Shown piece by piece: positions 1 to 64,000 of a stretch of DNA of 64,000 bases. Every line of letters starts with the position of its first letter. Position 1 is the first letter of the stretch. Source of the DNA: Fodinicola acaciae (GTDB lineage: Bacteria; Actinomycetota; Actinomycetes; Mycobacteriales; HKI-0501); contig NZ_WOTN01000004.1 in assembly GCF_010993745.1 (NCBI RefSeq), forward strand, positions 1,240,001 through 1,304,000. The letters run 5' to 3'. Under the pieces are notes generated by a model. It was given only the letters and a program-made list of their open reading frames with translations, had not been told where the DNA came from and searched no databases. The position numbers and the translations under genes were made by a program.

Positions 1-1377
1 GCCGGACAGCGACGCGGCGTGCGTCGTGCCACCGGGGCTGGCGATCAGCGACGAGTGCGGGAACAGCTTGCGCACCTGCAGCGTGCCCTCGTACGGCGTC
101 GCCGCGTCCAGCGTCTCGTCGAGCAGCAGGATCGGCGCGACACCCTTACCGTCGATCTTGACCGGCTTGCCGGCCTTCGCGGGCCAGAACAGGCACGGCG
201 CGTTGTACCAGGCGTTGGCCCAGGTCTCGAACGGCGCACGCGCGTACGTCAGCCAGTTGTCGACCTTCCACCGCGTCCAGCTGGTTGGCCACTGTACGTC
301 GGTGCACTGCACGGCGTTGTAGACCGCGTAACCGTTGTCGGCGTTCGGCGCGGTCGGGTCGCCGTAGAGGTCGAGCAGCGGCTGCGCGTCCTGCTTGTGC
401 ACCCAGCCGGCGAAGGCGTTGCCGAGGTCGACCCAGCCGTAGATGTAGTAGCCGGCCTGCAGGAAGATGTCGACCCACTCGTCCGGGCCGATCTTGCCGG
501 CCGCCGGCTTCTTGGCCAGCAGTGCCTTCTGCTTGTAGAACTCGCGCTCCACCGCGCTCTCGGTCTTGCCGAGGTGGAAGACGTTGTCATACTGCGCGAC
601 CCAGCCGAACCAGATCTTGATGTTGCGCTCGAACGCCACGTCCTGGTCCAGGTTGGCCTGATACCAGACCTTCCGCGGGTCGACGTTGGAGTCCAGCACG
701 GCACGACGCACGTTCTTCGGGAACATCGTCGCGTAGGCCTGACCGAGGTAGGTGCCGTAGGAGAAGCCGTAGTAGTTGATCTGCTTCTCACCGAGCGCGG
801 CGCGGATCGCGTCCATGTCGCGCACCGAGTCGGTGGTCTTCATGTGGTTGAGCAGCTCGCCGCCGTTCTTGCCGCACGCCTGCGCGTACGCCTTGGAGCG
901 GGCCAGCCAGGTCTTCTCGATGGCCGCCGAGGTCGGCTCGTACGGCGTCCGGTTGAAGCCGGCGTAGTCGGAGATGCAGGTGAGGGCCGGCTTGCTGGAG
1001 CCGACACCGCGCGGGTCGAAGCCGATCCAGTCGTACGCGTCGCCGGCGTGCTTGGGCACCGCGGCACCGAGCGTCGACAGCGTCAGCCCGGAGCCGCCGG
1101 GACCGCCGGGGTTGGTGATCATGATGCCCTGGTACTGCGAGTCCGGCACCTTGTGCTTGATCCGGGACACCGCGAGCGAGATCTTCTTGCCGGACGGCTT
1201 GCCGTAGTCCAGCGGCACGTCGATGAACGCGCACTGCGCGCCGGCCTGCTGCAGCCGGGACGACGCGCACTTCCCCCAGTTGACGGTCGGTGCGGCGGAG
1301 GCCGGCACGCCTTGCACGGCCGACGCGAGCAGCGCGCCGACCGAAGCCGCGGCGGCCGCGACTAGCAGTTTCCTCAC
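1..1377 (-). CDS. Secreted tripeptidyl-peptidase-like alpha/beta hydrolase (truncated at left edge)
   Basis: Exported serine hydrolase of the actinobacterial tripeptidyl aminopeptidase family (abhydrolase_1 core plus TAP-like C-terminal domain), expected to release peptides or esters outside the cell. The GTG start lies behind a GGGGA ribosome site. Residues 1-29 form a signal peptide (basic start, Ala-rich core, ending near PASAA). The oxyanion-loop motif NPGGPGGSG is at about residue 90, the nucleophile Ser206 is in GFSYGTYLG, and the acid (LDAATPY) and His (GTTHAAS) are present near residues 420 and 450. The gene reads off position 1, so only the last tens of residues are missing. The exact substrate cannot be told from sequence. 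Confidence 0.9.
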   Translation of the reverse strand, partial: MRKLLVAAAAASVGALLASAVQGVPASAAPTVNWGKCASSRLQQAGAQCAFIDVPLDYGKPSGKKISLAVSRIKHKVPDSQYQGIMITNPGGPGGSGLTLSTLGAAVPKHAGDAYDWIGFDPRGVGSSKPALTCISDYAGFNRTPYEPTSAAIEKTWLARSKAYAQACGKNGGELLNHMKTTDSVRDMDAIRAALGEKQINYYGFSYGTYLGQAYATMFPKNVRRAVLDSNVDPRKVWYQANLDQDVAFERNIKIWFGWVAQYDNVFHLGKTESAVEREFYKQKALLAKKPAAGKIGPDEWVDIFLQAGYYIYGWVDLGNAFAGWVHKQDAQPLLDLYGDPTAPNADNGYAVYNAVQCTDVQWPTSWTRWKVDNWLTYARAPFETWANAWYNAPCLFWPAKAGKPVKIDGKGVAPILLLDETLDAATPYEGTLQVRKLFPHSSLIASPGGTTHAASLSG

Positions 1378-1558
1378 CAAATCCCCTTTGCCGAAAGATT
1401 TCCCGCGCCGGTCGCGGTTGTGCCGCACATTAGCGCAGGTGGCCGGGGGTGATTGTTCGCGCCGTCGAAGGTCAGGACCAGCCGCCATCCACAGGCGTTA
1501 CCAAACTGTGATCGCCGCTTCAGGTTACGTTATGGCCGTGCGCGACCAAGGAGGAAAT

Positions 1559-2116
1559 GTGCTGTTTCGTCAGGATGCCTTGCGCGGCATAGAAAACGGT
1601 ACGGTGACGCTCGCGTACCGGCGCTGGCGGCGGCCGCGGGTCAAGCCAGGCACGCGCTTGCACACGGCGATCGGGATGGTCGCGATCGACGACGTGACCA
1701 CGGTGACCGACATTTCCGAGGCGGACGCGCGGCTGGCCGGCGCCGCTTCGCGCGACGAGCTGTTGCGTTGGCTCGACGGCGACGACGGTGAGATCTTCCG
1801 TATCAGAGTGCGCTATGCCGGTCCTGATCCGCGCATCGCGCTGCGTGCGGACGACAACGTCGACTGGCCTGACCTCAAGGCACGGCTGGACCGGCTGGAC
1901 GGGCGCGGCGCGTGGACGGCGGCGACACTGCGGCTCATCGCCGACCATCCGGCCGTACGAGCCGCCGAGCTGGCCGCCATGCTCGGCCGCGAGACCCAAC
2001 CGTTCAAAGTGGACGTTCGGAAGCTGAAAGCCATGGGCCTCACCGAAAGCCTGGACGTCGGCTATCGGCTGTCACCGCGCGGCGAACGCGTCCTCGCGTT
2101 GTTGTCAGCCGAGTAG
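1559..2116 (+). CDS. ASCH (PUA-fold) domain protein
   Basis: Small protein whose first 60 residues match the ASCH pattern: LFRQDALRGIENGTVTLAYR, then a Gly-rich turn and the strand IGMVAIDDV. ASCH domains are RNA-binding-like folds, sometimes linked to nucleoside modification. The C-terminal half (about 110-180) looks like a winged helix (RLSPRGERVLALL). I chose the GTG at 1559 because a perfect AAGGAGG lies four bases upstream and the protein then begins at the ASCH strand; an in-frame ATG at 1532 would put that ribosome site inside the coding region. The gene converges on the thioesterase and overlaps its end by 12 bp. The cellular role is unknown. Confidence 0.75.
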   Translation: MLFRQDALRGIENGTVTLAYRRWRRPRVKPGTRLHTAIGMVAIDDVTTVTDISEADARLAGAASRDELLRWLDGDDGEIFRIRVRYAGPDPRIALRADDNVDWPDLKARLDRLDGRGAWTAATLRLIADHPAVRAAELAAMLGRETQPFKVDVRKLKAMGLTESLDVGYRLSPRGERVLALLSAE

Positions 2117-2500
2117 GCCGGCGCGCAGGTCGTCCGGCACGCGTTTTTTGGTGAGTTCCTTTGCATCGACGGTCACGTACACCGTGCTCGCCGCGCACGC
2201 GACGGTGTCGCCGACCTTGGCCTGGAAGTCCAGCGTGAAGCTCGTGTTGCCGATCCGCGCGGTGGACACCTCGATGACCAGTGGATCGCCCCACCGCACA
2301 CCGGCCTTGTAGTCGAGCTCGGTGTGCACAAGCTGCACGTCGGTGCCGCTGGCGATCAGCTTGGGATAGGGGTGGCCGCAGTGCGCGAGATAGCCGTTGA
2401 GGGCCTCGTCGAAATAGCCGAGATACCACATGTTGAAGACGACGCCCTGTGCGTCGACCTCCAGATAGCGCACCGTCACCGGAAAACGAAAACGTTCCAC
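2105..2500 (-). CDS. Hotdog-fold acyl-CoA thioesterase (4HBT, YbgC/FcbC-like)
   Basis: Cytosolic single hotdog-domain protein of 131 residues, the usual family length. The pattern VRYLEVDAQGVVFNMWYLGYF matches the 4HBT active-site region, with the Asp (in EVDAQG) that is catalytic in 4-hydroxybenzoyl-CoA thioesterase-like proteins. It probably hydrolyses a short or aromatic acyl-CoA. The GTG at 2500 has an AGGA eight bases upstream; a TTG one codon earlier is possible. It is divergent from the APH-like gene, leaving under 100 bp for two promoters. Confidence 0.85.
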   Translation of the reverse strand: MERFRFPVTVRYLEVDAQGVVFNMWYLGYFDEALNGYLAHCGHPYPKLIASGTDVQLVHTELDYKAGVRWGDPLVIEVSTARIGNTSFTLDFQAKVGDTVACAASTVYVTVDAKELTKKRVPDDLRAGLLG

Positions 2501-2546
2501 CAACGTATCCTATGCGACGCGCCGTCGACGATCCGCGTCACAACTG

Positions 2547-3494
2547 GTGAATTCGCCCAACGGCGGCGAGTTTTTCTGGCAAGCTCCTGATGTGGATCGG
2601 TCCTGGCCGGCGGACGAAGAGGTCCGCGCGCATGCCATCGAGACGGCGCTCGCCTCACCGCGTCCTGCGCGGATCACCGCGCTCGGTCACCGTTCGGACT
2701 CGGTCACCTATCTGGTGAACGAGCGTTTCGTCTTTCGTTTCGCCAAAGAAGCGCGACCGGCGGCCGCGTTGCAGGTGGAGACCCGGCTGTTGCCGGAGCT
2801 CGCGCCGCGGCTGCCGGCGCCGGTGCCGGAGTTACGTTTCGTCGGCCAGACCTCGACCGGCCTGCCGTACGTCGGCTATCCGCAGCTCACCGGCGAGTTC
2901 CTGACCGCCGACCGGTTTTCCACCTTGGACGCCGACGCGCGGCTGCGGCTGCTGGACGAGCTGGCCGCGTTCATCGCCGCCCTGCGCGACACCGACCTGG
3001 AGATGGCGCGCGGCCTCGGCGTGCCGGAGCTGGATTTCCCGGCCGTTTTCCGAGCCGACCGGGCGCGTTTCCAGGCCGAGTTGGCCGCGGCGCTGTCGGC
3101 CGCCGACGCGGAGCGGATCGACCGGCAGTTCGCGAGCTATCTGAGCGATGCGGCCAATTTCGCGTACGAGCCGGTGCTGCTGCACAATGCGCTGTCGGTC
3201 GACCACATCCTGTGCGATCCGCTGACCGGCGCCATTCGTGGCGTACTGGACTTCGGGGCGGTCGCGATCGGCGATCCGGACTACGAGCTGAGGCACGTCG
3301 CGCGGGCGTTCGGCCTGTCGGTGGCGCTGGAGCTGGCCATCCGGCTCGGTCACCACGACCGCTCGCGGCTGGTCGACAAGCTCGACTTCTTCGTCGCCGC
3401 CGACGGCGTACGGCTGGCGATGCGCGGCCACGAGCGCGGCGACCAGGACCTGGTACGCGCCGCCCTCAGCTCCTCACGCGCCGTGTCCCGTTGA
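2547..3494 (+). CDS. APH-fold phosphotransferase family protein lacking the catalytic Asp
   Basis: Aminoglycoside phosphotransferase/choline kinase-like fold of 315 residues. The N-lobe glycine region (GHRSDSVTYLVNERFVFRFAK), with its ATP-binding Lys, and the metal site DFGAVAIGDPDYEL are intact. The catalytic loop reads LLHNALSVDHIL where relatives have H-x-D-L: the catalytic Asp is Ala (codon GCG, at least two changes from GAC). The protein may bind but not phosphorylate its ligand, or use other chemistry. Start is GTG 2547; GTG 2592 is an alternative. A family B palindrome follows the stop codon. Confidence 0.8.
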   Translation: MNSPNGGEFFWQAPDVDRSWPADEEVRAHAIETALASPRPARITALGHRSDSVTYLVNERFVFRFAKEARPAAALQVETRLLPELAPRLPAPVPELRFVGQTSTGLPYVGYPQLTGEFLTADRFSTLDADARLRLLDELAAFIAALRDTDLEMARGLGVPELDFPAVFRADRARFQAELAAALSAADAERIDRQFASYLSDAANFAYEPVLLHNALSVDHILCDPLTGAIRGVLDFGAVAIGDPDYELRHVARAFGLSVALELAIRLGHHDRSRLVDKLDFFVAADGVRLAMRGHERGDQDLVRAALSSSRAVSR

Positions 3495-3499
3495 GTCGT

Positions 3500-3552
3500 G
3501 GTCGCATGGCCACCATACGTGCGCTGGACGCACGCATGGTGGCCATGCGACC
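3500..3552. repeat. Family B palindrome, copy B1
   Basis: Near-perfect palindrome with about 24-bp arms beginning GGTCGCATGGCCACCAT and loop CTGGA; one A/C mismatch interrupts the stem. It lies between the convergent ends of the APH-like gene (stop 3494) and the acyl-CoA dehydrogenase (stop 3559), so it could terminate both transcripts. Same family as copies at 14949, 31113, 40544, 45686, 58530 and 63544. Confidence 0.9.
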
Positions 3553-3558
3553 GAAAGG

Positions 3559-4707
3559 CTAGAGGCCGAGGCCGCGGCCGATGACCTCTTTCATGATCTC
3601 CGTCGTGCCGCCATAGATCCTGGTGATCCGCGCGTCCGCGTACGCCCGCGCGATCGGGTATTCGTTCATGTAGCCATAGCCGCCGTGCAGCTGCAGGCAC
3701 ATGTCGGTGACCCGGCCCTGCAGCTCGGTGCACCACCACTTGGCCTTCGCCGCGTCCTCCGGCGTCAGCTCGCCGGCGTTGAGCGCCAGCACGCACGCGT
3801 CCACGTACGCCTGCGCCACGTCGACCTCGGTGGAGATCTCGGCGAGCTTGAAGCGGGTGTTCTGGAACGAGCCGACCGGCTGGCCGAAAGCCTTGCGTTC
3901 CTTGACATATCCGAGCGTCCAGCCGAGTGCCGCCGCCGACGCGGCGACGCCGGCGACGGCGATCGAGAGCCGCTCCTGCGGCAGGTTGGCGACCAGGTGG
4001 CGGAAGCCCTGGCCGAGCTCGCCGAGCAGGTTGCCGGCCGGCACGCGTACGTCGTGGAAGAACAGCTCGGCGGTGTCCTGCGCGTGCTGGCCGAGCTTGT
4101 CCAGGTTGCGGCCGCGCTCGAAGCCGGCCATGCCGCGCTCCAGTACGAGCAGGCTCATGCCGGCATGCCGCTGGGACGGGTCGGTTTTCACCGCGGTGAT
4201 CACCAGATCGGCGTTGATGCCGTTGGTGATGAAGGTTTTCGAGCCGTTGACGACGAAATCGTCGCCGTCGCGCAGCGCGGTGGTGGACATGCCGGCAAGG
4301 TCGGAGCCGATGCCCGGCTCGGTCATCGCGATCGCGGTGATCAGCTCGCCGGAGGCGATGCCCGGCAGCCACCGCTCGCGCTGCTCTTTCGTCGCGTACG
4401 CCAGGAAATACGGCAGGCAGATGTCGTTGTGCAGGGTGATGCCGAGGCCAGCGGCGGCCGCGCCGCAGTGCTGCACCTCCTCGCCGAGCACCGCGTTGAA
4501 GCGGAAGTCGTCGACTCCACCTCCGCCGTGTTCCTCCGGCACCGCCATGCCGAGAAATCCGGCGGCACCGGCCGCGGCGAACACCTCGCGCGGCACGATC
4601 CCGGCCGTCTCCCATTCGTGCAGATGCGGCACGACCTCCTTGTCCAGGAACCGGCGGACGCTCTGCCGGAAGGCCTCGTGCTCGGAGTCGTACAGCTGGC
4701 GGCGCAT
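3559..4707 (-). CDS. Acyl-CoA dehydrogenase (FadE-type)
   Basis: FAD-dependent oxidation of an acyl-CoA to the enoyl-CoA. The usual three domains are present in 382 residues: helical N domain (QLYDSEHEAFRQSVRRFLDK), beta middle domain (AIAMTEPGIGSDLAGMSTTA, FITNGINADL), and C-terminal helical domain ending in IYGGTTEIMKEVIGRGLGL, the FAD and dimer-contact motif. The ATG at 4707 has GGAGA five bases upstream; longer in-frame readings add sequence unlike the family. The promoter region holds the palindrome AACGATCGTT, a TetR-like site. It resembles the long-chain or terpenoid-type FadE group; the substrate cannot be assigned. Confidence 0.9.
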   Translation of the reverse strand: MRRQLYDSEHEAFRQSVRRFLDKEVVPHLHEWETAGIVPREVFAAAGAAGFLGMAVPEEHGGGGVDDFRFNAVLGEEVQHCGAAAAGLGITLHNDICLPYFLAYATKEQRERWLPGIASGELITAIAMTEPGIGSDLAGMSTTALRDGDDFVVNGSKTFITNGINADLVITAVKTDPSQRHAGMSLLVLERGMAGFERGRNLDKLGQHAQDTAELFFHDVRVPAGNLLGELGQGFRHLVANLPQERLSIAVAGVAASAAALGWTLGYVKERKAFGQPVGSFQNTRFKLAEISTEVDVAQAYVDACVLALNAGELTPEDAAKAKWWCTELQGRVTDMCLQLHGGYGYMNEYPIARAYADARITRIYGGTTEIMKEVIGRGLGL

Positions 4708-4744
4708 GGCGGTCTCCCCGGTACGGACGGCTGCCCACCAGCTT

Positions 4745-4754
4745 AACGATCGTT
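4745..4754. promoter_or_regulatory. Possible TetR-type operator upstream of the acyl-CoA dehydrogenase
   Basis: The perfect 10-bp palindrome AACGATCGTT lies 38 bp upstream of the acyl-CoA dehydrogenase start. Sites of this shape are common for TetR regulators of fatty-acid genes. No TetR gene is seen in the window, so the assignment is inference. The rest of 4708-4964 holds no gene and serves as the divergent promoter region for this gene and asnB. Confidence 0.35.
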
Positions 4755-4964
4755 TGGTCGACAGGTCCTGGAAATGTGCGTGTAACACTGTCCCGATGAA
4801 AAAGCCAGACAAAACGGGTGTACAAATCTAGCAAACTTGTCACATTGTGTACGCCACGTACCTTACCTAGGCTCAACTGGTTAGCACTGCGAACTTATTC
4901 ATCGACGGGGAAATCCGACGCAAGCATCTCTTGACCCCGCCGTTGGTGGAGGAGGCGACGCGGA

Positions 4965-6803
4965 ATGTGCGGAATCACCGGATGGGTGGACTTCGATCGG
5001 GACCTGACCGGCCAGCGCGACATCGCGCAGGCGATGGTCGACACGATGGCCTGCCGCGGACCGGACGCGGAGGGCCTGTGGATACGTGAGCACGTGGCGC
5101 TCGGTCATCGCCGGCTGGCCGTCATCGACCTGCCCGGCGGTGCGCAGCCGATGCCGTTCAGCCAGCACAACGAGGATGTCGTCGCGCTGACCTACTCCGG
5201 CGAGGCGTACAACTTCGTCGAGCTGCGCGACGAACTGACGGCCAACGGCCACGTCTTCCGGACCGACAGCGACACCGAGGTCGTCCTGCACGCCTACCTG
5301 CAATGGGGCGCCGAGCTGGTCGACCACCTCAACGGCATGTACGCCTTCGCCATCTGGGACACGCGTAGGGAGGAGCTGCTGCTGGTCCGCGACCGGATGG
5401 GCGTCAAGCCGCTGTACTTCGCCGCGCTGCCACACGGCGTGCTGTTCGGCTCGGAGCCGAAGGCGATCCTGGCCAACGGCCAGATCAAGCCGGTGGTCGA
5501 CGCCGACGGCCTGCGCGAGACGCTGGCCTTCGTCAAGACGCCGGGCCTGTCGCCGTACAAGGGCATTCGCGAGGTGCGGCCGGGTCACGTCGTACGGATC
5601 AACCGCGACGGTGTGACCGAGCACCGCTACTGGGGCCTGCGCTCGGAGCCGCACACCGACGACCTTGAGACGACGGTGCGCACGGTCCGCGAGCTGCTCG
5701 ACGACATCGTCACCCGCCAGCTGATCTCCGACGTGCCGTTGTGCACGCTGCTCTCCGGTGGCCTGGACTCCAGCGCGATCACCGCGCTGGCACAGAAATC
5801 GCTGGTCGCCACCGGCCGGCCGCCGGTGCGTTCGTTCGCCGTCGACTTCACCGGCCAGACCGAGAACTTCCAACCGGACTTCATGCGCGACACCCCGGAC
5901 GGGCCGTACGTCCACGACCTCGCCGAATACGCGAAGACCGACCACCAGGACATCGTGCTCAACACGGCCGACCTGATGGACGAGCGGCACCGCGAGGCCG
6001 TCGTACGCGCACGCGACGGCCTGTCGATGGGGGACATGGACACGTCCCTCTACCTGCTTTTCAAGGCCATCCGTGAGCGCTCGACCGTCGCGTTGTCCGG
6101 CGAGTCGGCCGACGAGGTTTTCGGTGGCTACAAATGGTTTCACGACCGGGACGCGGTGCGGGCCGGTACGTTCCCGTGGCTGGCCATGCGGCAGCGGATG
6201 GACGGCGGCTGGGACCGGCTGCTCGCGCCGCGGCTGGCCAAGAAGCTGGCCGTCGCCGACTACGTCCAGCACCGCTATGCCGAGGCGATCGGCGAGGTGC
6301 CGGCGCTGGACGGCGAGGAGCCCTTCCAGGCCCGGATGCGCGAGGTCAGCTATCTGCACCTGACCCGGTTCGTGCAGAACCTGCTCGACCGCAAGGACCG
6401 GATGAGCATGGCGGTCGGCCTGGAGGTGCGCGTGCCGTTCTGCGACCACCGGCTGGTGCAGTATGTCTTCAACACGCCGTGGTCGATGAAAACCTTTGAT
6501 GGTCGGGAAAAGAGCCTGCTGCGTGCGGCGACCAAGGACGTGCTGCCGGAGTCGATCGTGCAGCGGGTCAAGAGCCCCTATCCCTCGACCCAGGACCCGA
6601 CCTATCACCAGGCGCTGGTCGAGTCGGTGGAGAAGCTGATCGCGCAGGGGGACAGCCCGGTCTTCGACGTGCTCAACGCCGACATGCTGCGCGCGGCCAC
6701 CCGCGCGCCGGCCGGTTTCGAGCAGCCGGCGCGGATGGGGCTGGAGCTGGCGCTCAGCATGGACAAGTGGCTGCGGATCGACAACGTCGAGATCGCCGTC
6801 TGA
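4965..6803 (+). CDS. asnB: Asparagine synthase, glutamine-hydrolysing
   Basis: Makes asparagine from aspartate, ATP and glutamine-derived ammonia. The protein starts MCGITGWVD, giving the N-terminal nucleophile Cys2 of class II glutamine amidotransferases. The synthetase half has the ATP-pyrophosphatase motif SGGLDSS at about residues 264-270 and GESADEVFGGYKW. At 612 residues it has full length. GGAGGAGG lies about ten bases before the ATG. It stands alone and converges on the papain-fold gene with five bases between the stops. Paralogues of this type also serve in amidation of cell-wall or secondary metabolite precursors, so the substrate is not proven. Confidence 0.93.
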   Translation: MCGITGWVDFDRDLTGQRDIAQAMVDTMACRGPDAEGLWIREHVALGHRRLAVIDLPGGAQPMPFSQHNEDVVALTYSGEAYNFVELRDELTANGHVFRTDSDTEVVLHAYLQWGAELVDHLNGMYAFAIWDTRREELLLVRDRMGVKPLYFAALPHGVLFGSEPKAILANGQIKPVVDADGLRETLAFVKTPGLSPYKGIREVRPGHVVRINRDGVTEHRYWGLRSEPHTDDLETTVRTVRELLDDIVTRQLISDVPLCTLLSGGLDSSAITALAQKSLVATGRPPVRSFAVDFTGQTENFQPDFMRDTPDGPYVHDLAEYAKTDHQDIVLNTADLMDERHREAVVRARDGLSMGDMDTSLYLLFKAIRERSTVALSGESADEVFGGYKWFHDRDAVRAGTFPWLAMRQRMDGGWDRLLAPRLAKKLAVADYVQHRYAEAIGEVPALDGEEPFQARMREVSYLHLTRFVQNLLDRKDRMSMAVGLEVRVPFCDHRLVQYVFNTPWSMKTFDGREKSLLRAATKDVLPESIVQRVKSPYPSTQDPTYHQALVESVEKLIAQGDSPVFDVLNADMLRAATRAPAGFEQPARMGLELALSMDKWLRIDNVEIAV

Positions 6804-6808
6804 CGCCG

Positions 6809-7711
6809 TCAGCCAAGCGCGGCGTGCAGCTGCTCGTACGTCGGTGCGAGCTGGCGAAAGGTCTCGGCGGCGGCCTTGGCCGAGCCGGCGGTCAGCTCGT
6901 ACTGCAGCGATCCGACGAGTTTTGCCTGCCGTGACAACACATCCGCGGCGCTGGCGCGGCCGATCCGGCCGAGCCAGTGCGCGGCGTCGCACAGCCGCCG
7001 CACCCCGACGCGTACGGCGAAATGCACCAGGTGACCACGGCTGTCGGGCGGCAGGCCGGCCTCGACGAGGTCGGCCAGCCGCAGCGCCGCGCTCGCGCCG
7101 CCCGCGGGTGTGTCGCAGTCCTCCAACAGCTTGCGCGCGGCCGGTACGAACTCGGTGAAAGCGGTGTCCAGGTCGACGTTTTCGGTCTTTTCCAGCTCCG
7201 TACGCATGACGAACGGCTTGCCCGTGTAGTCGATGCTGTCGGCGCGCCAGGCCGCGGCGAAGGCGCCGGCGGGCAGCGTCGCGTACGGACATCCGTGTGG
7301 ATCGTGGAAAACCACGGTGTCGCCGGCGACCTCCGTGACCACCACGTAGTGATCGGACCCGATCGGGCCGGTCATCTCCGGCAGGTGCCGGAGCAGACCG
7401 ATCTCCACCGGACCGACCAGTGCCGGTCGGTCGCGGACGGCCAGTCGGAGCCGTTGGATGGCATCCCCGTCGTCTTCCTCCTCGCTTCCGGTGGTCACGG
7501 TGCTGGACCAACCCAGCCGGGCCAGCGCCGCCGTGCTGCCGGCGAGCGGATCCCAGCCGTACGGGTCGAAGAACGGCAGCCGGTCATCGTCGAGCCAGAG
7601 GCCGAACGGCGACCCGGTCAGCACCTCCACTGCCGAGGGATCCTCGCCGGTCAGCATCGCGATCGAGTTGGCGTAGCAATACGGCCCTGAGCCGGTGTAG
7701 CGCGTCGTCAT
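6809..7711 (-). CDS. Papain-like (C39/BtrH-N-type) fold protein
   Basis: A 300-residue cytosolic protein with a plausible Cys-His-Asp triad of the C39/BtrH N-terminal fold: Cys12 in GPYCYANSIAML, His121 in SDHYVVVTEV, and Asp at about 136 in FHDPHG. Members of this fold include leader peptidases and acyl transferases such as BtrH of butirosin synthesis. The C-terminal half (170-300) is helical and Ala-rich (KAAAETFRQLAPTYEQLHA), with no recognised family. No carrier-protein or peptide-precursor gene lies nearby, so the reaction is unknown. No strong ribosome site precedes the ATG. Confidence 0.65.
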   Translation of the reverse strand: MTTRYTGSGPYCYANSIAMLTGEDPSAVEVLTGSPFGLWLDDDRLPFFDPYGWDPLAGSTAALARLGWSSTVTTGSEEEDDGDAIQRLRLAVRDRPALVGPVEIGLLRHLPEMTGPIGSDHYVVVTEVAGDTVVFHDPHGCPYATLPAGAFAAAWRADSIDYTGKPFVMRTELEKTENVDLDTAFTEFVPAARKLLEDCDTPAGGASAALRLADLVEAGLPPDSRGHLVHFAVRVGVRRLCDAAHWLGRIGRASAADVLSRQAKLVGSLQYELTAGSAKAAAETFRQLAPTYEQLHAALG

Positions 7712-7764
7712 TCGTCGACTGTGGCAGAATTTTTACCGCGATTTCAACAATTTCGTCGTCAGGA

Positions 7765-7822
7765 CCGGGATCGGCGGCGCACCGGCGAGGGGGGCGTTCG
7801 GCGGTGGCTGCGCCGATCCCGG
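7765..7822 (-). terminator. Hairpin between the methyltransferase and papain-fold genes
   Basis: Perfect 12-bp inverted repeat (CCGGGATCGGCG and its complement) with a 34-base loop, in the 180-bp gap after the methyltransferase stop and before the papain-fold start. Its place suggests a terminator or attenuator separating the two minus-strand genes. There is no clear T tract, so the role is inferred from position. Confidence 0.45.
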
Positions 7823-7891
7823 ACTAGTTTTATCGTACATATGTTCGAACAAGATGGCAAGTGTTGGCCGACCGTCATGCGTGGTTTTGGG

Positions 7892-8578
7892 TCAGTACGC
7901 GCGCCACCACAGGTTGACGGCGTAGTCGACCTCCAGGCCGCTGTGCGCGGCGATGAACTCGTCCGCGAGCGCCGACGCAAACTCGATGCGGACGACCGCC
8001 TCCAGGTCGGCGCGCGAGCCGAACCGCCACCCCATGTCCAGGCTGCGCCGCGCGAAACCGTGCCGTCCCCAGAACCGCTCGACGCGCTCCGGGTCGTACG
8101 AGGGCACCGACCGGCGAAACCACGGCGCGAAGAACGACCGCGTCGCGTCGTTGTCGATGACGAAGGCGACGCCGCCACGGCGCATCACCCGGTCGAGCTC
8201 GCGCAGGCCAGGTTCGCAGCCAGGGCCGAAAAAGTATGACCAGCGAGCGTGTGCGACGCCGATCGTACGGTCCGCCACCGGCAGCGACTGCGCGACGCCG
8301 ACCCGTACGTCCACATTGGACAGAGCGGCGACCCTTCGCTGTGCCTGCCGCGCGTTTTCGCGATGTGGCTCGACGCCGACGACCGACGACGCGGTGTCTG
8401 CGAAGGCCGGCAGGTGAAAGCCGGTGCCGCAGCCGATGTCGAGGACCACATCGCCGGCCCAGTCGCGGATCTCGCGCATCGCCCGCTCCAGCACGCCGTC
8501 CGGGTCGACCGCGCGGTTTTCCAGCTCGTAAACGTCGGGATGCCGCCAGATGTTCGGACTCGGGATCGCGCCACGCAC
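7892..8578 (-). CDS. Class I SAM-dependent methyltransferase
   Basis: A 228-residue Rossmann-fold methyltransferase. Motif I VVLDIGCGTGFHLPAF (about 45-60) binds SAM; the acidic end of strand 2 is VVGVEPHREN and the motif VGVAQSLPVADRTIGVAHAR follows the Methyltransf_11 pattern. The C-terminal part (FFAPWFRRSVPSYDPERVERFW) probably recognises the substrate. The GTG start lies seven bases after the GH43 stop, so the two are probably co-transcribed. Substrate unknown. Confidence 0.85.
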   Translation of the reverse strand: MRGAIPSPNIWRHPDVYELENRAVDPDGVLERAMREIRDWAGDVVLDIGCGTGFHLPAFADTASSVVGVEPHRENARQAQRRVAALSNVDVRVGVAQSLPVADRTIGVAHARWSYFFGPGCEPGLRELDRVMRRGGVAFVIDNDATRSFFAPWFRRSVPSYDPERVERFWGRHGFARRSLDMGWRFGSRADLEAVVRIEFASALADEFIAAHSGLEVDYAVNLWWRAY

Positions 8579-8585
8579 ATCCGGA

Positions 8586-9533
8586 TTATCGCACCACCAC
8601 CGGTGTCGAGCCGCGCCACCGCAGCCCGGCGGCGAACATCCCTCTGCCGCTGGGAATGTTGGCGTGGAAGACGATGTGGTCGCCGACCAGGTCCTGGCCG
8701 CCGGGGTTGGCGATCGCGCCGGGCCAGGTCGAGCTGTCCATCACGTACGTGCCGGACTTCCGGTACGGCCCGGTCAGCTGCCACGCGGTCGCGAACTTCA
8801 CGTGGTAGTCGACCGTGTAGGGATTTGCCGAGTAGAGCAGGACGAACCGGCCACCGTGCCGGACGATCACCGGCGCCTCGATCACGTTGTTCTCGTCACC
8901 GGCCGGATCCGCGGTCAGCAGCCGCGTACGCGGACCGGTGAAGGTGAGCCCGTCGGCGGCGACCGGCTGCAGCCAGATCGACGCCGGCCGGTCGTGCGCG
9001 TTGGCATTGTCTTTGTAGACAAGGAAATGCCGGCCGCCGACCACCAGGCTGGACGGGTCGATCGCGCCGTCCACCGGGTCGCACACGAGCGGCGCGTCGC
9101 CGACGTTGTGGAACGGCCCGGTCGGCCGGTCGGCGAGCGCGGCGCCCACGCACTGCACCTGGCCGTGGACGTTTGCCGCGAAATACATCAGAAACCGGCC
9201 GTCCGGCCGGCGCGACACGTCCGGAGCCCAGATCAGGTTGGTGCCGCTGCCGGGGTCGAAGTCGGTCCACGACGGCGCCTGCGGCAGCGCGTCGACCGGC
9301 CCGACCGACCAGGGTCCGGTCACCTTTTTGGCCGAGGCGTACGGAATGTTTCGCAGGCCGTCGGCGTACGTGCTGTTGGTTGAGTACGCGTAGTAGGTGT
9401 CGCCGACCCGCAGGACGTCGGGATCGGGGAAGTCGCGGTTGATCAGCGGCGCCGGCGTGGCGTACGCCGGAGTGCCGGCTGCCAGCGTGAAGAGCGCGGC
9501 CACCAGGGCGACCACGGCGCGACGGACGGACAT
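8586..9533 (-). CDS. Secreted glycoside hydrolase family 43 protein
   Basis: Five-bladed beta-propeller glycosidase expected to act outside the cell on arabinan or xylan side chains. Signal peptide MSVRRAVVALVAALFTLAAG ending TPAYA at about residue 25. GH43 residues visible: general base Asp in NRDFPDPDVL, the pKa-modulating Asp in DGAIDPSSLV and the general acid Glu in NVIEAPVIV. The ATG at 9533 has AGGAG six bases upstream; longer in-frame readings precede the signal peptide and are unlikely. First gene of a pair with the methyltransferase. The precise GH43 subfamily and substrate are not clear. Confidence 0.87.
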   Translation of the reverse strand: MSVRRAVVALVAALFTLAAGTPAYATPAPLINRDFPDPDVLRVGDTYYAYSTNSTYADGLRNIPYASAKKVTGPWSVGPVDALPQAPSWTDFDPGSGTNLIWAPDVSRRPDGRFLMYFAANVHGQVQCVGAALADRPTGPFHNVGDAPLVCDPVDGAIDPSSLVVGGRHFLVYKDNANAHDRPASIWLQPVAADGLTFTGPRTRLLTADPAGDENNVIEAPVIVRHGGRFVLLYSANPYTVDYHVKFATAWQLTGPYRKSGTYVMDSSTWPGAIANPGGQDLVGDHIVFHANIPSGRGMFAAGLRWRGSTPVVVR

Positions 9534-9884
9534 CGACGGCTCCTGAGGGGTGCGACGGGACCCTATTTTTCTCACGTTGGAAAACAATTGCGCGAGCCAT
9601 TGTCCACATCTGGCAGCCGAGTTTTGCGGCAGTAGCTCCTGGTTTGCCAGCTAATGGGGGTTGCCAGGCGAGCTAATGTCGACGCCGGCGCGACGCGTTG
9701 TCACGGGTAGGCGCCGAGGGTCTGGCGGCAGACCCGATGACACCGGGGATGTGCGGCACGAGCGCCGGTTGGCCGGCGCCGGCTCGTACGTCCGTCGCGC
9801 TGGACGCGCGTGGTCGGGGGAGGCTCCGGTGCTGGCGGGGTCCCGCTGGCGAACTGCCAGCGGGGACCAGTCACAGCTTCGGGG
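9534..9884. other. Intergenic region without a convincing gene
   Basis: This 351-bp stretch separates the GH43 promoter from the end of the DeoR-like gene. I see no open frame with family resemblance. It holds a hairpin at 9839-9868 and, near 9648 and 9672, two direct copies of AGCTAATG, which could be a regulator site for the GH43 pair. Confidence 0.5.
9839..9868 (-). terminator. Hairpin after the DeoR-family gene
   Basis: Stem GGTCCCGCTGGC / GCCAGCGGGGACC with a five-base loop and one bulged base, 17 bp downstream of the DeoR-family stop codon. It fits a terminator of the kinase-phosphatase-regulator operon. No strong T tract follows. Confidence 0.6.
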
Positions 9885-10670
9885 TCACAGGGACGCGACC
9901 TCCACGGTCACGCCACCGTCGCGGATGTCGGCGAGCTGGTCCTCCTTGATGCCGGAGTCGACGATCAGCAGGTCGAAATCCGTCAGCGGACACAGCTGGT
10001 GCAGCGCGCGCCGGCCGATTTTCTGTGAGTCCATCAGCAAAATCCTGGTGTGCGCGGCGCGCAGCATGGCGCGCTTGGTGAGCACGATCTCCTGCTCCTG
10101 GTGATAGGCCATCTCGTGCGTCATCGCCGACGTACTCACGAAAACCACGTCGACGGTGAGCTGCGAGATGGCGTCGATGCAGCCGACACCGCCAAACGAG
10201 TCGTGCGTGTGGGAGTATTCGCCGCCGAGCGCGATCAGCCGGATGTCCGGCATCTTCCTCAGCACGTCGATCGCGCCGATGTAGTTGGTGACGACGGTCA
10301 GCGGCGACACGTCGCCGAGCAACCGCGCCACCGCGAGCGTCGAGGTGGCGTCGTCGAGCATCACCGCCATGCCGGCCTCGACGTGCTGGCGCGCGACCCG
10401 CGCCATCGCGGCCTTCTCGGCTTGCCTGCTCTGCAGCCGAAACTCGATGTTGCTCTCGAAAACGCTGGACGGTTGCGCGGACACACCGCCGCGGAACTTC
10501 CGTACGATGCCCTGCCGCGACAGGTCCTCCAGATCGCGGTGCACGGTCATCAGGCTGACGCCGGTCAGGTCGGCGAGCTCGTTGGCGGTCGCGGACTCGT
10601 GGTCGAGCACATACCTGGCGATCATCTCCTGGCGAGCCCGGCGGGCCGATGCGGGCTTTTGTGCGTCCAT
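9885..10670 (-). CDS. DeoR/GlpR-family sugar-responsive repressor
   Basis: A 261-residue regulator. The N-terminal DeoR helix-turn-helix is at residues 16-70 (RQEMIARYVLDHESATANEL, then TGVSLMTVHRDLEDLSRQG). The C-terminal DeoR sensor domain, which binds phosphorylated sugars in relatives, follows (VVTNYIGAIDVL, LIALGGEYSHTHDSFGG). It is the last gene of an operon with an FGGY kinase and a histidine phosphatase, so it likely responds to the kinase product. The inverted repeat at 12814-12844, upstream of the kinase, is a candidate operator. Confidence 0.9.
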   Translation of the reverse strand: MDAQKPASARRARQEMIARYVLDHESATANELADLTGVSLMTVHRDLEDLSRQGIVRKFRGGVSAQPSSVFESNIEFRLQSRQAEKAAMARVARQHVEAGMAVMLDDATSTLAVARLLGDVSPLTVVTNYIGAIDVLRKMPDIRLIALGGEYSHTHDSFGGVGCIDAISQLTVDVVFVSTSAMTHEMAYHQEQEIVLTKRAMLRAAHTRILLMDSQKIGRRALHQLCPLTDFDLLIVDSGIKEDQLADIRDGGVTVEVASL

Positions 10671-10681
10671 GCGGCCTGAGC

Positions 10682-11296
10682 CTAGAAGGTCCGGCCTTCG
10701 GCCACTAACGGGGCATTGAACCTTTCCAGCCTGAACATCCGGTCAGTGACCAGCAGATCTGTCCTGGAAACGTTGTCAGGGCCGCGAAGCAGCCGGCGAT
10801 ACGCGGACAGCTCGATGCCGAGGACGCGGCACAGCGCCAGCCGGATGGCGGTGTTGTGGCCGACGACCAGCACATGTTCGCCGCGATGGCGTTCTGCCAG
10901 CGACAACAGGCAGTGCCGCATTCGTTCGGCGGCGTCGGAAATCGTTTCCGCGCCAGGAAAAGGCGAGGCGACGGGATCGCGTACGAACGCGTCGGCGATC
11001 TCCGGCGGCAGCTCGGCGAGCGTACGTCCTTCGGCCTCGCCGAAATGCACCTCGCGCAGGTCGTCGTGGATGTCCGGCTCCAGACCGAGAATCCGCGCCG
11101 CCGGCGCGGCGGTCAGTCGCGACCGGGTCAGCGGCGAACAGGCGATCGCGTCCGGCTTGGCGACCGCGGCCCATTCGCCGAGCGCCTCGGCCTGTGCCAG
11201 TCCGGTGGCGGTGAGGTCCACATCGGACGATCCGGCATAGCGGTTGTCCGCGTGCCAAATTGTCTGTCCGTGCCGGACAAGGGTCAGCAGGGTCAC
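10682..11296 (-). CDS. Histidine phosphatase family protein (phosphoglycerate mutase-like)
   Basis: A 204-residue phosphatase. The phospho-accepting His is in LVRHGQTIWHADNRYAG, the second His motif is VLVVGHNTAIRLALCRVLG, and Glu is in VHFGEAEGRTLAE. The GTG start overlaps the kinase stop by four bases (GTGA), so it is translationally coupled to it, and the DeoR gene follows 11 bases later. It probably dephosphorylates a sugar phosphate in the same pathway as the kinase; phosphoglycerate mutase activity is unlikely in this context. Confidence 0.87.
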   Translation of the reverse strand: MTLLTLVRHGQTIWHADNRYAGSSDVDLTATGLAQAEALGEWAAVAKPDAIACSPLTRSRLTAAPAARILGLEPDIHDDLREVHFGEAEGRTLAELPPEIADAFVRDPVASPFPGAETISDAAERMRHCLLSLAERHRGEHVLVVGHNTAIRLALCRVLGIELSAYRRLLRGPDNVSRTDLLVTDRMFRLERFNAPLVAEGRTF

Positions 11297-12777
11297 GAGT
11301 TTTCCTTCAACGGCAGCAATGCGCGCTCGGCGAGCCGGGCTGGCAGCCAGTCGCGGCGGCGCAGCTCGGCGACGAAACGGGCGTACGCCTCGTCGAAACG
11401 GCCGGTCCGGTCGCCGCGCGGCTCGAAGACACGGTCGATGCGAACCATGGTCTCGGCGGTCTCGGTCAGCCGGCCGGGTGGCGCGGCGGCCAGGATCGCC
11501 ATGCCGGCGGCGGCTTCCACGTAGGCCGGCACCGCGATCGGCCGGCCCATGACGTCGGCGCGCAGCTGGTTCCAGTAGCGGTTGCGGCTGCCGCCGCCGG
11601 TCGCGGTGAGCCGGCCACCGACCTCCGCGCCGATCGCCGCCAGCGCCGCGTACGCGAGACGCTCGGTGAAGGCGACCGACTGCAGGACGGCGGCGAACCG
11701 CGCCGTCTCGTCCGCCGGCACGCCAATCGAGAAGCCGTCCGCGTCCGGTGCCCGGAACGGGAACCGCTCACCGTGTCCGACCAGCGGATACGTCACGCCT
11801 GGCGCTGGCTCGCCGGCGGCAGCGGCGGCGGTCAGCCGGTCGAGCTCGTCGGCCGGGAAGTCGCGCGCCAGCACGCCGGCGCCGACGTTGGAGGCGCCGC
11901 CAGGCAGCCAGCCGCCGTCTGGATGCAGGTGCGAGTAGACGCTGCCGTCGGGGTCTTTGAGCAGCGTGGTCGAGACGCCTTTGATGGCCAGCGTGGTGCC
12001 GAGCACGGAGTTCCAGCTGCCGGGCCGCAGCGCTCCGGCGCCGATCTGCGCGGCGCAGCTGTCGGTGATGCCGGCGAGCACCGGCATGCCGGCGCGCAGG
12101 CCGGTGCGCTCGGCGGCCTTGGCCGTCAGCTGGCCGAGCGGCGTACCGGGAAGGACCAGGTCAGGCAGGATCGCCGGGTCGAGGCCGAGCGCGTCGAGCA
12201 CGTCGGTCGGCCAACGGCGCTCGATCAGGTCGGCGCCGGTTTTCAGCGCGTGGCCGGTGTCGGTGGCGACCGGGTGTCCGACCAGCCGCGCGGCGACGTG
12301 GTCGGCCTGGTGCTCGACCCGCCTGGCGCCGGTGAGCTGGCCGTTGGTCGCGAGCCAGCGGATCTTCGGCAGGCCCCAGGAGGCCTGGATCTGATAGCCG
12401 AGGCGGTCCCACAGCTGCGCGCCGGCCCGCTGGACGATCGCCGCCTCGGCCTCCGCGCGCGTGTCGTCGTACATCAGCGCTGGTCCGGCCGGTCGTCCGG
12501 CGTGGTCGACGACCAGCACGGTCCCGGAGGTGCCGCAGATCGCGGCGGCGCGTACGCGGCTGGCGTCGACGTCGGCCAGTGCCTGGCGGCTGGCCGCGCA
12601 GACCGCCGACCACCACTCGTCCGGATCCTGCTCGTGCGTCGACGCCGTACGCCGGTCGCTGGTCAGCGCCGCGAAACCGGCCGCGACCTGCACTCCGGTG
12701 GCGTCAAGCAGGACGACGCGCGCGCTCTGGGTGCCGACGTCGATGCCGGCCCACAGCTCGTCCCCCGCGTCGCGCAC
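11293..12777 (-). CDS. FGGY-family carbohydrate kinase (xylulokinase-like)
   Basis: A 494-residue sugar kinase. The N-terminal phosphate motif is AGIDVGTQSARVVLLD, the FGGY-C domain includes TGGGSRNRYWNQLRADVMGR and the site VLAGITDSCAAQIGAGA carries the catalytic Asp. It probably phosphorylates a pentulose or a related polyol-derived sugar. First gene of a three-gene operon with a phosphatase and a DeoR regulator; no isomerase, dehydrogenase or sugar transporter is next to it. The start is GTG with weak ribosome binding sequence. Confidence 0.88.
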   Translation of the reverse strand: MRDAGDELWAGIDVGTQSARVVLLDATGVQVAAGFAALTSDRRTASTHEQDPDEWWSAVCAASRQALADVDASRVRAAAICGTSGTVLVVDHAGRPAGPALMYDDTRAEAEAAIVQRAGAQLWDRLGYQIQASWGLPKIRWLATNGQLTGARRVEHQADHVAARLVGHPVATDTGHALKTGADLIERRWPTDVLDALGLDPAILPDLVLPGTPLGQLTAKAAERTGLRAGMPVLAGITDSCAAQIGAGALRPGSWNSVLGTTLAIKGVSTTLLKDPDGSVYSHLHPDGGWLPGGASNVGAGVLARDFPADELDRLTAAAAAGEPAPGVTYPLVGHGERFPFRAPDADGFSIGVPADETARFAAVLQSVAFTERLAYAALAAIGAEVGGRLTATGGGSRNRYWNQLRADVMGRPIAVPAYVEAAAGMAILAAAPPGRLTETAETMVRIDRVFEPRGDRTGRFDEAYARFVAELRRRDWLPARLAERALLPLKENS

Positions 12778-12813
12778 GTCCCGCAGCCACCCCGCGTCTC
12801 AGCAAGATCACAT

Positions 12814-12844
12814 ACATGAATGATAATTCTGTCGTTCTTCATGT
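12814..12844 (-). promoter_or_regulatory. Candidate operator for the sugar kinase operon
   Basis: Inverted repeat ACATGAA / TTCATGT with a 17-base AT-rich spacer, 37 to 67 bp upstream of the kinase start. The stretch is notably AT-rich for this genome. Placement suggests that the operon's own DeoR-family protein binds here. Inference from position and symmetry only. Confidence 0.5.
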
Positions 12845-12865
12845 TAATTGGAGTCAGCTGCGCGG

Positions 12866-13303
12866 TCAGGACAGGGTCGCGCTGCAGTTCGCGATCGCGT
12901 TGCTGCCGGTCGCGTCGCGGGTGTCGACCAGGTTGCCGTCGACGGTGATCGAGCAGGTGATTTTCCCCTGGTACGTGTCGTTGTTGCGGACGTACAGGTG
13001 GATGGTCGTGACGTCGGCGCCGTCGATCGTCTCGTAGTCCGTCCACGGCGAGTCGACGTAGCTCTCGGTCTGCGTGACGGCGGAGTCGTCGTCGTACTCC
13101 ACCTGGAAGACCGTGTCGTCGTCGGAGTCGGCTCGGTAGGTGACGGCGTGCACCCCGCCGGCCGTCGCCGAGCTGTCGACGGTCGGGTCGGCCGTACGCG
13201 AGGTCACCCAGACGACCGCGCCGGCGCCGCCGGCACACACGCACAGGACGATGACCAGCGCGCCGGCGACGATGCCGATGACGGCGCCGTTGCTCAGCCT
13301 CAT
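12866..13303 (-). CDS. Membrane-anchored MmpS-like protein
   Basis: A 145-residue protein with one N-terminal membrane segment (about 8-30, VIGIVAGALVIVLCVCAGGA) and an exported domain that follows the MmpS pattern: FQVEYDDDSA, SPWTDYETIDG, TTIHLYVRNN, KITCSITVDG, ANCSATLS, including the two Cys seen in that fold. MmpS proteins assist MmpL lipid exporters in mycobacteria; no mmpL gene lies nearby, so this is a stand-alone copy. The ATG at 13303 with GAGGG upstream is preferred over an earlier in-frame start at 13405, which would add unrelated sequence and overlap the divergent exporter's start. Confidence 0.7.
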   Translation of the reverse strand: MRLSNGAVIGIVAGALVIVLCVCAGGAGAVVWVTSRTADPTVDSSATAGGVHAVTYRADSDDDTVFQVEYDDDSAVTQTESYVDSPWTDYETIDGADVTTIHLYVRNNDTYQGKITCSITVDGNLVDTRDATGSNAIANCSATLS

Positions 13304-13403
13304 GCCCGTATCCCTCTGTCCCCCTCGTCCAGGAGCATACGCACTGACCAGCACCGACGACATTTCGGCGGATGACAAAGCGTTACCGGCCGACACTGGA
13401 CGC

Positions 13404-14765
13404 ATGGTCGCGATTCACCGTAAACAGTCCAGCTGGATGCCGCTGGCGACGCTGTGCCTCGGCTTTTTCATGGTCATCCTCGACGTCACGATCGTCACGG
13501 TCGCCAATCCGACCATCGGCGCGCGGCTGCACGCCGGCGTCACGGCTCTGCAGTGGGTCGTCGACGGCTACACGATGGTGTTCGCCGGCCTGTTGCTGAT
13601 CGCTGGCGGTCTCGGCGACCAGCTCGGCGCGCGCCGTGTTTTCGTTGCCGGATTGACGATTTTCACGCTCGCCTCGATCGCGTGCGGCCTGTCGCCGACG
13701 CCTGGCCTGCTCATCGCCGCGCGACTGGCGCAGGGTGCCGGTGCCGCGCTGATCGTGCCGACCTCGCTGTCCTTGTTGCAGGCGTCGTATCCCGACCGTG
13801 CGAGCCGAGCGCGCGCGTACGGCGTGTGGGCCGCGATGGGCGGGATCGCGGCGGCGGCCGGACCGGTGCTCGGCGGCGTACTCGTCACCGCCGTCGGCTG
13901 GCCGGCGGTGTTCTTCGTGAACGTGCCGGTCGGTTTGGCGGCGTTGCTGGGAACCCTGCGGTTCGTGCCGGAGACGGCGTCGACCGGCGTGGCGGTGTGG
14001 CCGGAGATCGGCGTGCAGGCCTTCGGCGTCGGTTTCCTGGCCGCGTTGACGGCTGGCCTGAACGAGGCGGGTTCGTCCGGTTGGACGGCCCCGCTGGTCC
14101 TCCTCGCGCTGGCCGTTTCCGTTGTCCTGCTTGGTGTTTTCGTACTTTTGGAACGCCGGTCGCGCGCGCCGATGCTGCCGTTGGGGTTGTTCCGGCGCGC
14201 GGAGTTTTCCGCGGCGGCCGTCGTGGGTGTGCTGATCAACGTCGGCTTCTATGGCCTGCTTTTCCTGGCGCCGCTGTATTTCAGCCAGGTCTATGGCTAT
14301 GGTCCGCTGCTCACCGGCCTGGCCGTACTCCCGCTGGCCGCCGTCGTGGCGCTGTCGTCGGCGGTGTCCGGTCGGGTGACGGCGAAGCTCGGACCGCGTA
14401 CGCCGATGCTGGTCGGCCTGCCGATCGGTGCGCTGGGTCTGCTCGGGTGGCTGGTCGCCGGCCCGTCGACGCCGTACGCGTTGCTGGTCGCGCCGATGAT
14501 CGCGGCCGGCTTCGGCATCTCGTTCACCATGCCGGCCTCGACCGCCGCGATCATGGAGGCGGCACCGGCCGACCGTGGCGGCGTCGCGTCGGCCGTGTTC
14601 AACGCGAGCCGCCAGGTCGGCACCGCGATCGGCGTCGGCGTACTCGGGTCACTGGCCGCCGCCGGTGGCTTGGTCGCCGGCCTGCACGCCGGCGTACTCG
14701 TCGGCGCCGCCGCCTTCCTGCTGGCCGCGACCGTGACCGCACTCTTCGTCCCGCGTACGACCTGA
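13404..14765 (+). CDS. MFS exporter (DHA2, EmrB/QacA type)
   Basis: A 453-residue drug/H+ antiporter-like membrane protein. Motif A GLGDQLGARRVFVAGL follows TM2, and the antiporter motif C region is GIAAAAGPVLGGVLV. The first helix has the DHA2 signature FFMVILDVTIVTVANPTI with an acidic residue in TM1. About 13-14 hydrophobic segments can be counted. It stands alone; the upstream divergent gene starts 100 bp away. The earlier part of the same frame (from 13140) is antisense to the MmpS-like gene and is not coding. Confidence 0.88.
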   Translation: MVAIHRKQSSWMPLATLCLGFFMVILDVTIVTVANPTIGARLHAGVTALQWVVDGYTMVFAGLLLIAGGLGDQLGARRVFVAGLTIFTLASIACGLSPTPGLLIAARLAQGAGAALIVPTSLSLLQASYPDRASRARAYGVWAAMGGIAAAAGPVLGGVLVTAVGWPAVFFVNVPVGLAALLGTLRFVPETASTGVAVWPEIGVQAFGVGFLAALTAGLNEAGSSGWTAPLVLLALAVSVVLLGVFVLLERRSRAPMLPLGLFRRAEFSAAAVVGVLINVGFYGLLFLAPLYFSQVYGYGPLLTGLAVLPLAAVVALSSAVSGRVTAKLGPRTPMLVGLPIGALGLLGWLVAGPSTPYALLVAPMIAAGFGISFTMPASTAAIMEAAPADRGGVASAVFNASRQVGTAIGVGVLGSLAAAGGLVAGLHAGVLVGAAAFLLAATVTALFVPRTT

Positions 14766-14825
14766 AAATGGCCCCCCGCTGCCAGAGTCCCCGCCGGCCC
14801 CGACAAAACCGCGCCGCTCCTCCCA

Positions 14826-14939
14826 ACTACCCGCTACAGCGCGAAACTGTCGTACCCCCCTGCCAATCTGGCCCCCACCCAAAACGGGCGGGGGGTGGGT
14901 TCGCGTGGCAACTTACATACATAGAAAGTTGATCTTGGC
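14826..14939 (+). repeat. Family A repeat, copy A1
   Basis: Core begins TACCCGCTACAGCGCGAAAC and continues through a GC-rich hairpin (CCCCCACCC, four bases, CGGGCGGGGGGTGGG) to the tail GTTGATCTTGG. It starts about 60 bp after the MFS exporter stop and is followed within ten bases by palindrome B2. Near-identical copies occur at 32896, 40397 and 45569, and a reversed one at 40659. Confidence 0.88.
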
Positions 14940-14948
14940 GTGCTCGGT

Positions 14949-15001
14949 GGTCGCATGGACCCCTTGCTTGCGTCAGACGCAAGCAAGGGGTCCATGCGAC
15001 C
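14949..15001. repeat. Family B palindrome, copy B2
   Basis: Perfect palindrome: 25-bp arms (14949-14973 and 14977-15001) with a three-base loop CAG. Compared with B1 the inner arm reads GACCCCTTGCTTGCGT instead of GCCACCATGCGTGCG, and the opposite arm changes to match, so pairing is kept while sequence differs. Confidence 0.92.
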
Positions 15002-15049
15002 AGGCAACAGCCCGCGCAAACCGACATTTAGCGCTACATGTCTCGCCGG

Positions 15050-15105
15050 ATGCACGCATGGTGGCCATGCGCGCATCCAACGCACGCATGGTGGCCATGC
15101 GCGCA
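15050..15105. repeat. Tandem half-copies of family B (B3)
   Basis: Two direct copies of the right half of a B element (GCATGGTGGCCATGCGCGC) 28 bp apart, at about 15055 and 15083. Each contains its own short palindrome GCATGGTGGCCATGC. They lie between B2 and the next gene. The flank 15106-15215 is a run of GGGCAAGC/GGGCAAGTGGC-type short direct repeats with no open frame of note. Confidence 0.8.
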
Positions 15106-15238
15106 CCCGGCACGGCGGCGCCGAGGGCAAGCGGCGCCGGGCAAGTGGCGCCCAGGGCAAGCGGCCCCACGTATGCCGTGACCAGCAAAAACGGCACTCG
15201 CGCCACATTCGGCCCGGCCGATGGGGGAGCATGGCCGG

Positions 15239-17599
15239 GTGAAGCTCTCGCGCCGCACCACACCAGCCGCCACCCCGGCGGCTGACCGGGCCGGCGGCGC
15301 GCAGAGCCTGCCGCCGGACCCGCCGCCGCGAGTACGCCGGCCGCTCGACCTCGTCCGGCTCGCGGTCACCGTCCTCGGCCTGGCGCTCGTCGTCCTCGTC
15401 GGCATGGTCGCGGCCAACACCGTCGCCGGCATCGGGGCCGACACCGACGCGGCCGGCGCGATCCCGCGGATCGTCCTCGCCGCGGCGGCGACCGTCGCCG
15501 CGTTGGCGCTGGCCGGCGTCATCCTGGTCGACCTCGCGGCGCACCGGCGGCTGCGTACGCTCGCCGAGGCCGCGGCCGGTCTGCTGGTCGCGGCGATCCT
15601 GCTGGCCGGCGCGCGGATCGCGCTCAGCCACGTGCTGCCAGCCCACCTGGCCGGGGCCGGCTATCGGCCGCTGGAGCTGCTGGTCGGCGGCCTCGCCGCG
15701 GTGGCGACCATCGCGCGGATCGGCCGCCGGCTCCGGTTCGCGACCACCGCGGTGTTCGCGATGGCCGCCGTGGCGATGCTCTTCGTCGGTTCGAACGTGC
15801 TCGCGGTGGCGGTCGCGCTGCTCGCCGGCCGGCTGGTCGGCCTGCTCGTACGCCTCGCGTGCGGCACACCGACGACCAGGCCGCGACCGGCCGACGTACT
15901 CGCGGCGCTGACCAGGATGGCCATCGACGTCACGGACCTGCGCGCCAGCGAGTCCGGCTATCTCGCCACCGAGGCCGCCGGCCGCCGCCTGCTCATCCGC
16001 GTCCTCGACCGTGACCGAGCCGGCGCCGTACGCCAGCTCTGGCGATACGTACGCCTGCACGACCAGCCGCTGTCGTTGTCGCTGCGCCGCACGCTCGAGC
16101 GCCGCGCGATGATGGCGATGGCGATGACAAACGCCGGTGTACGCACCGAGTGCCTGGTCGGCGCGGCTCCGATCGCACCGGACGCGGCGATCCTCGTCGT
16201 CGAGGATCGCGGCGGCCGTACGCTGAGCGACCTCGCGCCGGACGAGCTCACCGACGATCTGCTCGACGACACCTGGCGCCAGCTGAAGCTGCTGCAGCGC
16301 CAGGCCATCGCGCATCGCGGTCTGGACGCCGTGCACCTGGTGGTGCAATCGGGTCCCGAATGTAACGGCGCCGCGGTCGGGATCCGGCTGACCGGAGGCG
16401 GGACGATCGCCGCCGACGACCTCGCGCTGGCAGTCGACCGCGCCCAGTTGCTCGTCACGACGGCTCTGCTGGCAGGCACCGAACGCGCGGTGCAGAGCGC
16501 GCTGCGCGTCATCGGCGCCGAAGCGCTCGCCAGCGCCGTGCCACTGCTCCAGCCAATCGTCCTCACGCCTTCGACGCGCGCGTCGCTGCGGCGTGAGGAC
16601 GGCCTCATCGACCGCCTACGCGAGGGCATCCTCGCCGCAGTGCCAGGCACGCCGGCCACCACGGTCCGAGTCGAGCGCTTCCGCCTTCGTACGGTCGTGT
16701 CCGCCGTGATCGCGATCGCCGCCGTCGTCGTGCTGGTCAACCAGGTGGCCGGCCTGGACCTGTGGTCGGTGGTACGCAACGCCGACTGGCGATGGGGACT
16801 GCTCGGCGTCGCGCTCTCGGCGGCGCGCTTCCTCGGCGCCGGACTCGGGCTGGTCGGCTTCGTCGCCGAGAAGCTCAGCCTGCGCCGGACGGTGCTGGCG
16901 CAGCTGGCCTGCTCGTACGTCGGACTGGCCGCGCCGGCCGGCATTGGCGTCGCCGCGCTGAATGTCCGATTCCTCGGCAAGAGTGGCGTGCCGGCCGCGC
17001 CGGCGCTCGCGAGCATCGCGCTGTGGCAGCTCGGCAGCCTGACGGTGAGCGTCACCTGGGTGCTGATCTTCGACTTCGTGTACGGCATCAGCCAGCCGGT
17101 CGTACCGGTGCCCCGCGGCACCGGCCTGGTGCTGCTGGCGGTCGCCGTCGCCGCACTGCTGGTCGTCTTCGCGGTGCCGCGTACGCGCCGGTTCGCGATC
17201 GCGCGCATCCAGCCCTACCTCGACCAGGTGCGGCCGCGGATGGCCTCGGTGCTGACTCGGCCGCGGCGCGTACTCACCGGCATGGGCGGGTTGTTCTTCC
17301 AGTCGATCTGCAACGTGCTGGTGATGGCGGTGTGCGTACGCGCGTTCCACGGCGAGGCGTCGCTGCTGACGATCACGTTCGTCGTGGTGGTCGGCGTCGC
17401 GCTCGGCTCGGCCGCGCCGACTCCCGGCGGTCTCGGGGCGGTCGAGGCGGTGCTGGCCGCCGGTCTCACGGCCGCCACCGGCATCAGCCCGGCCACCGCG
17501 GTGTCGGCCGTACTGCTCTATCGGCTGCTCACGTTCTGGCTGCCGGTGCTGCCGGGATGGGCCGCCTTCAGCTACATGCAGCGCGGCGAGCTGCTGTAA
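15239..17599 (+). CDS. Large flippase-like membrane protein (LPG synthase TM region, UPF0104)
   Basis: A 786-residue integral membrane protein. The N-terminal 200 residues hold about six membrane helices, the middle (about 215-455) is a soluble region with kinase-like features (LIRVLDRDRAGAVRQLWRYV, IAHRGLDAVHLVV), and the C-terminal 320 residues form the LPG-synthase TM/flippase-like domain (GLAAPAGIGVAALNVRFLGK, SAAPTPGGLGAVEAVLAAG). Relatives are thought to move lipids or lipid-linked molecules. The GTG at 15239 is preferred because GGGGGAG lies nine bases before it; an ATG at 15221 has no such site. Function is unproven. Confidence 0.82.
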   Translation: MKLSRRTTPAATPAADRAGGAQSLPPDPPPRVRRPLDLVRLAVTVLGLALVVLVGMVAANTVAGIGADTDAAGAIPRIVLAAAATVAALALAGVILVDLAAHRRLRTLAEAAAGLLVAAILLAGARIALSHVLPAHLAGAGYRPLELLVGGLAAVATIARIGRRLRFATTAVFAMAAVAMLFVGSNVLAVAVALLAGRLVGLLVRLACGTPTTRPRPADVLAALTRMAIDVTDLRASESGYLATEAAGRRLLIRVLDRDRAGAVRQLWRYVRLHDQPLSLSLRRTLERRAMMAMAMTNAGVRTECLVGAAPIAPDAAILVVEDRGGRTLSDLAPDELTDDLLDDTWRQLKLLQRQAIAHRGLDAVHLVVQSGPECNGAAVGIRLTGGGTIAADDLALAVDRAQLLVTTALLAGTERAVQSALRVIGAEALASAVPLLQPIVLTPSTRASLRREDGLIDRLREGILAAVPGTPATTVRVERFRLRTVVSAVIAIAAVVVLVNQVAGLDLWSVVRNADWRWGLLGVALSAARFLGAGLGLVGFVAEKLSLRRTVLAQLACSYVGLAAPAGIGVAALNVRFLGKSGVPAAPALASIALWQLGSLTVSVTWVLIFDFVYGISQPVVPVPRGTGLVLLAVAVAALLVVFAVPRTRRFAIARIQPYLDQVRPRMASVLTRPRRVLTGMGGLFFQSICNVLVMAVCVRAFHGEASLLTITFVVVVGVALGSAAPTPGGLGAVEAVLAAGLTAATGISPATAVSAVLLYRLLTFWLPVLPGWAAFSYMQRGELL

Positions 17600-17623
17600 A
17601 ACCGCAGGTCAGTGGACCGGCAA

Positions 17624-17670
17624 TGACAACGGGTGTCACATATGCAGATTTGACTATGTGTTGCTATAGT
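17624..17670 (+). promoter_or_regulatory. Inverted repeats and -10 box upstream of the CDF exporter
   Basis: Two symmetric sites precede the metal exporter: TGACA/TGTCA (17624-17638) and CACATA/TATGTG with a 12-base spacer (17637-17660). The second resembles imperfect palindromes bound by ArsR/SmtB metal sensors. A TATAGT box follows at 17665-17670. No ArsR gene is in the window. Inference. Confidence 0.45.
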
Positions 17671-17708
17671 CGGTGCCGGACACCGGATCAAACGGACAGG
17701 ATGGCGGC

Positions 17709-18632
17709 ATGGGGGTCGGGCACGGACACGGTCACGGCGGCGCCATGACGGCGGCCGGCGCGTACCGCCGGCGGCTCGCGGTCGTGCTCGGCATCACCAG
17801 CTCGGTGCTGGTCGTCGAGGTCGTCGGCGCGCTGCTGTCCGGGAGCCTCGCGCTGCTCGCGGACGCCGGCCACATGCTGACCGACGCGAGCGGCATCGCG
17901 CTGACGCTGTTCGCGGTGTGGATCGCGCAGCGGCCGACCAGCAGCCGGCGCACCTTCGGCTTCCAGCGCGCCGAGGTGCTCGCCGCGCTCGCCAACGCTG
18001 TGCTGTTGCTCGTCGTTGGCGGTTTCGTCGTGGTGGAAGGCATCCGCCGGCTGATCGAGCCGCCGGAGGTCGGCAGCACGATCGTGATGATCTTCGGCGC
18101 GATCGGCCTGGTCGCCAACGCGGTGTCGCTGGTGATCCTGTCGCGCGCGCAGTCGGCCAGCATCGGCATCCGTGGCGCGTTCCTGGAAGTGCTCAACGAC
18201 GCCATCGGATCCGGTGCCGTGCTGGTGTCCGGCGCGATCATCGCGCTGACCGGCTGGCAACGTGCCGACGCGATCGCGTCGCTGCTGATCGGCGTGCTCA
18301 TCGTGCCGCGTACGTTGAAGCTGCTCCGCGAGGCGATCGAGGTGTTGCTTGAGGCGACGCCGAAAGGTGTCGACCTCGATGACGTGCGTAAACATCTGTG
18401 CGAGACGCCAGGCGTGGTGGACGTGCACGACCTGCATGCCTGGACGATCACCAGTGGCGCGCCGGTGCTGTCGGCGCACGTGGTCGTCTCCGACGACCGG
18501 CTGGAATGCGGCTCGGGGACCGTACTCGACGCGCTGCAGCGCTGCGTCGCCGGCCATTTCGACGTGGAGCACTCGACCTTCCAGCTCGAACCGGCCGGCC
18601 ACACCGACCACGAACCCGGCGCGCACGTCTAA
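17709..18632 (+). CDS. Cation diffusion facilitator (CzcD/ZitB-type metal exporter)
   Basis: Proton-driven export of Zn2+ or a similar divalent metal from the cytosol. The N-terminus carries a His loop GVGHGHGHGG; six membrane segments follow with the paired metal motifs HMLTDASG (TM2) and EVLNDAIGSG (TM5). The C-terminal ferredoxin-like domain (about 220-300) includes VDVHDLHAWTITSG, a metal-sensing region in YiiP-like proteins. The ATG at 17709 puts the His loop at the very start, as in relatives. Operator-like repeats lie upstream. Confidence 0.92.
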   Translation: MGVGHGHGHGGAMTAAGAYRRRLAVVLGITSSVLVVEVVGALLSGSLALLADAGHMLTDASGIALTLFAVWIAQRPTSSRRTFGFQRAEVLAALANAVLLLVVGGFVVVEGIRRLIEPPEVGSTIVMIFGAIGLVANAVSLVILSRAQSASIGIRGAFLEVLNDAIGSGAVLVSGAIIALTGWQRADAIASLLIGVLIVPRTLKLLREAIEVLLEATPKGVDLDDVRKHLCETPGVVDVHDLHAWTITSGAPVLSAHVVVSDDRLECGSGTVLDALQRCVAGHFDVEHSTFQLEPAGHTDHEPGAHV

Positions 18633-18645
18633 CCACGTTGTCGCC

Positions 18646-18690
18646 GAAAGTGTCGTACGCCGGCGCGACCGTTGATATCGGGGGCCCAAA
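18646..18690 (+). repeat. Degenerate family A-like repeat (A')
   Basis: Contains CGCCGAAAGTGTCGTAC followed by CGGGGGCCCA, matching the first half of family A only in part but resembling the stretch at 35080-35122 more closely. Like A copies it begins about 14 bp after the stop of a plus-strand gene, here in a convergent gap with the LAL regulator. Confidence 0.5.
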
Positions 18691-18691
18691 A

Positions 18692-21532
18692 TCAGGATGA
18701 GGCGTCGATGACCGCGGCGGTGATCGCGGCCCGCGACTTCACGGCGAGCTTCCCGCGGATGTTGGTCACGTGCGTCTCGACGGTACGCGGCCGCAGCCCC
18801 AGCCGGTCGGCGATCTCGCGGTTGGACAGGCCGGCGGCGACCAGCCGCGCGACCTCCAGCTCGCGCGCGGTCAGCTCCGCCAGCGACGGCTTCGCCGGCG
18901 TACGCAGCTGGTCGAGCTGCGCGTCGACCTCGGCGCGCCGCGACGGCAGGCCGCACGCGTCGAACAGCGACGCGGCTTTTTCCAACAATGGCAAGGCGTC
19001 CTCGCGCGACCCGGAGGCGGCCAGGCCGATGCCGGCGAGCAGCCAGCCGTCCGCCTCGTTGGCCGCGTGGCCAGCCGAGCCGAAGGCTGTCGCGGCCGCC
19101 CGCGCGTACGACGCGGCACCGGCGGCATCGCCGCCGAAGATCGCGATCCGCGCCCGGCTGATGTCACGGTAGCCGCGATATTTCGGCAGGTCGATGCCAC
19201 CTTCCACGGCCGCCTCGATCATTTCCAGCCAAACCCTGGCGGCGTCCACCCGGCCACGCGCGAGCTCGGCCAGCACCATGCCGACGGCGAAAAACGGCCG
19301 GTGCAGAGCGTCGAGCAACGGCATCTCGGGTCCGCCGAAGGCGGGCACGGCGACCTCGACGCAACCGCCCGGGTCACCCATGATCAGCTTCGCGAAGCCG
19401 AGCGACCCGCCGGCCACCGCGCAGAACCAGTTCTGCTGTCCGCCGCCGGCCTCGACGGCGATCTCGGCGGCCTTCATCGCCGCCGGTCCGTCGCGCCGCA
19501 GCACGTGCACCAGGCTCTGCATCGCGTACGCGACCGTACGCAGGTGCTCGCTGCCGGACAGCTCGGCCGCGTCCACGGCGTCCTCGACATAGCGCAACGC
19601 CTCCGGCGCGCGTCCCATGTCCCACAGCGCCATCGCGCCGCCGGCCAGCAGATACGTGAGCAGGTCGCGTTTGCCGGCGCGCTGGCAGAGCCGCAGCCCG
19701 CGGTCGAAATGCGCGATCGCCGCCTGGTCCAGGCCGAGGAAGAACTCGGTCCAGCTCAGCGCCGCCAGCGCCTCCAGCCGTACGGCCAGCTCGTCGTCGC
19801 TGAGGGCGTCCATCTTCGACGCCGCCTCGCGCCGCCACTCCAGCGAACCGGCGGTGTCACCCATCCCCATCCGCGCGGCCGCGAGATCCGACAGCGCATG
19901 CGCCTGCAGTCCGAGGTCTTCCGACGCCCGCGCGATCTCCAGCACGCGCAGCACCTGTTCCTGGTCGACGTCCAGGAACTTGCCGCTCAGCACCCGCGCC
20001 GAAGCCAGCTCCACGTGCAGTGGGATCATGTGTGCGCCGGCCGCGCCCGGCAGCCGCCGCAGCTCCTCCACGATCAGGTCGCGCGCCACCGCAGGCCGGC
20101 CGAGCAGCACCTCGACGCGCGAGTACGCGACCGCCGCTTCGACCCGGGCCTGACCACCGTCGGCCGGCAAGAGCGCCAGCAGCTGCTGATATGCCTCGCG
20201 GCTGTCGGACAGCCGGCCGGCCAGCTGCAGCGCGCCGGCCAGCTCGCCGAGCAGCTCGATCCGCCGCTCGGTCTGGTCCTCCGGCAGGTTGTGCAGCGCC
20301 GCCTGCAGCCACTCGGCCGCCGTCGACGGACTCGTCGTCATGGTCGCGGTCGCCGCGTTGGTCAGCAGGTGGACGGCCGCCTGGTCGCCGACCCGCGCGA
20401 CGCGCATGACATGTGGCGCGCGGTGGGTCAGCGGTGCGCGGGCCCTGGCCAACGCCTCGGCGGCCCTGGTGTGCGCGATCTGCTGCCAGCCGCGTCCGGC
20501 CGTACGGTAGACCACATCGCGTACGAGCGGATGCCGATAATGCATCGCGCCGCCAGGCCTCGCCAACCTGATCAGGTCACGCTGGACCAGTCCGTCCAGC
20601 CCGGCCTGGGTGTCGGCCAGCGGCAGATCGGCGACTTCGGCGACCGCGGCGGCCTCGAACGGGTCGTCCAACACCGCGGCCGCCTGCGCGATCAGCCGTT
20701 GCCGCGGCGGCAGCTGTTCGAACTCCGCGCGCAACACGGCGAGCACCGGCCAGTTCGCCGGATATTGCGCGTACGGACTGGCCGACTGCCGTGCCAACGC
20801 GTCCAGATAGAGCGGATTGCCGCCGCTGCGGCGATAAACCTCGTGTTGGCGTCGCGCCGGAATGGCAGCGCCGAGCAGCTCGGCGGCCTCGGCCCGGCTC
20901 AGCGGACCGAGGTCCAACCGCAGGTCCGGCGCCGCGCCGGCGCGCAGTGCGGCCATCATCGCCGGGGAGAGTTGCCGGGGCCGATAGGCCAACGCGACGA
21001 GCACCGGAGCCGGCGGCGGATGCCGCAACAAATGCGCGATGAACTCGGCGGACGCGGCGTCGGCCCAGTGCACGTCATCGAGCGTCAACACCAGTCCGCG
21101 CCGCGCCGAAAGGCGGGTGATCAGCGCGAGGATCGCACGGTGGGTCTGGAAACGCTCCGGGCTGCCGGCCGGTTCTGCGGCCTCGGCGAGCGCCGGAAAC
21201 ACCGGCGACAGCAGCGCGGCCGACTCGGCGTCGAGAATGTGCTTGCCGGGCGTGGAAAAGGCGGCCAGCTCGTCGTCGATCGCGTCGACGAGTACGGAGA
21301 ACGGCACCATGCCGGTGACCTCGCTGGCGCGGCCGGACAGCACTCGATGCCGACGCGCGACCGACCGCAGCTCGGCGAGCAGCCGGGTCTTGCCGATCCC
21401 CGGCTCGCCGGTGATCTCGATCAGGTGCAGCCGCGGCGTGGTCGCCTGCCGGAAACTTTCGAGCACGCCACGGATCGCGGCCAACTCCGGGCCGCGCCCC
21501 ACGAACCGCTCAGCCCCAGACTGCGGTTGCAC
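18692..21532 (-). CDS. LuxR-family ATPase regulator (LAL/MalT-like), large
   Basis: A 946-residue STAND-type transcription activator. An N-terminal AAA ATPase (Walker A GEPGIGKTR near residue 42, Walker B LVLTLDDVHWAD) is followed by a long helical TPR-like middle and a C-terminal LuxR helix-turn-helix (LTARELEVARLVAAGLSNRE, RTVETHVTNIRGKL). I prefer GTG 21532, which has AAGGAAG just upstream and is followed directly by the ATPase domain; an earlier in-frame start at 21607 is possible. It lies 112 bases downstream of glpK on the same strand, hinting at a link with glycerol use, but the inducer is unknown. Confidence 0.88.
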   Translation of the reverse strand: MQPQSGAERFVGRGPELAAIRGVLESFRQATTPRLHLIEITGEPGIGKTRLLAELRSVARRHRVLSGRASEVTGMVPFSVLVDAIDDELAAFSTPGKHILDAESAALLSPVFPALAEAAEPAGSPERFQTHRAILALITRLSARRGLVLTLDDVHWADAASAEFIAHLLRHPPPAPVLVALAYRPRQLSPAMMAALRAGAAPDLRLDLGPLSRAEAAELLGAAIPARRQHEVYRRSGGNPLYLDALARQSASPYAQYPANWPVLAVLRAEFEQLPPRQRLIAQAAAVLDDPFEAAAVAEVADLPLADTQAGLDGLVQRDLIRLARPGGAMHYRHPLVRDVVYRTAGRGWQQIAHTRAAEALARARAPLTHRAPHVMRVARVGDQAAVHLLTNAATATMTTSPSTAAEWLQAALHNLPEDQTERRIELLGELAGALQLAGRLSDSREAYQQLLALLPADGGQARVEAAVAYSRVEVLLGRPAVARDLIVEELRRLPGAAGAHMIPLHVELASARVLSGKFLDVDQEQVLRVLEIARASEDLGLQAHALSDLAAARMGMGDTAGSLEWRREAASKMDALSDDELAVRLEALAALSWTEFFLGLDQAAIAHFDRGLRLCQRAGKRDLLTYLLAGGAMALWDMGRAPEALRYVEDAVDAAELSGSEHLRTVAYAMQSLVHVLRRDGPAAMKAAEIAVEAGGGQQNWFCAVAGGSLGFAKLIMGDPGGCVEVAVPAFGGPEMPLLDALHRPFFAVGMVLAELARGRVDAARVWLEMIEAAVEGGIDLPKYRGYRDISRARIAIFGGDAAGAASYARAAATAFGSAGHAANEADGWLLAGIGLAASGSREDALPLLEKAASLFDACGLPSRRAEVDAQLDQLRTPAKPSLAELTARELEVARLVAAGLSNREIADRLGLRPRTVETHVTNIRGKLAVKSRAAITAAVIDASS

Positions 21533-21643
21533 GTCTTCCTTCGTCCGCCGGGAGCGTACGCGCCGGCTTTCCGCGAGATTAGCAATTGTTCCCGCCGCGA
21601 CCCGCACCTGCCACTTTGCGGCGAAAAATCGAAAGGTGGGACG

Positions 21644-23161
21644 TTACGGTTGGTCGCTGTCGACCCAGTCGAAGGTCTTGGTGACCGCCTTCTTCCAGTT
21701 GCCGTATTGCCGGTCGCGGGTCTCGGCGTCCATCGCCGGGTCCCACTGTTTGTCCTGGGCCCAGTTGGCCCGGATGTCGTCCTCCGACTCCCAGAAACCG
21801 ACCGCGAGTCCGGCCGCGTACGCGGCGCCGAGAGCGGTCGTCTCGTTGACCACCGGCCGGATCACCGGCACGTCGAGAATGTCGGCCTGAAACTGCATCA
21901 GCAACTCGTTGACCACCATGCCGCCGTCGACTTTCAACGATGTCAACGGTACGCCGGAGTCGGCGTTCATCGCGTCGATGACTTCCTTGGTCTGGAAGGC
22001 GGTGGCCTCCAGCACGGCCCGCGCGAGGTGGCCGGCGGTCACGTACCGCGTCAGGCCGACGATCGCCCCACGCGCGTCGGATCGCCAGTGTGGCGCGAAA
22101 AGACCGGAGAAGGCTGGCACGAAATAGCAGCCGCCGTTGTCCTCGACGCTGCCGGCGAGCCGCTCGATCTCCGGCGCCGACGCGATCATCTTCAGGTTGT
22201 CGCGCAGCCACTGCACCAGCGAGCCGGTCACCGCGATCGAGCCTTCCAGCGCGTAGATCGGGTCCGCCGAGCCGATCTTGTAGCAGACCGTGGTGAGCAA
22301 GCCGTTCTCGCTCATCACCTTTTCCGCGCCGGTGTTCAGAAGCACGAAGTTGCCGGTGCCGTAGGTGTTCTTCGCCTCGCCGGGGGACAGGCAGGCCTGG
22401 CCGAAGGTGGCCGCCTGCTGGTCGCCGAGGATGCCGGCGATCGGCACGCCGGCCAGCACGCCTTTGTCGCGCACCTTGCCGTATTCCTCCGACGAGGAAC
22501 GGATCCGCGGCAGCATCGACACCGGGATCCGCATCTCCGCGCAGATCTGCTCGTCCCAGGCCAGGCTTTCCAGGTCCATCAGCAAAGTACGCGACGCGTT
22601 GGTCGGATCGGTGACGTGCAGGCCGCCGTCCGGCCCGCCGGTCATGTTCCACAGGACCCAGCTGTCCATCGTGCCGAACTTGAGCTCGCCGGCCTCGGCG
22701 CGTTCCCGCGCACCGTCCACATTGTCCAGCACCCAGCGGATCTTCGGTCCGGCGAAGTAGGTCGCCAGCGGAAGCCCGGTTTTGTGCCGATATCGCTCCT
22801 GGCCGCCGCCGAGCTCGCCGAGCTCGGCGCAGATCCGGTCGGTACGCGTGTCCTGCCAGACGATCGCGTTGTAGACCGGTTGGCCGGTTTTCACGTCCCA
22901 CACCAACGTCGTCTCGCGCTGGTTGGTGATGCCGACGGCGGCGATGTCGGACGGCGACAGGTCGGCCCTGGCCAGCGCGCCGGCGCAGACTTCTCTGGTG
23001 TTGGACCAGATTTCGGTGGCGTTGTGCTCGACCCAGCCGGCCCGCGGAAAGATCTGCTCGTGTTCTTTCTGGTCGGCGGCCACCACCCGGCCGGAGTGGT
23101 CGAAAACCATGCACCGGGTGGAGGTCGTGCCTTGGTCGATGGCCGCGACGTACGTGCTCAT
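21644..23161 (-). CDS. glpK: Glycerol kinase
   Basis: Phosphorylates glycerol to sn-glycerol 3-phosphate with ATP. The 505-residue length is typical. FGGY signatures: [17 protein letters not shown] at the start, the segment [13 protein letters not shown] with the substrate-binding Arg-Glu pair, [12 protein letters not shown] and the C-terminal [19 protein letters not shown]. It lies 28 bases downstream of the aquaporin gene, forming the usual glpF-glpK operon; glpD is not in the window. Confidence 0.95.
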
Positions 23162-23189
23162 GCTGCGGGTCCTCCAACAGGTTCGTGGG

Positions 23190-23939
23190 TCAGATGGTCT
23201 TCGGCAGGATAACCGCCAGCAGGCCGGCCAGCCCGCCGCCGATCAGCGGCCCGACCACCGGAATCCACGAATAGCCCCAGTCCGGGCTTCCCTTTCCGCG
23301 GATCGGCAGCAGGAACGCGTACGCGATCCGCGGGCCGAGGTCGCGGACCGGGTTGATGGCATAACCGGTCGGACCGCCGAGCGACTGGCCGATCCCCATC
23401 ACCACGAAACTCACGCCGGCATAGCCGAGTGCCGCGTTGCCAAACTGCGGCACGCCACTGATGGCCGCGCCGGCCGGCGGTGACAGCAGGATCCAGCCGA
23501 CCAGCACGAAAGTGCCGATGATCTCGGTCACCAGGTTCCACGGAGCGCTCCGGATCGTCGGCGCGGTCGAGAAAATCCCCAGCGTGTGCTCGTTGTCGTC
23601 GTACTTGTCGAATTGCAGCTTGTAGGCGGCCCAGCAGAGCACGGCGCCGACGATGCCGCCGGCGAGTTGGCCGATCAGATAGAAAGGCACCAGCTGCGGT
23701 GCCACCTTGCCGGCGATCAACAGGCCGAGGGTGACCGCCGGATTGATGTGCGCGCCGGTCGGATTCGCGATGCTGGCGCCGGCGAACACCGCGAATCCCC
23801 AGCCGAAGGTCACCATCAGGGTGCCGCCGGCGTGGCCGTACGTTTTGGTGAGCGTCACGTTTGCCACCACGCCGGTGCCCAGCAGCACCAGGACCGCCGT
23901 GCCGATCAGTTCCCACACCACGATCAGGCCAGGATTCAC
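23190..23939 (-). CDS. glpF: Glycerol uptake facilitator (aquaglyceroporin)
   Basis: Six-helix MIP-family channel for passive glycerol entry, 249 residues. The first pore loop is [11 protein letters not shown] with the canonical NPA; the second reads [12 protein letters not shown], with NPV in place of NPA but the selectivity-filter Arg kept. The GTG at 23939 has GGAGG five bases upstream; an earlier in-frame start is less likely because it would add a Ser/Gly-rich head. Co-transcribed with glpK, which traps the glycerol by phosphorylation. Confidence 0.93.
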
Positions 23940-24125
23940 TCCGCCTCCTCGACAGCTCGGCGACAACGTCCGCGCACATTGGGTCCACCGGCAGACAATG
24001 CGTGCCTATGTGGCTCAATCGCAACGTGCCCGGACGTTATGTGATTTAGCAGCCGCTGTCTATGGCCGAGCGGGAGAGTGGAAGGCGGTTTGGGGCAACC
24101 GGAGGAAAAGTGTGGCCGGATATGG

Positions 24126-25175
24126 TCAGTCGATGCCGGAGGCCTCGCGTGCCGCGGCTATTACCTCCAGCACGGTGACCGCGTCGTTGGGGTCGACCGG
24201 TGCCGGAGCGGCGCCGCGCAGCGCGTCGCGCACCTGCCGATAGAACTCCGGATATGTGCCGGGAACACTGGGAATCGTGGTCAGCTTGTCCTCGGTGCCG
24301 AGCTGGCCCCACTGCGCGACCGGGTCCTCGCCCCAGCCGGGCCGGGCCGGATGCCGGCCGCCGCGCAGGTCGGATTCCTGTGGGTCCAGGCCGGTTTTGA
24401 CGTACGCGGCCTGGTCGCCGAGCACCCGGAAACGTGGCCCCAGCTGGCCGGCGAGCGAGCTCATCCACAGATGTGACCGGGTGCCGGACTGGTGCGTGAT
24501 GGCAAGGAAAGCGTCGTCGTCGGCCTTGCTGCCCGACCGCCGCCTGTCGACCTCGGCGTAGGCCGAATGCACCGGGCCGAAAAGCTGGATCGCCTGGTCG
24601 ATCAGATGGCTGCCGAGGTCGAACAGAATGCCGGCGGCCTGGTCCGGGCCGGCCTGGTCGCGCCAGCCGTCCGACGGTTTCGGCCGCCACCGCTCGAACC
24701 GGGATTCGCAGCGGTGTACGGTGCCCAGCGCGCCTTCGTCGAGAAGTTTGCGCAATGTCAGGAAGTCCGAGTCCCAGCGCCGGTTCTGGAAGACGGTCAG
24801 CAGCAAGCCGCGTTCGGTCGCCGCGGTGACCAACTCGCGAGCCGCCTGTGGGGTGGTCGCCATCGGTTTGTCGATGACGACAGGAAGACCCGCCTCCAGC
24901 GCGGCCATCCCCAGTGTCGCGTGCGATCCGTTCGGGCTGGCGATCACGACCAGGTCGAGGCGGTCCGGCCGGGAAAACAATTCCTCGGCGGTGCGGACGA
25001 TCTCGACGTCGTGGTAGTCACGGCAGGCACGGTCGGCGCGCTCCGGATTTCCGGTCACCACCGCGGTCAGCTCCAGACCGGGCGTCGCCGAGATGAGCGG
25101 AGCGTGGAAGACCGAGCCGGCCAGTCCGAAGCCGATCAGGCCGACGCGAAAGGACACTGGCGAGGAATCGGTCAT
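24126..25175 (-). CDS. Gfo/Idh/MocA-family NAD(P)-dependent oxidoreductase
   Basis: A 349-residue dehydrogenase. N-terminal Rossmann fold VGLIGFGLAGSVFHAPLI (10-27), the conserved EKP-like motif seen here as VVIDKPMATTPQAARELV with the catalytic Lys, and the C-terminal alpha/beta domain with DLGSHLIDQAIQLFG, whose His-Asp pair is typical. Likely oxidises or reduces a sugar or inositol-type substrate. It sits alone, 186 bases upstream of glpF on the same strand, so a shared transcript is possible but not clear. Confidence 0.9.
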   Translation of the reverse strand: MTDSSPVSFRVGLIGFGLAGSVFHAPLISATPGLELTAVVTGNPERADRACRDYHDVEIVRTAEELFSRPDRLDLVVIASPNGSHATLGMAALEAGLPVVIDKPMATTPQAARELVTAATERGLLLTVFQNRRWDSDFLTLRKLLDEGALGTVHRCESRFERWRPKPSDGWRDQAGPDQAAGILFDLGSHLIDQAIQLFGPVHSAYAEVDRRRSGSKADDDAFLAITHQSGTRSHLWMSSLAGQLGPRFRVLGDQAAYVKTGLDPQESDLRGGRHPARPGWGEDPVAQWGQLGTEDKLTTIPSVPGTYPEFYRQVRDALRGAAPAPVDPNDAVTVLEVIAAAREASGID

Positions 25176-25306
25176 GACCTGGAGTAAACCAATCCGGTGA
25201 CCATGCGTGTCCTGCGGGGTCGGATTTTGTTAACTGTCCCCGCCGATTTACCAGGCCGGCATCGGCTATTCGGCTGAGTGCGCGCCCACTATTCGCGCCG
25301 CGTACG

Positions 25307-25347
25307 CGAAACGGCGCGACACCGACAGCGGTGTCGCGCCGTTTTCG
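25307..25347 (-). terminator. Strong hairpin terminator after the Lsr2-like gene
   Basis: Stem of about 18 bp (CGAAACGGCGCGACACCG paired with CGGTGTCGCGCCGTTTTCG) and a four-base loop, 38 bp downstream of the Lsr2-like stop. T-rich ends on both strands suggest it stops transcription of the minus-strand gene. It is flanked by 130 bp (25176-25306) without a gene. Confidence 0.75.
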
Positions 25348-25384
25348 GCTGGCGGGTTTTGCCGCCGCCGCAGGCGATCCGAGG

Positions 25385-25870
25385 TTAGGAGTTGGCCTGG
25401 CGGTATTGCTCCAGCACCGAGCCGGGCAGCCGGCCGCGGGTGGAAATCTGCAGGCCCTGCGCCTGAGCCCAGGCCCGTACGGCCTGAGTGTCGACCGCGG
25501 CGGCGCGACGGGAAGCGCGTTTGGCGGCTGGACGAGCCGGCGCCGCGGCGTTCTTGCGCGGACGACCGCGACCGCGCTTCACCGGAGCCGGCGCGGCTTT
25601 GGCTGCCTTGGTGGCTTTGCTGGCCCGCTTGGCCGGCGCTGCCGAACCGGAGCCGCCGCCCTCGATGCTTTCTTCCAGCGCCGCGAGGAACTGCTGCAGC
25701 GGGATCTTTTTGCCGCGACCGGCACGGCTGGCGCCTTTGCGCCATTCCACCGCGGAGTTGCCGATCCGCAAATGGCCGAGCACCGAACCGGAGTTGTCGG
25801 CAATGGACAGTAGGATGCCCTTGTCGCCAACAGTGATGCCCGCGTCTGCGATGTCCAGGTTGACCTGCAT
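25385..25870 (-). CDS. Lsr2-like nucleoid protein with unusual N-terminus and AT-hook
   Basis: A 161-residue DNA-binding protein. The last 35 residues match the Lsr2 DNA-binding domain (VRAWAQAQGLQISTRGRLPG and EQYRQAN), including the minor-groove RGR. Residues 1-50 (LLSIADNSGSVLGHLRIG, AVEWRKG) do not resemble the canonical Lsr2 dimerisation domain. Between them is an Ala/Lys linker like histone H1 with the AT-hook KRGRGRPRK. The ATG at 25870 has AAGGAGAGGG upstream. It is probably a nucleoid-associated protein that prefers AT-rich DNA. Confidence 0.82.
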   Translation of the reverse strand: MQVNLDIADAGITVGDKGILLSIADNSGSVLGHLRIGNSAVEWRKGASRAGRGKKIPLQQFLAALEESIEGGGSGSAAPAKRASKATKAAKAAPAPVKRGRGRPRKNAAAPARPAAKRASRRAAAVDTQAVRAWAQAQGLQISTRGRLPGSVLEQYRQANS

Positions 25871-26060
25871 GTGCCCTCTCCTTGTGTCGAACTGTTGACG
25901 GCCCGACAATCCTACGGATGATTTCGATCGCAGTGCGGGTGCCATCCGCGATCCATAGAGGAATTAATACCACTTCCGGCACGCACTTGTCGCGCGGGGA
26001 GCAGCATAAAGGATAGAAGACCGCGATTTCCACCCCGGCAGCCGGGTCATTAGGTTCGGC

Positions 26061-26092
26061 AAAGGCCAGTTGGCGGCAAACTACCGGCCTTT
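26061..26092. terminator. Possible hairpin upstream of the Lsr2-like gene
   Basis: AAAGGCC and GGCCTTT enclose 18 bases, and TTTCTC follows on the plus strand. No plus-strand gene ends just before it, so its role is uncertain. Confidence 0.3.
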
Positions 26093-26527
26093 CTCATCCG
26101 GTTCTCATGAGTTCCCTGCCTTCGCCGCCGATGCTAACGACTCCGCGCTCGGCCCGATCTGCCGGCCATTCGAGCACGGAGACGCGCTCAACGAGGGTCC
26201 AGACCGAATCCGCCGAATTTGCCGCCGGCCGTTTCGCCGCCGGTTTCGGGCAGCACGACACAGCGGCGCACCGGCCTTTTCCCGCCGGCCACTGCCGCAA
26301 TGGCTCGCGTTCTGTGATACCTATTGCCCGGTCGGCGGGGTCCTCAAACCGGCGCGACGGCGTCAATTGCCGGCCGCGGGGCGCGAGGAACGCTGCCGTG
26401 GCGTGTGTATTGCCACGTATCGCCCGGTCAGGCCGGTACGGGTAGCGTTCGGCGGGTAATAGGAGTGAAGCGGGTCCGCCGGTGGGATCCGCCTGGCGGC
26501 ACCGATTGTGGGGAGACGAACAAAGAG
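26093..26527 (+). other. Gene-poor region upstream of the holin-like operon
   Basis: A 435-bp stretch with open frames on both strands but none with recognisable protein features; a 112-codon frame at 26107-26445 has no family resemblance and mixed composition. It probably holds the promoter of the downstream operon; GGGTAA near 26452 resembles the -10 of SigB/SigF-type promoters, without a convincing -35. Confidence 0.4.
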
Positions 26528-26573
26528 ATGGCCGAGATCGCTGAGGTGACGGACAAGAAAGGAGGACCGGCCG

Positions 26574-27002
26574 ATGGTGCAGTCGCTGGACATGCGACCG
26601 GATCCGGCTGACGAACGGAGCACCGGAGAACTGGTGAGCCAGCTCTCCAGCCAGGTGTCGGAGCTGGTCCGCGCCGAACTGAAGCTGGCCCAGCTGGAGC
26701 TTGCGGCGAAAGCCAAAAAGCTGGGGACCGGAGCCGGGTTGTTCGCCGGGGCCGGTGTCATCGCCTTCTATTCCTTCGGAGTCCTGCTCGCCGCGGCGGT
26801 GCTCGCACTGTCGTTGGTGTTGCCGGGTTGGGCCGCGGCGCTGATCGTCTTCGGTGCGATGATGATCGTCGCCGCCATCCTCGTGCTGGTCGGCATCCGG
26901 CTGGTGAAACGAGGCAGCCCGCCGGTGCCGAAGCAGGCGATCGAAGGCCTGAAGACCGATGTCGGCATCCTGAAGAACCTGAAAGAAAGGTCCGGCCCAT
27001 GA
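26574..27002 (+). CDS. Phage-holin-superfamily membrane protein (actinobacterial housekeeping type)
   Basis: A 142-residue protein with an N-terminal amphipathic helix (GELVSQLSSQVSELVRAELK) and two membrane segments (about 50-75 and 80-105). It matches the family named phage holin 3_6 that is found on actinobacterial chromosomes next to DUF3618 and DUF4235 genes, as here; there are no phage genes around it. Its ATG has GGAGGA eight bases upstream. A 27-codon frame at 26528-26611 overlaps the start. The stop overlaps the DUF3618 start (ATGA). Role likely in envelope stability; not established. Confidence 0.82.
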   Translation: MVQSLDMRPDPADERSTGELVSQLSSQVSELVRAELKLAQLELAAKAKKLGTGAGLFAGAGVIAFYSFGVLLAAAVLALSLVLPGWAAALIVFGAMMIVAAILVLVGIRLVKRGSPPVPKQAIEGLKTDVGILKNLKERSGP

Positions 27003-27313
27003 CCTCCGAACAGGTGCGGACGGAAACCGGCTCCACCGCCGCGCCTCAGGTGACCGGACCGGTGCCGCCGACCGAGGCCGAGCTGCACGCCGACATCGCG
27101 CGGTTGCGGGTCGAGCTGGGCGGCACGGTCGACCAGTTGGCCGGCCGGCTGGACGTACGGAAGCAGGCCGAGGCCAAGCTCGCCGAAAGTCGCGAGCGGC
27201 TGATGGAAAAGGCGCCGGTGATCGGCGCGGCCATCGGCGTCGGCGTGCTGGCGATCGGCGCGTTGATCGTGCTGCGCGCCGGAATGAAGCGGCGTAAGAA
27301 GAGGTCGTCGTGA
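26999..27313 (+). CDS. DUF3618 membrane protein
   Basis: A 104-residue protein with the DUF3618 pattern: ELHADIARLRVELGGTVDQL, then LDVRKQAEAKL and one C-terminal membrane helix (VIGAAIGVGVLAIGALIVL) with a basic tail. Coupled to its neighbours by ATGA at its start and GTGA at its end, so the three proteins are made together. Function unknown; the fixed triplet suggests one membrane-associated complex. Confidence 0.85.
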   Translation: MTSEQVRTETGSTAAPQVTGPVPPTEAELHADIARLRVELGGTVDQLAGRLDVRKQAEAKLAESRERLMEKAPVIGAAIGVGVLAIGALIVLRAGMKRRKKRSS

Positions 27314-27579
27314 AACCGGCGGCGTTGGCGTACAAACCGATCAGCATCGGCGCCGGGATCGCCGGCGGAATCGTGGCCGGGGTGGTTTTCCGGAAGGTGT
27401 GGCGGGGACTCGGCCACGAAGGCGACCGGCCGAAGGCGACCGCGGCGGATTCCAGCTGGAGCGAGGTGCTCACCGGCGCGGTGCTGGAGGCGGTGATTTT
27501 CGCGGTGGTGAAAACCGCGATCGACCGCGGCAGCGCGGAAATCTTCCACCGGATGACCGGAGTGTGGCCGGGTAAATGA
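27310..27579 (+). CDS. DUF4235 membrane protein
   Basis: An 89-residue protein matching DUF4235: YKPISIGAGIAGGIVAGVVF near the N-terminus, then KVWRGLGHEGDRP and a second hydrophobic segment (LTGAVLEAVIFAVVKTAIDR). GTG start overlaps the DUF3618 stop. Last gene of the triplet; it converges on the broken sigma factor gene ten bases later. Function unknown. Confidence 0.83.
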   Translation: MKPAALAYKPISIGAGIAGGIVAGVVFRKVWRGLGHEGDRPKATAADSSWSEVLTGAVLEAVIFAVVKTAIDRGSAEIFHRMTGVWPGK

Positions 27580-27588
27580 CCCCGGATC

Positions 27589-28429
27589 TCAGCCGCGGCG
27601 GATTTTGTCCGGATTCAGCACCGCTCGTACGGCGCTGATCCGGCCATCGTCCGCCGCGAACTCCAACGCGAACACCAGATAGGGCTTTCCTGCGACCGAA
27701 ACGACCGCGCCGGGTCCGGCGTTCACCGCGGCCGGCTCGGCCCGCCGCCCGTCCGGCCAGAACCGCTTCAGCCAGGCCAGGTATTCGGCCACCGCGACCC
27801 GGCCGTGCAGCGGATAGCGTACGGTTTCCGCGGTCCCGCCGGCGTCGATCCACAGCGTCACGTCCGGCGCGAGCAACGTCATCAGCTCGGCGAGGTCGCC
27901 GCCGAAGGTGGCCGCCAGAAACCGATCGGTGATCTGTCGATGTTCGGTCGTCGTCGGTGTGAACCGCGGCCGGCGCGCCCGTACGTGCTGCCGTGCTCGA
28001 TAGCCGAGCTGCCGGGTGGCGTGTTCGGTGCGGTCGATCATGCCGGCGATTTCGCCGTAGCCGAAGCCGAATGCCTCGTGCAACACGAAGACCGCGCGCT
28101 CGACCGGCGCGAGCGTTTCCAGCACGACCAACATCGCCATCGACACCGACTCGGCGTGCTCGGCCGGATCGGTGTTGGTCGACGGCCGGCTCCGGCAGCC
28201 ACGGCCCGACGTAGGCCTCGCGGCGCGCTTTTGCCTTGCGCAGCTGGTCGATCGCTTTTCTGGTCATCACTCGGAAGAGATAGCCGCGCGCGTCCTCGAC
28301 CGCCGTCTGGTCGACGGCTGACCAGCTCAACCAGGCTTCCTGGAGCACGTCGTCGGTGTCGGTGTGCGTGCCGAGGATGCGATAGGCGGCGGCGTGCAGC
28401 AGCTGGCGGTGTTCGTCGAACGGGTCCAT
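27589..28429 (-). pseudogene. ECF41 (SigJ-like) sigma factor with a frameshift
   Basis: Two halves of one ECF sigma factor lie in different frames. The first (from ATG 28429, behind GAGGAGGAGAG) encodes region 2 (LLHAAAYRILGTHTDTDDVL, AWLSW) and the ECF41 motif WLPEP. The second, read after a one-base slip near 28177, encodes region 4 (LAPVERAVFVLHEAFGFGYG) and the SnoaL-like extension, ending NPDKIRRG, which matches the ECF41 motif NPDKL. Without the slip the frame continues about 230 codons of unrelated sequence. It may be a pseudogene, a read error or, less likely, a recoded gene. Confidence 0.8.
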
Positions 28430-28443
28430 CTCTCCTCCTCGCC

Positions 28444-28830
28444 GTCCCGACGGATCCGCCGTACGAAACGGTCGAGGAGGTCTATCGGCGGATATCGGCC
28501 GGTGACCTGGCCGCGCTGGAGGAGTTGCTGCATCCGGAATTCGTCTCGCACAACCCGCGCGTGGCGCACGATCCGGCGACCGGCTCGGCGAAACGGGCCT
28601 TCGTCGACTTCTTCCGCGCACCGGCCGGCCAGGCGCTGATCGCCGCCGGACAGGAGATCAAACGCATCGTGGCCGACGGCGACCTGGTCGCGGTGCACCT
28701 ACGCATCACCACCGCGCCGCCGGCCGCCGCGGTGGATATTCTCCGCATTCAGGACGGACTTGTCGCCGAACACTGGGACGTGGTGCAGGCGGTGCCGGAA
28801 AATCCGGCGAATCCGTACGGAATGTTCTAG
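28444..28830 (+). CDS. SnoaL-like NTF2-fold protein, 5' end unclear
   Basis: About 128 residues of a SnoaL-type ketosteroid-isomerase-like fold: YETVEEVYRRISAGDLAALE, HPEFVSHNPRV, then KRAFVDFFRAP, the core IKRIVADGDLVAVHLRI, and GLVAEHWDVVQAVPENPANP. Relatives start a few residues before the Tyr-Glu, but the codon there is GTC; the frame has no ATG or GTG nearby, and the first TTG (28525) would remove the first helix. The homologous region begins only 15 bp from the divergent sigma factor start, leaving no promoter. Probably a decayed or rearranged 5' end. Confidence 0.6.
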   Translation, partial: VPTDPPYETVEEVYRRISAGDLAALEELLHPEFVSHNPRVAHDPATGSAKRAFVDFFRAPAGQALIAAGQEIKRIVADGDLVAVHLRITTAPPAAAVDILRIQDGLVAEHWDVVQAVPENPANPYGMF

Positions 28831-28870
28831 CTATTTCCGCGTGGGCCCGTGATGATCATCACCGGAAAAC

Positions 28871-28914
28871 TGCTTGCATGGCACAAGCAACTGAGCGGAT
28901 GCTTGTAGCAAGCA
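28871..28914 (+). promoter_or_regulatory. Paired MarR-type operators
   Basis: Two inverted repeats with the same arms, TGCTTG and CAAGCA: one with a seven-base spacer (28871-28889), one with a three-base spacer (28900-28914), 22-65 bp before the marR start. Repeated identical arms directly upstream of a MarR gene strongly suggest autoregulation of the MarR-exporter operon. Confidence 0.7.
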
Positions 28915-28935
28915 AGTATCCGAGGTGAGAGTCAC

Positions 28936-29433
28936 ATGTCCACTGACACGGCCGTCGAGACCAGCACAGAGGCCCTGGTCCGCGAGCTGTTCCGGTTCAT
29001 GCGCGGCCTGAAGTCGTTGCATCACACGTCGCCGGCGGGTCACCGGTTCCGGCTGGACCCGCCGGCTTTCGGCGTGCTGTGGGCCATCGCCGAGCGCGGT
29101 CCGTTGCGGCCGTCGGCGCTGGCCGAGCACCTGTGTCTGGATCTGTCGACGGTCAGCCGGCACCTGTCCGGCCTGGAGTCGGCCGGTTACCTGGCCAGGG
29201 AAACGGATCCGGCCGACCGGCGGGCGCATTTGATCCGGGTCAGCGCGGCCGGGGAGCAGGCGCTCGCCGACGACCACCGGGCCAGGCTCGCCGGACTCTC
29301 GGTGCTGCTGGAGGACTTCTCCGAGGCCGAACGCCAGCGGTTCCTGCGCTGCCTGGTGCATTTCAACGCGAACATCGACAGCCGTCGGCGGCAGATCGCC
29401 GAGGCGGCTGGCGAGGAAGGACACGATAGATGA
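28936..29433 (+). CDS. MarR-family transcriptional regulator
   Basis: A 165-residue winged-helix regulator: LWAIAERGPLRPSALAEHL (helix-turn-helix entry), CLDLSTVSRHLSGLESAGYL (recognition helix) and the wing AREtDPADRRAHLIRVSAAG. It shares a four-base ATGA overlap with the exporter gene, so the pair forms a classical drug- or phenolic-responsive exporter operon. Two matching inverted repeats upstream are probably its operators. Confidence 0.92.
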   Translation: MSTDTAVETSTEALVRELFRFMRGLKSLHHTSPAGHRFRLDPPAFGVLWAIAERGPLRPSALAEHLCLDLSTVSRHLSGLESAGYLARETDPADRRAHLIRVSAAGEQALADDHRARLAGLSVLLEDFSEAERQRFLRCLVHFNANIDSRRRQIAEAAGEEGHDR

Positions 29434-31100
29434 GCGAGTCGTTGGCGAAACCCGCCGGCGATGCCAAGGGCTTGACGTTGAGCCATCGGCAGATCCTGGT
29501 GATCCTGTCCGGTCTGTTGCTGGGAATGTTCCTCGCGGCGTTGGACCAGACCATTGTCTCGACCGCGATGCGTACGGTCGCGGACAAGCTCGACGGCCAG
29601 ACCGCGCAGGCCTGGGTCACCACCGCCTACCTGATCACCTCGACGGTTTCCACGCCGCTTTACGGCAAACTGTCGGACATGTACGGCCGCAAGCCGTTCT
29701 ATCTCTTCGCGATCACCATTTTCGTGGCCGGTTCGCTGTTGTCCGGCATCGCCAGCGACATCTACATGCTGGCCGCTTTCCGTGCCGTACAGGGGATCGG
29801 TGCCGGTGGCCTGATGTCGCTGGCATTCGCGATCGTCGGCGACATCGTGCCGCCTCGGCAGCGCGGTCGCTACCAGGCCTATTTCATGGCGGTCTTCGGC
29901 ACCTCCAGCGTGCTCGGCCCGGTGGTCGGTGGCGTACTGGCCGGCCAGGACCACATCCTCGGTTTCGACGGCTGGAGGTGGATCTTCCTGGTGAATGTGC
30001 CGGTCGGCGTACTCGCCCTGACGGTGGTGGCCAGGGTGCTGAACCTGCCGCACACCCCGCGCAAGGCGCGGGTCGACTATCTCGGCGCGGCGTTGCTGGC
30101 CCTCGCGGTCGTACCGCTGCTGACCGTCGCCGAGCAGGGAAACGAGTGGGGTTGGACCTCGGCCGGCTCGCTCGGCCTCATCGCGGTCGGTGTGGTCGCC
30201 GCCATCGCTTTCGTGCTGTGGGAACGCGCGATGGGTGAGGACGCGATTCTTCCGTTGCGGCTGTTCAACAACAGCGTCTTCAGCGTCACGTCGGTGATGA
30301 ACTTCGTCGTCGGCATGGTGATGTTCGGCGGCATCGCGGCGATCCCGCTCTATCTGCAGATCGTCCGCGGCTATTCGCCGACGGTGGCCGGTTTCCTGTC
30401 GCTGCCGCTGATGTTGGGCATCATGGGGTCGTCGTTCCTGTCCGGCCAGGTGATGTCGCGTACCGGCCGCTACAAGGTCTTTCCGATCGTCGGCGGGTTC
30501 TTCCTGCTGACCGGCATGCTGCTGAGCGCGACACTGACGCCGGATGTGGCGATCGTCGTTCCGATGGCGTACATGATGGTCATCGGCGCCGGCCTCGGCC
30601 TGTCGATGCAGACGCTGATCGTCGCCGTGCAGAACGCCGTTCCGGCCCGCGACATGGGGGTGTCCACCAGCTCGGCGCAGTTTTTCCGCACCATGGGTGG
30701 CACGTTCGGCACGGCGGTGTTCCTGTCGGTGCTGTTCAACTCGGTCGCCGGCAACATCCGGGACCGCTTCACCGACGCCAGCCACACCGAGCCCGGTGCG
30801 CTCCGGCAGGCGCTGGCGCAGCTCACCGGCCAGCAGCGCGAGCTGCTCGCCGGCGGTGGCGGCCAGAGCAGCCTGAACGACACCAGCTTCATCGGCCAGC
30901 TGCCGGAGGTGTTGAAGAACGTGTTCCTGCACGGCTTCAACGACTCGATGAGCACGGTCTTCCTGCTCGCCGGCCTGTTGGCCATCCCGGCCATCGTGCT
31001 CGGCTTCTTCGTACGCGAGATCCCGCTGCGGACGACCGCCGGCATCTCCGCCGCCGCGCAGGAGGATGACGCGAAGGCGGTCGCTCCAGCGGTGCACTGA
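29430..31100 (+). CDS. MFS multidrug exporter (DHA2, EmrB/QacA, 14 TM)
   Basis: A 556-residue proton-coupled exporter. First helix ILSGLLLGMFLAALDQTIVS has the DHA2 Asp, motif A is GKLSDMYGRKPFYLF and motif C region is SSVLGPVVGGVLAG. Fourteen membrane segments can be traced; the extended loop between the last two (SLNDTSFIGQLPEVLKNVF) is typical of the group. It is translationally coupled to the marR gene. Substrate not predictable. Palindrome B4 follows its stop. Confidence 0.92.
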   Translation: MSESLAKPAGDAKGLTLSHRQILVILSGLLLGMFLAALDQTIVSTAMRTVADKLDGQTAQAWVTTAYLITSTVSTPLYGKLSDMYGRKPFYLFAITIFVAGSLLSGIASDIYMLAAFRAVQGIGAGGLMSLAFAIVGDIVPPRQRGRYQAYFMAVFGTSSVLGPVVGGVLAGQDHILGFDGWRWIFLVNVPVGVLALTVVARVLNLPHTPRKARVDYLGAALLALAVVPLLTVAEQGNEWGWTSAGSLGLIAVGVVAAIAFVLWERAMGEDAILPLRLFNNSVFSVTSVMNFVVGMVMFGGIAAIPLYLQIVRGYSPTVAGFLSLPLMLGIMGSSFLSGQVMSRTGRYKVFPIVGGFFLLTGMLLSATLTPDVAIVVPMAYMMVIGAGLGLSMQTLIVAVQNAVPARDMGVSTSSAQFFRTMGGTFGTAVFLSVLFNSVAGNIRDRFTDASHTEPGALRQALAQLTGQQRELLAGGGGQSSLNDTSFIGQLPEVLKNVFLHGFNDSMSTVFLLAGLLAIPAIVLGFFVREIPLRTTAGISAAAQEDDAKAVAPAVH

Positions 31101-31112
31101 CGCCGGAAAGTT

Positions 31113-31159
31113 CGCATGGCCCCCATGCGTGCGTTGGACGCACGCATGGGGGCCATGCG
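31113..31159. repeat. Family B palindrome, copy B4
   Basis: Perfect 21-bp arms (CGCATGGCCCCCATGCGTGCG and complement) around the loop TTGGA, 13 bp after the exporter stop codon. Relative to B1 and B9 the centre of each arm has C-G where they have A-T, on both sides of the stem. Confidence 0.92.
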
Positions 31160-31251
31160 GCCGTTTGGACAGTTAGCGTACGGATGTCAATGGCCGTAGC
31201 ATCCCCATGATCCAGCTCACGTCGGCAGGCGTACGGCCAGCGGAGGTCACG

Positions 31252-32886
31252 ATGCGCAGCACCATGCAGGACACCCCACTGTCGATCACCCGCATCCTCC
31301 AGCACGGCACCACCGTGCACGGCGACGCGGAGGTCGTGACCTGGACGACCGACGGTCCGCGCCGGCGGACATACGCCGAGGTCGGCAAGCGTGCGGCCAG
31401 GCTGGCCAACGCGCTGCGCGCGCTCGGCGTCGACGGCGACCAGCGGGTGGCGAGCTTCCAGTGGAACAACGCCGAGCACCTCGAGGTCTTCCTCACCGTG
31501 CCGTCGATGGGGGCCGTGCTGCACACGCTCAACCTGCGGCTGTTCCCCGACCAGCTGACCTACATCGCCAACCACGCCGAAGACAAGATCATCATCGTCG
31601 ACAACACGCTCGTACCGCTGCTGGCGAAGGTGCTCGCGCAGCTGCACACGGTCGAGCACGTGATCGTGGTCGGCCCGGCCGACACGGCGCCGATCGCCGA
31701 TGCCGGCAAGAGGATCCACGACTACGAGGAGCTGCTGGCCGCTCAGCCGGAGGAGTTCGCGTGGGTCGAGCCGGCGGACGAGCGCGACGCGGCGGCGATG
31801 TGCTACACGTCCGGCACGACCGGCGACCCGAAGGGCGTCGCGTACTCGCACCGGTCGATCTATCTGCACTCCATGCAGATCCTGGCGATGGAGTCCTTCG
31901 GCATCAGCGGCCAGGACCGGCTGCTGGCGATCGTGCCGATGTTCCACGCGATGGCCTGGGGCCTGCCGTACGCGGCGCTGATGGCCGGTTCGTCGCTGAT
32001 CATGCCGGACCGTTTCCTGCAGCCGGAGCCGCTGGCCAGGATCATCGAGACCGAGAAGCCGACGTTCGGCGGCGCGGTGCCGACCGTCTTCTCCGGCCTG
32101 CTGTCCTACCTGGATGCCAACGATGTCGACACCTCCACCCTGAAGGAGGTCGTGATCGGCGGCTCGGCGTGTCCGCCGGCGTTGATGCGCGCGTTCAAGG
32201 AGCGGCACGACATCGACGTGATCCACGCGTGGGGGATGACCGAGACCTCGCCGCTCGGGTCGGTGTCCCGGGCGCCGGCTGGCACGAGCGGCGAGGAGGC
32301 GTGGGCCTATCGGATCACCCAGGGCCGGTTCCCGGCCGGCGTGCAGTATCGGCTGCTCGGTCCGGACGGCGACCTGGTGCCGACCGACGGCAAGGCGGTC
32401 GGTGAGCTGGAGGTGCGCGGCCCGTGGGTCACCGGGTCCTACCACGGCGACGACTCGCCGCCGGAGGAGAAGTTCCACGACGGCTGGTTGCGTACCGGCG
32501 ACGTCGGCACCGTCACGCCGAACGGCTACCTGACCCTGACCGACCGCTCCAAGGACGTGATCAAGTCCGGCGGCGAGTGGATTTCCTCGGTGGAGCTGGA
32601 AAACCACCTGATGTCGCATCCGAAGGTGTCCGAGGCGTCGGTGGTCGGCGTACCGGACGAGAAGTGGGACGAGCGGCCACTGGCGGCTGTGGTCGTACGC
32701 GAAGGCGAGGAGGTGAGCGCGGACGAGCTGCGGTCGTACCTGGCCGAGAAGGTCGCCAAGTGGCAGCTGCCGGAGCGCTGGACCTTCATCGACGAGGTGC
32801 CCAAGACCAGCGTCGGCAAGTTTGACAAGAAGCGCCTGCGTGCGCGCTATGCCGAAGGTGACCTGGAGGTCATCACGCTGGGCTGA
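31252..32886 (+). CDS. Fatty acid-CoA ligase (AMP-binding, AlkK/medium-chain type)
   Basis: Activates a carboxylic acid to its CoA thioester through an acyl-adenylate. A 544-residue ANL enzyme with P-loop-like YTSGTTGDPKGVAYSHRS, the motif HAWGMTETSPLGS, the hinge DRSKDVIKSGGEWISSVELE and the catalytic Lys near the end in KTSVGKFDKKRLR. The ATG at 31252 has GGAGG five bases before it; an earlier ATG at 31207 lacks one. It may supply the acyl-CoA dehydrogenase at 3.6 kb, but the genes are far apart. Repeat A2 follows. Confidence 0.92.
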   Translation: MRSTMQDTPLSITRILQHGTTVHGDAEVVTWTTDGPRRRTYAEVGKRAARLANALRALGVDGDQRVASFQWNNAEHLEVFLTVPSMGAVLHTLNLRLFPDQLTYIANHAEDKIIIVDNTLVPLLAKVLAQLHTVEHVIVVGPADTAPIADAGKRIHDYEELLAAQPEEFAWVEPADERDAAAMCYTSGTTGDPKGVAYSHRSIYLHSMQILAMESFGISGQDRLLAIVPMFHAMAWGLPYAALMAGSSLIMPDRFLQPEPLARIIETEKPTFGGAVPTVFSGLLSYLDANDVDTSTLKEVVIGGSACPPALMRAFKERHDIDVIHAWGMTETSPLGSVSRAPAGTSGEEAWAYRITQGRFPAGVQYRLLGPDGDLVPTDGKAVGELEVRGPWVTGSYHGDDSPPEEKFHDGWLRTGDVGTVTPNGYLTLTDRSKDVIKSGGEWISSVELENHLMSHPKVSEASVVGVPDEKWDERPLAAVVVREGEEVSADELRSYLAEKVAKWQLPERWTFIDEVPKTSVGKFDKKRLRARYAEGDLEVITLG

Positions 32887-32895
32887 CCGGCCAGT

Positions 32896-33007
32896 TACCC
32901 GCTACGGCGCGAAACTGTCGTACCCCCCTGTCAATCTGGGCCCCCACCCAGATCGGGTGGGGGGTGGGTTCGCGTGGAAACTTGGATAAGTTCGAAGTTG
33001 ATCTTGG
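32896..33007 (+). repeat. Family A repeat, copy A2
   Basis: Begins ten bases after the acyl-CoA ligase stop with TTACCCGCTACGGCGCGAAA, has the CCCCCACCC hairpin with loop AGAT and ends GTTGATCTTGG. It is followed at once by the reduced palindrome B5. It lies in a convergent gap with ppa. Confidence 0.88.
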
Positions 33008-33010
33008 TCG

Positions 33011-33031
33011 CGCACGCATGGCATGCGTGCG
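33011..33031. repeat. Reduced family B palindrome, copy B5
   Basis: Short perfect palindrome of ten-base arms (CGCACGCATG and complement) with one central base, followed by GTTGGAGCGCAAGGG. It looks like a rearranged or internally deleted B element directly behind A2. Confidence 0.75.
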
Positions 33032-33082
33032 TTGGAGCGCAAGGGCCCCCCGGCGTGCGCTGCGTGATGCGCACCCGGCGCC

Positions 33083-33577
33083 TCAGTGCTCGCCGGCGTG
33101 CTCCTCGGCGCGCTTGAGCGACGCGCGGATCTCCTCCTCGGCCTCGTCGCGACCGACCCAGGTGGCACCCTCGACCGACTTCTTCGGCTCCAGGTCCTTG
33201 TAGACCTCGAAGAAGTGCTGGATCTCCAGCCGGTCGAACTCGGGTACGTGGTGGATGTCGCGCAGGTGCTCCTGCCGCGGGTCACGTGCCGGTACGCAGA
33301 GCACCTTGTCGTCGCGGCCGGCCTCGTCGCGCATCCGGAACATGCCGATCGCGCGCGCCAGGATCACGCAGCCGGGGAAGGTCGGCTCAGGCAGCAGGAC
33401 GAGCGCGTCGAGCGGGTCGCCGTCCTGGCCGAGGGTGTTGTCGACGAAGCCGTAGTCGGCTGGATACTGCGTCGCGGTGAACAGCACCCGGTCGAGCCGG
33501 ATGCGTCCGGTTTTGTGGTCCACCTCGTACTTGTTCCGCTGCCCCTTGGGGATCTCGATGGTGACGTCGAACTCCAC
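33083..33577 (-). CDS. ppa: Inorganic pyrophosphatase, family I
   Basis: Hydrolyses pyrophosphate in the cytosol, driving biosynthetic reactions. The 164-residue protein begins [20 protein letters not shown] and has the metal signature [10 protein letters not shown] and Lys/Tyr contacts KDLEPKK. The GTG at 33577 matches the start of actinobacterial family I enzymes; longer readings would reach into the dacB start region. Divergent from dacB with 77 bp between starts, as in other actinobacteria. Confidence 0.94.
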
Positions 33578-33654
33578 TGGATTGACCTCTCTGCGGAAAA
33601 GCACGTTCGTCTCCCTTGTAGTCTCGCCTACGGGTGGACCGCGGGAGGTGACGG

Positions 33655-35070
33655 GTGGCCGAGCGAACACCTCGCCTGGCGACGGTCGCCGGTCTGGTCG
33701 TTGCCATCGTGGTCGCCGTCGCGGGGACGGCGGCCGGCGGTGTGCTCGCCGTCACGTACGCCGGTCCGATCAAGGCCTTGCTCACGCCGGTGCCTCCGGC
33801 GTCCGCGGTCGCCTTCCCGGTGCCGGGGTTGCAGAAGCAGCCGCAGCAGGTGCTCGCCGACCCGTCCGGCAGCGGCGCCGCGCCGACGGTCGCCGGTCTC
33901 GCCAGCCATCTCGGCCAGGCGCTGCACGACAGCCGGCTCGGGCCGAGCGTGTCCGTGTCGATCCGGGACGGGCTGACCGGCGAGCCGTTGTACGGCGCTG
34001 GGGACAGCCGGCCGGCGCCGGCGGCCTCGGCCACCAAGCTGCTCACCGCTGCCGCCGCGCTGCAGAAACTCGGCCCTGATCACCGCTTCACGACCCGCGT
34101 CGTCCAGGGCTCCGAGCCAGGCAGCGTCGTACTCGTCGGTGGCGGTGACCCGACGCTCGGGATCGGCCCCAGGACGGCGTACGCGAACGCCGCTCGCCTC
34201 GACCTGCTCGCCGGCCAGGTGAAGAGGGCGCTCGGTGGCGCGAAGGTCAGCAAGATCGTCGTCGACACGTCGCTGTTCGGCGGACCGGCAACGGCGACCG
34301 GCTGGGCTCCTGGCGACCTCAAAGGCGACGTGGCGCCGATCGGCGCGCTGATGGTGGACGGTGGCCGTACGTCCCCGGACCAGGACTCCAGGCCGCGTAC
34401 GGCGACTCCGTCGACCTTCGCGGCCACCGGTTTCGCTGCGGCGCTCGGCGCGTCCGGCGCGACGATCACCAGCGGCAAGGCGCCGTCCGGCGCGCGTGAG
34501 CTCGGCTCCGTACGGTCGATGCCGCTCTCCCAGATCATCGCCATCGACCTGGAGATCTCCGACAACGTGATCTCCGAGGTGCTCGGCCGGCAGGTCGCGA
34601 TCGCCGCCGGTCTGCCGGCGACCTTCAGCGGCATGGCGGCGGCGGTGCCGAAGGTGCTGGCCGCGGCCGGCGTGACCGCGGCGTCCGACGCGCGGCTGTT
34701 GGACGCGAGCGGCCTGTCCGGTGCCGACCGGGTCACCGCGCGGCTGCTCAGCGCCGTACTCGCCACCGCCTCCTCCGCGAGCAAGCCGGCGCTGCGGCCG
34801 ATGCTCACCGGGCTGCCGGTGGCCGGCTACACAGGCACGCTCGACAAGCGGTTCGTCAGCGCGCAGGCCAGGGCCGGCGCCGGGATCGTACGCGCCAAGA
34901 CCGGCACGCTCACCGGTGTCAGCTCGCTGGCCGGCGTGGTCGTCGACAGCTCCGGCCGGCTGCTGGCCTTCGCCGTGGTCGCCGACAAGGTGCCGCCGAC
35001 CGGGACCCTGGCCGCCGAGGCAGCGCTGGACGTGATCGGCACCGAGATCGCCGGCTGCGGCTGCTCCTGA
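33655..35070 (+). CDS. dacB: D-alanyl-D-alanine carboxypeptidase/endopeptidase (PBP4, S13)
   Basis: Exported, membrane-anchored penicillin-binding protein that trims peptidoglycan peptides. An N-terminal membrane anchor (about 9-33) is followed by the S13 domain with Ser125-x-x-Lys128 in SATKLL, Ser-Asp-Asn at about 301-303 in [10 protein letters not shown] and KTG at about 415 in [14 protein letters not shown] start with GGGAGG seven bases upstream. Divergent from ppa; degenerate repeat A' follows ten bases after the stop. Confidence 0.92.
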
Positions 35071-35079
35071 CCGCTCGAC

Positions 35080-35122
35080 GAAACTGTCGGTCCCAGCGCG
35101 GACTCTGGTAACGGGGGCCCAC
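35080..35122 (+). repeat. Degenerate family A-like repeat (A')
   Basis: GACGAAACTGTCGGTCCC followed by CGGGGGCCCA; shares the opening of family A and the end of the 18646 copy. It starts ten bases after dacB. Downstream in the same gap, 35120-35224, nothing else was recognised. Confidence 0.5.
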
Positions 35123-35224
35123 CTGCCAGCGACGACGCAAATCGGATTCCGATCGCGTCGTCGGTGATCTGAGCATCCCCGGATATGAAGCCTGCCGGCC
35201 GGGACTGACACTTCTGGCGGGGCG

Positions 35225-38050
35225 TCAATGCACCGGGGTCGCGTCCCGGACGTCCATACGCGACCGGACGCCGAGCTTGCGCAGGACGCTGGCCACGTGT
35301 TGTTCGACGGTACGCCGTGACAGATACAGCGCCTCGGCGATCTCGCGGTTGGTCTGCCCGCTGGCCAGCAGCCGCGCCACGTCGTGTTCGCGCGGCGACA
35401 GGGCGTTTCCATAGCCGCGCCTGCCGCGCCGCGACGCCGGAGCCTCGCCGGTGCTGCGCAGCCGGTGCCGGCAGCGCGCCGCGTCGTGGGTCGCGCCGAG
35501 CCGCTCGTACGACTCGACCAGGCCGGCGAGCGCGGCCGGCGACGGCGCGGACTGTTCGGCGGCCTTGGCGGCGCGATATGGCACGCCGAGCCGGTCGAAG
35601 CCGCGCCGCGCGCCGGACATCAGGTCCACTGCCTCCTCGGCCGATCCCTGCGCGGCGGCCAAAACTCCGCGGCACGCGAGCAGCGCGACCGACGCCAGCG
35701 GCGCGTCGAGACCGGCCAGACCGCGGCCGACCTCATCGACCAGTCGCGCGAGATCATCCAGACGACCGGCCGCCGCGTAGGCCTCGGCCGCCGGCCAGGA
35801 CAGCTCGCCCGACCACGACCACACCCCTTTGCGGCGTACGATTTCCCAGCCGCGGTCGGCCTGCGCGCATGCGCCGGCGACATCTCCGTGGTCCAGCAAC
35901 AAACTCGTCATGCCACCGGACGCCGCGATCACCACCGGAGCGATCGACGCCTCCGGTTCTCCCAGCCCCGACCGCGAAAACGCGCGTTCGGCGCCGTCGC
36001 GGTCGCCGCGCGCGGCGGCCAGCCAGCCGGTCACCAGGCTCAGCTCGGTGATCACCGGCAGCAGGTGTCGATAGGTCTCGGCCAGCCGGCGCAACCGCTC
36101 GTCCAGGCCGGTCCAGCCGCCGGACAGCCAGTCCAGCCGGATCCCGGTCGCCTCCGCGGTGCTCGTGACGTACGGATTTCCGTTCAGTGAAGCCAGTTGC
36201 AGGCCGCTGCGCAACATGTTCCGCGCGCGTTCGTATTTGCCAACCCAGGAAAACGCGTCGGCGGAGTTGCAATGCGCGCGTGCCAGTTGGCGGTTGGCTT
36301 CGGCGTCCTCGCAGCGCTCCGGCAGCAGGTCGACCAGCCGCTCGGCGCCGCGTTCGGCGATGTGCAGCCGGCCACCGAGTACGTTCGCCAGCAACGCGAT
36401 CCGCACCGACTCGGTCCGCACCTGCGACAGTCCGCCCTCCACGCGGCGCAGCCAGTGCAGGTGGTCGGAGAGCGGGCTGGAGCCGAGGTAGGGCATCGCC
36501 AGCACGGCCATGCCCCTCAGCGCGCGCTCCGGCCGGTTTCGCAGCAGGTCAAGGGAAAGCCGCACCTGTTCGCGGCCGCGGTCCATGGCGTCCTTGTCGC
36601 GGATCAGCAGCAGGCCGTGGCCGAGCCGCACCTCGCCGCGCACCTCGTCGGACAGCCGCGGGTCCGACAACAGCCGGTCGATCAGGTCGGTCACGCCGTG
36701 CTGCGCGAGGCCGGTCAACGCGTCCTGGCACAGTCGGACGGCCAGCTCGTCCACGCGCCGGGGCGGCAGAGCCGGGTCGGCGAGCAGCGACCTGCGCAGC
36801 TCGACCGCGGTCGCCGCGTCGCCGGCGTTCATCGCCGCGTCCGCCGCCGCCTCGCTGTGCGCCAGCCAGTCCTCGACCAGGCCGGCGCGCCGGCTGTGTT
36901 CGGCCAGCCGGACCAGCGGTCTGGGTTCCAGCCGCGACAGCGTACGAACCGCTCGCCGATGCAGGTCGCGGCGCCGCGGCCCCTCCAACGTCTCGTAGAC
37001 GGCGCGTTGCGCGAGGATGTGCCGATATCCATAGCGGCACGCGCTGTCCTCGACGAGTACGCCGCCGGCCAGCAGCCGGATCAGCGCGGCTTCGGTACGC
37101 GCCGGCGCCAGCATCGCCAGCGACGCGAGCAGGTCACTCGACGCCGGTTGGTCGAGGACGGCCGCGGCCTCGGCCACCTTGCGCGCCGGCGCCGGCAGGC
37201 CGTCGAGCCGCTCGACCATCGCCTCGCGCAGCAGCGCCGGCACCTCGACGTTGTCCAGCAGTCGCTGCGCGGTCGCACTGTCGGCCTTCACCGCACCAGC
37301 CGGATCGCGCAGCGCATACAGAGTTTCCTCGACAACAAAAGGAATGCCGGCGGTCCGCTCGTGCAGCGTCTGCGCGAATCCGGTCGACACCGGCTGGCCG
37401 TCGAGGATCGCCTCTGCCAGACCGGCCACCTCACCGGCGGCCAGCGGGCCGAGTCGTACGTGCGCGCTGGCCGTGCCGGGCGCCGGCCGGAACGCCCGGC
37501 CGAGCAACGCACCGCCGGGCAGGTCCTCCTGGCGGTAGGTCAACACCAGCGACAGACCGGCCGGCGGCGAGCTGAGCAGGAAACGCAGCAGCTGCCGGCT
37601 GCCGTCGTCGGCCCAGTGCATGTCCTCGACGACCATCAGCACGCGGCCGAGGCCGGCGATCAACGCGCGTACGGCACGGAACAACCGGTGCCGCTCGGCG
37701 GCCGGATCGGCCAGCGGCTCCAGCGCCGGCGGCAGCCGGTCGGCCAGCTCCGGCAGGTAGGGCCGGAGCGCGCCGGTGATCGGGGCGGGACGGACCGGCC
37801 GCGCGCCGCCGAGGCATTCGAGGATCACGCCGTACGGAAACGGGTCGCGCAGCGGCTGACAGTGCCCGACCGTCAGCCAGCCGCACCGGCCGGCCAGCTC
37901 GCTGACCAGCCGGGTCTTTCCGACGCCGGCCTCGCCTTCGACGAAAACCACCGACGGTGCGATGCCGGCGACCCGCGCGAGCGTGGCCAACTCCGCGTCA
38001 CGGCCGATCAGGACCGGTGAGCTGGTGCGTACGCGTGCGCTTTCCGGCAT
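35225..38050 (-). CDS. LuxR-family ATPase regulator (LAL type), large
   Basis: A 941-residue STAND regulator, similar in plan to the one at 18.7 kb. AAA domain with Walker A GEAGVGKTR (about 38) and Walker B RVLMVVEDMHWADDG, helical repeat middle and C-terminal LuxR helix-turn-helix (LSPREHDVARLLASGQTNRE, RRTVEQHVASVLRKLG). ATG at 38050 has GGGAG six bases upstream. It lies between dacB and the metalloprotease, genes that are neighbours in other actinobacteria, so it is probably an insertion. Target genes unknown. Confidence 0.88.
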   Translation of the reverse strand: MPESARVRTSSPVLIGRDAELATLARVAGIAPSVVFVEGEAGVGKTRLVSELAGRCGWLTVGHCQPLRDPFPYGVILECLGGARPVRPAPITGALRPYLPELADRLPPALEPLADPAAERHRLFRAVRALIAGLGRVLMVVEDMHWADDGSRQLLRFLLSSPPAGLSLVLTYRQEDLPGGALLGRAFRPAPGTASAHVRLGPLAAGEVAGLAEAILDGQPVSTGFAQTLHERTAGIPFVVEETLYALRDPAGAVKADSATAQRLLDNVEVPALLREAMVERLDGLPAPARKVAEAAAVLDQPASSDLLASLAMLAPARTEAALIRLLAGGVLVEDSACRYGYRHILAQRAVYETLEGPRRRDLHRRAVRTLSRLEPRPLVRLAEHSRRAGLVEDWLAHSEAAADAAMNAGDAATAVELRRSLLADPALPPRRVDELAVRLCQDALTGLAQHGVTDLIDRLLSDPRLSDEVRGEVRLGHGLLLIRDKDAMDRGREQVRLSLDLLRNRPERALRGMAVLAMPYLGSSPLSDHLHWLRRVEGGLSQVRTESVRIALLANVLGGRLHIAERGAERLVDLLPERCEDAEANRQLARAHCNSADAFSWVGKYERARNMLRSGLQLASLNGNPYVTSTAEATGIRLDWLSGGWTGLDERLRRLAETYRHLLPVITELSLVTGWLAAARGDRDGAERAFSRSGLGEPEASIAPVVIAASGGMTSLLLDHGDVAGACAQADRGWEIVRRKGVWSWSGELSWPAAEAYAAAGRLDDLARLVDEVGRGLAGLDAPLASVALLACRGVLAAAQGSAEEAVDLMSGARRGFDRLGVPYRAAKAAEQSAPSPAALAGLVESYERLGATHDAARCRHRLRSTGEAPASRRGRRGYGNALSPREHDVARLLASGQTNREIAEALYLSRRTVEQHVASVLRKLGVRSRMDVRDATPVH

Positions 38051-38236
38051 CGGCGACTCCCGGCTTTCGTGCGTGATGTGAGGGTAGGCGGGTAAAGGCC
38101 GGGTTGGAACCCTTTGACGGCGCCGATAGGGTGCCGGCCGCCAATAGATACGTACCCCTACGGATGCCGACCCCGGTTGTTTCGCCGGGCCAGTTGGCCG
38201 CCGGCAGGAGCTATTGGGCGCGACTGGCCGTAACGT

Positions 38237-39304
38237 ATGGACATGCCTGAGATCGTCGACTGGGATCTGGCCGCCACCACCGCGGCCCGGCTGGCCCCGC
38301 CGGGCCCGTCCGTCACCTTCAGCGAGGCCGCCGGGGTGGTGTCGGAGCTGCGCCGGTTGAGCGAGGAGGCCGCCGAGCACGTGGCCGGCTTCACCGACCT
38401 GCCGCCGGCCGTCGATCCGGCGCCGGTGCAGGTGGTCGACCGCGGCGACTGGGCCAAGGTCAACATCTCCGGCCTACGCAAGGTGATCAAGCCGGTGTCG
38501 GACAAGATGACCGCCGTCCAGGCCAACCCGGTGCTGCGTACGGTCGCGCCGAAGGTGACCGGCGCGCAGGCCGGCGGCGTGCTCGCGTACATGTCGAGCA
38601 AGGTCCTCGGCCAGTACGAGGTGTTCTCCGGTGGCGCCGGCCGGCTGCTGCTGGTCGCGCCGAACATCGTCGAGGTGGAGCGCAAGCTCGGTGCCGACCC
38701 GCGCGACTTCCGGATGTGGGTCTGCCTGCACGAGGTCACCCACCGCACGCAGTTCACCGCCGTGCCGTGGATGCGCGAGCACTTCTTCTCCGAGGTCAAC
38801 GCGTTCATCGACGCTTCCGAGCTGGACCCGGAGGCGATCGCGGACCGGGTACGCCGCGCCTTCACCACCGTGTCGGACCTGGTCAACGATCCGCAGTCGC
38901 GCGCCAACCTGCTGGAGATCGTGCAGACGCCGGCGCAGAAGGCGGTGCTCGACCGGCTGACCGCGCTGATGACGCTGGTCGAGGGGCACGCCGAGTACGT
39001 CATGGACGGCGTCGGTCCTGACGTCGTACCAAGCGTCGCCGAGATCCGCGCCGCGTTCAACGCGCGCCGCGCGTCGGCCAACCCGGTCGAGAAGCTGGTG
39101 CGCCGGCTGCTCGGCGTGGAGGCGAAGCTGCGGCAGTACGCGGAGGGCCGGCAGTTCGTCGCCGCGATCGTCGACGAGGTCGGGATGGCTGGCTTCAACC
39201 GGATCTGGACCTCGCCGAACACGCTGCCGGTGCTGGCCGAGCTGACCAACCCGAAGGCCTGGATCGAACGGGTTCATGGTCGGCCCGCCACCACCGCTGA
39301 ATGA
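38237..39304 (+). CDS. Zinc-dependent metalloprotease-like protein (DUF2342 family)
   Basis: A 355-residue protein of the actinobacterial DUF2342/'F420 biosynthesis associated' family. The zinc motif HEVTH starts at residue 165 (CLHEVTHRTQF), with a further conserved region VEGHAEYVMDGVG that may supply the third ligand. The family is nearly always found next to tilS and dacB, as here; its substrate is not known. It overlaps the tilS start by 29 bp. Confidence 0.88.
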   Translation: MDMPEIVDWDLAATTAARLAPPGPSVTFSEAAGVVSELRRLSEEAAEHVAGFTDLPPAVDPAPVQVVDRGDWAKVNISGLRKVIKPVSDKMTAVQANPVLRTVAPKVTGAQAGGVLAYMSSKVLGQYEVFSGGAGRLLLVAPNIVEVERKLGADPRDFRMWVCLHEVTHRTQFTAVPWMREHFFSEVNAFIDASELDPEAIADRVRRAFTTVSDLVNDPQSRANLLEIVQTPAQKAVLDRLTALMTLVEGHAEYVMDGVGPDVVPSVAEIRAAFNARRASANPVEKLVRRLLGVEAKLRQYAEGRQFVAAIVDEVGMAGFNRIWTSPNTLPVLAELTNPKAWIERVHGRPATTAE

Positions 39305-40235
39305 GCTGAGGGCGGCGGTCGTGGCCGCTCTGGACTGTCCGGCCGGCTCGTTGGTGCTGGTCGCGTGCTCCGGCGGCGCCGACTCGCTGGCGCTCGCGCA
39401 CGCTTTGTCCTATTGCGCCAAGCGCGCCAGCCTGCGGGCCGGGTTGTTGACCGTCGACCACGGCCTGCAGGCAGGCTCGGCGGAACGGGCCGCCGGCGTA
39501 CGCGACTGGGCCCTGTCGGCCGGCTTCTCGGTCGCCGAGGTCCTGACCGTCTCGGTCGGCTCGTCCGGTGGGCCGGAGGCAGCCGCGCGTGCCGCTCGTT
39601 ATGCGGCTCTGGACGCCGCCGCTGAGCGCTTGGGCGCTGCCGCGGTGTTGCTCGGGCACACGCGCGAGGACCAGGCAGAGACCGTGTTGCTGGGGTTGGC
39701 GCGCGGCTCCGGAATCCGCGCCGCCGCCGGGATGCCGGCTCGGCGCGGCCGCTACCTACGTCCGCTTTTGGACGTACCGCGCGCCACCACCGCCGCGTTT
39801 TGTGCGGCCGCGGGACTGACTCCCTGGTGTGATCCTCACAACAGCGACCCGGCTTACGCGCGCTCTCGCCTGCGCGCGCTGCTGCCGGCGCTTGAGGAGG
39901 CCGCTCCTGGGCTCGTGGTCGGCTTGGCGCGTACGGCCCGGATGGCTCGCGCCGACGCCGACGTACTCGACGACCTCGCCGCGGACGTCAGCCGCCGCGC
40001 GGTGACCCCCGACGGCCTGGACGTTGATGTCGTCGCCGCGCAACCTGCGGCGATCCGTACGCGCGTGCTGCACCTTTGGGCCTCTGGCGCGGTGTCGTCG
40101 TTCGACCTGACGAGCCTGCACATCACCGCCTTGGAGGCACTGGTCACGGCCTATCGGGGCCAAGGCCCGGTATCCCTCCCCGGCGGCATCCGCGCCACCC
40201 GCACCGGCCGCACCCTCCGCCTCGTCGCCCCCTAG
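39276..40235 (+). CDS. tilS: tRNA(Ile)-lysidine synthase
   Basis: Converts the wobble cytidine of tRNA-Ile(CAU) to lysidine with ATP and lysine, essential for AUA decoding. N-type ATP pyrophosphatase motif VACSGGADSLALAHAL with Ser32, then VDHGLQAGS and LLGHTREDQAETVLLGLARG. At 319 residues it is the short actinobacterial form. Its TAG stop codon is the first triplet of the inverted-repeat element at 40233. An in-frame GTG at 39321 is an alternative start. Confidence 0.93.
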   Translation: MVGPPPPLNELRAAVVAALDCPAGSLVLVACSGGADSLALAHALSYCAKRASLRAGLLTVDHGLQAGSAERAAGVRDWALSAGFSVAEVLTVSVGSSGGPEAAARAARYAALDAAAERLGAAAVLLGHTREDQAETVLLGLARGSGIRAAAGMPARRGRYLRPLLDVPRATTAAFCAAAGLTPWCDPHNSDPAYARSRLRALLPALEEAAPGLVVGLARTARMARADADVLDDLAADVSRRAVTPDGLDVDVVAAQPAAIRTRVLHLWASGAVSSFDLTSLHITALEALVTAYRGQGPVSLPGGIRATRTGRTLRLVAP

Positions 40236-40396
40236 TGTCCCGAGTCGGAAATTCGTTGCTTAGCTCGGGGATCCAGGCGGTGACTGAGCGCACCGGAAAA
40301 GCGCCCTCATACCGGGCGTATTCGGGCGCCTTTCCGGTGCGCTCAGTCGCCGTCTGGGCGCCGAGACAAGTGACGAATTTCCGACTCGGGACACTA
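40233..40396. mobile_element. 164-bp MITE-like palindromic element
   Basis: Perfect 24-bp terminal inverted repeats (40233-40256 and 40373-40396) beginning TAGTGTCCCGAGTCGGAAAT and ending with the complement, CTA. Most of the interior also pairs (GACTGAGCGCACCGGAAA on each side), leaving a short central loop near 40311-40318. It encodes nothing. The outer TA on each side could be a target duplication of the Tc1/mariner (IS630) type. Its left end supplies the tilS stop codon. No partner transposase is in the window. Confidence 0.78.
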
Positions 40397-40505
40397 AACT
40401 ACCCGCTACAGCGCGAAACTGTCGTACCCCCCTGCCAAATTTGGCCCCCACCCGGATCGGGTGGGGGGTGGGTTCGCGTGGAAACTTACATAAGTTACGA
40501 ATCCG
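40397..40505 (+). repeat. Family A repeat, copy A3
   Basis: Directly abuts the MITE-like element. Core CTACCCGCTACAGCGCGAAA, hairpin CCCCCACCC/CGGGTGGGGG with loop GGAT, tail TTACATAAGTTACG. Unlike A1 and A2 the tail then diverges for about 40 bp before palindrome B6. Confidence 0.88.
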
Positions 40506-40543
40506 TATAGCGCTAAACGTACCTTTTGCGGCATTGGCTCGTG

Positions 40544-40596
40544 GTCGCATGGCCACCATGCGTGCGTCTGGCGCACGTAAGGGGTCCATGCGACCA
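40544..40596. repeat. Family B palindrome, chimeric copy B6
   Basis: Outer ends (GGTCGCATGG and CCATGCGACC) and the inner CGTGCG/CGCACG pair, but the left arm has the B1-type centre (CCACCATG) and the right arm the B2-type centre (TAAGGGGTC), so the middle of the stem is mismatched. It looks like a recombinant of two B subtypes. Confidence 0.82.
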
Positions 40597-40658
40597 GTCG
40601 GCGGCCGGTCGTTGTGACTCATGTGACTGATGAGGCTGTTGTTTTCGCAATTGCTTGC

Positions 40659-40744
40659 AACCTCTCAAACCCACCCCCCGCCCCGACAGGGAGGGGGCAA
40701 ACTTACCCACACAGGTACGACAGTTTCGGGCTGTAGCAGGTAAA
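40659..40744 (-). repeat. Family A repeat, copy A5 (reversed)
   Basis: On the minus strand: TTTACCTGCTACAGCCCGAA, then CTGTCGTACC, a GC-rich hairpin (CCCCCTCCC with CGGGGCGGGGGG) and TGGGTTTGAGAGG. It is the only A copy in this orientation and faces A3 across B6. It lies in the hpt upstream region, about 95 bp before the start codon. Confidence 0.8.
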
Positions 40745-40838
40745 CGGACGACGGAAACCGCGAGGTGGCGGTGGTTGCGCGCATTAAGCGCCCACCCCGG
40801 CAGGGGTGCGTGGCGGTGGCGCATGACACCCTGGAGGG

Positions 40839-41405
40839 GTGACGACCGCTGGGGCCGCGACCTTGTACGAAGCAGACATCGAGCGGGTGGTGGTCTCCGA
40901 GGAGGAGATCCGCGCCAAGACCGTGGAGCTCGCGAAGCAGATCGCGGCCGACTACGGCGAGACCGAGCCGCTGCTGGTCGGGGTACTCAAAGGCGCCGTG
41001 ATGTTCATGGCCGACTTCGCCCGCGCGCTGCCGGTGCCGACGCAGCTGGAGTTCATGGCGGTGTCCAGCTACGGCGCCTCGACCTCCTCCTCCGGGGTCG
41101 TACGCATCCTCAAGGACCTCGACTCCGACATCGCCGGCCGGCACGTGCTGGTGGTGGAGGACATCATCGACTCCGGCCTCACGCTGTCCTGGCTGCTGCG
41201 CAACCTGGCCGCCCGCAACCCGGCCTCGGTCGAGGTGGTGACGCTGCTGCGCAAGCCGGAGGCGATCAAGGTGCCGGTGGACGTACGGTATGTCGGCTTC
41301 GACATCCCCAACGAGTTCGTCGTCGGCTATGGCCTGGACTACAACGAGCGTTACCGTGACCTGCCCTACGTCGGCGTCCTCAAGCCGGCCGTGTACGCAC
41401 GCTGA
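40839..41405 (+). CDS. hpt: Hypoxanthine(-guanine) phosphoribosyltransferase
   Basis: Purine salvage enzyme converting hypoxanthine or guanine with PRPP to IMP or GMP. The PRPP motif is [15 protein letters not shown] and the flexible loop is [14 protein letters not shown]; 188 residues is the usual length. The GTG start follows GGAGG with only one base between, so the true start may be slightly different. Order tilS-hpt-ftsH is conserved in actinobacteria. Confidence 0.93.
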
Positions 41406-41637
41406 GAGGTCGCTGAGAGGCGGAACGGAACGCCACTCCGGGTGGCATCGTTGCCTTAGGTGAACACCCGAGGTAAGCAATCCCACCTTGGGGTGTCTGC
41501 GGCAGCGGACACCGAGAGGTACCCTCGAGTAGTCGCCAACCGCCGGATCACCCGTTTTCGGTACGAATCCGGCCACGAGCACTTCATTCGTCGGATCAGG
41601 AGGGGTCGGGACCCGTCAACGGTGTCCCGCATGCAGC
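41406..41637 (+). other. ftsH upstream region with hairpins
   Basis: A 232-bp leader without a gene. It can form several stems: GGTGTC/GACACC around 41492-41513, CGAGAGGTACCCTCG just after it, and TTGCCTTA/TAAGCAA near 41451-41480. AGGAGGGG at about 41600 is 30 bp from the ATG, too far to serve it. The structures may influence ftsH expression. Confidence 0.4.
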
Positions 41638-43722
41638 ATGGATCGCACTCGCATACTCCGCCGCCCCCTCGTGTGGGTCGTGCTGGTGGCACTGGCCGCC
41701 TTGGTGATCTTCACCTTCACCCAGAACGGTGACGAGTACAAGAAGGTCGACACCTCGGTCGCGCTGGCGCAGATCACCAACGGCAACCTGACCAAGGTCA
41801 ACATCCAGGACCGTGAGCAGCTGCTCCAGCTCACCCTGAAGAACCCCGTGCAGGGTTCCAAGATGGTGGAGGCGAGCTACCCGGCCGAGGCCACCTCGAC
41901 GATCTTCGCGTCGATCCAGAAGGCCAAGGCCGCCAACTCCAGCCTCACCTTCGACACCAAGGTGACCAAGGACTCGTTCTGGGCCAGCCTGCTGATCAGC
42001 CTGCTGCCGGTCGCGGTGCTGCTGCTCCTGGTGTTCTTCTTCATGAGCCAGATGCAGGGTGGCGGCAACCGGGTCATGAACTTCGGCAAGTCCAAGGCCA
42101 AGCTGGTCAGCAAGGACACGCCGAAGACCACCTTCGCCGACGTGGCCGGTGCCGACGAGGCGATCGAGGAGCTGCAGGAGATCAAGGAGTTCCTGGCCGC
42201 TCCGGCCAAGTTCCAGGCCATCGGCGCCAAGATCCCCAAGGGTGTGCTGCTGTTCGGCCCTCCCGGTACGGGTAAGACGCTGCTGGCGCGCGCGGTGGCC
42301 GGCGAGGCCGGCGTGCCGTTCTACTCGATCTCCGGTTCGGACTTCGTCGAGATGTTCGTCGGTGTCGGTGCCTCCCGCGTACGCGACCTGTTCGAGCAGG
42401 CCAAGGCCAACGCGCCGGCGATCATCTTCGTCGACGAGATCGACGCGGTCGGCCGCCATCGCGGCGCCGGCCTCGGCGGTGGCCACGACGAGCGCGAGCA
42501 GACCCTCAACCAGATGCTGGTCGAGATGGACGGCTTCGACGTCAAGGGTGGCGTGATCATGATCGCCGCCACCAACCGGCCGGACATCCTCGACCCGGCG
42601 CTGCTGCGGCCCGGCCGGTTCGACCGGCAGATCGCCGTCGACCGTCCGGACATGGAGGGCCGCAAGTCGATCCTGCGCGTACACGCCAAGGGCAAGCCGT
42701 TCGCGCCGGACGTCGACCTCGACACGATCGCCCGCCGTACGCCCGGCTTCACCGGCGCCGACCTGGCCAACGTGATCAACGAAGGCGCGCTCCTCACCGC
42801 GCGTTCGGACAAGAAAGCCATCACCAACGACGTGCTGGAGGAGGCCATCGACCGCGTCGTGGCCGGCCCGCAGCGCAAGACGCGGGTGATGAGCGACAAG
42901 GAGAAGAAGGTCACCGCCTACCACGAGTCCGGCCACGCGCTGGTCGCCTGGGCCCTGCCGCACTCCGCGCCGGTGCACAAGCTGACCATCCTGCCGCGCA
43001 GCCGCTCGCTGGGTCACACTCTGGTGCTGCCGACCGAGGACAAGTACAACCAGACCCGCTCGGAGATGATCGACACGCTGGCGTACGCGCTGGGTGGCCG
43101 GGCCGCTGAGGAGCTCGTCTACCACGAGCCGACCACCGGCGCGTCCGACGACATCCAGAAGGCCACCAACATGGCCCGCGCGATGGTCACCGAGTACGGC
43201 ATGTCCGCCAAGCTCGGCGCGGTCAAGTACGGCCAGACCGACGGCGAGCCGTTCCTCGGCCGCACGATGGGCCACGAGGCCAACTACTCCGACTCGGTGG
43301 CCGCGGTCATCGACCAGGAGGTGCGCAGCCTGATCGAGATGGCGCACGACGAGGCCTGGGAGATCCTGGTCGAATATCGGGACGTGCTGGACGCCATGGT
43401 GCTGGAGCTGATGGAGAAGGAGACGCTCACCAAGACCGACCTGGAGCGGATCGCGCACCGGGTGGTCAAGCGTCCGCCGCTGGCTCCGTACAACGGCTTC
43501 GGCAAACGTACGCCGAGCGACAAGCCGCCGATCATGACCCCGCGTGAGCTGGCCGCGCTCAACCAGAAGTCGCTGGACACGCCGGTCAACGGCAGCCGGC
43601 CGACCGAGCCGGCGGTGATCGGTGACGTGGCGCCGAGCGCGGTCGACGAGGAGGCCACGCAGCAGATCCCGCTGCCGAAGCCGACGCCCGGCACCAACCC
43701 GCCTTACCCGTCCGGTGCCTGA
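41638..43722 (+). CDS. ftsH: ATP-dependent zinc metalloprotease FtsH
   Basis: Membrane-anchored AAA+ protease that degrades misfolded membrane and regulatory proteins. Two N-terminal membrane helices (about 10-28 and 113-133) flank an exported domain; Walker A GPPGTGKT is at 207-214, Walker [16 protein letters not shown] follows, then the second region of homology and the protease motif HESGH at 429-433. The C-terminus is extended and Pro-rich, as in actinobacteria. The folE start overlaps its stop by eight bases. Confidence 0.96.
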
Positions 43723-44353
43723 CGCGGAGCGCAGCAGCATCGCAGCCGACAGCCGACCCGCCACCGCCGAGGTGGCGGGTCAGTCGCGCCTCGACCTCGA
43801 CCGGATCGCCAGGGCGGTACGCGAGATCCTGATCGCCGTCGGCGAGGACCCGGAGCGCGACGGCCTGCGGGACACGCCGGCACGGGTGGCGAAGTCGTAC
43901 GCGGAGATGTTCGCCGGCCTGACCTACGACCCGGCCGCCGCGCTGACGACGACCTTCGAGGCCGGTCACCAGGAGCTGGTGCTGGTCAAGGACATCGAGC
44001 TCTACTCCAGCTGCGAGCACCACCTGGTGCCGTTCCACGGCGTCGCGCACGTCGGCTACATCCCCAACGCCGACGGCCGGATCACCGGTCTGTCCAAGCT
44101 GGCCCGGCTGGTCGACGGCTTCGCCAGGCGGCCGCAGGTGCAGGAGCGGCTGACCGGCCAGATCGCCGACGCGATGGTGGAGCGGCTGCGTCCGCAGGGC
44201 GCGATCGTCGTGCTGGAGTGCGAGCATCTGTGCATGTCGATGCGCGGCATCCGGCGACCCGGAGCGCGTACGGTCACCTCCGCCGTGCGCGGCATCTTCG
44301 AGAAGTCCGCGACCTCGCGCGCCGAGGCGATGAGCCTGATCATCGGCAAGTGA
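43715..44353 (+). CDS. folE: GTP cyclohydrolase I
   Basis: First step of folate synthesis: GTP to 7,8-dihydroneopterin triphosphate and formate. Zinc ligands are in [13 protein letters not shown] and [12 protein letters not shown]; the GTP-site segment [20 protein letters not shown] is present. GTG 43715 overlaps the ftsH stop (GTGCCTGA), implying translational coupling. The next gene, folP, starts within its stop codon (TGATG). Confidence 0.95.
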
Positions 44354-45183
44354 TGAGGAGGCCGGGTGGGATCGCCAGGCCGGCGGTGATGGGTGTCCTC
44401 AACGTCACGCCGGACTCGTTCTCCGACGGCGGCCGCTACGTGAGCGTCGACGCGGCGCTGGATCACGGCCGGCAGATGGTCGAGCAAGGCGCCGACCTGA
44501 TCGACGTCGGCGGTGAGTCGACCCGGCCCGGTGCGCTGCGGGTCGACGCCGACACCGAGGTCAAGCGGGTCGTACCGGTGATCGCCGACCTGGCCGCGGA
44601 CGGCATCACCCTCTCGGTCGACACGACCCGTGCGCAGGTCGCCGAGGCCGCGCTCGCGGCCGGCGCGACGTGGGTCAACGACGTGTCCGGCGGACTGGCC
44701 GACCCCAACATGGCCGCGGTCGTGGCCGATGCCGGCTGTCCGTGGGTCCTGATGCACTGGCGCGGGCACAGCAGGGACATGCACAAGCTGGCCACGTACG
44801 GCGACGTGGTCACCGAGGTGCGCGACGAGCTGTCCCGGTGCGCCGACGCGGCGATCGCGGCCGGTGTCGACCCGGACAACCTGGTGCTGGACCCGGGCCT
44901 CGGTTTCGCCAAGCGCGCCGAACACAACTGGCAGCTGCTGGCGCATCTGGACGTGCTGATCGCGGTCGGCTTTCCAGTGCTGCTCGGCGCCAGCCGCAAG
45001 TCGTTCCTCGGCCGGCTGCTGGCCGGTGCCGACGGCCAGCCGCGGCCGGTCGACGAGCGCGAGGACGCCACGCTGGCGACGACTATCCTCGCCTTGCAGG
45101 CAGGAGTTTGGGGGATTCGGGTGCACGAGGTGCTGTCCACCGTGGACGCGGTCAAGGTCTGGCAGGCGGTCCGCGATGCCTGA
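44353..45183 (+). CDS. folP: Dihydropteroate synthase
   Basis: Joins 6-hydroxymethyl-dihydropterin pyrophosphate to p-aminobenzoate. The TIM-barrel motifs are MGVLNVTPDSFSDGG, DLIDVGGESTRPGA and the C-terminal LGASRKSFLG. 276 residues. Starts in the folE stop and overlaps folB by eight bases. A later in-frame ATG (44389) directly before the first barrel strand is possible. Target of sulfonamides in general. Confidence 0.95.
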   Translation: MRRPGGIARPAVMGVLNVTPDSFSDGGRYVSVDAALDHGRQMVEQGADLIDVGGESTRPGALRVDADTEVKRVVPVIADLAADGITLSVDTTRAQVAEAALAAGATWVNDVSGGLADPNMAAVVADAGCPWVLMHWRGHSRDMHKLATYGDVVTEVRDELSRCADAAIAAGVDPDNLVLDPGLGFAKRAEHNWQLLAHLDVLIAVGFPVLLGASRKSFLGRLLAGADGQPRPVDEREDATLATTILALQAGVWGIRVHEVLSTVDAVKVWQAVRDA

Positions 45184-45538
45184 CCGGATCACGCTGCGCG
45201 GCCTGACCGTACACGGCTTCCACGGCGACCTGGACCACGAGCGGGTGGTCGGCCAGGTGTTCGTCGTCGACGCCACGATCGAGCTGGACCTGAGCGCTGC
45301 CGGCAGTTCCGACCAGCTGTCCGACACGGTGGACTATGGCAAGCTCACCGACCAGCTCGCGGAGATCGTCGCCGGCGAGCCGGTCCACCTGCTGGAGACC
45401 CTCGCCGAACGGCTCGCCGCCGCGTGCCTCGCGTACCAGCCGGTGCTGGCCGCCGAGATCACCGTGCACAAGCCGCACGCGCCGATCGCGCACCCGTTCG
45501 CCGACCTGACCGTCACGATCCGCCGCGAGCGCGGCTGA
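45176..45538 (+). CDS. folB: Dihydroneopterin aldolase
   Basis: Cleaves 7,8-dihydroneopterin to 6-hydroxymethyl-dihydropterin. A 120-residue T-fold protein with LRGLTVHGFHGDLDHERVVG (active-site Glu and Tyr/His region), DTVDYGKL and ITVHKPHAPIAHPF. Its product should go to FolK, but no folK gene follows: the next 223 bp hold repeats A4 and B7 only. Confidence 0.95.
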   Translation: MPDRITLRGLTVHGFHGDLDHERVVGQVFVVDATIELDLSAAGSSDQLSDTVDYGKLTDQLAEIVAGEPVHLLETLAERLAAACLAYQPVLAAEITVHKPHAPIAHPFADLTVTIRRERG

Positions 45539-45568
45539 CCGCCCCGATGGCCGACCAGCTCGCGCGGT

Positions 45569-45680
45569 TTACCCGCTACAGCGCGAAACTGTCGTACCCC
45601 GGTGCAAATCTGGCCCCCACCCAGGACGGGTGGGGGGTGGGTTTGAGGTCTTCTTCTTACATAAGAAAAGTTGATCTTGG
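45569..45680 (+). repeat. Family A repeat, copy A4
   Basis: Starts 31 bp after folB with TTTACCCGCTACAGCGCGAA, hairpin CCCCCACCC/CGGGTGGGGG with loop AGGA, tail AAGTTGATCTTGG. Together with B7 it fills the space where folK lies in related genomes. Confidence 0.88.
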
Positions 45681-45685
45681 CCAGC

Positions 45686-45740
45686 GGTCGCATGGCCACC
45701 ATGCGTGCGTTGAGCGCAAGCAAGGCCTCCATGCGTGCGT
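45686..45740. repeat. Family B palindrome, chimeric copy B7
   Basis: Left arm is B1-type (GGTCGCATGGCCACCATG), loop TTGAG, right arm is a different subtype (CGCAAGCAAGGCCTCCATG) with an extra GCGTGCG, so only parts pair. It ends about 20 bp before the DUF3180 start. Confidence 0.78.
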
Positions 45741-45761
45741 CGCGCCGGAGCGGACCGGACG

Positions 45762-46262
45762 ATGACCGAGCCCGACCGTGACCCCGACGGTCCCGCGCCG
45801 TCCATCGGCCCGACCCGGCCGCTGACCCTGCTGCTCGCCTTCGCGGTCGCGGGCGTCGCCGCATATCTGCTGGTCAGCCGCTTCTACGGCGACATCTCCG
45901 TGCCGCTGCTGCCGGTGTTCATGTTCGCCGTGCTGGCGGTCATCGAAGGCGTGCTGGCCCGCGCCACCAAGGCTCGCATCGAGCGGCGGCCGGGCACCGA
46001 GCCGATGCCGCCGCTGTCCGCGGCCCGGATGATCGTGCTGGCCAAGGCCTCGTCGCTGGCCGGCGCCATCTTCGCCGGCCTGTACGCCGGAGCCCTGCTC
46101 TACGTGCTGTCGGTCGCCGACCAGCTCCGCGCGGCCGCGGCCGAGGTGCCGATCGCCGGCGGTGGCGTCGTCACGGCCGCGCTCCTGGCCGGCGCGGCGC
46201 TCTGGCTGGAACGTTCCTGCCGCATCCCGCCGGCCGACGACGATGACAAACCGCGGGACTGA
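45762..46262 (+). CDS. DUF3180 membrane protein
   Basis: A 166-residue protein with four hydrophobic segments in the DUF3180 arrangement (TRPLTLLLAFAVAGVAAYLL, then a short loop, and AARMIVLAKASSLAGAIFAG). The family normally follows folK in the actinobacterial folate operon. Function unknown. It overlaps the phosphopantetheinyl transferase by 20 bp. Confidence 0.85.
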   Translation: MTEPDRDPDGPAPSIGPTRPLTLLLAFAVAGVAAYLLVSRFYGDISVPLLPVFMFAVLAVIEGVLARATKARIERRPGTEPMPPLSAARMIVLAKASSLAGAIFAGLYAGALLYVLSVADQLRAAAAEVPIAGGGVVTAALLAGAALWLERSCRIPPADDDDKPRD

Positions 46263-46950
46263 GATCTGGTGGGCCTCGGCGACCGACGCGGCTGACCGGC
46301 TCCTGACCCTGCTGCCAGCGGCCGAGCGCGACCGCCACCGCGCGTTCGTACGCCAGTCGGACCGCGACCTCTACCTGACCGCGCACGCCCTGACCAGGCT
46401 GTTGGTCGGCGACCGCCTCGGCGTCGCGCCGGACCAGATCGTTTTCGACCGTACGTGCCACTGCGGCGCCGACCACGGCAAGCCACGCCTGCCCGGCACC
46501 GGCCTGGAAACCTCGCTCTCGCATTCCGGGAAGCGCGTGGCCGTCGCGCTCGCGCCGGAGCCGGTCGGCGTGGACGTCGAGCGCGTCGACCGGTCGATCG
46601 ACATCGGATCGCTCAGCAGCGTCGCGCTGTCCGAAGCCGAGCAACGCGTGCTCGACGCGCTGCCGGCCGACCGCAGACCGCAGGCCTTCTTCACGTACTG
46701 GTGCCGCAAAGAGGCCCTGCTCAAGGCCACCGGCGACGGCCTGTCCGCAGGTCTGCACAGCCTCACCGTGAGCTCGCCGGCGACCAAGCCGGAGTTGCTC
46801 ACCTGGTCGATGACCGACCGTCCCGCACCGACCGTGTCGTTCGCGGACCTCCAACCGGATGCTCTGCACCTCGGCTGCGTCGCCGTGATCACCGGTACGC
46901 CGGTCGAGATCACCGAGCACGACGGCTCCGCTTTGCTGAAATCTCGATAG
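46243..46950 (+). CDS. 4'-phosphopantetheinyl transferase (Sfp type)
   Basis: Transfers phosphopantetheine from CoA to a Ser of carrier proteins. A 235-residue pseudodimer with the Sfp motifs VGVDVERVDR (metal Asp and Glu) and TYWCRKEALLKATGDGL, plus the N-terminal RCHCGADHGKP-like segment CHCGADHGKPRLPG. The start overlaps DUF3180 in another frame. No polyketide or peptide synthetase lies in the window, so its partner is elsewhere. Confidence 0.9.
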   Translation: MTNRGTEIWWASATDAADRLLTLLPAAERDRHRAFVRQSDRDLYLTAHALTRLLVGDRLGVAPDQIVFDRTCHCGADHGKPRLPGTGLETSLSHSGKRVAVALAPEPVGVDVERVDRSIDIGSLSSVALSEAEQRVLDALPADRRPQAFFTYWCRKEALLKATGDGLSAGLHSLTVSSPATKPELLTWSMTDRPAPTVSFADLQPDALHLGCVAVITGTPVEITEHDGSALLKSR

Positions 46951-47013
46951 CGATGCAGCGGATCGCACCGCTCCGGCGTTGACGAGCCGGATCGGATGCG
47001 ATGAGAGGTGCCG

Positions 47014-47514
47014 ATGGAGTTCACCGAGTACGTGCGCGCGCAGCGCCCCGCGCTGATGCGCTTTGCCACCGTGCTGACCGGACAGCCGTGGCTCGCCGAC
47101 GACCTGGTCAGCGACGTGCTGGGACGCGCGTTCGAGCGGTGGCCGGCGATCGGCGCGATGGATCGCCCGCACGCGTACGTGCGCCGGATGGTCGTCAACG
47201 AGCACCTGTCGTGGCGGCGCCGGCTGCGCCGGACCGCGATCGACCGGCAGCCGCCGGAAGAAGCGGTCGCGGACGGCGCGCACGCCTACGCCGAGCGTGA
47301 CGCGATGATCGCACTGCTGGCACGGCTGCCGCGCCGGCAGCGTGCGGCAGTCGTGCTGCGCTACTACGTCGGACTCTCCGACACGGAGGTCGCCGCCGAG
47401 CTCGGCTGCCGCGAGAGCACCGTACGCAGCCAGATCTCCAGAGCCCTGCGGTCGTTGCGCATCGACATCGCCCGATCCGACCGCCATGTCGCCGAGCCTG
47501 TGGAGCAATCATGA
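47014..47514 (+). CDS. SigE-family ECF sigma factor
   Basis: A 166-residue ECF sigma factor of the short actinobacterial SigE family: region 2 YVRAQRPALMRFATVLTGQP and DDLVSDVLGRAFERW, region 4 LPRRQRAAVVLRYYVGLSD and ELGCRESTVRSQISRALRSL. ATG 47014 has GAGAGG five bases upstream, better than GTG 47008. Four-base ATGA overlap with the next gene, which may act as its membrane partner. Confidence 0.9.
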   Translation: MEFTEYVRAQRPALMRFATVLTGQPWLADDLVSDVLGRAFERWPAIGAMDRPHAYVRRMVVNEHLSWRRRLRRTAIDRQPPEEAVADGAHAYAERDAMIALLARLPRRQRAAVVLRYYVGLSDTEVAAELGCRESTVRSQISRALRSLRIDIARSDRHVAEPVEQS

Positions 47515-48290
47515 ACACCCTGCGTACGCTGCACGACGCCTTCGCGGAGCTGGAGAAGCGCGCGGACGCCACGCCCGTCCAGGCGCACATCGTGCCGGAA
47601 AGACCTGCTCGCGGCCGCCTCGCCGCGCCGCTGCTGACGGCGGCCGCCGTCGCGGCGGTCGTGGCCGGTGTCGCGCTCTGGCAACAGCCGGTCGGCAACC
47701 GTACGGTCCAGCCGCCAGCGGCGCCGGCCGCGAACAAGGCCGCCACGTACACGCCGCCGGACACCGCCGCGAAGCTCGCGGCGAAGGCACGCACGATCCT
47801 CGCCGGCGTCGCGACGGTCACTCTCGACAACTCGCGGTCGTCCAACTGCGGCGCGGTCATCGTCAAGGTCGGCCCCAGGGCGTCGCACGACACGGACAGG
47901 TCGCCGACGCGGCTGGAGCCGGACAAGAAGCCGCGGACCTGCTCCGGTGCGGCCATCGGCGGCCGGCTGACCAGGGGAAACGCGACCGGCGGCTTCGATC
48001 TCGCCGTCTATCGGACCAGTAGGGGAGAGAAGGCGAGCTGCGACCAGTCAGGGGACTGCAGTCTGCGTACGCTGCCGGACGGCAGCACGCTGGCGATCAG
48101 CACCTGGCGTGATCCGCACGTGCCCGGCGGACTGACCACCAAGATCGAGCTGGTCCGCGCCGACCTCGCCGACATCAACATGCACCTGAGCACCGAGGCC
48201 GATCCGAAAGGCAGCAGCGCGCGCGTCGGTACGACGCTGCCGCTCACCGTTGAACAGCTGACCGCCTTCGTCAGCTCCCATCGCTGGTAA
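47511..48290 (+). CDS. Single-pass membrane protein downstream of the sigma factor
   Basis: A 259-residue protein with a cytoplasmic start (TLHDAFAELEKRADATP), one membrane segment (about 38-58, APLLTAAAVAAVVAGVAL) and a Pro/Ala-rich then globular exported part with four Cys. The position and topology match the partner proteins of SigE-family sigma factors, some of which are anti-sigma factors, but no zinc anti-sigma motif is visible. The role is inference from context. Confidence 0.75.
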   Translation: MNTLRTLHDAFAELEKRADATPVQAHIVPERPARGRLAAPLLTAAAVAAVVAGVALWQQPVGNRTVQPPAAPAANKAATYTPPDTAAKLAAKARTILAGVATVTLDNSRSSNCGAVIVKVGPRASHDTDRSPTRLEPDKKPRTCSGAAIGGRLTRGNATGGFDLAVYRTSRGEKASCDQSGDCSLRTLPDGSTLAISTWRDPHVPGGLTTKIELVRADLADINMHLSTEADPKGSSARVGTTLPLTVEQLTAFVSSHRW

Positions 48291-48330
48291 CAGCCGGTCA
48301 GGGTTGTCGCACCGGCATAGGATGCCGGCC

Positions 48331-49266
48331 GTGACTGACACGCGTCCCGAGCCGGCGGACCGGCTGCTGTTTCACCTGATCTGGGAAGGCGTACTGCTGC
48401 TGGCGGTGCTCGTGCTGCTGGTGGTCGTGCTGGCCACCGGCGGCCGGATCGGCGTCCTGTTCCTGTCGGTCGCCGCCACCGGCATCGTCGCTTTCGCTTT
48501 TTCCCTGTCCGTACGCGCCGCGGTGCCCAACCTGGCGGTCGTCGGTGCGGCAGCCGTCGGTGCCGCAATCGCGGCGCAGGTCGGCGGCGTGCTCGGCATC
48601 GTCGTCAGCATCGTCGTGCTGGTCGTGGTCGGTGCGCTGGTCGCGCTCGCGGCCGTGCTGCTGCCGGTGCCGACCTGGGCCGGCACGCTGGTCTTCGGGC
48701 TGGCGCTGTCCGCGGTGGCGTCGCTGGTGCTCGGCAACCAGTCGGTGCAGGTCGGCAGCGGAGGCGCCGGCACGACCATCGCCGGCGTGCTCTTCGGCCT
48801 GGCCGCGATCGGCTCGATCGGTGTCGGCGTCGCGTGCGCGTTCTGGCCGGTACGCCGGACGCTCGGCCAGTATCGGTCGGTCGGAGACGGAAAGCGTGGC
48901 CTGCCGGCGCTCGGTGTGGCGGCCGGCGCGACCGTGGTCAGCACGGTGGTCGCTGGCATCGGCGGCATCATCGGCGCGTACTACCTCGGCGTCGCCGTGC
49001 CGACGAGCACGCCGCAGCTGCTCTGGATCATCGCCGCCGTGCTGATCGGTGGCGCGAGCCTGCGTGGCCGGCGTGTGGGTGTGGCGGGCACGTTCCTCGG
49101 CGTCATGCTGGTCGCCTGCGTCAGCGGCCTCACCGCCCTGGCCGGCCTGTCGTCCGCGCTGACGCAGCTCCTGCTCGCCGTGATGGCGGTCGTCGGCCTG
49201 GTGGTCAGCTGGGGTGCCGACGCGCTCGGCGGCGGCCGTACGCCGCCTCGTACGCTGGCGCAATGA
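48331..49266 (+). CDS. Orphan permease-like membrane protein (sugar ABC permease fold)
   Basis: A 311-residue protein with about nine membrane helices. The order of helices and the segment IAAVLIGGASLRGRRVGVAG recall ribose/branched-chain ABC permeases (BPD_transp_2), but no ATPase or binding protein is adjacent. Start is taken at GTG 48331, eight bases after AGGA; ATG 48322 is possible. Its stop overlaps the next gene (ATGA). Substrate and partners unknown. Confidence 0.6.
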   Translation: MTDTRPEPADRLLFHLIWEGVLLLAVLVLLVVVLATGGRIGVLFLSVAATGIVAFAFSLSVRAAVPNLAVVGAAAVGAAIAAQVGGVLGIVVSIVVLVVVGALVALAAVLLPVPTWAGTLVFGLALSAVASLVLGNQSVQVGSGGAGTTIAGVLFGLAAIGSIGVGVACAFWPVRRTLGQYRSVGDGKRGLPALGVAAGATVVSTVVAGIGGIIGAYYLGVAVPTSTPQLLWIIAAVLIGGASLRGRRVGVAGTFLGVMLVACVSGLTALAGLSSALTQLLLAVMAVVGLVVSWGADALGGGRTPPRTLAQ

Positions 49267-49562
49267 CGACTGACCCACGGTTCGCCGAGTTCGACGCGTT
49301 GCCGACCGAGGAGCTGCGCAAGCGCGCTTTCAGCACGGCGCGCCACCACGGCGATCTCGGGTTCTTCATCGACCTGTTCCGCCGGCTGCCGGCCGCCGCG
49401 CAGGCCGAGCGGCTGGACAACTCGACCGGCGACATCGGGCTGGCCATCGACGACGCGGTGGCGCTGTGGCGCGAGTTCACCGGCCACGCGTACGGTGACG
49501 CCGAGCCGGTGCTGCGCGCGGCCTTCGTCGACTACCTGCTCAAGCACGCGCCCGCTCGCTAG
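49263..49562 (+). CDS. Hypothetical protein, 99 residues
   Basis: Small soluble helical protein, rich in acidic and Ala residues, with TTDPRFAEFDALPTEELRKR and FFIDLFRRLPAAAQAERLDN. I do not recognise a family. It is translationally coupled to the permease-like gene by ATGA and may work with it. Its TAG stop is the first triplet of the palindrome at 49560. Confidence 0.7.
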   Translation: MTTDPRFAEFDALPTEELRKRAFSTARHHGDLGFFIDLFRRLPAAAQAERLDNSTGDIGLAIDDAVALWREFTGHAYGDAEPVLRAAFVDYLLKHAPAR

Positions 49563-49608
49563 TGGTGTGTTTCCGAAATGGCACGCCCATTTCAGAAACA
49601 CACCACTA
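49560..49608. repeat. 49-bp palindrome starting at a stop codon
   Basis: Arms of 22 bp (TAGTGGTGTGTTTC... paired with ...GAAACACACCACTA) with one mismatch and a five-base loop. Like the element at 40233 it begins TAGTG, ends CACTA and supplies the stop codon of the gene before it. Could be a very short MITE or a terminator. Confidence 0.7.
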
Positions 49609-49878
49609 GATGGTCAGGTTTCGACCTGATAGTCGGACGCGCGTCGCGCCTCTAGCGCCAGTAAATCGGCTTTCGCGCCATCCAACGCCCTCCCCCTGAC
49701 GACCCGGCGAGTGCTAGGCAAACCGGTCATGGGAACGTCCGACTCGGGGACACCAGCCGGACGACCGATTGGCAACTGCCAAGAGATAACCGCAGGTCAG
49801 AGCACATCAGACGGCGCAATCGGATGCCGATTGCGCCATCAGGCCCCCGGATTCGAGCGTGCCACCGGCCACCGACAG
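49609..49878. other. Intergenic region with element remnants
   Basis: 270 bp without a gene. At 49736-49754 GTCCGACTCGGGGACACC resembles one end of the 40233 element, perhaps a decayed copy. TTGGCA/TGCCAA (49769-49782) is a small inverted repeat. A strong hairpin follows at 49813. Confidence 0.45.
49813..49837 (-). terminator. Hairpin terminator of the ABC ATPase gene
   Basis: Perfect 11-bp stem GGCGCAATCGG/CCGATTGCGCC with loop ATG, 42 bp downstream of the ATPase stop on the minus strand. Confidence 0.65.
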
Positions 49879-50883
49879 TCAGTCGTCGGCGGTCGCCGCC
49901 TCCGGCGGCAGGGCGTGGCGCAGGGTTTGGTGGAGGGCCTGCGGCGACAGTACGCCGAGCGTGGTCGACCCGTCCCGTACGGCCACCCAGCCGGTGTCGC
50001 CGGCCAGCAGCACCGCCAGCGCGTCCTTGAGGCTGGCGTTGACCGTCACCGACGGCACGTCGTCGACCTTGGTCACCGCCGACAGCGGCGCGAGCGCGTT
50101 CACGTCGATCGGCGTCACCGCGAGCCGCCGCAGCGACCGGTCGCCGCCGACGAAGTCGGCCACGAACGAGGACGACGGCGCACCGAGGATCGTCGCCGGG
50201 TCGGCGTACTGCTCCAGCTTTCCGCCTTCGGAGAACACCGCGATCCGGTCCGCCATCCGTACGGCCTCGTCGACGTCGTGGGTCACCATCACGATCGTCT
50301 TGCGCACTTCGGCCTGCAGCCGCAGAAACTCCTCCTGCAGCCGGCCGCGCGCGATCGGGTCGATGGCCGAAAACGGCTCGTCCATCAGCAGCACGACGGG
50401 GTCGGCCGCCAACGCGCGCGCGACACCGACTCGCTGCCGTTGGCCGCCGGACAGCTCGTGCGGATAGCGCTTGCCGAAGACCGCCGGGTCGAGACCGACC
50501 AGGTCGAGCAGCTCGTCGGTGCGCTCGCGGATCCGCTTGCCGTCCCAGCCGAGCAACCGCGGCACGGTGCCGACGTTGGTACGCACGTCCTGGTGCGGAA
50601 ACAGGCCGACCTGCTGGATCACGTAGCCGATCCGCCGGCGCAGCCGCACCGGGTCGACGCGCGTCACGTCCTCGTCGGCGAGCCACAGCTGACCGCCGGT
50701 CGGCTCGGTCAGCCGGTTGATCATCCGCAGGGTCGTGGACTTGCCACAGCCGGACGGGCCGATGAAGGCGACCAGCTCTCCCTCGGGGATGTCGATGGTC
50801 AGCGAGGCGACGGCGACGGTGCCATCTGGATACTGCTTGCTGACATTGTCCAGCCGGATCGCGGGCTTCGCGGTAGCGTCCAC
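49879..50883 (-). CDS. Osmoprotectant ABC importer, ATP-binding subunit with CBS domain
   Basis: A 334-residue ATPase of the ProV/OpuCA group for glycine betaine, choline or carnitine import. Walker A IGPSGCGKSTTLRMINRL, signature LSGGQRQRVGVARALA, Walker B VVLLMDEPFSAIDP; the C-terminal CBS-like region (about 250-325, GDTGWVAVRDGSTTLGVL) senses ionic strength in OpuA. Unusually it is transcribed away from the permease and binding-protein genes, whose start lies within 60 bp. Confidence 0.93.
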   Translation of the reverse strand: MDATAKPAIRLDNVSKQYPDGTVAVASLTIDIPEGELVAFIGPSGCGKSTTLRMINRLTEPTGGQLWLADEDVTRVDPVRLRRRIGYVIQQVGLFPHQDVRTNVGTVPRLLGWDGKRIRERTDELLDLVGLDPAVFGKRYPHELSGGQRQRVGVARALAADPVVLLMDEPFSAIDPIARGRLQEEFLRLQAEVRKTIVMVTHDVDEAVRMADRIAVFSEGGKLEQYADPATILGAPSSSFVADFVGGDRSLRRLAVTPIDVNALAPLSAVTKVDDVPSVTVNASLKDALAVLLAGDTGWVAVRDGSTTLGVLSPQALHQTLRHALPPEAATADD

Positions 50884-50940
50884 CCCGTGTCCAATCTCCA
50901 GGCGGTCATTCCGTACGGCGCGTTACATAGTGACACGACC

Positions 50941-51618
50941 GTGCTCGCGGGCCCGGCCGATGCTCCCAACCCGTGGTTGAGTTGGTCGTACCTTCAGGAC
51001 AACGCTCCAACCATCCTCGATCATTTCCTCGAGCACGTCACCTTAACGCTGGAATCCATCGTGATCGCGACGATCATCGCGGTGCCGTTGGGGCTGGTGG
51101 CCAGCCGGATTCGATGGCTCGCGGCGCCGATCATCGGTGTGACCGGCGTCATGTACACCATTCCGTCGCTCGCGCTTTTCGCGGCATTGGTCCCATTCAC
51201 CGGTCTCAACAACACGCCGGTGGTGATCGGCCTGGTGATGTACGCGCTGCTCATCCTGGTGCGCAACACGGTCACCGGCCTCGACGGCGTGCCGGCGGAC
51301 GTACGCGATGCCGCGCAGGGAATGGGATATGGCTCGCTGAAGCTGTTCTGGCAGGTCGACCTGCCGATCGCGTTGCCGTCGATCATGACCGGCATCCGGG
51401 TCGCGACGGTGTCGACGGTCGCGCTGGTCACGGTCGGCGCGGCGGTCGGCAGCGGCGGCCTGGGCCAGCTGATCCTGCAGGGATTCAACCAGAACTTCTA
51501 TCGCGCCCAGATCGTCACCGCGTCGATTCTGTGCGTCGTGCTGGCATTGTTCGCCGACGTCCTGCTTGCGACCGTTACCAGATTGTTGTCTCCGTGGGCT
51601 CGGCGGAGGGCCGCGTAA
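50941..51618 (+). CDS. Osmoprotectant ABC importer, permease 1
   Basis: A 225-residue inner-membrane permease of the OpuCB/YehW group with about five to six helices and the ATPase-contact (EAA) loop VPADVRDAAQGMGYGSLKLF. GTG 50941 directly follows a TACATAGT -10-like box, so the message may be leaderless; GTG 50887 is in frame but would leave three bases to the divergent ATPase start. The second permease begins right after its stop. Confidence 0.88.
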   Translation: MLAGPADAPNPWLSWSYLQDNAPTILDHFLEHVTLTLESIVIATIIAVPLGLVASRIRWLAAPIIGVTGVMYTIPSLALFAALVPFTGLNNTPVVIGLVMYALLILVRNTVTGLDGVPADVRDAAQGMGYGSLKLFWQVDLPIALPSIMTGIRVATVSTVALVTVGAAVGSGGLGQLILQGFNQNFYRAQIVTASILCVVLALFADVLLATVTRLLSPWARRRAA

Positions 51619-52332
51619 ATGAATCCGATCAGCGAAGCGCTCGTCTGGCTCAACGACCCGCTCAACTGGCAGGGCTCTGACGGCATCCTGGCCCTGACCG
51701 GCGAGCACCTGTGGATTTCCTTCCTGGCCGTGCTGATCGCCTGTGTCATCGCCTGGTCGCTCGGACTTTGGCTCGGTCACACGGGTCGCGGCGGCAATGT
51801 GGTCGTGGTGGTCTCCAACGCCTCACGCGCCATCCCGACATTGGCTCTGTTGACGATCCTTTCGTCGGTGAGCGCGTGGTTTTTCGGTACGCCGGCCACG
51901 GTGATCTCGCTCGCGGTTTTCGCCATTCCGCCGTTGCTGTCCAACACTTATGTCGGTCTGCGAGGTGTCGACCCCGACGTGGTCGACGCGGCTCGCGGGA
52001 TGGGGTTGTCCAGCGGGCAGATTCTCTGGCGGGTCGAGGTGCCGCTGGCGATTCCGTTGATCGCGGCCGGATTTCGTACGGCCGCCGTGCAGGTGGTGGC
52101 GACCACCACACTTGCCGCGCTGGTCGGCGGCGGCGGCCTCGGCAACATCATCAACCTCGGCCTGGGACAACAGAAAGGCGGCGTGATCCTGGCCGGCGGT
52201 TTCCTGGTGGCGCTGTTGGCGCTGGTCACCGAGGGTGTGCTGGCGATCGTGCAGAAGCTGGTGACGCCCGGCAAGGTGCGCAGGCGTACGGCCAAACCGG
52301 TGACCGCCGACCCGGCCGGCGCCGCCGCGTAA
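51619..52332 (+). CDS. Osmoprotectant ABC importer, permease 2
   Basis: A 237-residue permease paralogous to the previous one (OpuCD-like), with the EAA loop VDPDVVDAARGMGLSSGQIL-type segment near 115-135 and about six helices. The ATG follows the TAA of permease 1 with no gap. The two permeases probably form a heterodimer with the divergently encoded ATPase. A 154-bp gap separates it from the binding protein. Confidence 0.92.
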   Translation: MNPISEALVWLNDPLNWQGSDGILALTGEHLWISFLAVLIACVIAWSLGLWLGHTGRGGNVVVVVSNASRAIPTLALLTILSSVSAWFFGTPATVISLAVFAIPPLLSNTYVGLRGVDPDVVDAARGMGLSSGQILWRVEVPLAIPLIAAGFRTAAVQVVATTTLAALVGGGGLGNIINLGLGQQKGGVILAGGFLVALLALVTEGVLAIVQKLVTPGKVRRRTAKPVTADPAGAAA

Positions 52333-52486
52333 TCCTGCTTATTTCCGGTTTTTCGGCTTCGCATGTCGACTTGCGGATGCGATGTCGTACGTGTTCAGTA
52401 CGCTTCTACGACAAAGAACGGGCCGCGTCGCGACCCGTCCGGACACGCGTTGGCACAGCAGCCAGCGGGACACAGAAGGCGGGCCT

Positions 52487-53464
52487 ATGCGCTCTCGCAG
52501 GATAGTTCTCACCCTCACCGCGGTCGCGATGGCTGGTGCGCTCGCGGCTTGCGGCCAGGCCGGTTCGTCCGGCTCCGGCAACGGCGGCGGCACCGCCAGC
52601 GGAAAGGCCGGTTGCGCACCGGTCCAGGGCACCGACCTGGTCGCCCTGACCGACGACAAAAAGCTGCAGAACTCCGACAACGTCATCCCGGCCATCAACG
52701 AGAAAGCCGCCTCGCCGGCGCTGGTCGCCGCGCTGGACAAGGTTTCCGCGGCGCTGGACAGCCCCACGCTGATCGCGCTCAACAAACAGGTCGACGTGGA
52801 GCGCAAGACCTCGCAGGCGGCCGCGACCGGGTTCGTCGCGGACAAGAAGCTGACCGACGGCCTGCAGAAAGGCTCCGGCGCCATCGTCGTCGGCGCGGCC
52901 AACTTCGCCGAGAGCCAGACGCTCGGCGAGATCTACGCCCAGGTGCTGAAGGCGGCCGGTTTCAGCACCAGCGTCAAGACGGTCGGCAACCGCGAGGCCT
53001 ACCTGCCGGCGCTGGAGAAGGGCGAGCTGCAGGTGGTGCCGGAGTACGCCGCGACGTTGACCGAGTTTCTCAGCAAGGGCAAGGCAACTCCGGACATCGA
53101 CAAGACCGTCGCCGCGCTGACCCCGCTCGGCAAGGCCAAGGGCCTGGCGTTCGGTAAGCCGGCCGCGGCCACCGACCAGAACGCTTTCGCCGTGACGACC
53201 GCGTTCGCACAGAAAAACGGCGTGAAGACGCTGTCGGACTTCGCCGCGAAGTGCTCCGGTCAGGCCACGATCCTCGGCGGTCCGCCGGAGTGCAAGGAGC
53301 GGCCGTTCTGCGCGCCTGGCCTGCAGAAGACCTACAAGCTCTCCTACGGCTCGTTCACCACGCTCGACTCGGCCGGTCCGCTCAGCAAGCAGGCGCTGAA
53401 GGCCGGCAAGGTCAGCATCGCGCTGGTGCTTTCCTCCGACGGCAGCCTGACCACGACAAGCTAG
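52487..53464 (+). CDS. Osmoprotectant-binding lipoprotein, circularly permuted OpuAC fold
   Basis: A 325-residue lipoprotein: signal ending in the lipobox LAAC (Cys about 22). The mature protein starts with sequence that is the C-terminal end of ordinary OpuAC/OpuCC proteins (LVALTDDKKLQNSDNVIPAI, then IALNKQVDVERKTSQAAATG), followed by their N-terminal part (IVVGAANFAESQTLGEIYAQ, LQVVPEYAATLTEFL) and ending with the hinge region GPLSKQALKAGKVSIALVLS. The order is therefore permuted. GAAGG precedes the ATG. It delivers the solute to the permeases upstream. Confidence 0.88.
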   Translation: MRSRRIVLTLTAVAMAGALAACGQAGSSGSGNGGGTASGKAGCAPVQGTDLVALTDDKKLQNSDNVIPAINEKAASPALVAALDKVSAALDSPTLIALNKQVDVERKTSQAAATGFVADKKLTDGLQKGSGAIVVGAANFAESQTLGEIYAQVLKAAGFSTSVKTVGNREAYLPALEKGELQVVPEYAATLTEFLSKGKATPDIDKTVAALTPLGKAKGLAFGKPAAATDQNAFAVTTAFAQKNGVKTLSDFAAKCSGQATILGGPPECKERPFCAPGLQKTYKLSYGSFTTLDSAGPLSKQALKAGKVSIALVLSSDGSLTTTS

Positions 53465-53473
53465 CCACACCAC

Positions 53474-53534
53474 CGCGAGGGTGACGTTTTGCGGTCAGAA
53501 CCGGCCTGGCGACCGCCAAAACGTCACCCTCGCG
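53474..53534. terminator. Bidirectional hairpin between convergent genes
   Basis: Arms of 23-24 bp (CGCGAGGGTGACGTTTTG... and complement) with one bulge and a 14-base loop, between the binding-protein stop (53464) and the monooxygenase stop (53542). Position suits a two-way terminator. Confidence 0.7.
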
Positions 53535-53541
53535 ATGGTCC

Positions 53542-54909
53542 TCAGTCGTCGTCCTGGTCGCGGATCGAGGCGAACGACCGCGCCATTTTCCGTTTCAGCG
53601 CCGGCACGTTGTTGATCACGCGCATCGACGTACGCATGCCGGCCAGCGCCAGCGGACCGATGAACGGCTTGAAAATCGGCTGGTTCACCGTCATGCCGGA
53701 CAGCGACTTCTCCACCGCGTCGAAGGCATAGTCGATCATTTTCGTCTCGTACGCGCGGATGCCGTCCAGCAGTGACAGCTGTCCGTCGCGTACGGCGACC
53801 AGTTTGCGGCACAGCAGTCGCGCGTCGCGCAGCGCGGTGTTGGCGCCCACCCCACGGCCGGGCGTCATCGTGTGGATCGCGTCGCCGATCAGCGTCACGT
53901 TGCTGGTCGGCCACTGCGGCTGGCGCTCGGTTGTCCTGATGTTCAACGGAAAACAGCTGCCGGGATCGACCAGCGACAGCAACTCGCGCAGGTGCGGGTG
54001 CCAGCGGCGAGTACGCTCGATGAGCAGGTTTTTCAGCTGCTGGCCACGCAAATCCATCACGTTCGTCGGCAGGGTGCGGGCCGCCGTGCCGAAACCGATC
54101 ATCACATAGTCGCGCGTGTTGTCCCACTGCAGTCCCGGCCAGCTCGCCAGCAGGTCGGCATCGCTGCCGCCGATGTCGTCGCGCGGCTTGCCGTGCAGGT
54201 CCCAGTTGAACTGCATGACGTGCACGATCATGCTGTTGCCACCGGGCGCGAAAACCATCGATACACCGCGCTGCACTTTCTCCGGCAACAATGCGCGCGT
54301 ACGATCGTTCAGCTCGGTTTTTCCGGTGATGCCGACCAAACCGGTGTCGAACATCCGGGCATGCGGCAGATACTGCTGGCGTACGCGCGAGTTGGAGCCG
54401 TCGGCGGCGACCAGCACGTCACCGGTCGCCGACGTGCCGTCCTCGAAACACGCGGTCACCGTGCCGTCGGCGTTTTGCTCATAGCGCTGGAAAACCTTGT
54501 CGAAGCGTACGACGTCCTCCAAGCCGGTCAGCAGCACCTGGCGCAGCGTCATCCGGCTCACCGAGCGATCCTGCGCGATGTCGCCGGGCGCCGGCGCCGA
54601 GTCCGCGACCTCCGGTCCCATCGACAGCAGCTCACCCCAGTTTTCGGTGTACTGGTTGAAATAGATCGGTGCCCGCGCGCAGGTGGCCACGAAGATGTCG
54701 AAAAGCTCCGGCGGCAACAGGTCGTGCAGCGCGCGGCTGCCGTCCGGTGAGATGCCGACCCGATAACCCTGCAGGCCGTCCGTACGCGTCCGGTCGCGTT
54801 CGAAGACGGTGACCGGAATGCCGGCGCGGCGAAGGCCGTGCGCCAACGCGAGGCCACCGGTGCCGGCGCCGATCACCAAAACTCGGGGTGCGTTTCTTAA
54901 AGCAGACAT
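53542..54909 (-). CDS. FAD-dependent monooxygenase (class A flavoprotein hydroxylase)
   Basis: A 455-residue single-component hydroxylase. Dinucleotide motif VLVIGAGTGGLALAHGLRRA (10-30) with acidic partner VFERDRTRTDG, and the second FAD motif LIGDAIHTMTPGRGVGANTA. Likely hydroxylates an aromatic or polyketide-type compound with NAD(P)H and O2. ATG 54909 with GAGGAG eight bases upstream. It follows padR on the same strand, 134 bp away, and a perfect inverted repeat lies next to its ribosome site. Confidence 0.88.
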   Translation of the reverse strand: MSALRNAPRVLVIGAGTGGLALAHGLRRAGIPVTVFERDRTRTDGLQGYRVGISPDGSRALHDLLPPELFDIFVATCARAPIYFNQYTENWGELLSMGPEVADSAPAPGDIAQDRSVSRMTLRQVLLTGLEDVVRFDKVFQRYEQNADGTVTACFEDGTSATGDVLVAADGSNSRVRQQYLPHARMFDTGLVGITGKTELNDRTRALLPEKVQRGVSMVFAPGGNSMIVHVMQFNWDLHGKPRDDIGGSDADLLASWPGLQWDNTRDYVMIGFGTAARTLPTNVMDLRGQQLKNLLIERTRRWHPHLRELLSLVDPGSCFPLNIRTTERQPQWPTSNVTLIGDAIHTMTPGRGVGANTALRDARLLCRKLVAVRDGQLSLLDGIRAYETKMIDYAFDAVEKSLSGMTVNQPIFKPFIGPLALAGMRTSMRVINNVPALKRKMARSFASIRDQDDD

Positions 54910-54921
54910 GGGAAAACTCCT

Positions 54922-54952
54922 CGGTATCAGAATGTGACCGGTCCTGATACCG
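54922..54952 (-). promoter_or_regulatory. Inverted repeat at the monooxygenase ribosome site
   Basis: Perfect nine-base arms CGGTATCAG and CTGATACCG, 13-base spacer. It abuts the GAGGAG ribosome site of the monooxygenase gene and could be a repressor site or an RNA hairpin controlling translation. It differs from the PadR sites at 55656-55700. Confidence 0.55.
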
Positions 54953-55043
54953 TGCGAGGAGGGGACGCGGGTATCCGGCTTCGGCCGTGCTTGCCTCACC
55001 AGGTCTCCGTGCGGTGTTGCCGCACCGCCGGAGACCGCCTTTC

Positions 55044-55643
55044 TCATTCCCGCAGTCGTCGGTGCATCTCCCGCAGCTCGGCGATGCCGGAAAGCTCGTC
55101 GGTGCGGATTCGCCGCACCAGCTCACGGATCCAGTCGATCTCGGCGGTGAACACCGCGATCCGGTATTCGTTCTCCACCAGGAAGACGTCCCACATGTCG
55201 GCCGGCTTGTCGGTGATGGTGGCGCGCAGTCCGGCCACCTGCTCGGCGAGCCGGTCCGCGCGTTTTTCCAGCAGGTCGGCGGCCTCGTCCGGCGGCAGGC
55301 CGGGCATCATCGACAAACCCGCGAGAAACCGCGGAAACTCCTGATGCGGCGTGCCGAGCAGCTCGGCGAGCCAGTCGTGGAACTCCTGTTTGCCGGCATC
55401 GGTGATCGCGTACAGCGTGCGCTCCGGATAACGGCCGGCGCGTACGGTCTCGGTGCCGACGATGAACTTCTCCCGCTCCAACGCGCGTACGACCGTGTAG
55501 AGCGAGCCGTACTTGATGTTGATGCTGTCGTGCTTCTCGCGGTGCCGCAGGGTGGTGACCATGTCGTAGGGATGCATCGGCCGCTCGAACAGCAACCCCA
55601 GCACCGCCAGCGCGAGCGGATTGGAGATCTTGCGGTCCGCCAT
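55044..55643 (-). CDS. PadR-family transcriptional regulator
   Basis: A 199-residue repressor: winged helix NPLALAVLGLLFERPMHPYD and SLYTVVRALEREKFIVGTET, followed by a helical dimerisation domain of the Vir_act_alpha_C type. ATG 55643 has GGAGG five bases upstream. Two related inverted repeats directly upstream indicate autoregulation. It probably controls the monooxygenase gene that follows and perhaps the divergent ALDH gene. Confidence 0.9.
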   Translation of the reverse strand: MADRKISNPLALAVLGLLFERPMHPYDMVTTLRHREKHDSINIKYGSLYTVVRALEREKFIVGTETVRAGRYPERTLYAITDAGKQEFHDWLAELLGTPHQEFPRFLAGLSMMPGLPPDEAADLLEKRADRLAEQVAGLRATITDKPADMWDVFLVENEYRIAVFTAEIDWIRELVRRIRTDELSGIAELREMHRRLRE

Positions 55644-55655
55644 GGTCACCTCCTC

Positions 55656-55700
55656 TAGTTGGCCACAACTATACGCGGACATCTAGTTGCTGCCAACTAG
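55656..55700. promoter_or_regulatory. Two PadR-type operators
   Basis: TAGTTG-GCCA-CAACTA (55656-55671) and CTAGTTG-CTGC-CAACTAG (55683-55700), perfect inverted repeats with the same arms and four-base spacers, 27 bp apart centre to centre. The first lies just upstream of the padR ribosome site. The matching arms and the neighbouring PadR gene make autoregulation likely. Confidence 0.72.
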
Positions 55701-55823
55701 TGCTGAAGTTTGTGATCGGCGCCGCATCGGCGAAGACTGTGCGGTGCCGGTGTCGATCAACAGGAAGATTTCCGGCGGTCGTCCGGCTTGAAACGGCACC
55801 GTGCGGTGCATACGGTGGCCATC

Positions 55824-57389
55824 ATGGCGACCACTAGCTCTGACGTACGCGTGCTTTCCCACCTGATCGGCGGCGACCGTGCCGCGCCGGCCGGCGACCT
55901 GATCGACTCGGTGAACCCGGCCGACCGCACCGACGTGGTCGCGCGCGTGCCGCTGGCCAGCGCGGAGACGTTCGTCGACGCGGCGCGCGCGGCGAAGGCG
56001 GCGCAGCCGGGGTGGGCCGCGGTGCCGGCGCCGGTACGCGGCCAGGTCATCGCCGCGATCGGCCAGCTGGTCCGGTCCAACAAGGAGGCGCTGTCCCGGC
56101 TGGTGACCCGCGAGATGGGCAAGCCGTACGCGGAGTCGCTCGGCGAGGTGCAGGAGGTCATCGACACCTGCGACTTCTTCCTCGGCGAGGGCCGCCGGCT
56201 GTACGGCCAGACCGTGCCCAGCGAGGTCGGCGACAAGCAACTGTTCACCTTCCGCCGGCCGGTCGGCACGCTGGCGATCGTCACCGCCGCCAACTTCCCG
56301 ATCGCCGTACCGTCCTGGTACATCATCCCGGCGCTGCTGGCCGGCAACGCGGTCGTCTGGAAGCCGTCGGAGATGACACCGGCGGTCGGCGACGCGTTCG
56401 CCGAGATCATGTCGCGCGCCGGCCTGCCGCACGGCGTCCTCAACCTGGTGCACGCCAACGGCGTGAACACTTACGACGGTCTCGGTGCCGCGCTGGAGGC
56501 GGGGCTGGTCGACAAGGTCGGCTTCACCGGCTCGACCGAGGTCGGCCGCGCGATCAGCGAGCTGGCCGGCCGCTTCCTGCAGACCCCGATCCTGGAACTC
56601 GGTGGCAAGAACCCGCTGGTCGTCGCGGCCGACGCCGACCTCGACCTGGCGGTGGAGGGCGCGCTGTTCGGCGGCTTCGGCACGGCCGGCCAGCGGTGCA
56701 CGTCGACCGGCACGATCTGGGTCCACCAGGACGTGCACGACGAGTTCCTGCGCCGCTTCACCGCCGCGGTCGAAAACGCGGTCATCGGCGACCCGACGCA
56801 GGACGTGCTTTACGGTCCGCTGATCGCCGAGGCATACCTGCGCCGCTACGAGTCCTATCTGGACTGGATCGGTGACCACCACACGGTTTCCGGCTCGACG
56901 AGCACCGGCCAGATCACCGCCGACGCGCCGCGCAAGGGCTTCGTCGGCGACCCCGCCGACGGCTTCTACGCGCATCCGGTGATCGTCGACGGCGTACGGC
57001 CGGGCGACGACCTCTACGCCAAGGAGACCTTCGGACCGCTGCTCGGTGTGGGCACGTACCAGCATCTGGACGAGGCGATCGAGCTGGCCAACGGCCATGG
57101 CTATGGCCTGTCCAGCGCGATCTACACCAACGACCCGAAGACCGCCTTCGCCTTCGCCAACGGCATCAGCGCCGGCATGACCAGCGTCAACAACTCGACC
57201 TCCGGCGCCGAGGCGCACCTGCCGTTCGGCGGAAACGGGTTGTCCGGCAACGGATCCCGGCAGTCGGGCATCTGGGTCCTGGACGCGGTGACCCGCTGGC
57301 AGTCGCTCAACTGGGACTACTCCGGCAGGCTGCAGAAGGCGCAGATGGACACCGCCGTCCTGCCGGCCGACCTTGACTTCCGTCTCTGA
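55824..57389 (+). CDS. NAD(P)-dependent aldehyde dehydrogenase
   Basis: A 521-residue ALDH oxidising an aldehyde to the acid. Catalytic Cys292 is in GQRCTSTGT, the general base Glu258 in LELGGKNP, and the cofactor segment GFTGSTEVGRAI is intact. The C-terminal region with NNSTSGAEAHLPFGGNGLSG recalls semialdehyde dehydrogenases. It overlaps the next gene, an amine-oxidising flavoenzyme, by 17 bp, so the pair may turn an amino acid or amine into a carboxylic acid. ATG 55824 fits the family start. Confidence 0.92.
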   Translation: MATTSSDVRVLSHLIGGDRAAPAGDLIDSVNPADRTDVVARVPLASAETFVDAARAAKAAQPGWAAVPAPVRGQVIAAIGQLVRSNKEALSRLVTREMGKPYAESLGEVQEVIDTCDFFLGEGRRLYGQTVPSEVGDKQLFTFRRPVGTLAIVTAANFPIAVPSWYIIPALLAGNAVVWKPSEMTPAVGDAFAEIMSRAGLPHGVLNLVHANGVNTYDGLGAALEAGLVDKVGFTGSTEVGRAISELAGRFLQTPILELGGKNPLVVAADADLDLAVEGALFGGFGTAGQRCTSTGTIWVHQDVHDEFLRRFTAAVENAVIGDPTQDVLYGPLIAEAYLRRYESYLDWIGDHHTVSGSTSTGQITADAPRKGFVGDPADGFYAHPVIVDGVRPGDDLYAKETFGPLLGVGTYQHLDEAIELANGHGYGLSSAIYTNDPKTAFAFANGISAGMTSVNNSTSGAEAHLPFGGNGLSGNGSRQSGIWVLDAVTRWQSLNWDYSGRLQKAQMDTAVLPADLDFRL

Positions 57390-58524
57390 CCGCGCGTCGG
57401 TCGTCATCGTCGGCGGCGGGATCGTCGGCGTTTCCACGGCGTTCCACCTCGCCGAGGCCGGCGTACGCGACGTTTTGTTGGTGGAGAAGGACTCGCTCGG
57501 CGCCGGGTCGACGTCGAAGGCGGCCGGCGGCGTACGCGCGTCCTTTTCCAACCCGACCAACATCGCGCTCGGCGCGCGGTCACTGGAGACGTGGCGGTCG
57601 TTCGACGCGCGGCCCGGTGGCCAGATCGACCTGGAACAGGTCGGATATCTGTTCCTGCTGTCCACAAAGGACGATCTGGCCGGCTTCTCCCGCGCGGTCG
57701 CGCTGCAGGCCGGTTTCGGCTTGGACTCGCGGATCGTCGACGTCGAGGAGGTCGCGCGGCTCAACCCGTTGGTGAGCACCGACGGCCTGCTCGGCGCGGC
57801 TTTCTCACCTGGCGACGGATATTGCACGCCAGAAGGCGCGGTCGCCGGCTACGCGTCCGCCGCGCGCCGGCTCGGCGCTCGGCTGGTGACCGGTGTTTCC
57901 GTTTCGTCGGTGGAAACTTCCGGTGGCGAGATCGTCGGCGTGCGAACCAGTGCGGGGTTTGTCCGTACGCCCGCTGTCATCTGCTGCGCCGGAGCGTGGT
58001 CACGGTCGGTGGGGGAGATGGCCGGTGTGCCGCTGCCGGTCACCCCGGTGCGCCGGCAGATCGCCGTCACCGGACCGGTTTCCGGTCTGCCGGAACGGTT
58101 TCCGATGACACTGGACTATTCGTCGACGTTCTATTTCCACCGCGAGGGCCACGGCCTGCTGTTCGGCATGTCGCCGGACGAGGAGCCGGGTTTCCGGCTG
58201 GGGACCGACGATCGCTGGCTGGCCGGCCTGGCCGACGCGGTCGGTTTTCGCGCGCCGGCGCTGGCGGACGTGGGGATCGCGCACACCTGGGCCGGTCTAT
58301 ACGAGATCACGCCCGACCATGACGGCCTGGTTGGCGAGTCGGGCGAGGTCTCGCGTTTTCTTTACGCCTGCGGGTTTTCCGGCCACGGCTTCCTGATGGG
58401 ACCGGCGGTCGGTGAGGCCGTGCGCGACCTCTTCCTCGGCCGTACGCCCGTCATCGACGTGTCGTCACTGTCGGCCGACCGCTTCGCCGCCGGCGCCACC
58501 CGCGTCGAGTCGCACATCATCTGA
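57373..58524 (+). CDS. FAD-dependent amine/amino acid oxidoreductase (DAO family)
   Basis: A 383-residue DAO-type flavoprotein with dinucleotide motif VVIVGGGIVGVSTAFHLAEA, LLVEKDSLGAGSTSKAAGG and the C-terminal FAD segment YACGFSGHGFLMGPAVGEAV. Likely oxidises a secondary amine or amino acid such as a proline or glycine derivative. It begins at TTG inside the ALDH gene (no ATG or GTG suits the family start), so the two are translationally coupled. Palindrome B8 follows the stop. Confidence 0.9.
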   Translation: MTSVSDRASVVIVGGGIVGVSTAFHLAEAGVRDVLLVEKDSLGAGSTSKAAGGVRASFSNPTNIALGARSLETWRSFDARPGGQIDLEQVGYLFLLSTKDDLAGFSRAVALQAGFGLDSRIVDVEEVARLNPLVSTDGLLGAAFSPGDGYCTPEGAVAGYASAARRLGARLVTGVSVSSVETSGGEIVGVRTSAGFVRTPAVICCAGAWSRSVGEMAGVPLPVTPVRRQIAVTGPVSGLPERFPMTLDYSSTFYFHREGHGLLFGMSPDEEPGFRLGTDDRWLAGLADAVGFRAPALADVGIAHTWAGLYEITPDHDGLVGESGEVSRFLYACGFSGHGFLMGPAVGEAVRDLFLGRTPVIDVSSLSADRFAAGATRVESHII

Positions 58525-58529
58525 CTTCA

Positions 58530-58582
58530 GGTCGCATGGCCCCCATGCGTGCGTTGGATGCACGCATGGGGGCCATGCGTGC
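58530..58582. repeat. Family B palindrome, copy B8
   Basis: B4-type arms (GGTCGCATGGCCCCCATG and complement) with the inner bases GTGC/GCAC and loop GTTGGAT, five bp after the oxidoreductase stop; only the outermost bases of the right arm differ. Confidence 0.9.
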
Positions 58583-58593
58583 TCTCCGATGAC

Positions 58594-58656
58594 AAGGTCG
58601 CTTGACATTAGGTCAAGGTCGCTGTACATATTGTCAAGCGATCTGTACTAGATGAA
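58594..58656 (+). promoter_or_regulatory. Promoter and three 21-bp-spaced operator repeats of the YhfC-XRE operon
   Basis: Promoter: TTGACA (58602-58607), 17-base spacer, TACATA (58625-58630). Three imperfect direct repeats begin AAGGTCGCT (58594), AAGGTCGCT (58615) and AAGCGATCT (58636), 21 bp apart, i.e. two helical turns; the first two agree at 16 of 21 positions. CTTGAC/GTCAAG (58601-58617) is an inverted repeat across the -35. The layout suits cooperative binding of the operon's own small XRE regulator. Confidence 0.7.
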
Positions 58657-58669
58657 AGGGGTGGGGCGG

Positions 58670-59422
58670 ATGAGCACACCTGCTCTGATGGCCTTTGTGG
58701 TGGCGGCGGTGGTGGCCGGTCTCGGCGCGCCGATTTTGGTGACAGCGCTGCGAAAGCGGCTGCGCGTACCGATGACGGTCTTTTTCGTCGCCGCCGGTTT
58801 CTATCTCCTCAACCTGCTGATCCAGCAGCCGATTTTCCTTGGCGTACGCGCGTTTCATCTCAACGGCGTGGTGGTGACTGGCCTCATCGCACCGGCGATC
58901 TACGCGGTGTGCGAGGAGTCGATGCGCTATCTGAGCTTTCGCGCCGGCCGCAAGATGCGCGACAACCGTACGCCGAACGGCGCGGTCGTCGCTGGCCTCG
59001 GCCACGGCGGCGCGGAGGCGCTGCTCTTCACGCTCGGCATGGTGGCGAGCGTCGCGACGGCGGTGCTGGCGCCGCAGATGTTCGCGGCCAACGGCGGCGA
59101 TCCAAACGCGATCGTGCATGGCGGCCCTGGTTATTACCTGCAGTTCGCGTTGAGCCGCGTGCTGGCGGTCATCGCGCACACTGGGTTCGCGACGATGATC
59201 ATGCTCTCCTACCGGCAGGTTCGCTGGCTGCCGGCGGCGATCACCGCGCATTTCGCGGTGGACGCGAGCGTTTTCAGCCTGCAGGGCGTGTTGCCGGCGA
59301 GCAGTCCGGTGCCGGATCTGGTGTTCGCCGGCTGGGCCGCGCTGGCGATCGTCCTGCTGGTGGTCGTACGGCGGCGACCGGTGGCGGTCGAGCTTGGGGA
59401 GATCGCGAGGATAGGGTCATGA
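58670..59422 (+). CDS. YhfC-family putative intramembrane metalloprotease
   Basis: A 250-residue protein with about seven membrane helices and the YhfC pattern: AVCEESMRYLSFR (Glu-Glu-x-x-Arg), GLGHGGAEALLF (His plus Glu), AHTGFATMIM and TAHFAVDASVF. The family is related to CPBP-type membrane proteases by these motifs; substrates are unknown. ATG 58670 has GGGG about eight bases upstream; an ATG at 58652 has no ribosome site. Its stop overlaps the next gene (ATGA). Confidence 0.82.
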   Translation: MSTPALMAFVVAAVVAGLGAPILVTALRKRLRVPMTVFFVAAGFYLLNLLIQQPIFLGVRAFHLNGVVVTGLIAPAIYAVCEESMRYLSFRAGRKMRDNRTPNGAVVAGLGHGGAEALLFTLGMVASVATAVLAPQMFAANGGDPNAIVHGGPGYYLQFALSRVLAVIAHTGFATMIMLSYRQVRWLPAAITAHFAVDASVFSLQGVLPASSPVPDLVFAGWAALAIVLLVVVRRRPVAVELGEIARIGS

Positions 59423-59793
59423 AATCACTGGCGTACGTCGTCCAGGTGCTGGTGCTGATGGTGGTCGTCTATCCGGCGTTGCTGCTGCTCGTGCTGTGGA
59501 TCGCACCGCCTGGCGCGAGCATGCCGACCCGGTATGCGGTGTCGGTCCTGCCGGCGCTGCCGGTCGTCGGGGTGGCGCTGGTGCTGCTGCGCTGGCTGCG
59601 GCAGGCCGACGAGCTTGAGCGGCGCATCCAGCTGGATGCGCTGGCTTTCAGCGGCATCGTCACGATGCTCGGCGGCGGTGCGTACGTGATGCTCACCGGC
59701 CTGCCGGCGTACGTGCTGGTGACCGCGTTCTTCCTGCTCTGGGCCGTCGCGGTCGCGGTGCGCAGGATGTGGCTCGGGCGAGGCGGCGAATGA
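59419..59793 (+). CDS. Small integral membrane protein of the YhfC-XRE operon
   Basis: A 124-residue protein with four hydrophobic segments (starting LAYVVQVLVLMVVVYPALLL) and a charged cytoplasmic stretch RWLRQADELERRIQLDALAF between them. Similar small membrane proteins are often encoded before short XRE regulators. Overlaps both neighbours by ATGA, so all three are translated together. It may hold or sense through the regulator, or be the substrate of the protease; both are inference. Confidence 0.78.
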   Translation: MKSLAYVVQVLVLMVVVYPALLLLVLWIAPPGASMPTRYAVSVLPALPVVGVALVLLRWLRQADELERRIQLDALAFSGIVTMLGGGAYVMLTGLPAYVLVTAFFLLWAVAVAVRRMWLGRGGE

Positions 59794-59978
59794 GAAACCG
59801 GCTGCGCGTGCTGCGAGCCGAGCGCGGCTGGTCGCAGGCCGAGCTCGCCAAACGCATCGAGGTCTCGCGGCAGACGGTCAACACGATCGAGAACGGCCGC
59901 TATGATCCGAGCCTGCCGTTGGCCTTCACCATTGCCAAGGTGTTCGGCCTCACCATCGAGGACATCTTCGAGCCCTAG
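59790..59978 (+). CDS. Short XRE-family regulator (62 residues)
   Basis: Single Cro/CI helix-turn-helix with no other domain: RLRVLRAERGWSQAELAKRI, SRQTVNTIENGRYDPSLPLA, then AKVFGLTIEDIFEP. Very common type in bacteria and archaea, usually autoregulatory and paired with a membrane protein, as here. Likely binds the three repeats at 58594-58656. Confidence 0.9.
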   Translation: MRNRLRVLRAERGWSQAELAKRIEVSRQTVNTIENGRYDPSLPLAFTIAKVFGLTIEDIFEP

Positions 59979-59992
59979 GGTCGAAACAGACC

Positions 59993-61636
59993 CTAAGCCC
60001 AACATTCCCACGAGTCTTTGTCGTAGAAGTCCTGGAAGCGGCTGATCGCGCTGGAGTTGTGGTAGGTCAGCCGGCAGGCACTCTGCCCGTCGATTCCGTC
60101 AGATGCGTTGGCGCAATACCACCCGTACGCGTCGCGGCCCTGGACGTAGGTGGCGCCGGAATGGCCGGTTGCCCGGCAGTACGCGGAAAAGTCCAGCCGG
60201 CCGAGCTTGCCGTTGGCCTGCCAGCACTGCCAGCTGTGCGGGTCGCTGAAATCGGCGACCCGGTTGGTGAGGTGGCGGGAGTGGTAGGTCCACGCGCAGA
60301 CCGCCTGGGCGTCGTCGCCAGTGCCGTTGTCGGTCGAGCAGCGCCAGCCGTACGCGTTGTTCGCGACCAGTTTGACCGCCCCCTGACCGGTGGCCCGGCA
60401 ATAGCCGTCGAAATCCGGTGCGCCCAGCTGGACGACCGCGACCCGCGCGGGCGGGCTGGATGACGGCGGCGGCGAGGATGCGGTGAGGGCCTCGGCCATC
60501 GGCGACGGGCTGGCGCTCGGGGTTGGGGACGCGGGCGGTGTGGGGCTGACGGTCGCGCTGGGCGGCGGCGCGGAATGGCTGGCCGGGATGGGGTGCGGTC
60601 CGACGATCACCGCGGCGGTGCCGGCGACGATCAGCAGCGCCGCCGCGAGGCTCGCCATCAGGACCGCTCGCGGGCGCCAGTTTTTCCTGTCGGGGCTGGG
60701 AATCTCCGTGGTGTCCGCCGGTGGCTCGGCGGGCAGGACGGCGGCATACCGGACGGCGTCCTCGAGCGGTCCGGGCAGCCACTCGACCATCCCGCTCGGT
60801 GCGTACGCCGCGAGTGCCGGCACGATTTGTGCGGCGGCCGGCCGGGCGGCCGGATCCTTGCGCAGCCCGGCGGCGATCAGGCCGGCGACGGGGTTGTCGT
60901 CCAGCCGGCTCAGCGGGCCGAGATCCGGCTCGCCGTGTACGACGCGGTAGAGCACCGACTCGGGCCGGCCGTCGCCGAAGGGCGGCGTGCCGGTCCACGC
61001 GTAAGTGAGCACCGCGGCGAGCGCGAAGATGTCCGCCGGCGGCCCGACGCGGCCCGCGGTGGCCTGTTCCGGCGGCATGAACGCGGCGGTGCCCAGGTGC
61101 AGCCCGGTGGCGGTCAGCTGGGTGCCGTGCAGGACTTGGGCGATGCCGAAGTCGATCACCCGCGGGCCGTCCGCGCAGAGCAGGACGTTGGAGGGCTTGA
61201 GATCGCGGTGCACGATGCCGGCGTCGTGCAGCGCCGCGAGCGCCTCGGCGATGCCGGCGGCCAATGCGGCGACGGTGGCGGCCGGCAGCGGCCCGTACGT
61301 CCGCACCGCCTGTTCGAGCGTCACTCCCGGCACGTACTCGGTGGCCAGCCACGGTTGGCCGGCCTCCAGGTCGGCATCCACCAGCGGTGAGATCCGCGGG
61401 CTGGCGACCCGGCGCAGCGTGGCCAGCTCGCGGCCGAACCGGCGCCGGAACACCGGCACGTCGGCCAACTCCGGCCGGATCACCTTCACCGCGGCCACCG
61501 CCCCGGTGCCGACGTGCCGCCCCAGATACACCCGGCCCATGGCGCCGCTTCCCAGCCGGCCGAGCAGCGCGTACGGTCCGACCGCCGGTGGGTCGTCGTT
61601 GAGCAGTGGCATCGGTCCGAAGTCGGGCTGCCCCAC
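59993..61636 (-). CDS. Transmembrane Ser/Thr protein kinase with tandem Cys-rich ectodomain
   Basis: A 547-residue Hanks-type kinase: Gly loop LGRLGSGAMGRVYLGRH, Lys in VAAVKVIRPE, catalytic HRDLKPSNVLL, DFGIAQVL and the P+1 segment GTAAFMPPEQA. After one membrane helix (about 325-345) comes a Pro/Ser linker and two repeats of about 65 residues, each with four Cys in the pattern YCRATG, YGWxC, xCxxTYH, SWxCW. GTG start with GGAGG six bases upstream. The ectodomain probably senses an extracellular ligand. Confidence 0.92.
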   Translation of the reverse strand: MGQPDFGPMPLLNDDPPAVGPYALLGRLGSGAMGRVYLGRHVGTGAVAAVKVIRPELADVPVFRRRFGRELATLRRVASPRISPLVDADLEAGQPWLATEYVPGVTLEQAVRTYGPLPAATVAALAAGIAEALAALHDAGIVHRDLKPSNVLLCADGPRVIDFGIAQVLHGTQLTATGLHLGTAAFMPPEQATAGRVGPPADIFALAAVLTYAWTGTPPFGDGRPESVLYRVVHGEPDLGPLSRLDDNPVAGLIAAGLRKDPAARPAAAQIVPALAAYAPSGMVEWLPGPLEDAVRYAAVLPAEPPADTTEIPSPDRKNWRPRAVLMASLAAALLIVAGTAAVIVGPHPIPASHSAPPPSATVSPTPPASPTPSASPSPMAEALTASSPPPSSSPPARVAVVQLGAPDFDGYCRATGQGAVKLVANNAYGWRCSTDNGTGDDAQAVCAWTYHSRHLTNRVADFSDPHSWQCWQANGKLGRLDFSAYCRATGHSGATYVQGRDAYGWYCANASDGIDGQSACRLTYHNSSAISRFQDFYDKDSWECWA

Positions 61637-61794
61637 GGGACACCTCCGAAGACAGGGGAGACGCGGTAACCGGCCGGGAACACATGGTAAGGGTGACCGG
61701 CAACCGTATGGATGGCGTCAAAAGTCGGCAAGGGTCGTTCAGAACGCGTTAGGACATCTTGGACAACGGCGGTGACAGCCGCACCATTCGAGGC

Positions 61795-61884
61795 ATGGAC
61801 GACACTTCGGAGCCGATCGGCTGGTTGGTCATCGGCGTCTTGCTGGCGCTGGTCGCCGGTGGTCTTTTCTGGATCGCGAGATGA
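61795..61884 (+). CDS. 29-residue single-pass membrane protein
   Basis: Tiny open frame: acidic start MDDTSEPIGW then one membrane helix (LVIGVLLALVAGGLFWIAR). Its stop overlaps the next start codon (ATGA), matching the coupling used through the rest of the operon, which supports translation. No clear ribosome site. Function unknown. Confidence 0.5.
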   Translation: MDDTSEPIGWLVIGVLLALVAGGLFWIAR

Positions 61885-62198
61885 GCGCGCCGGCACCGCT
61901 ACCGCGACCGTCCACTGTGGACGCGATGGTCGGCGTACGGCTGGATCCCCGTTGCCGCTGGGACGACTTCGACGCGTTCCTGTGCACCGAGCCGGTCGTA
62001 CGCGAGGCGTGGCACCTGGCCGGCGACGTCGACGTCGAGTTTCGGCTCAGCTGTGCGGACCTGCTGGCGCTGCGGGCATTCCTCGGCAGGCTGCGCGGTC
62101 AACGGGCGGTCGAGCATGTCGCGGTCGGCATGATCCTGCGCCCGGTCACCAGCCTCGGCCGGCCACGGCTGGTCGGCATCGCGGGCGGCCGGTCATGA
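61881..62198 (+). CDS. Stand-alone Lrp/AsnC ligand-binding (RAM) domain protein
   Basis: A 105-residue protein matching the RAM domain of Lrp/AsnC regulators without the DNA-binding half: FDAFLCTEPVVREAWHLAGD, VDVEFRLSCADLLALRAFL and a final strand GMILRPV. Such domains bind amino acids and form rings. Coupled to lysA by ATGA, it may sense lysine or diaminopimelate, or regulate LysA directly; inference. Confidence 0.75.
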   Translation: MSAPAPLPRPSTVDAMVGVRLDPRCRWDDFDAFLCTEPVVREAWHLAGDVDVEFRLSCADLLALRAFLGRLRGQRAVEHVAVGMILRPVTSLGRPRLVGIAGGRS

Positions 62199-63535
62199 CG
62201 CTGAAGGAATTGTTGCCATCGCTGGGATTGTCGCTGCCGGATCGGCTGACACCGGTGGTCTGGCCGCGGACGACCAGGAAGGTCGCCGGAGACATCGAGA
62301 TCGGCGGCGTGAGCCTGGCCGGGATCGCCGGCCGCTATGGCACGCCGGCGTACGTCCTGGACGAGCTCGACCTGCGCGAGCGCTGCCGCGAGTACATGCG
62401 TGCGTTCGCCGGCGAGGAGGTCGCCTATGCCGGCAAGGCGTTGCTGACCCGGGCGGTCGCGCGCTGGGTCGGCGAGGAAGGCCTGTCGCTGGACGTGTGC
62501 TCGGCCGGTGAGATGGCCGTCGCGCGAGCGATCGGTTTTCCGGCCGAGCGAGTGATTCTGCACGGCAACGCCAAAACTCCGGCGGATCTGGCGTACGCGC
62601 GCGACTATCGGGTGGGCCGGATCGTCATCGACTCGCTCGGCGAGGTCGCCCGGATCGCCGCCGAGGCGGAGCGGCCGCAGCGCGTGTTGCTGCGGATCGT
62701 GCCCGGTGTCGACGCGCACACGCACACGGCTCTGACCACCGGCACCGAGCACCAGAAGTTTGGTCTGTCGTTGGCGACCGGCGATGCCGCCGAGGCGGCT
62801 CGTCGCGTGCTCGGCCAGCGCGCGCTGCGGTTGTGCGGCGTACACGCACATATTGGCTCGCAGGTCAGCCGTTTCGGTGCGTACGAACAGGAGTTGCGGC
62901 AGTTGGTCGCGTTTTTGGCCGGACTGTATGCCGAGCACCGGATCACCGTGCCGGAGCTGAACATCGGCGGTGGACACGCGGTGGCCTATGTGGACGGTGA
63001 CGACACCTTCGCACTCGACGACTTCGCGACACGGATCCGCCGCGTGCTGCGGTTCGAGTGCCAGGCCAACCGGCTGCCGGTGCCGCGGCTGACCGTCGAG
63101 CCCGGCCGTGCCATCGCCGCTCGCGCCGGTGTCGCGATTTACCATGTGGTGTCGGTGAAACGCGCTGGTGGCAGGCGTCTGGTCGCGGTCGACGGCGGCA
63201 TGAGCGACAACCCGCGGCCGTCGCTGTATGGCGCGCACTACAGCGTGGTTTTGTTGGGACGCAAGGCAGACACGGCCCAGGAGCGGATGACGGTCGTCGG
63301 CCGGCACTGCGAGGCCGGTGACATCCTGGCCGAGGACGCGCCGCTGCCGGCGGACGTACGGCCCGGTGACCTGCTGGCCGTGCCGGCGTCCGGCGCGTAC
63401 CACTTTCCGTTGGCCTCCAACTACAACCTGGTCGGCCGGCCGCCGCTGATCGCCGTGCGCGGTGGCCGTGCGCGCGTACTCGTCCGCCGCGAGACCATCA
63501 ACGACATCCTGGCGCGCGACATCCGCGAGACCTAG
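62195..63535 (+). CDS. lysA: Diaminopimelate decarboxylase-like PLP enzyme
   Basis: Fold-type III PLP decarboxylase, 446 residues: PLP Lys in VAYAGKALLTRAV, phosphate motif NIGGGHAV, HAHIGSQVSRFG, VEPGRAIAARAG and the substrate Cys in GRHCEAGDIL (most LysA have CESGD). The usual reaction is meso-diaminopimelate to lysine. No other lysine gene is near, and the coupling with a RAM-domain gene is unusual, so it could be a paralogue for another amino acid. Confidence 0.85.
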   Translation: MTLKELLPSLGLSLPDRLTPVVWPRTTRKVAGDIEIGGVSLAGIAGRYGTPAYVLDELDLRERCREYMRAFAGEEVAYAGKALLTRAVARWVGEEGLSLDVCSAGEMAVARAIGFPAERVILHGNAKTPADLAYARDYRVGRIVIDSLGEVARIAAEAERPQRVLLRIVPGVDAHTHTALTTGTEHQKFGLSLATGDAAEAARRVLGQRALRLCGVHAHIGSQVSRFGAYEQELRQLVAFLAGLYAEHRITVPELNIGGGHAVAYVDGDDTFALDDFATRIRRVLRFECQANRLPVPRLTVEPGRAIAARAGVAIYHVVSVKRAGGRRLVAVDGGMSDNPRPSLYGAHYSVVLLGRKADTAQERMTVVGRHCEAGDILAEDAPLPADVRPGDLLAVPASGAYHFPLASNYNLVGRPPLIAVRGGRARVLVRRETINDILARDIRET

Positions 63536-63543
63536 CGAAGGGG

Positions 63544-63590
63544 CGCATGGCCACCATGCTTGCGTTGGACGCAAGCATGGTGGCCATGCG
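63544..63590. repeat. Family B palindrome, copy B9
   Basis: Perfect 21-bp arms (CGCATGGCCACCATGCTTGC... and complement) around TTGGA, between the convergent lysA (stop 63535) and IclR (stop 63594) genes. Compared with B1 the arm has T-A where B1 has G-C, changed on both sides. Confidence 0.92.
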
Positions 63591-63593
63591 ACC

Positions 63594-64000
63594 TCAGGGC
63601 GTGCCGCCGAGGCGACGGGTGAACGTGTCGGCGGTTTTCCTGACCAGCCGCGCGATCTGTGCTCGGCCGGCGTGGTCGAGCGATCCCGAGCGGAAGGTGG
63701 TGGCGACCGCCGCGGCCGGCCGGCCGGTGTGGTCGCGTACGGCCACCGCGACCGACGCATAGCCCTCGGTGACCTCGCCGTCCTCCTCGGCATATCCCTG
63801 TTTTCGTTCGGCGGTGAGCGTACGGCGGAGTGCGGTCAGCGTTCGCGGACCGACGCCGGTGCGGTCGACGAGCGTGTCAGCCGACGGAAAAAGCGCGCGC
63901 AGCTGGTTGGCCGGCAGTGCCGCCAGCATGGCCCGTCCTGAGGCGGTGAGTTGTGCCGGCAGGCGTACGCCGACATCGGTGACCAACGGCTCCGGCCGCG
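63594..64000 (-). CDS. IclR-family transcriptional regulator (C-terminal part, cut by right edge)
   Basis: About 135 residues of the IclR effector-binding domain: LPAQLTASGRAMLAALP, LTAERKQGYAEEDGEVTEGY and ASVAVAVRDHTGRPAAAVAT, ending with a helix typical of the family C-terminus. The helix-turn-helix lies beyond the window. It converges on lysA with palindrome B9 between them. Confidence 0.88.
   Translation of the reverse strand, partial: RPEPLVTDVGVRLPAQLTASGRAMLAALPANQLRALFPSADTLVDRTGVGPRTLTALRRTLTAERKQGYAEEDGEVTEGYASVAVAVRDHTGRPAAAVATTFRSGSLDHAGRAQIARLVRKTADTFTRRLGGTP

Follow-up and report, generated by a model that had tools for sequence, protein, structure and literature searches.

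A YhfC-family gene in one operon with a small membrane protein and an XRE regulator in Fodinicola acaciae

Gene order and promoter region of the operon

The window, that is the whole 64-kb stretch of DNA analysed here, comes from the 8.86-Mb genome of Fodinicola acaciae (four contigs) and contains an operon of three genes on the plus strand at 58670-59978, which confirms the observation made in the first-pass annotation. The genome has eight WhiB genes, a family associated with actinobacteria that among 14 control genomes was detected in Corynebacterium alone, and this points to an actinomycete. The first gene (58670..59422) codes for a predicted intramembrane protease of the YhfC family (PF10086) with 250 aa, the second (59419..59793) for a membrane protein of 124 aa with four hydrophobic helices by hydropathy, whose relatives are found with an adjacent XRE gene, and the third (59790..59978) for a predicted XRE repressor of the CylR2-like type with 62 aa. 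ATGA overlaps link YhfC to the membrane protein at 59419-59422 and the membrane protein to XRE at 59790-59793, as had been annotated. For YhfC, the start codon at 58670 was preferred over that at 58652, since a leader rich in G stands before it and the gene of the congener starts at the aligned position.

Upstream of the operon three direct repeats with a period of 21 bp begin at 58590, 58611 and 58632. They had been recognized in the first-pass annotation, and each of them also reads as an imperfect palindrome, either TGACAAG-N4-CTTGACA or TGTCAAG-N4-CTGTAC. Only copies one and two were reported by the repeat finder; the third was obtained from the consensus scan. Operator 1 (58590..58607, TGACAAGGTCGCTTGACA) matches TGWCAAG-N4-CTTGWCA without mismatches, as the sole such match in the whole genome, and its right half contains the perfect -35 hexamer TTGACA (58602-58607). 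Operator 2 (58611..58628, GGTCAAGGTCGCTGTACA), which overlaps the probable -10 region, and operator 3 (58632..58649, TGTCAAGCGATCTGTACT) show two mismatches each to TGWMAAG-N4-CTTKWCA; the palindromes are listed without a strand. When the window was scanned with the later consensus, allowing up to two mismatches, three sites were obtained, exactly the three repeats.

A probable promoter was read by eye at 58602..58630 on the plus strand, consisting of TTGACA, a spacer of 17 bp and the hexamer TACATA, which is weak and lacks the final T. The promoter scan called no site in the region upstream of the operon. The earlier description of a good promoter holds for the -35 hexamer, but not for the second hexamer.

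The single other genome of the genus in a sample of 101 genomes (G001) keeps the trio in the same order at the locus L003, together with all three operators at the same spacing and the TTGACA of operator 1, whereas the preceding DNA has diverged. The overlap of the first two genes is replaced there by a gap of 10 nt, but order and operators are kept. Thus both the gene overlaps in the window and the conserved arrangement in the congener speak for one coupled operon, as had been proposed. (The rows L005 and L020 represent the same place as L003, and L018 the same gene as L015; the rows L001, L002, L021, L050-L052, L061 and L069 are the window itself and were left out of all counts.) The YhfC frame of the congener is broken once, which in a draft genome of 74% completeness points to an error or to decay. 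About a third of the YhfC residues differ between window and congener, and the dN/dS ratio is 0.28 in one part of YhfC and 0.33 in the other, 0.44 in the membrane protein and 0.23 in XRE, compared to 0.14 in a portion of the oxidase gene upstream. Judging from these ratios, the operon is under purifying selection.

Two further differences between the genomes concern the flanks of the operon. Between the upstream oxidase gene and the operon promoter lies a member (58533-58579) of a hairpin-forming repeat family built on GCATGGNNNCCATGC, which is absent from this place in the congener. This family has 11 matches in the window, with 0.01 expected, eight of them in four pairs at a distance of 30 nt and the other three single (58533-58579, 15056-15100, 31114-31158 and 63545-63589, besides the single copies). 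Directly downstream of XRE, a Ser/Thr protein kinase gene is located on the minus strand at 59993-61636. This gene has been gained or lost here, since the congener runs from XRE straight to the next, apparently syntenic small gene (2821-3150 of L003, corresponding to 61881-62198 of the window) with no kinase between.

Features of the three proteins

The first protein reached 38.6 bits (1.1e-9) with the Pfam family PF10086, above the curated cut-off of 24.2. It shares with the family both this membership score and the residues E82, E83, R86, G109, G111, H112, G113, G114, E116, R163 and H194, which are invariant in 13 aligned proteins from several phyla, and it carries the family motifs EExxR, GxGHGGxE, R and HxxxD. 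D198, present in over 90% of this 13-sequence alignment, is kept as well. A 2026 paper describes the YhfC membrane proteases as a little-known family (PMC13096917). For the AlphaFold2 model of the protein (pLDDT 83.3, pTM 0.80), Foldseek gave no match among solved structures with an E value of 0.001 or lower. With VIA-align, it was superposed on 5a63_C (Z 20.1, 3.6 Å, 212 residues), on chain 6 of the multipass-translocon complex 7tm3 (Z 18.5, 3.5 Å, 212 residues) and on Rce1 (Z 7.1, 3.5 Å, 141 residues), the last at a level that may mean only a common helical arrangement. We take 5a63_C to be Aph-1 of gamma-secretase and chain 6 of 7tm3 to be TMEM147; neither Aph-1 nor TMEM147 is known to be proteolytic.

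The XRE protein matches HTH_3 with 63.3 bits (2.1e-17). Its recognition helix, which we assume from the HTH fold to be VSRQTV, contains the residues VSRQ that are invariant in 11 aligned XRE proteins. The nearest solved structures are a PbsX-family regulator (9k3w) and CylR2 (1utx), the latter with an E value of 1.4e-12 for the single sequence (phmmer) and of 1.7e-21 for the profile. Assignment to a toxin-antitoxin system as a HipB/Y4mF antitoxin was rejected, the 42.6 bits obtained with TIGR03070 being far below the cut-off of 71.65. A defence system or island was likewise rejected, as neither YhfC nor the membrane protein matched any model of PADLOC-DB at E 0.01; XRE matches 19 of the models, over the HTH.

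The membrane partner has no Pfam match above cut-off, and none to DUF2178, DUF1648 or SdpI, so that membership in DUF2178 was rejected. Its central loop RQADELERRIQLDALAF is similar to those of related proteins and might be the part that contacts XRE.

An XRE regulator paired with a small membrane protein is a known kind of switch, to which YhfC is an unusual addition. According to two reviews, CylR2, the cytolysin repressor of Enterococcus faecalis, binds the promoter, and induction requires CylR1, for which three helices are predicted and a membrane location is suspected (PMC3709268, PMC5454873). The window pair resembles CylR1/CylR2 in combining a small XRE with a small membrane protein; CylR2 represses a promoter, which is also the predicted role of XRE in the window. 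The likeness of the partners is one of description, and the partner in the window has four hydrophobic helices instead of the three predicted in CylR1. Furthermore, the window pair shares its operon with a protease behind three operators, and the operon has no toxin genes. The cytolysin operon controlled by CylR2 also includes, according to the same reviews (PMC3709268, PMC5454873), a protein with transmembrane domains and a putative metalloprotease motif, the immunity protein CylI. The second system for comparison is SdpR/SdpI of Bacillus subtilis, an autorepressor with a membrane protein that confers immunity and is reported to sequester SdpR at the membrane (PMC1626106).

Occurrence of the pair, its operators and YhfC

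The first-pass annotation had called the pairing of XRE with a small membrane protein common, and the CylR1/CylR2 precedent as well as related pairs across the phylum samples bear this out. In the order sample (order and phylum samples are the database groupings around the source genome), relatives of the membrane protein were found in 10 of 200 genomes, the window and the congener included. At all eight other loci (L022-L029) XRE lies directly behind the membrane protein and one to three palindromes lie upstream of the pair; at several of them one palindrome holds TTGACA and another covers the start codon. Altogether, 28 sites with up to two mismatches are present in 12 upstream regions (window, congener, the eight order pairs, the paralogue and the Leptolinea plasmid described below), compared to a mean of 0.05 and a maximum of 2 in shuffled sequences. 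Since the consensus used for this count was drawn partly from the same sites, the held-out test on the phylum sample matters (396 genomes, up to ten candidates scored per genome, 12 matches outside the own genome fetched). There, sites were found at nine of nine pair loci, representing at least nine pairs, and at none of three non-pair loci (L077, L078 and L080), which have no XRE and long unrelated frames. One of these pairs (L079) has its sites about 370-390 bp upstream of the membrane protein gene, and a short ORF other than YhfC lies in the interval (1063-1456 in reverse-complemented coordinates). This hints that the position of YhfC in the window can be occupied by other genes.

The operator was found also on plasmids, where five XRE loci were hand-picked from 40 listed of 496 matching records. 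Four of the five have two or three sites each (Pseudomonas, Arthrobacter, Staphylococcus xylosus and Streptomyces), whereas the Priestia locus has no site, a changed recognition helix and no adjacent membrane protein. The Streptomyces pair is annotated as XRE/DUF2178 and has operators of the form TGTAAAG-N4-CTTGACA. It is thus of the same kind as the pair in the window, where, however, the partner has no DUF2178 match and the two genes stand in reversed order. On a Pseudomonas aeruginosa plasmid (L084 2130-2707), an XRE 78.7% identical to that of the window belongs to a pair with two TGTAAAG-N4 operators without mismatch, and adjoins a non-ribosomal peptide synthetase gene.

The source genome itself contains a paralogue, its second-best XRE match (C2:290428), which has a small membrane protein of its own downstream, with four hydrophobic segments, and two operators directly upstream, TGTAAAGCGCACTTGACA and TGTAAAGCCTACTTTACA. 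The former is letter-identical to a site before the XRE gene of a Leptolinea plasmid (Chloroflexota). The operator code can be written as TGT[CA]AAG-N4-CTT[GT]ACA, with variants. Since the operator is conserved across phyla, the three repeats are very probably, on comparative grounds, the operators on which XRE acts. A scan of the source genome for a wider regulon gave 16 palindromic places with up to two mismatches versus 22 for a control pattern, so no regulon can be claimed beyond the operon locus and the paralogue.

YhfC has a different distribution. PF10086 was detected in 13 of 296 genomes of the phylum sample, namely in the own genome and in 12 of one distant family, and a profile search detected this type of XRE at none of 16 YhfC loci of that family (14 from this sample and two more). 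Conversely, the YhfC profile detected no YhfC at the 17 other pairs (eight from the order and nine from the phylum sample), nor at the paralogue and the five plasmid XRE loci, within a range of up to about 1.5-3 kb on each side of the pair. This profile misses L016, a weak broken match, and the window protein alone misses distant YhfC proteins. Since 17 of 17 other pairs with the same operators lack YhfC by profile, the pair does not need the protease.

A scan of genome contigs gave at least 12 YhfC loci, and among those listed only the Leptolinea plasmid has this type of XRE (1 of 12; L033 and L038, which come from one record, were counted once). Its order is XRE, membrane protein with a weak DUF2178 match below cut-off, a gap of 212 bp, and YhfC. 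Because YhfC stands 212 bp behind the pair and no operator was found in front of it, co-regulation is uncertain on this plasmid. In the plasmid collection, YhfC occurs in three records, those of Leptolinea, Ruminococcus albus and Burkholderia arboris. In R. albus, whose record names the protein a glutamic-type intramembrane protease, YhfC heads and overlaps a gene for an SdpR-family autorepressor that is followed by a DUF1648/SdpI membrane protein, with two inverted repeats in the promoter region; no such pair was seen at the B. arboris plasmid locus. The R. albus arrangement is an SdpR/SdpI-type pair headed by YhfC, but its SdpR is of the ArsR type and the repressor of the window belongs to HTH_3/XRE, with no family in common.

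The coupling of YhfC to such a pair, proposed in the first-pass annotation, therefore recurs outside the window in the congener and on a Chloroflexota plasmid, and the survey did not refute it. As far as gene neighbourhoods tell, the association is rare, yet it recurs with unrelated repressors. No published operon joining YhfC to an XRE/membrane protein pair was found in the open-access literature, in agreement with the earlier remark that the addition was not recognized as described; the same open-access search found nothing on XRE with an intramembrane protease, on this operator or on DUF2178.

Searches with the window proteins themselves gave little. The single YhfC protein of the window found no relative in the contig scan (101 stretches), plasmids searched with the YhfC and with the membrane protein of the window gave no match, and neither did the search of phages or that of viral contigs with the alignment A5. 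Among viral contigs one YhfC locus is present (L083), with no adjacent pair and with phage-type XRE genes kilobases away. The sole outside match of YhfC in 394 class genomes was dismissed as chance, as the frame reads as another membrane protein, and the weak match L004, which lies in a long low-complexity frame, was dismissed likewise.

Other neighbourhoods of YhfC were noted in addition. In Oscillospiraceae (L034 122-2093 and L035 4914-6816), YhfC stands in a row with genes for a small membrane protein, a protein resembling ribbon-helix-helix proteins (below the Pfam cut-off in L034, the locus scanned), an SdpI-domain protein and an ABC transporter. The YhfC domain is fused in one frame to an ABC-2 permease in Chloroflexota (L039 4947-6506, by Pfam), apparently also in L042 (4761-6332, Chloroflexota), which is similar in length and helices, and to an ABC ATPase in a Myxococcaceae bacterium (L041 4872-6560). 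These fusions suggest a link of YhfC with export.

Possible function of the operon

We hold it somewhat probable that the operon is an autorepressed membrane switch which took on a membrane protease as its output. An XRE dimer would bind the three operators, which follow each other at intervals of two helical turns, and in covering the -35 and the -10 region would keep expression of the operon low. The four-helix partner would sense a change in the membrane and pull XRE off the DNA, as SdpI does with SdpR and as is assumed for CylR1 and CylR2. Derepression would then raise the amounts of YhfC, whose gene comes first, and of the two switch proteins, which would reset the switch. The substrate of YhfC would be a peptide or protein in the membrane. 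Self-protection is the most plausible purpose, since SdpR/SdpI and CylR1/CylR2 govern immunity to a membrane-active toxin or a toxin operon that includes immunity, and one of the two has a predicted membrane protease under its control. By this analogy, the role of YhfC is perhaps self-protection against membrane-active peptides; counting against it, the operon has no toxin or peptide gene.

The first-pass annotation had placed YhfC within the switch, as a protease that cleaves the four-helix protein or frees a membrane-held XRE, cleavage being the signal. The conserved family-invariant residues agree with this, as do the overlap of the YhfC gene with that of a possible substrate and the position of YhfC next to repressor/membrane protein pairs of two unrelated repressor families. 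Nevertheless, a switch run by proteolysis appears unlikely, as pairs with the same operators lack YhfC at eight of eight order loci, nine of nine phylum loci and the own paralogue, most YhfC loci lack the pair, and XRE, with its 62 aa, has no membrane segment. Since elsewhere the pair exists in the absence of YhfC, comparison of these loci makes YhfC more likely the output of the switch than its trigger.

The same rarity in both directions (0 of 17 pairs with YhfC, and among the at least 12 listed YhfC loci only that of Leptolinea with XRE) counts against YhfC as output too, as do the broken frame in the congener and the best folds being those of proteins not known to be proteolytic. It could mean that YhfC was captured by chance and shares the promoter with no functional link to the switch, since among the genomes sampled the setting occurs in one genus of the phylum only. 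A captured gene is, however, difficult to reconcile with order and operators kept between congeners whose YhfC proteins differ in about a third of their residues at a dN/dS of about 0.3, or with the parallel associations in Chloroflexota and Bacillota, and we regard it as quite unlikely. A non-proteolytic role of YhfC in the membrane, as scaffold or chaperone in the manner of Aph-1 or TMEM147, would fit its best folds (Z 20.1 and 18.5, compared to 7.1 for Rce1) but is very improbable, as the Glu, Arg and His positions that do not vary among YhfC proteins are all kept and the R. albus record names a glutamic-type intramembrane protease.

Returning to the protease as output of an autorepressed switch, the associations outside the genus allow a broader, tentative reading. 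It is possible, although we remain doubtful, that autorepressor modules which sense the membrane have repeatedly acquired YhfC proteases as their output, by independent coupling to XRE/four-helix pairs in this genus and in Chloroflexota and to SdpR/SdpI pairs in Ruminococcus, and that these proteases provide a protease-armed, inducible self-protection against membrane-active peptides. If true, this would give a function to the scarcely studied YhfC protease family. The setting differs from that of B. subtilis, where yhfC is reported to belong to the FapR lipid regulon (PMC3536700) and not to an XRE operon. Since YhfC stands here behind a promoter with three operators and has the repressor and a probable sensor as operon mates, the locus offers a direct experimental handle, and the inducer of the operon would be what calls for the YhfC protease. 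Moreover, the operator code lets genes under a widespread class of repressors be read from sequence; among the 40 of 496 matching plasmid records that were listed, repressors of this class are mostly annotated only as helix-turn-helix regulators.
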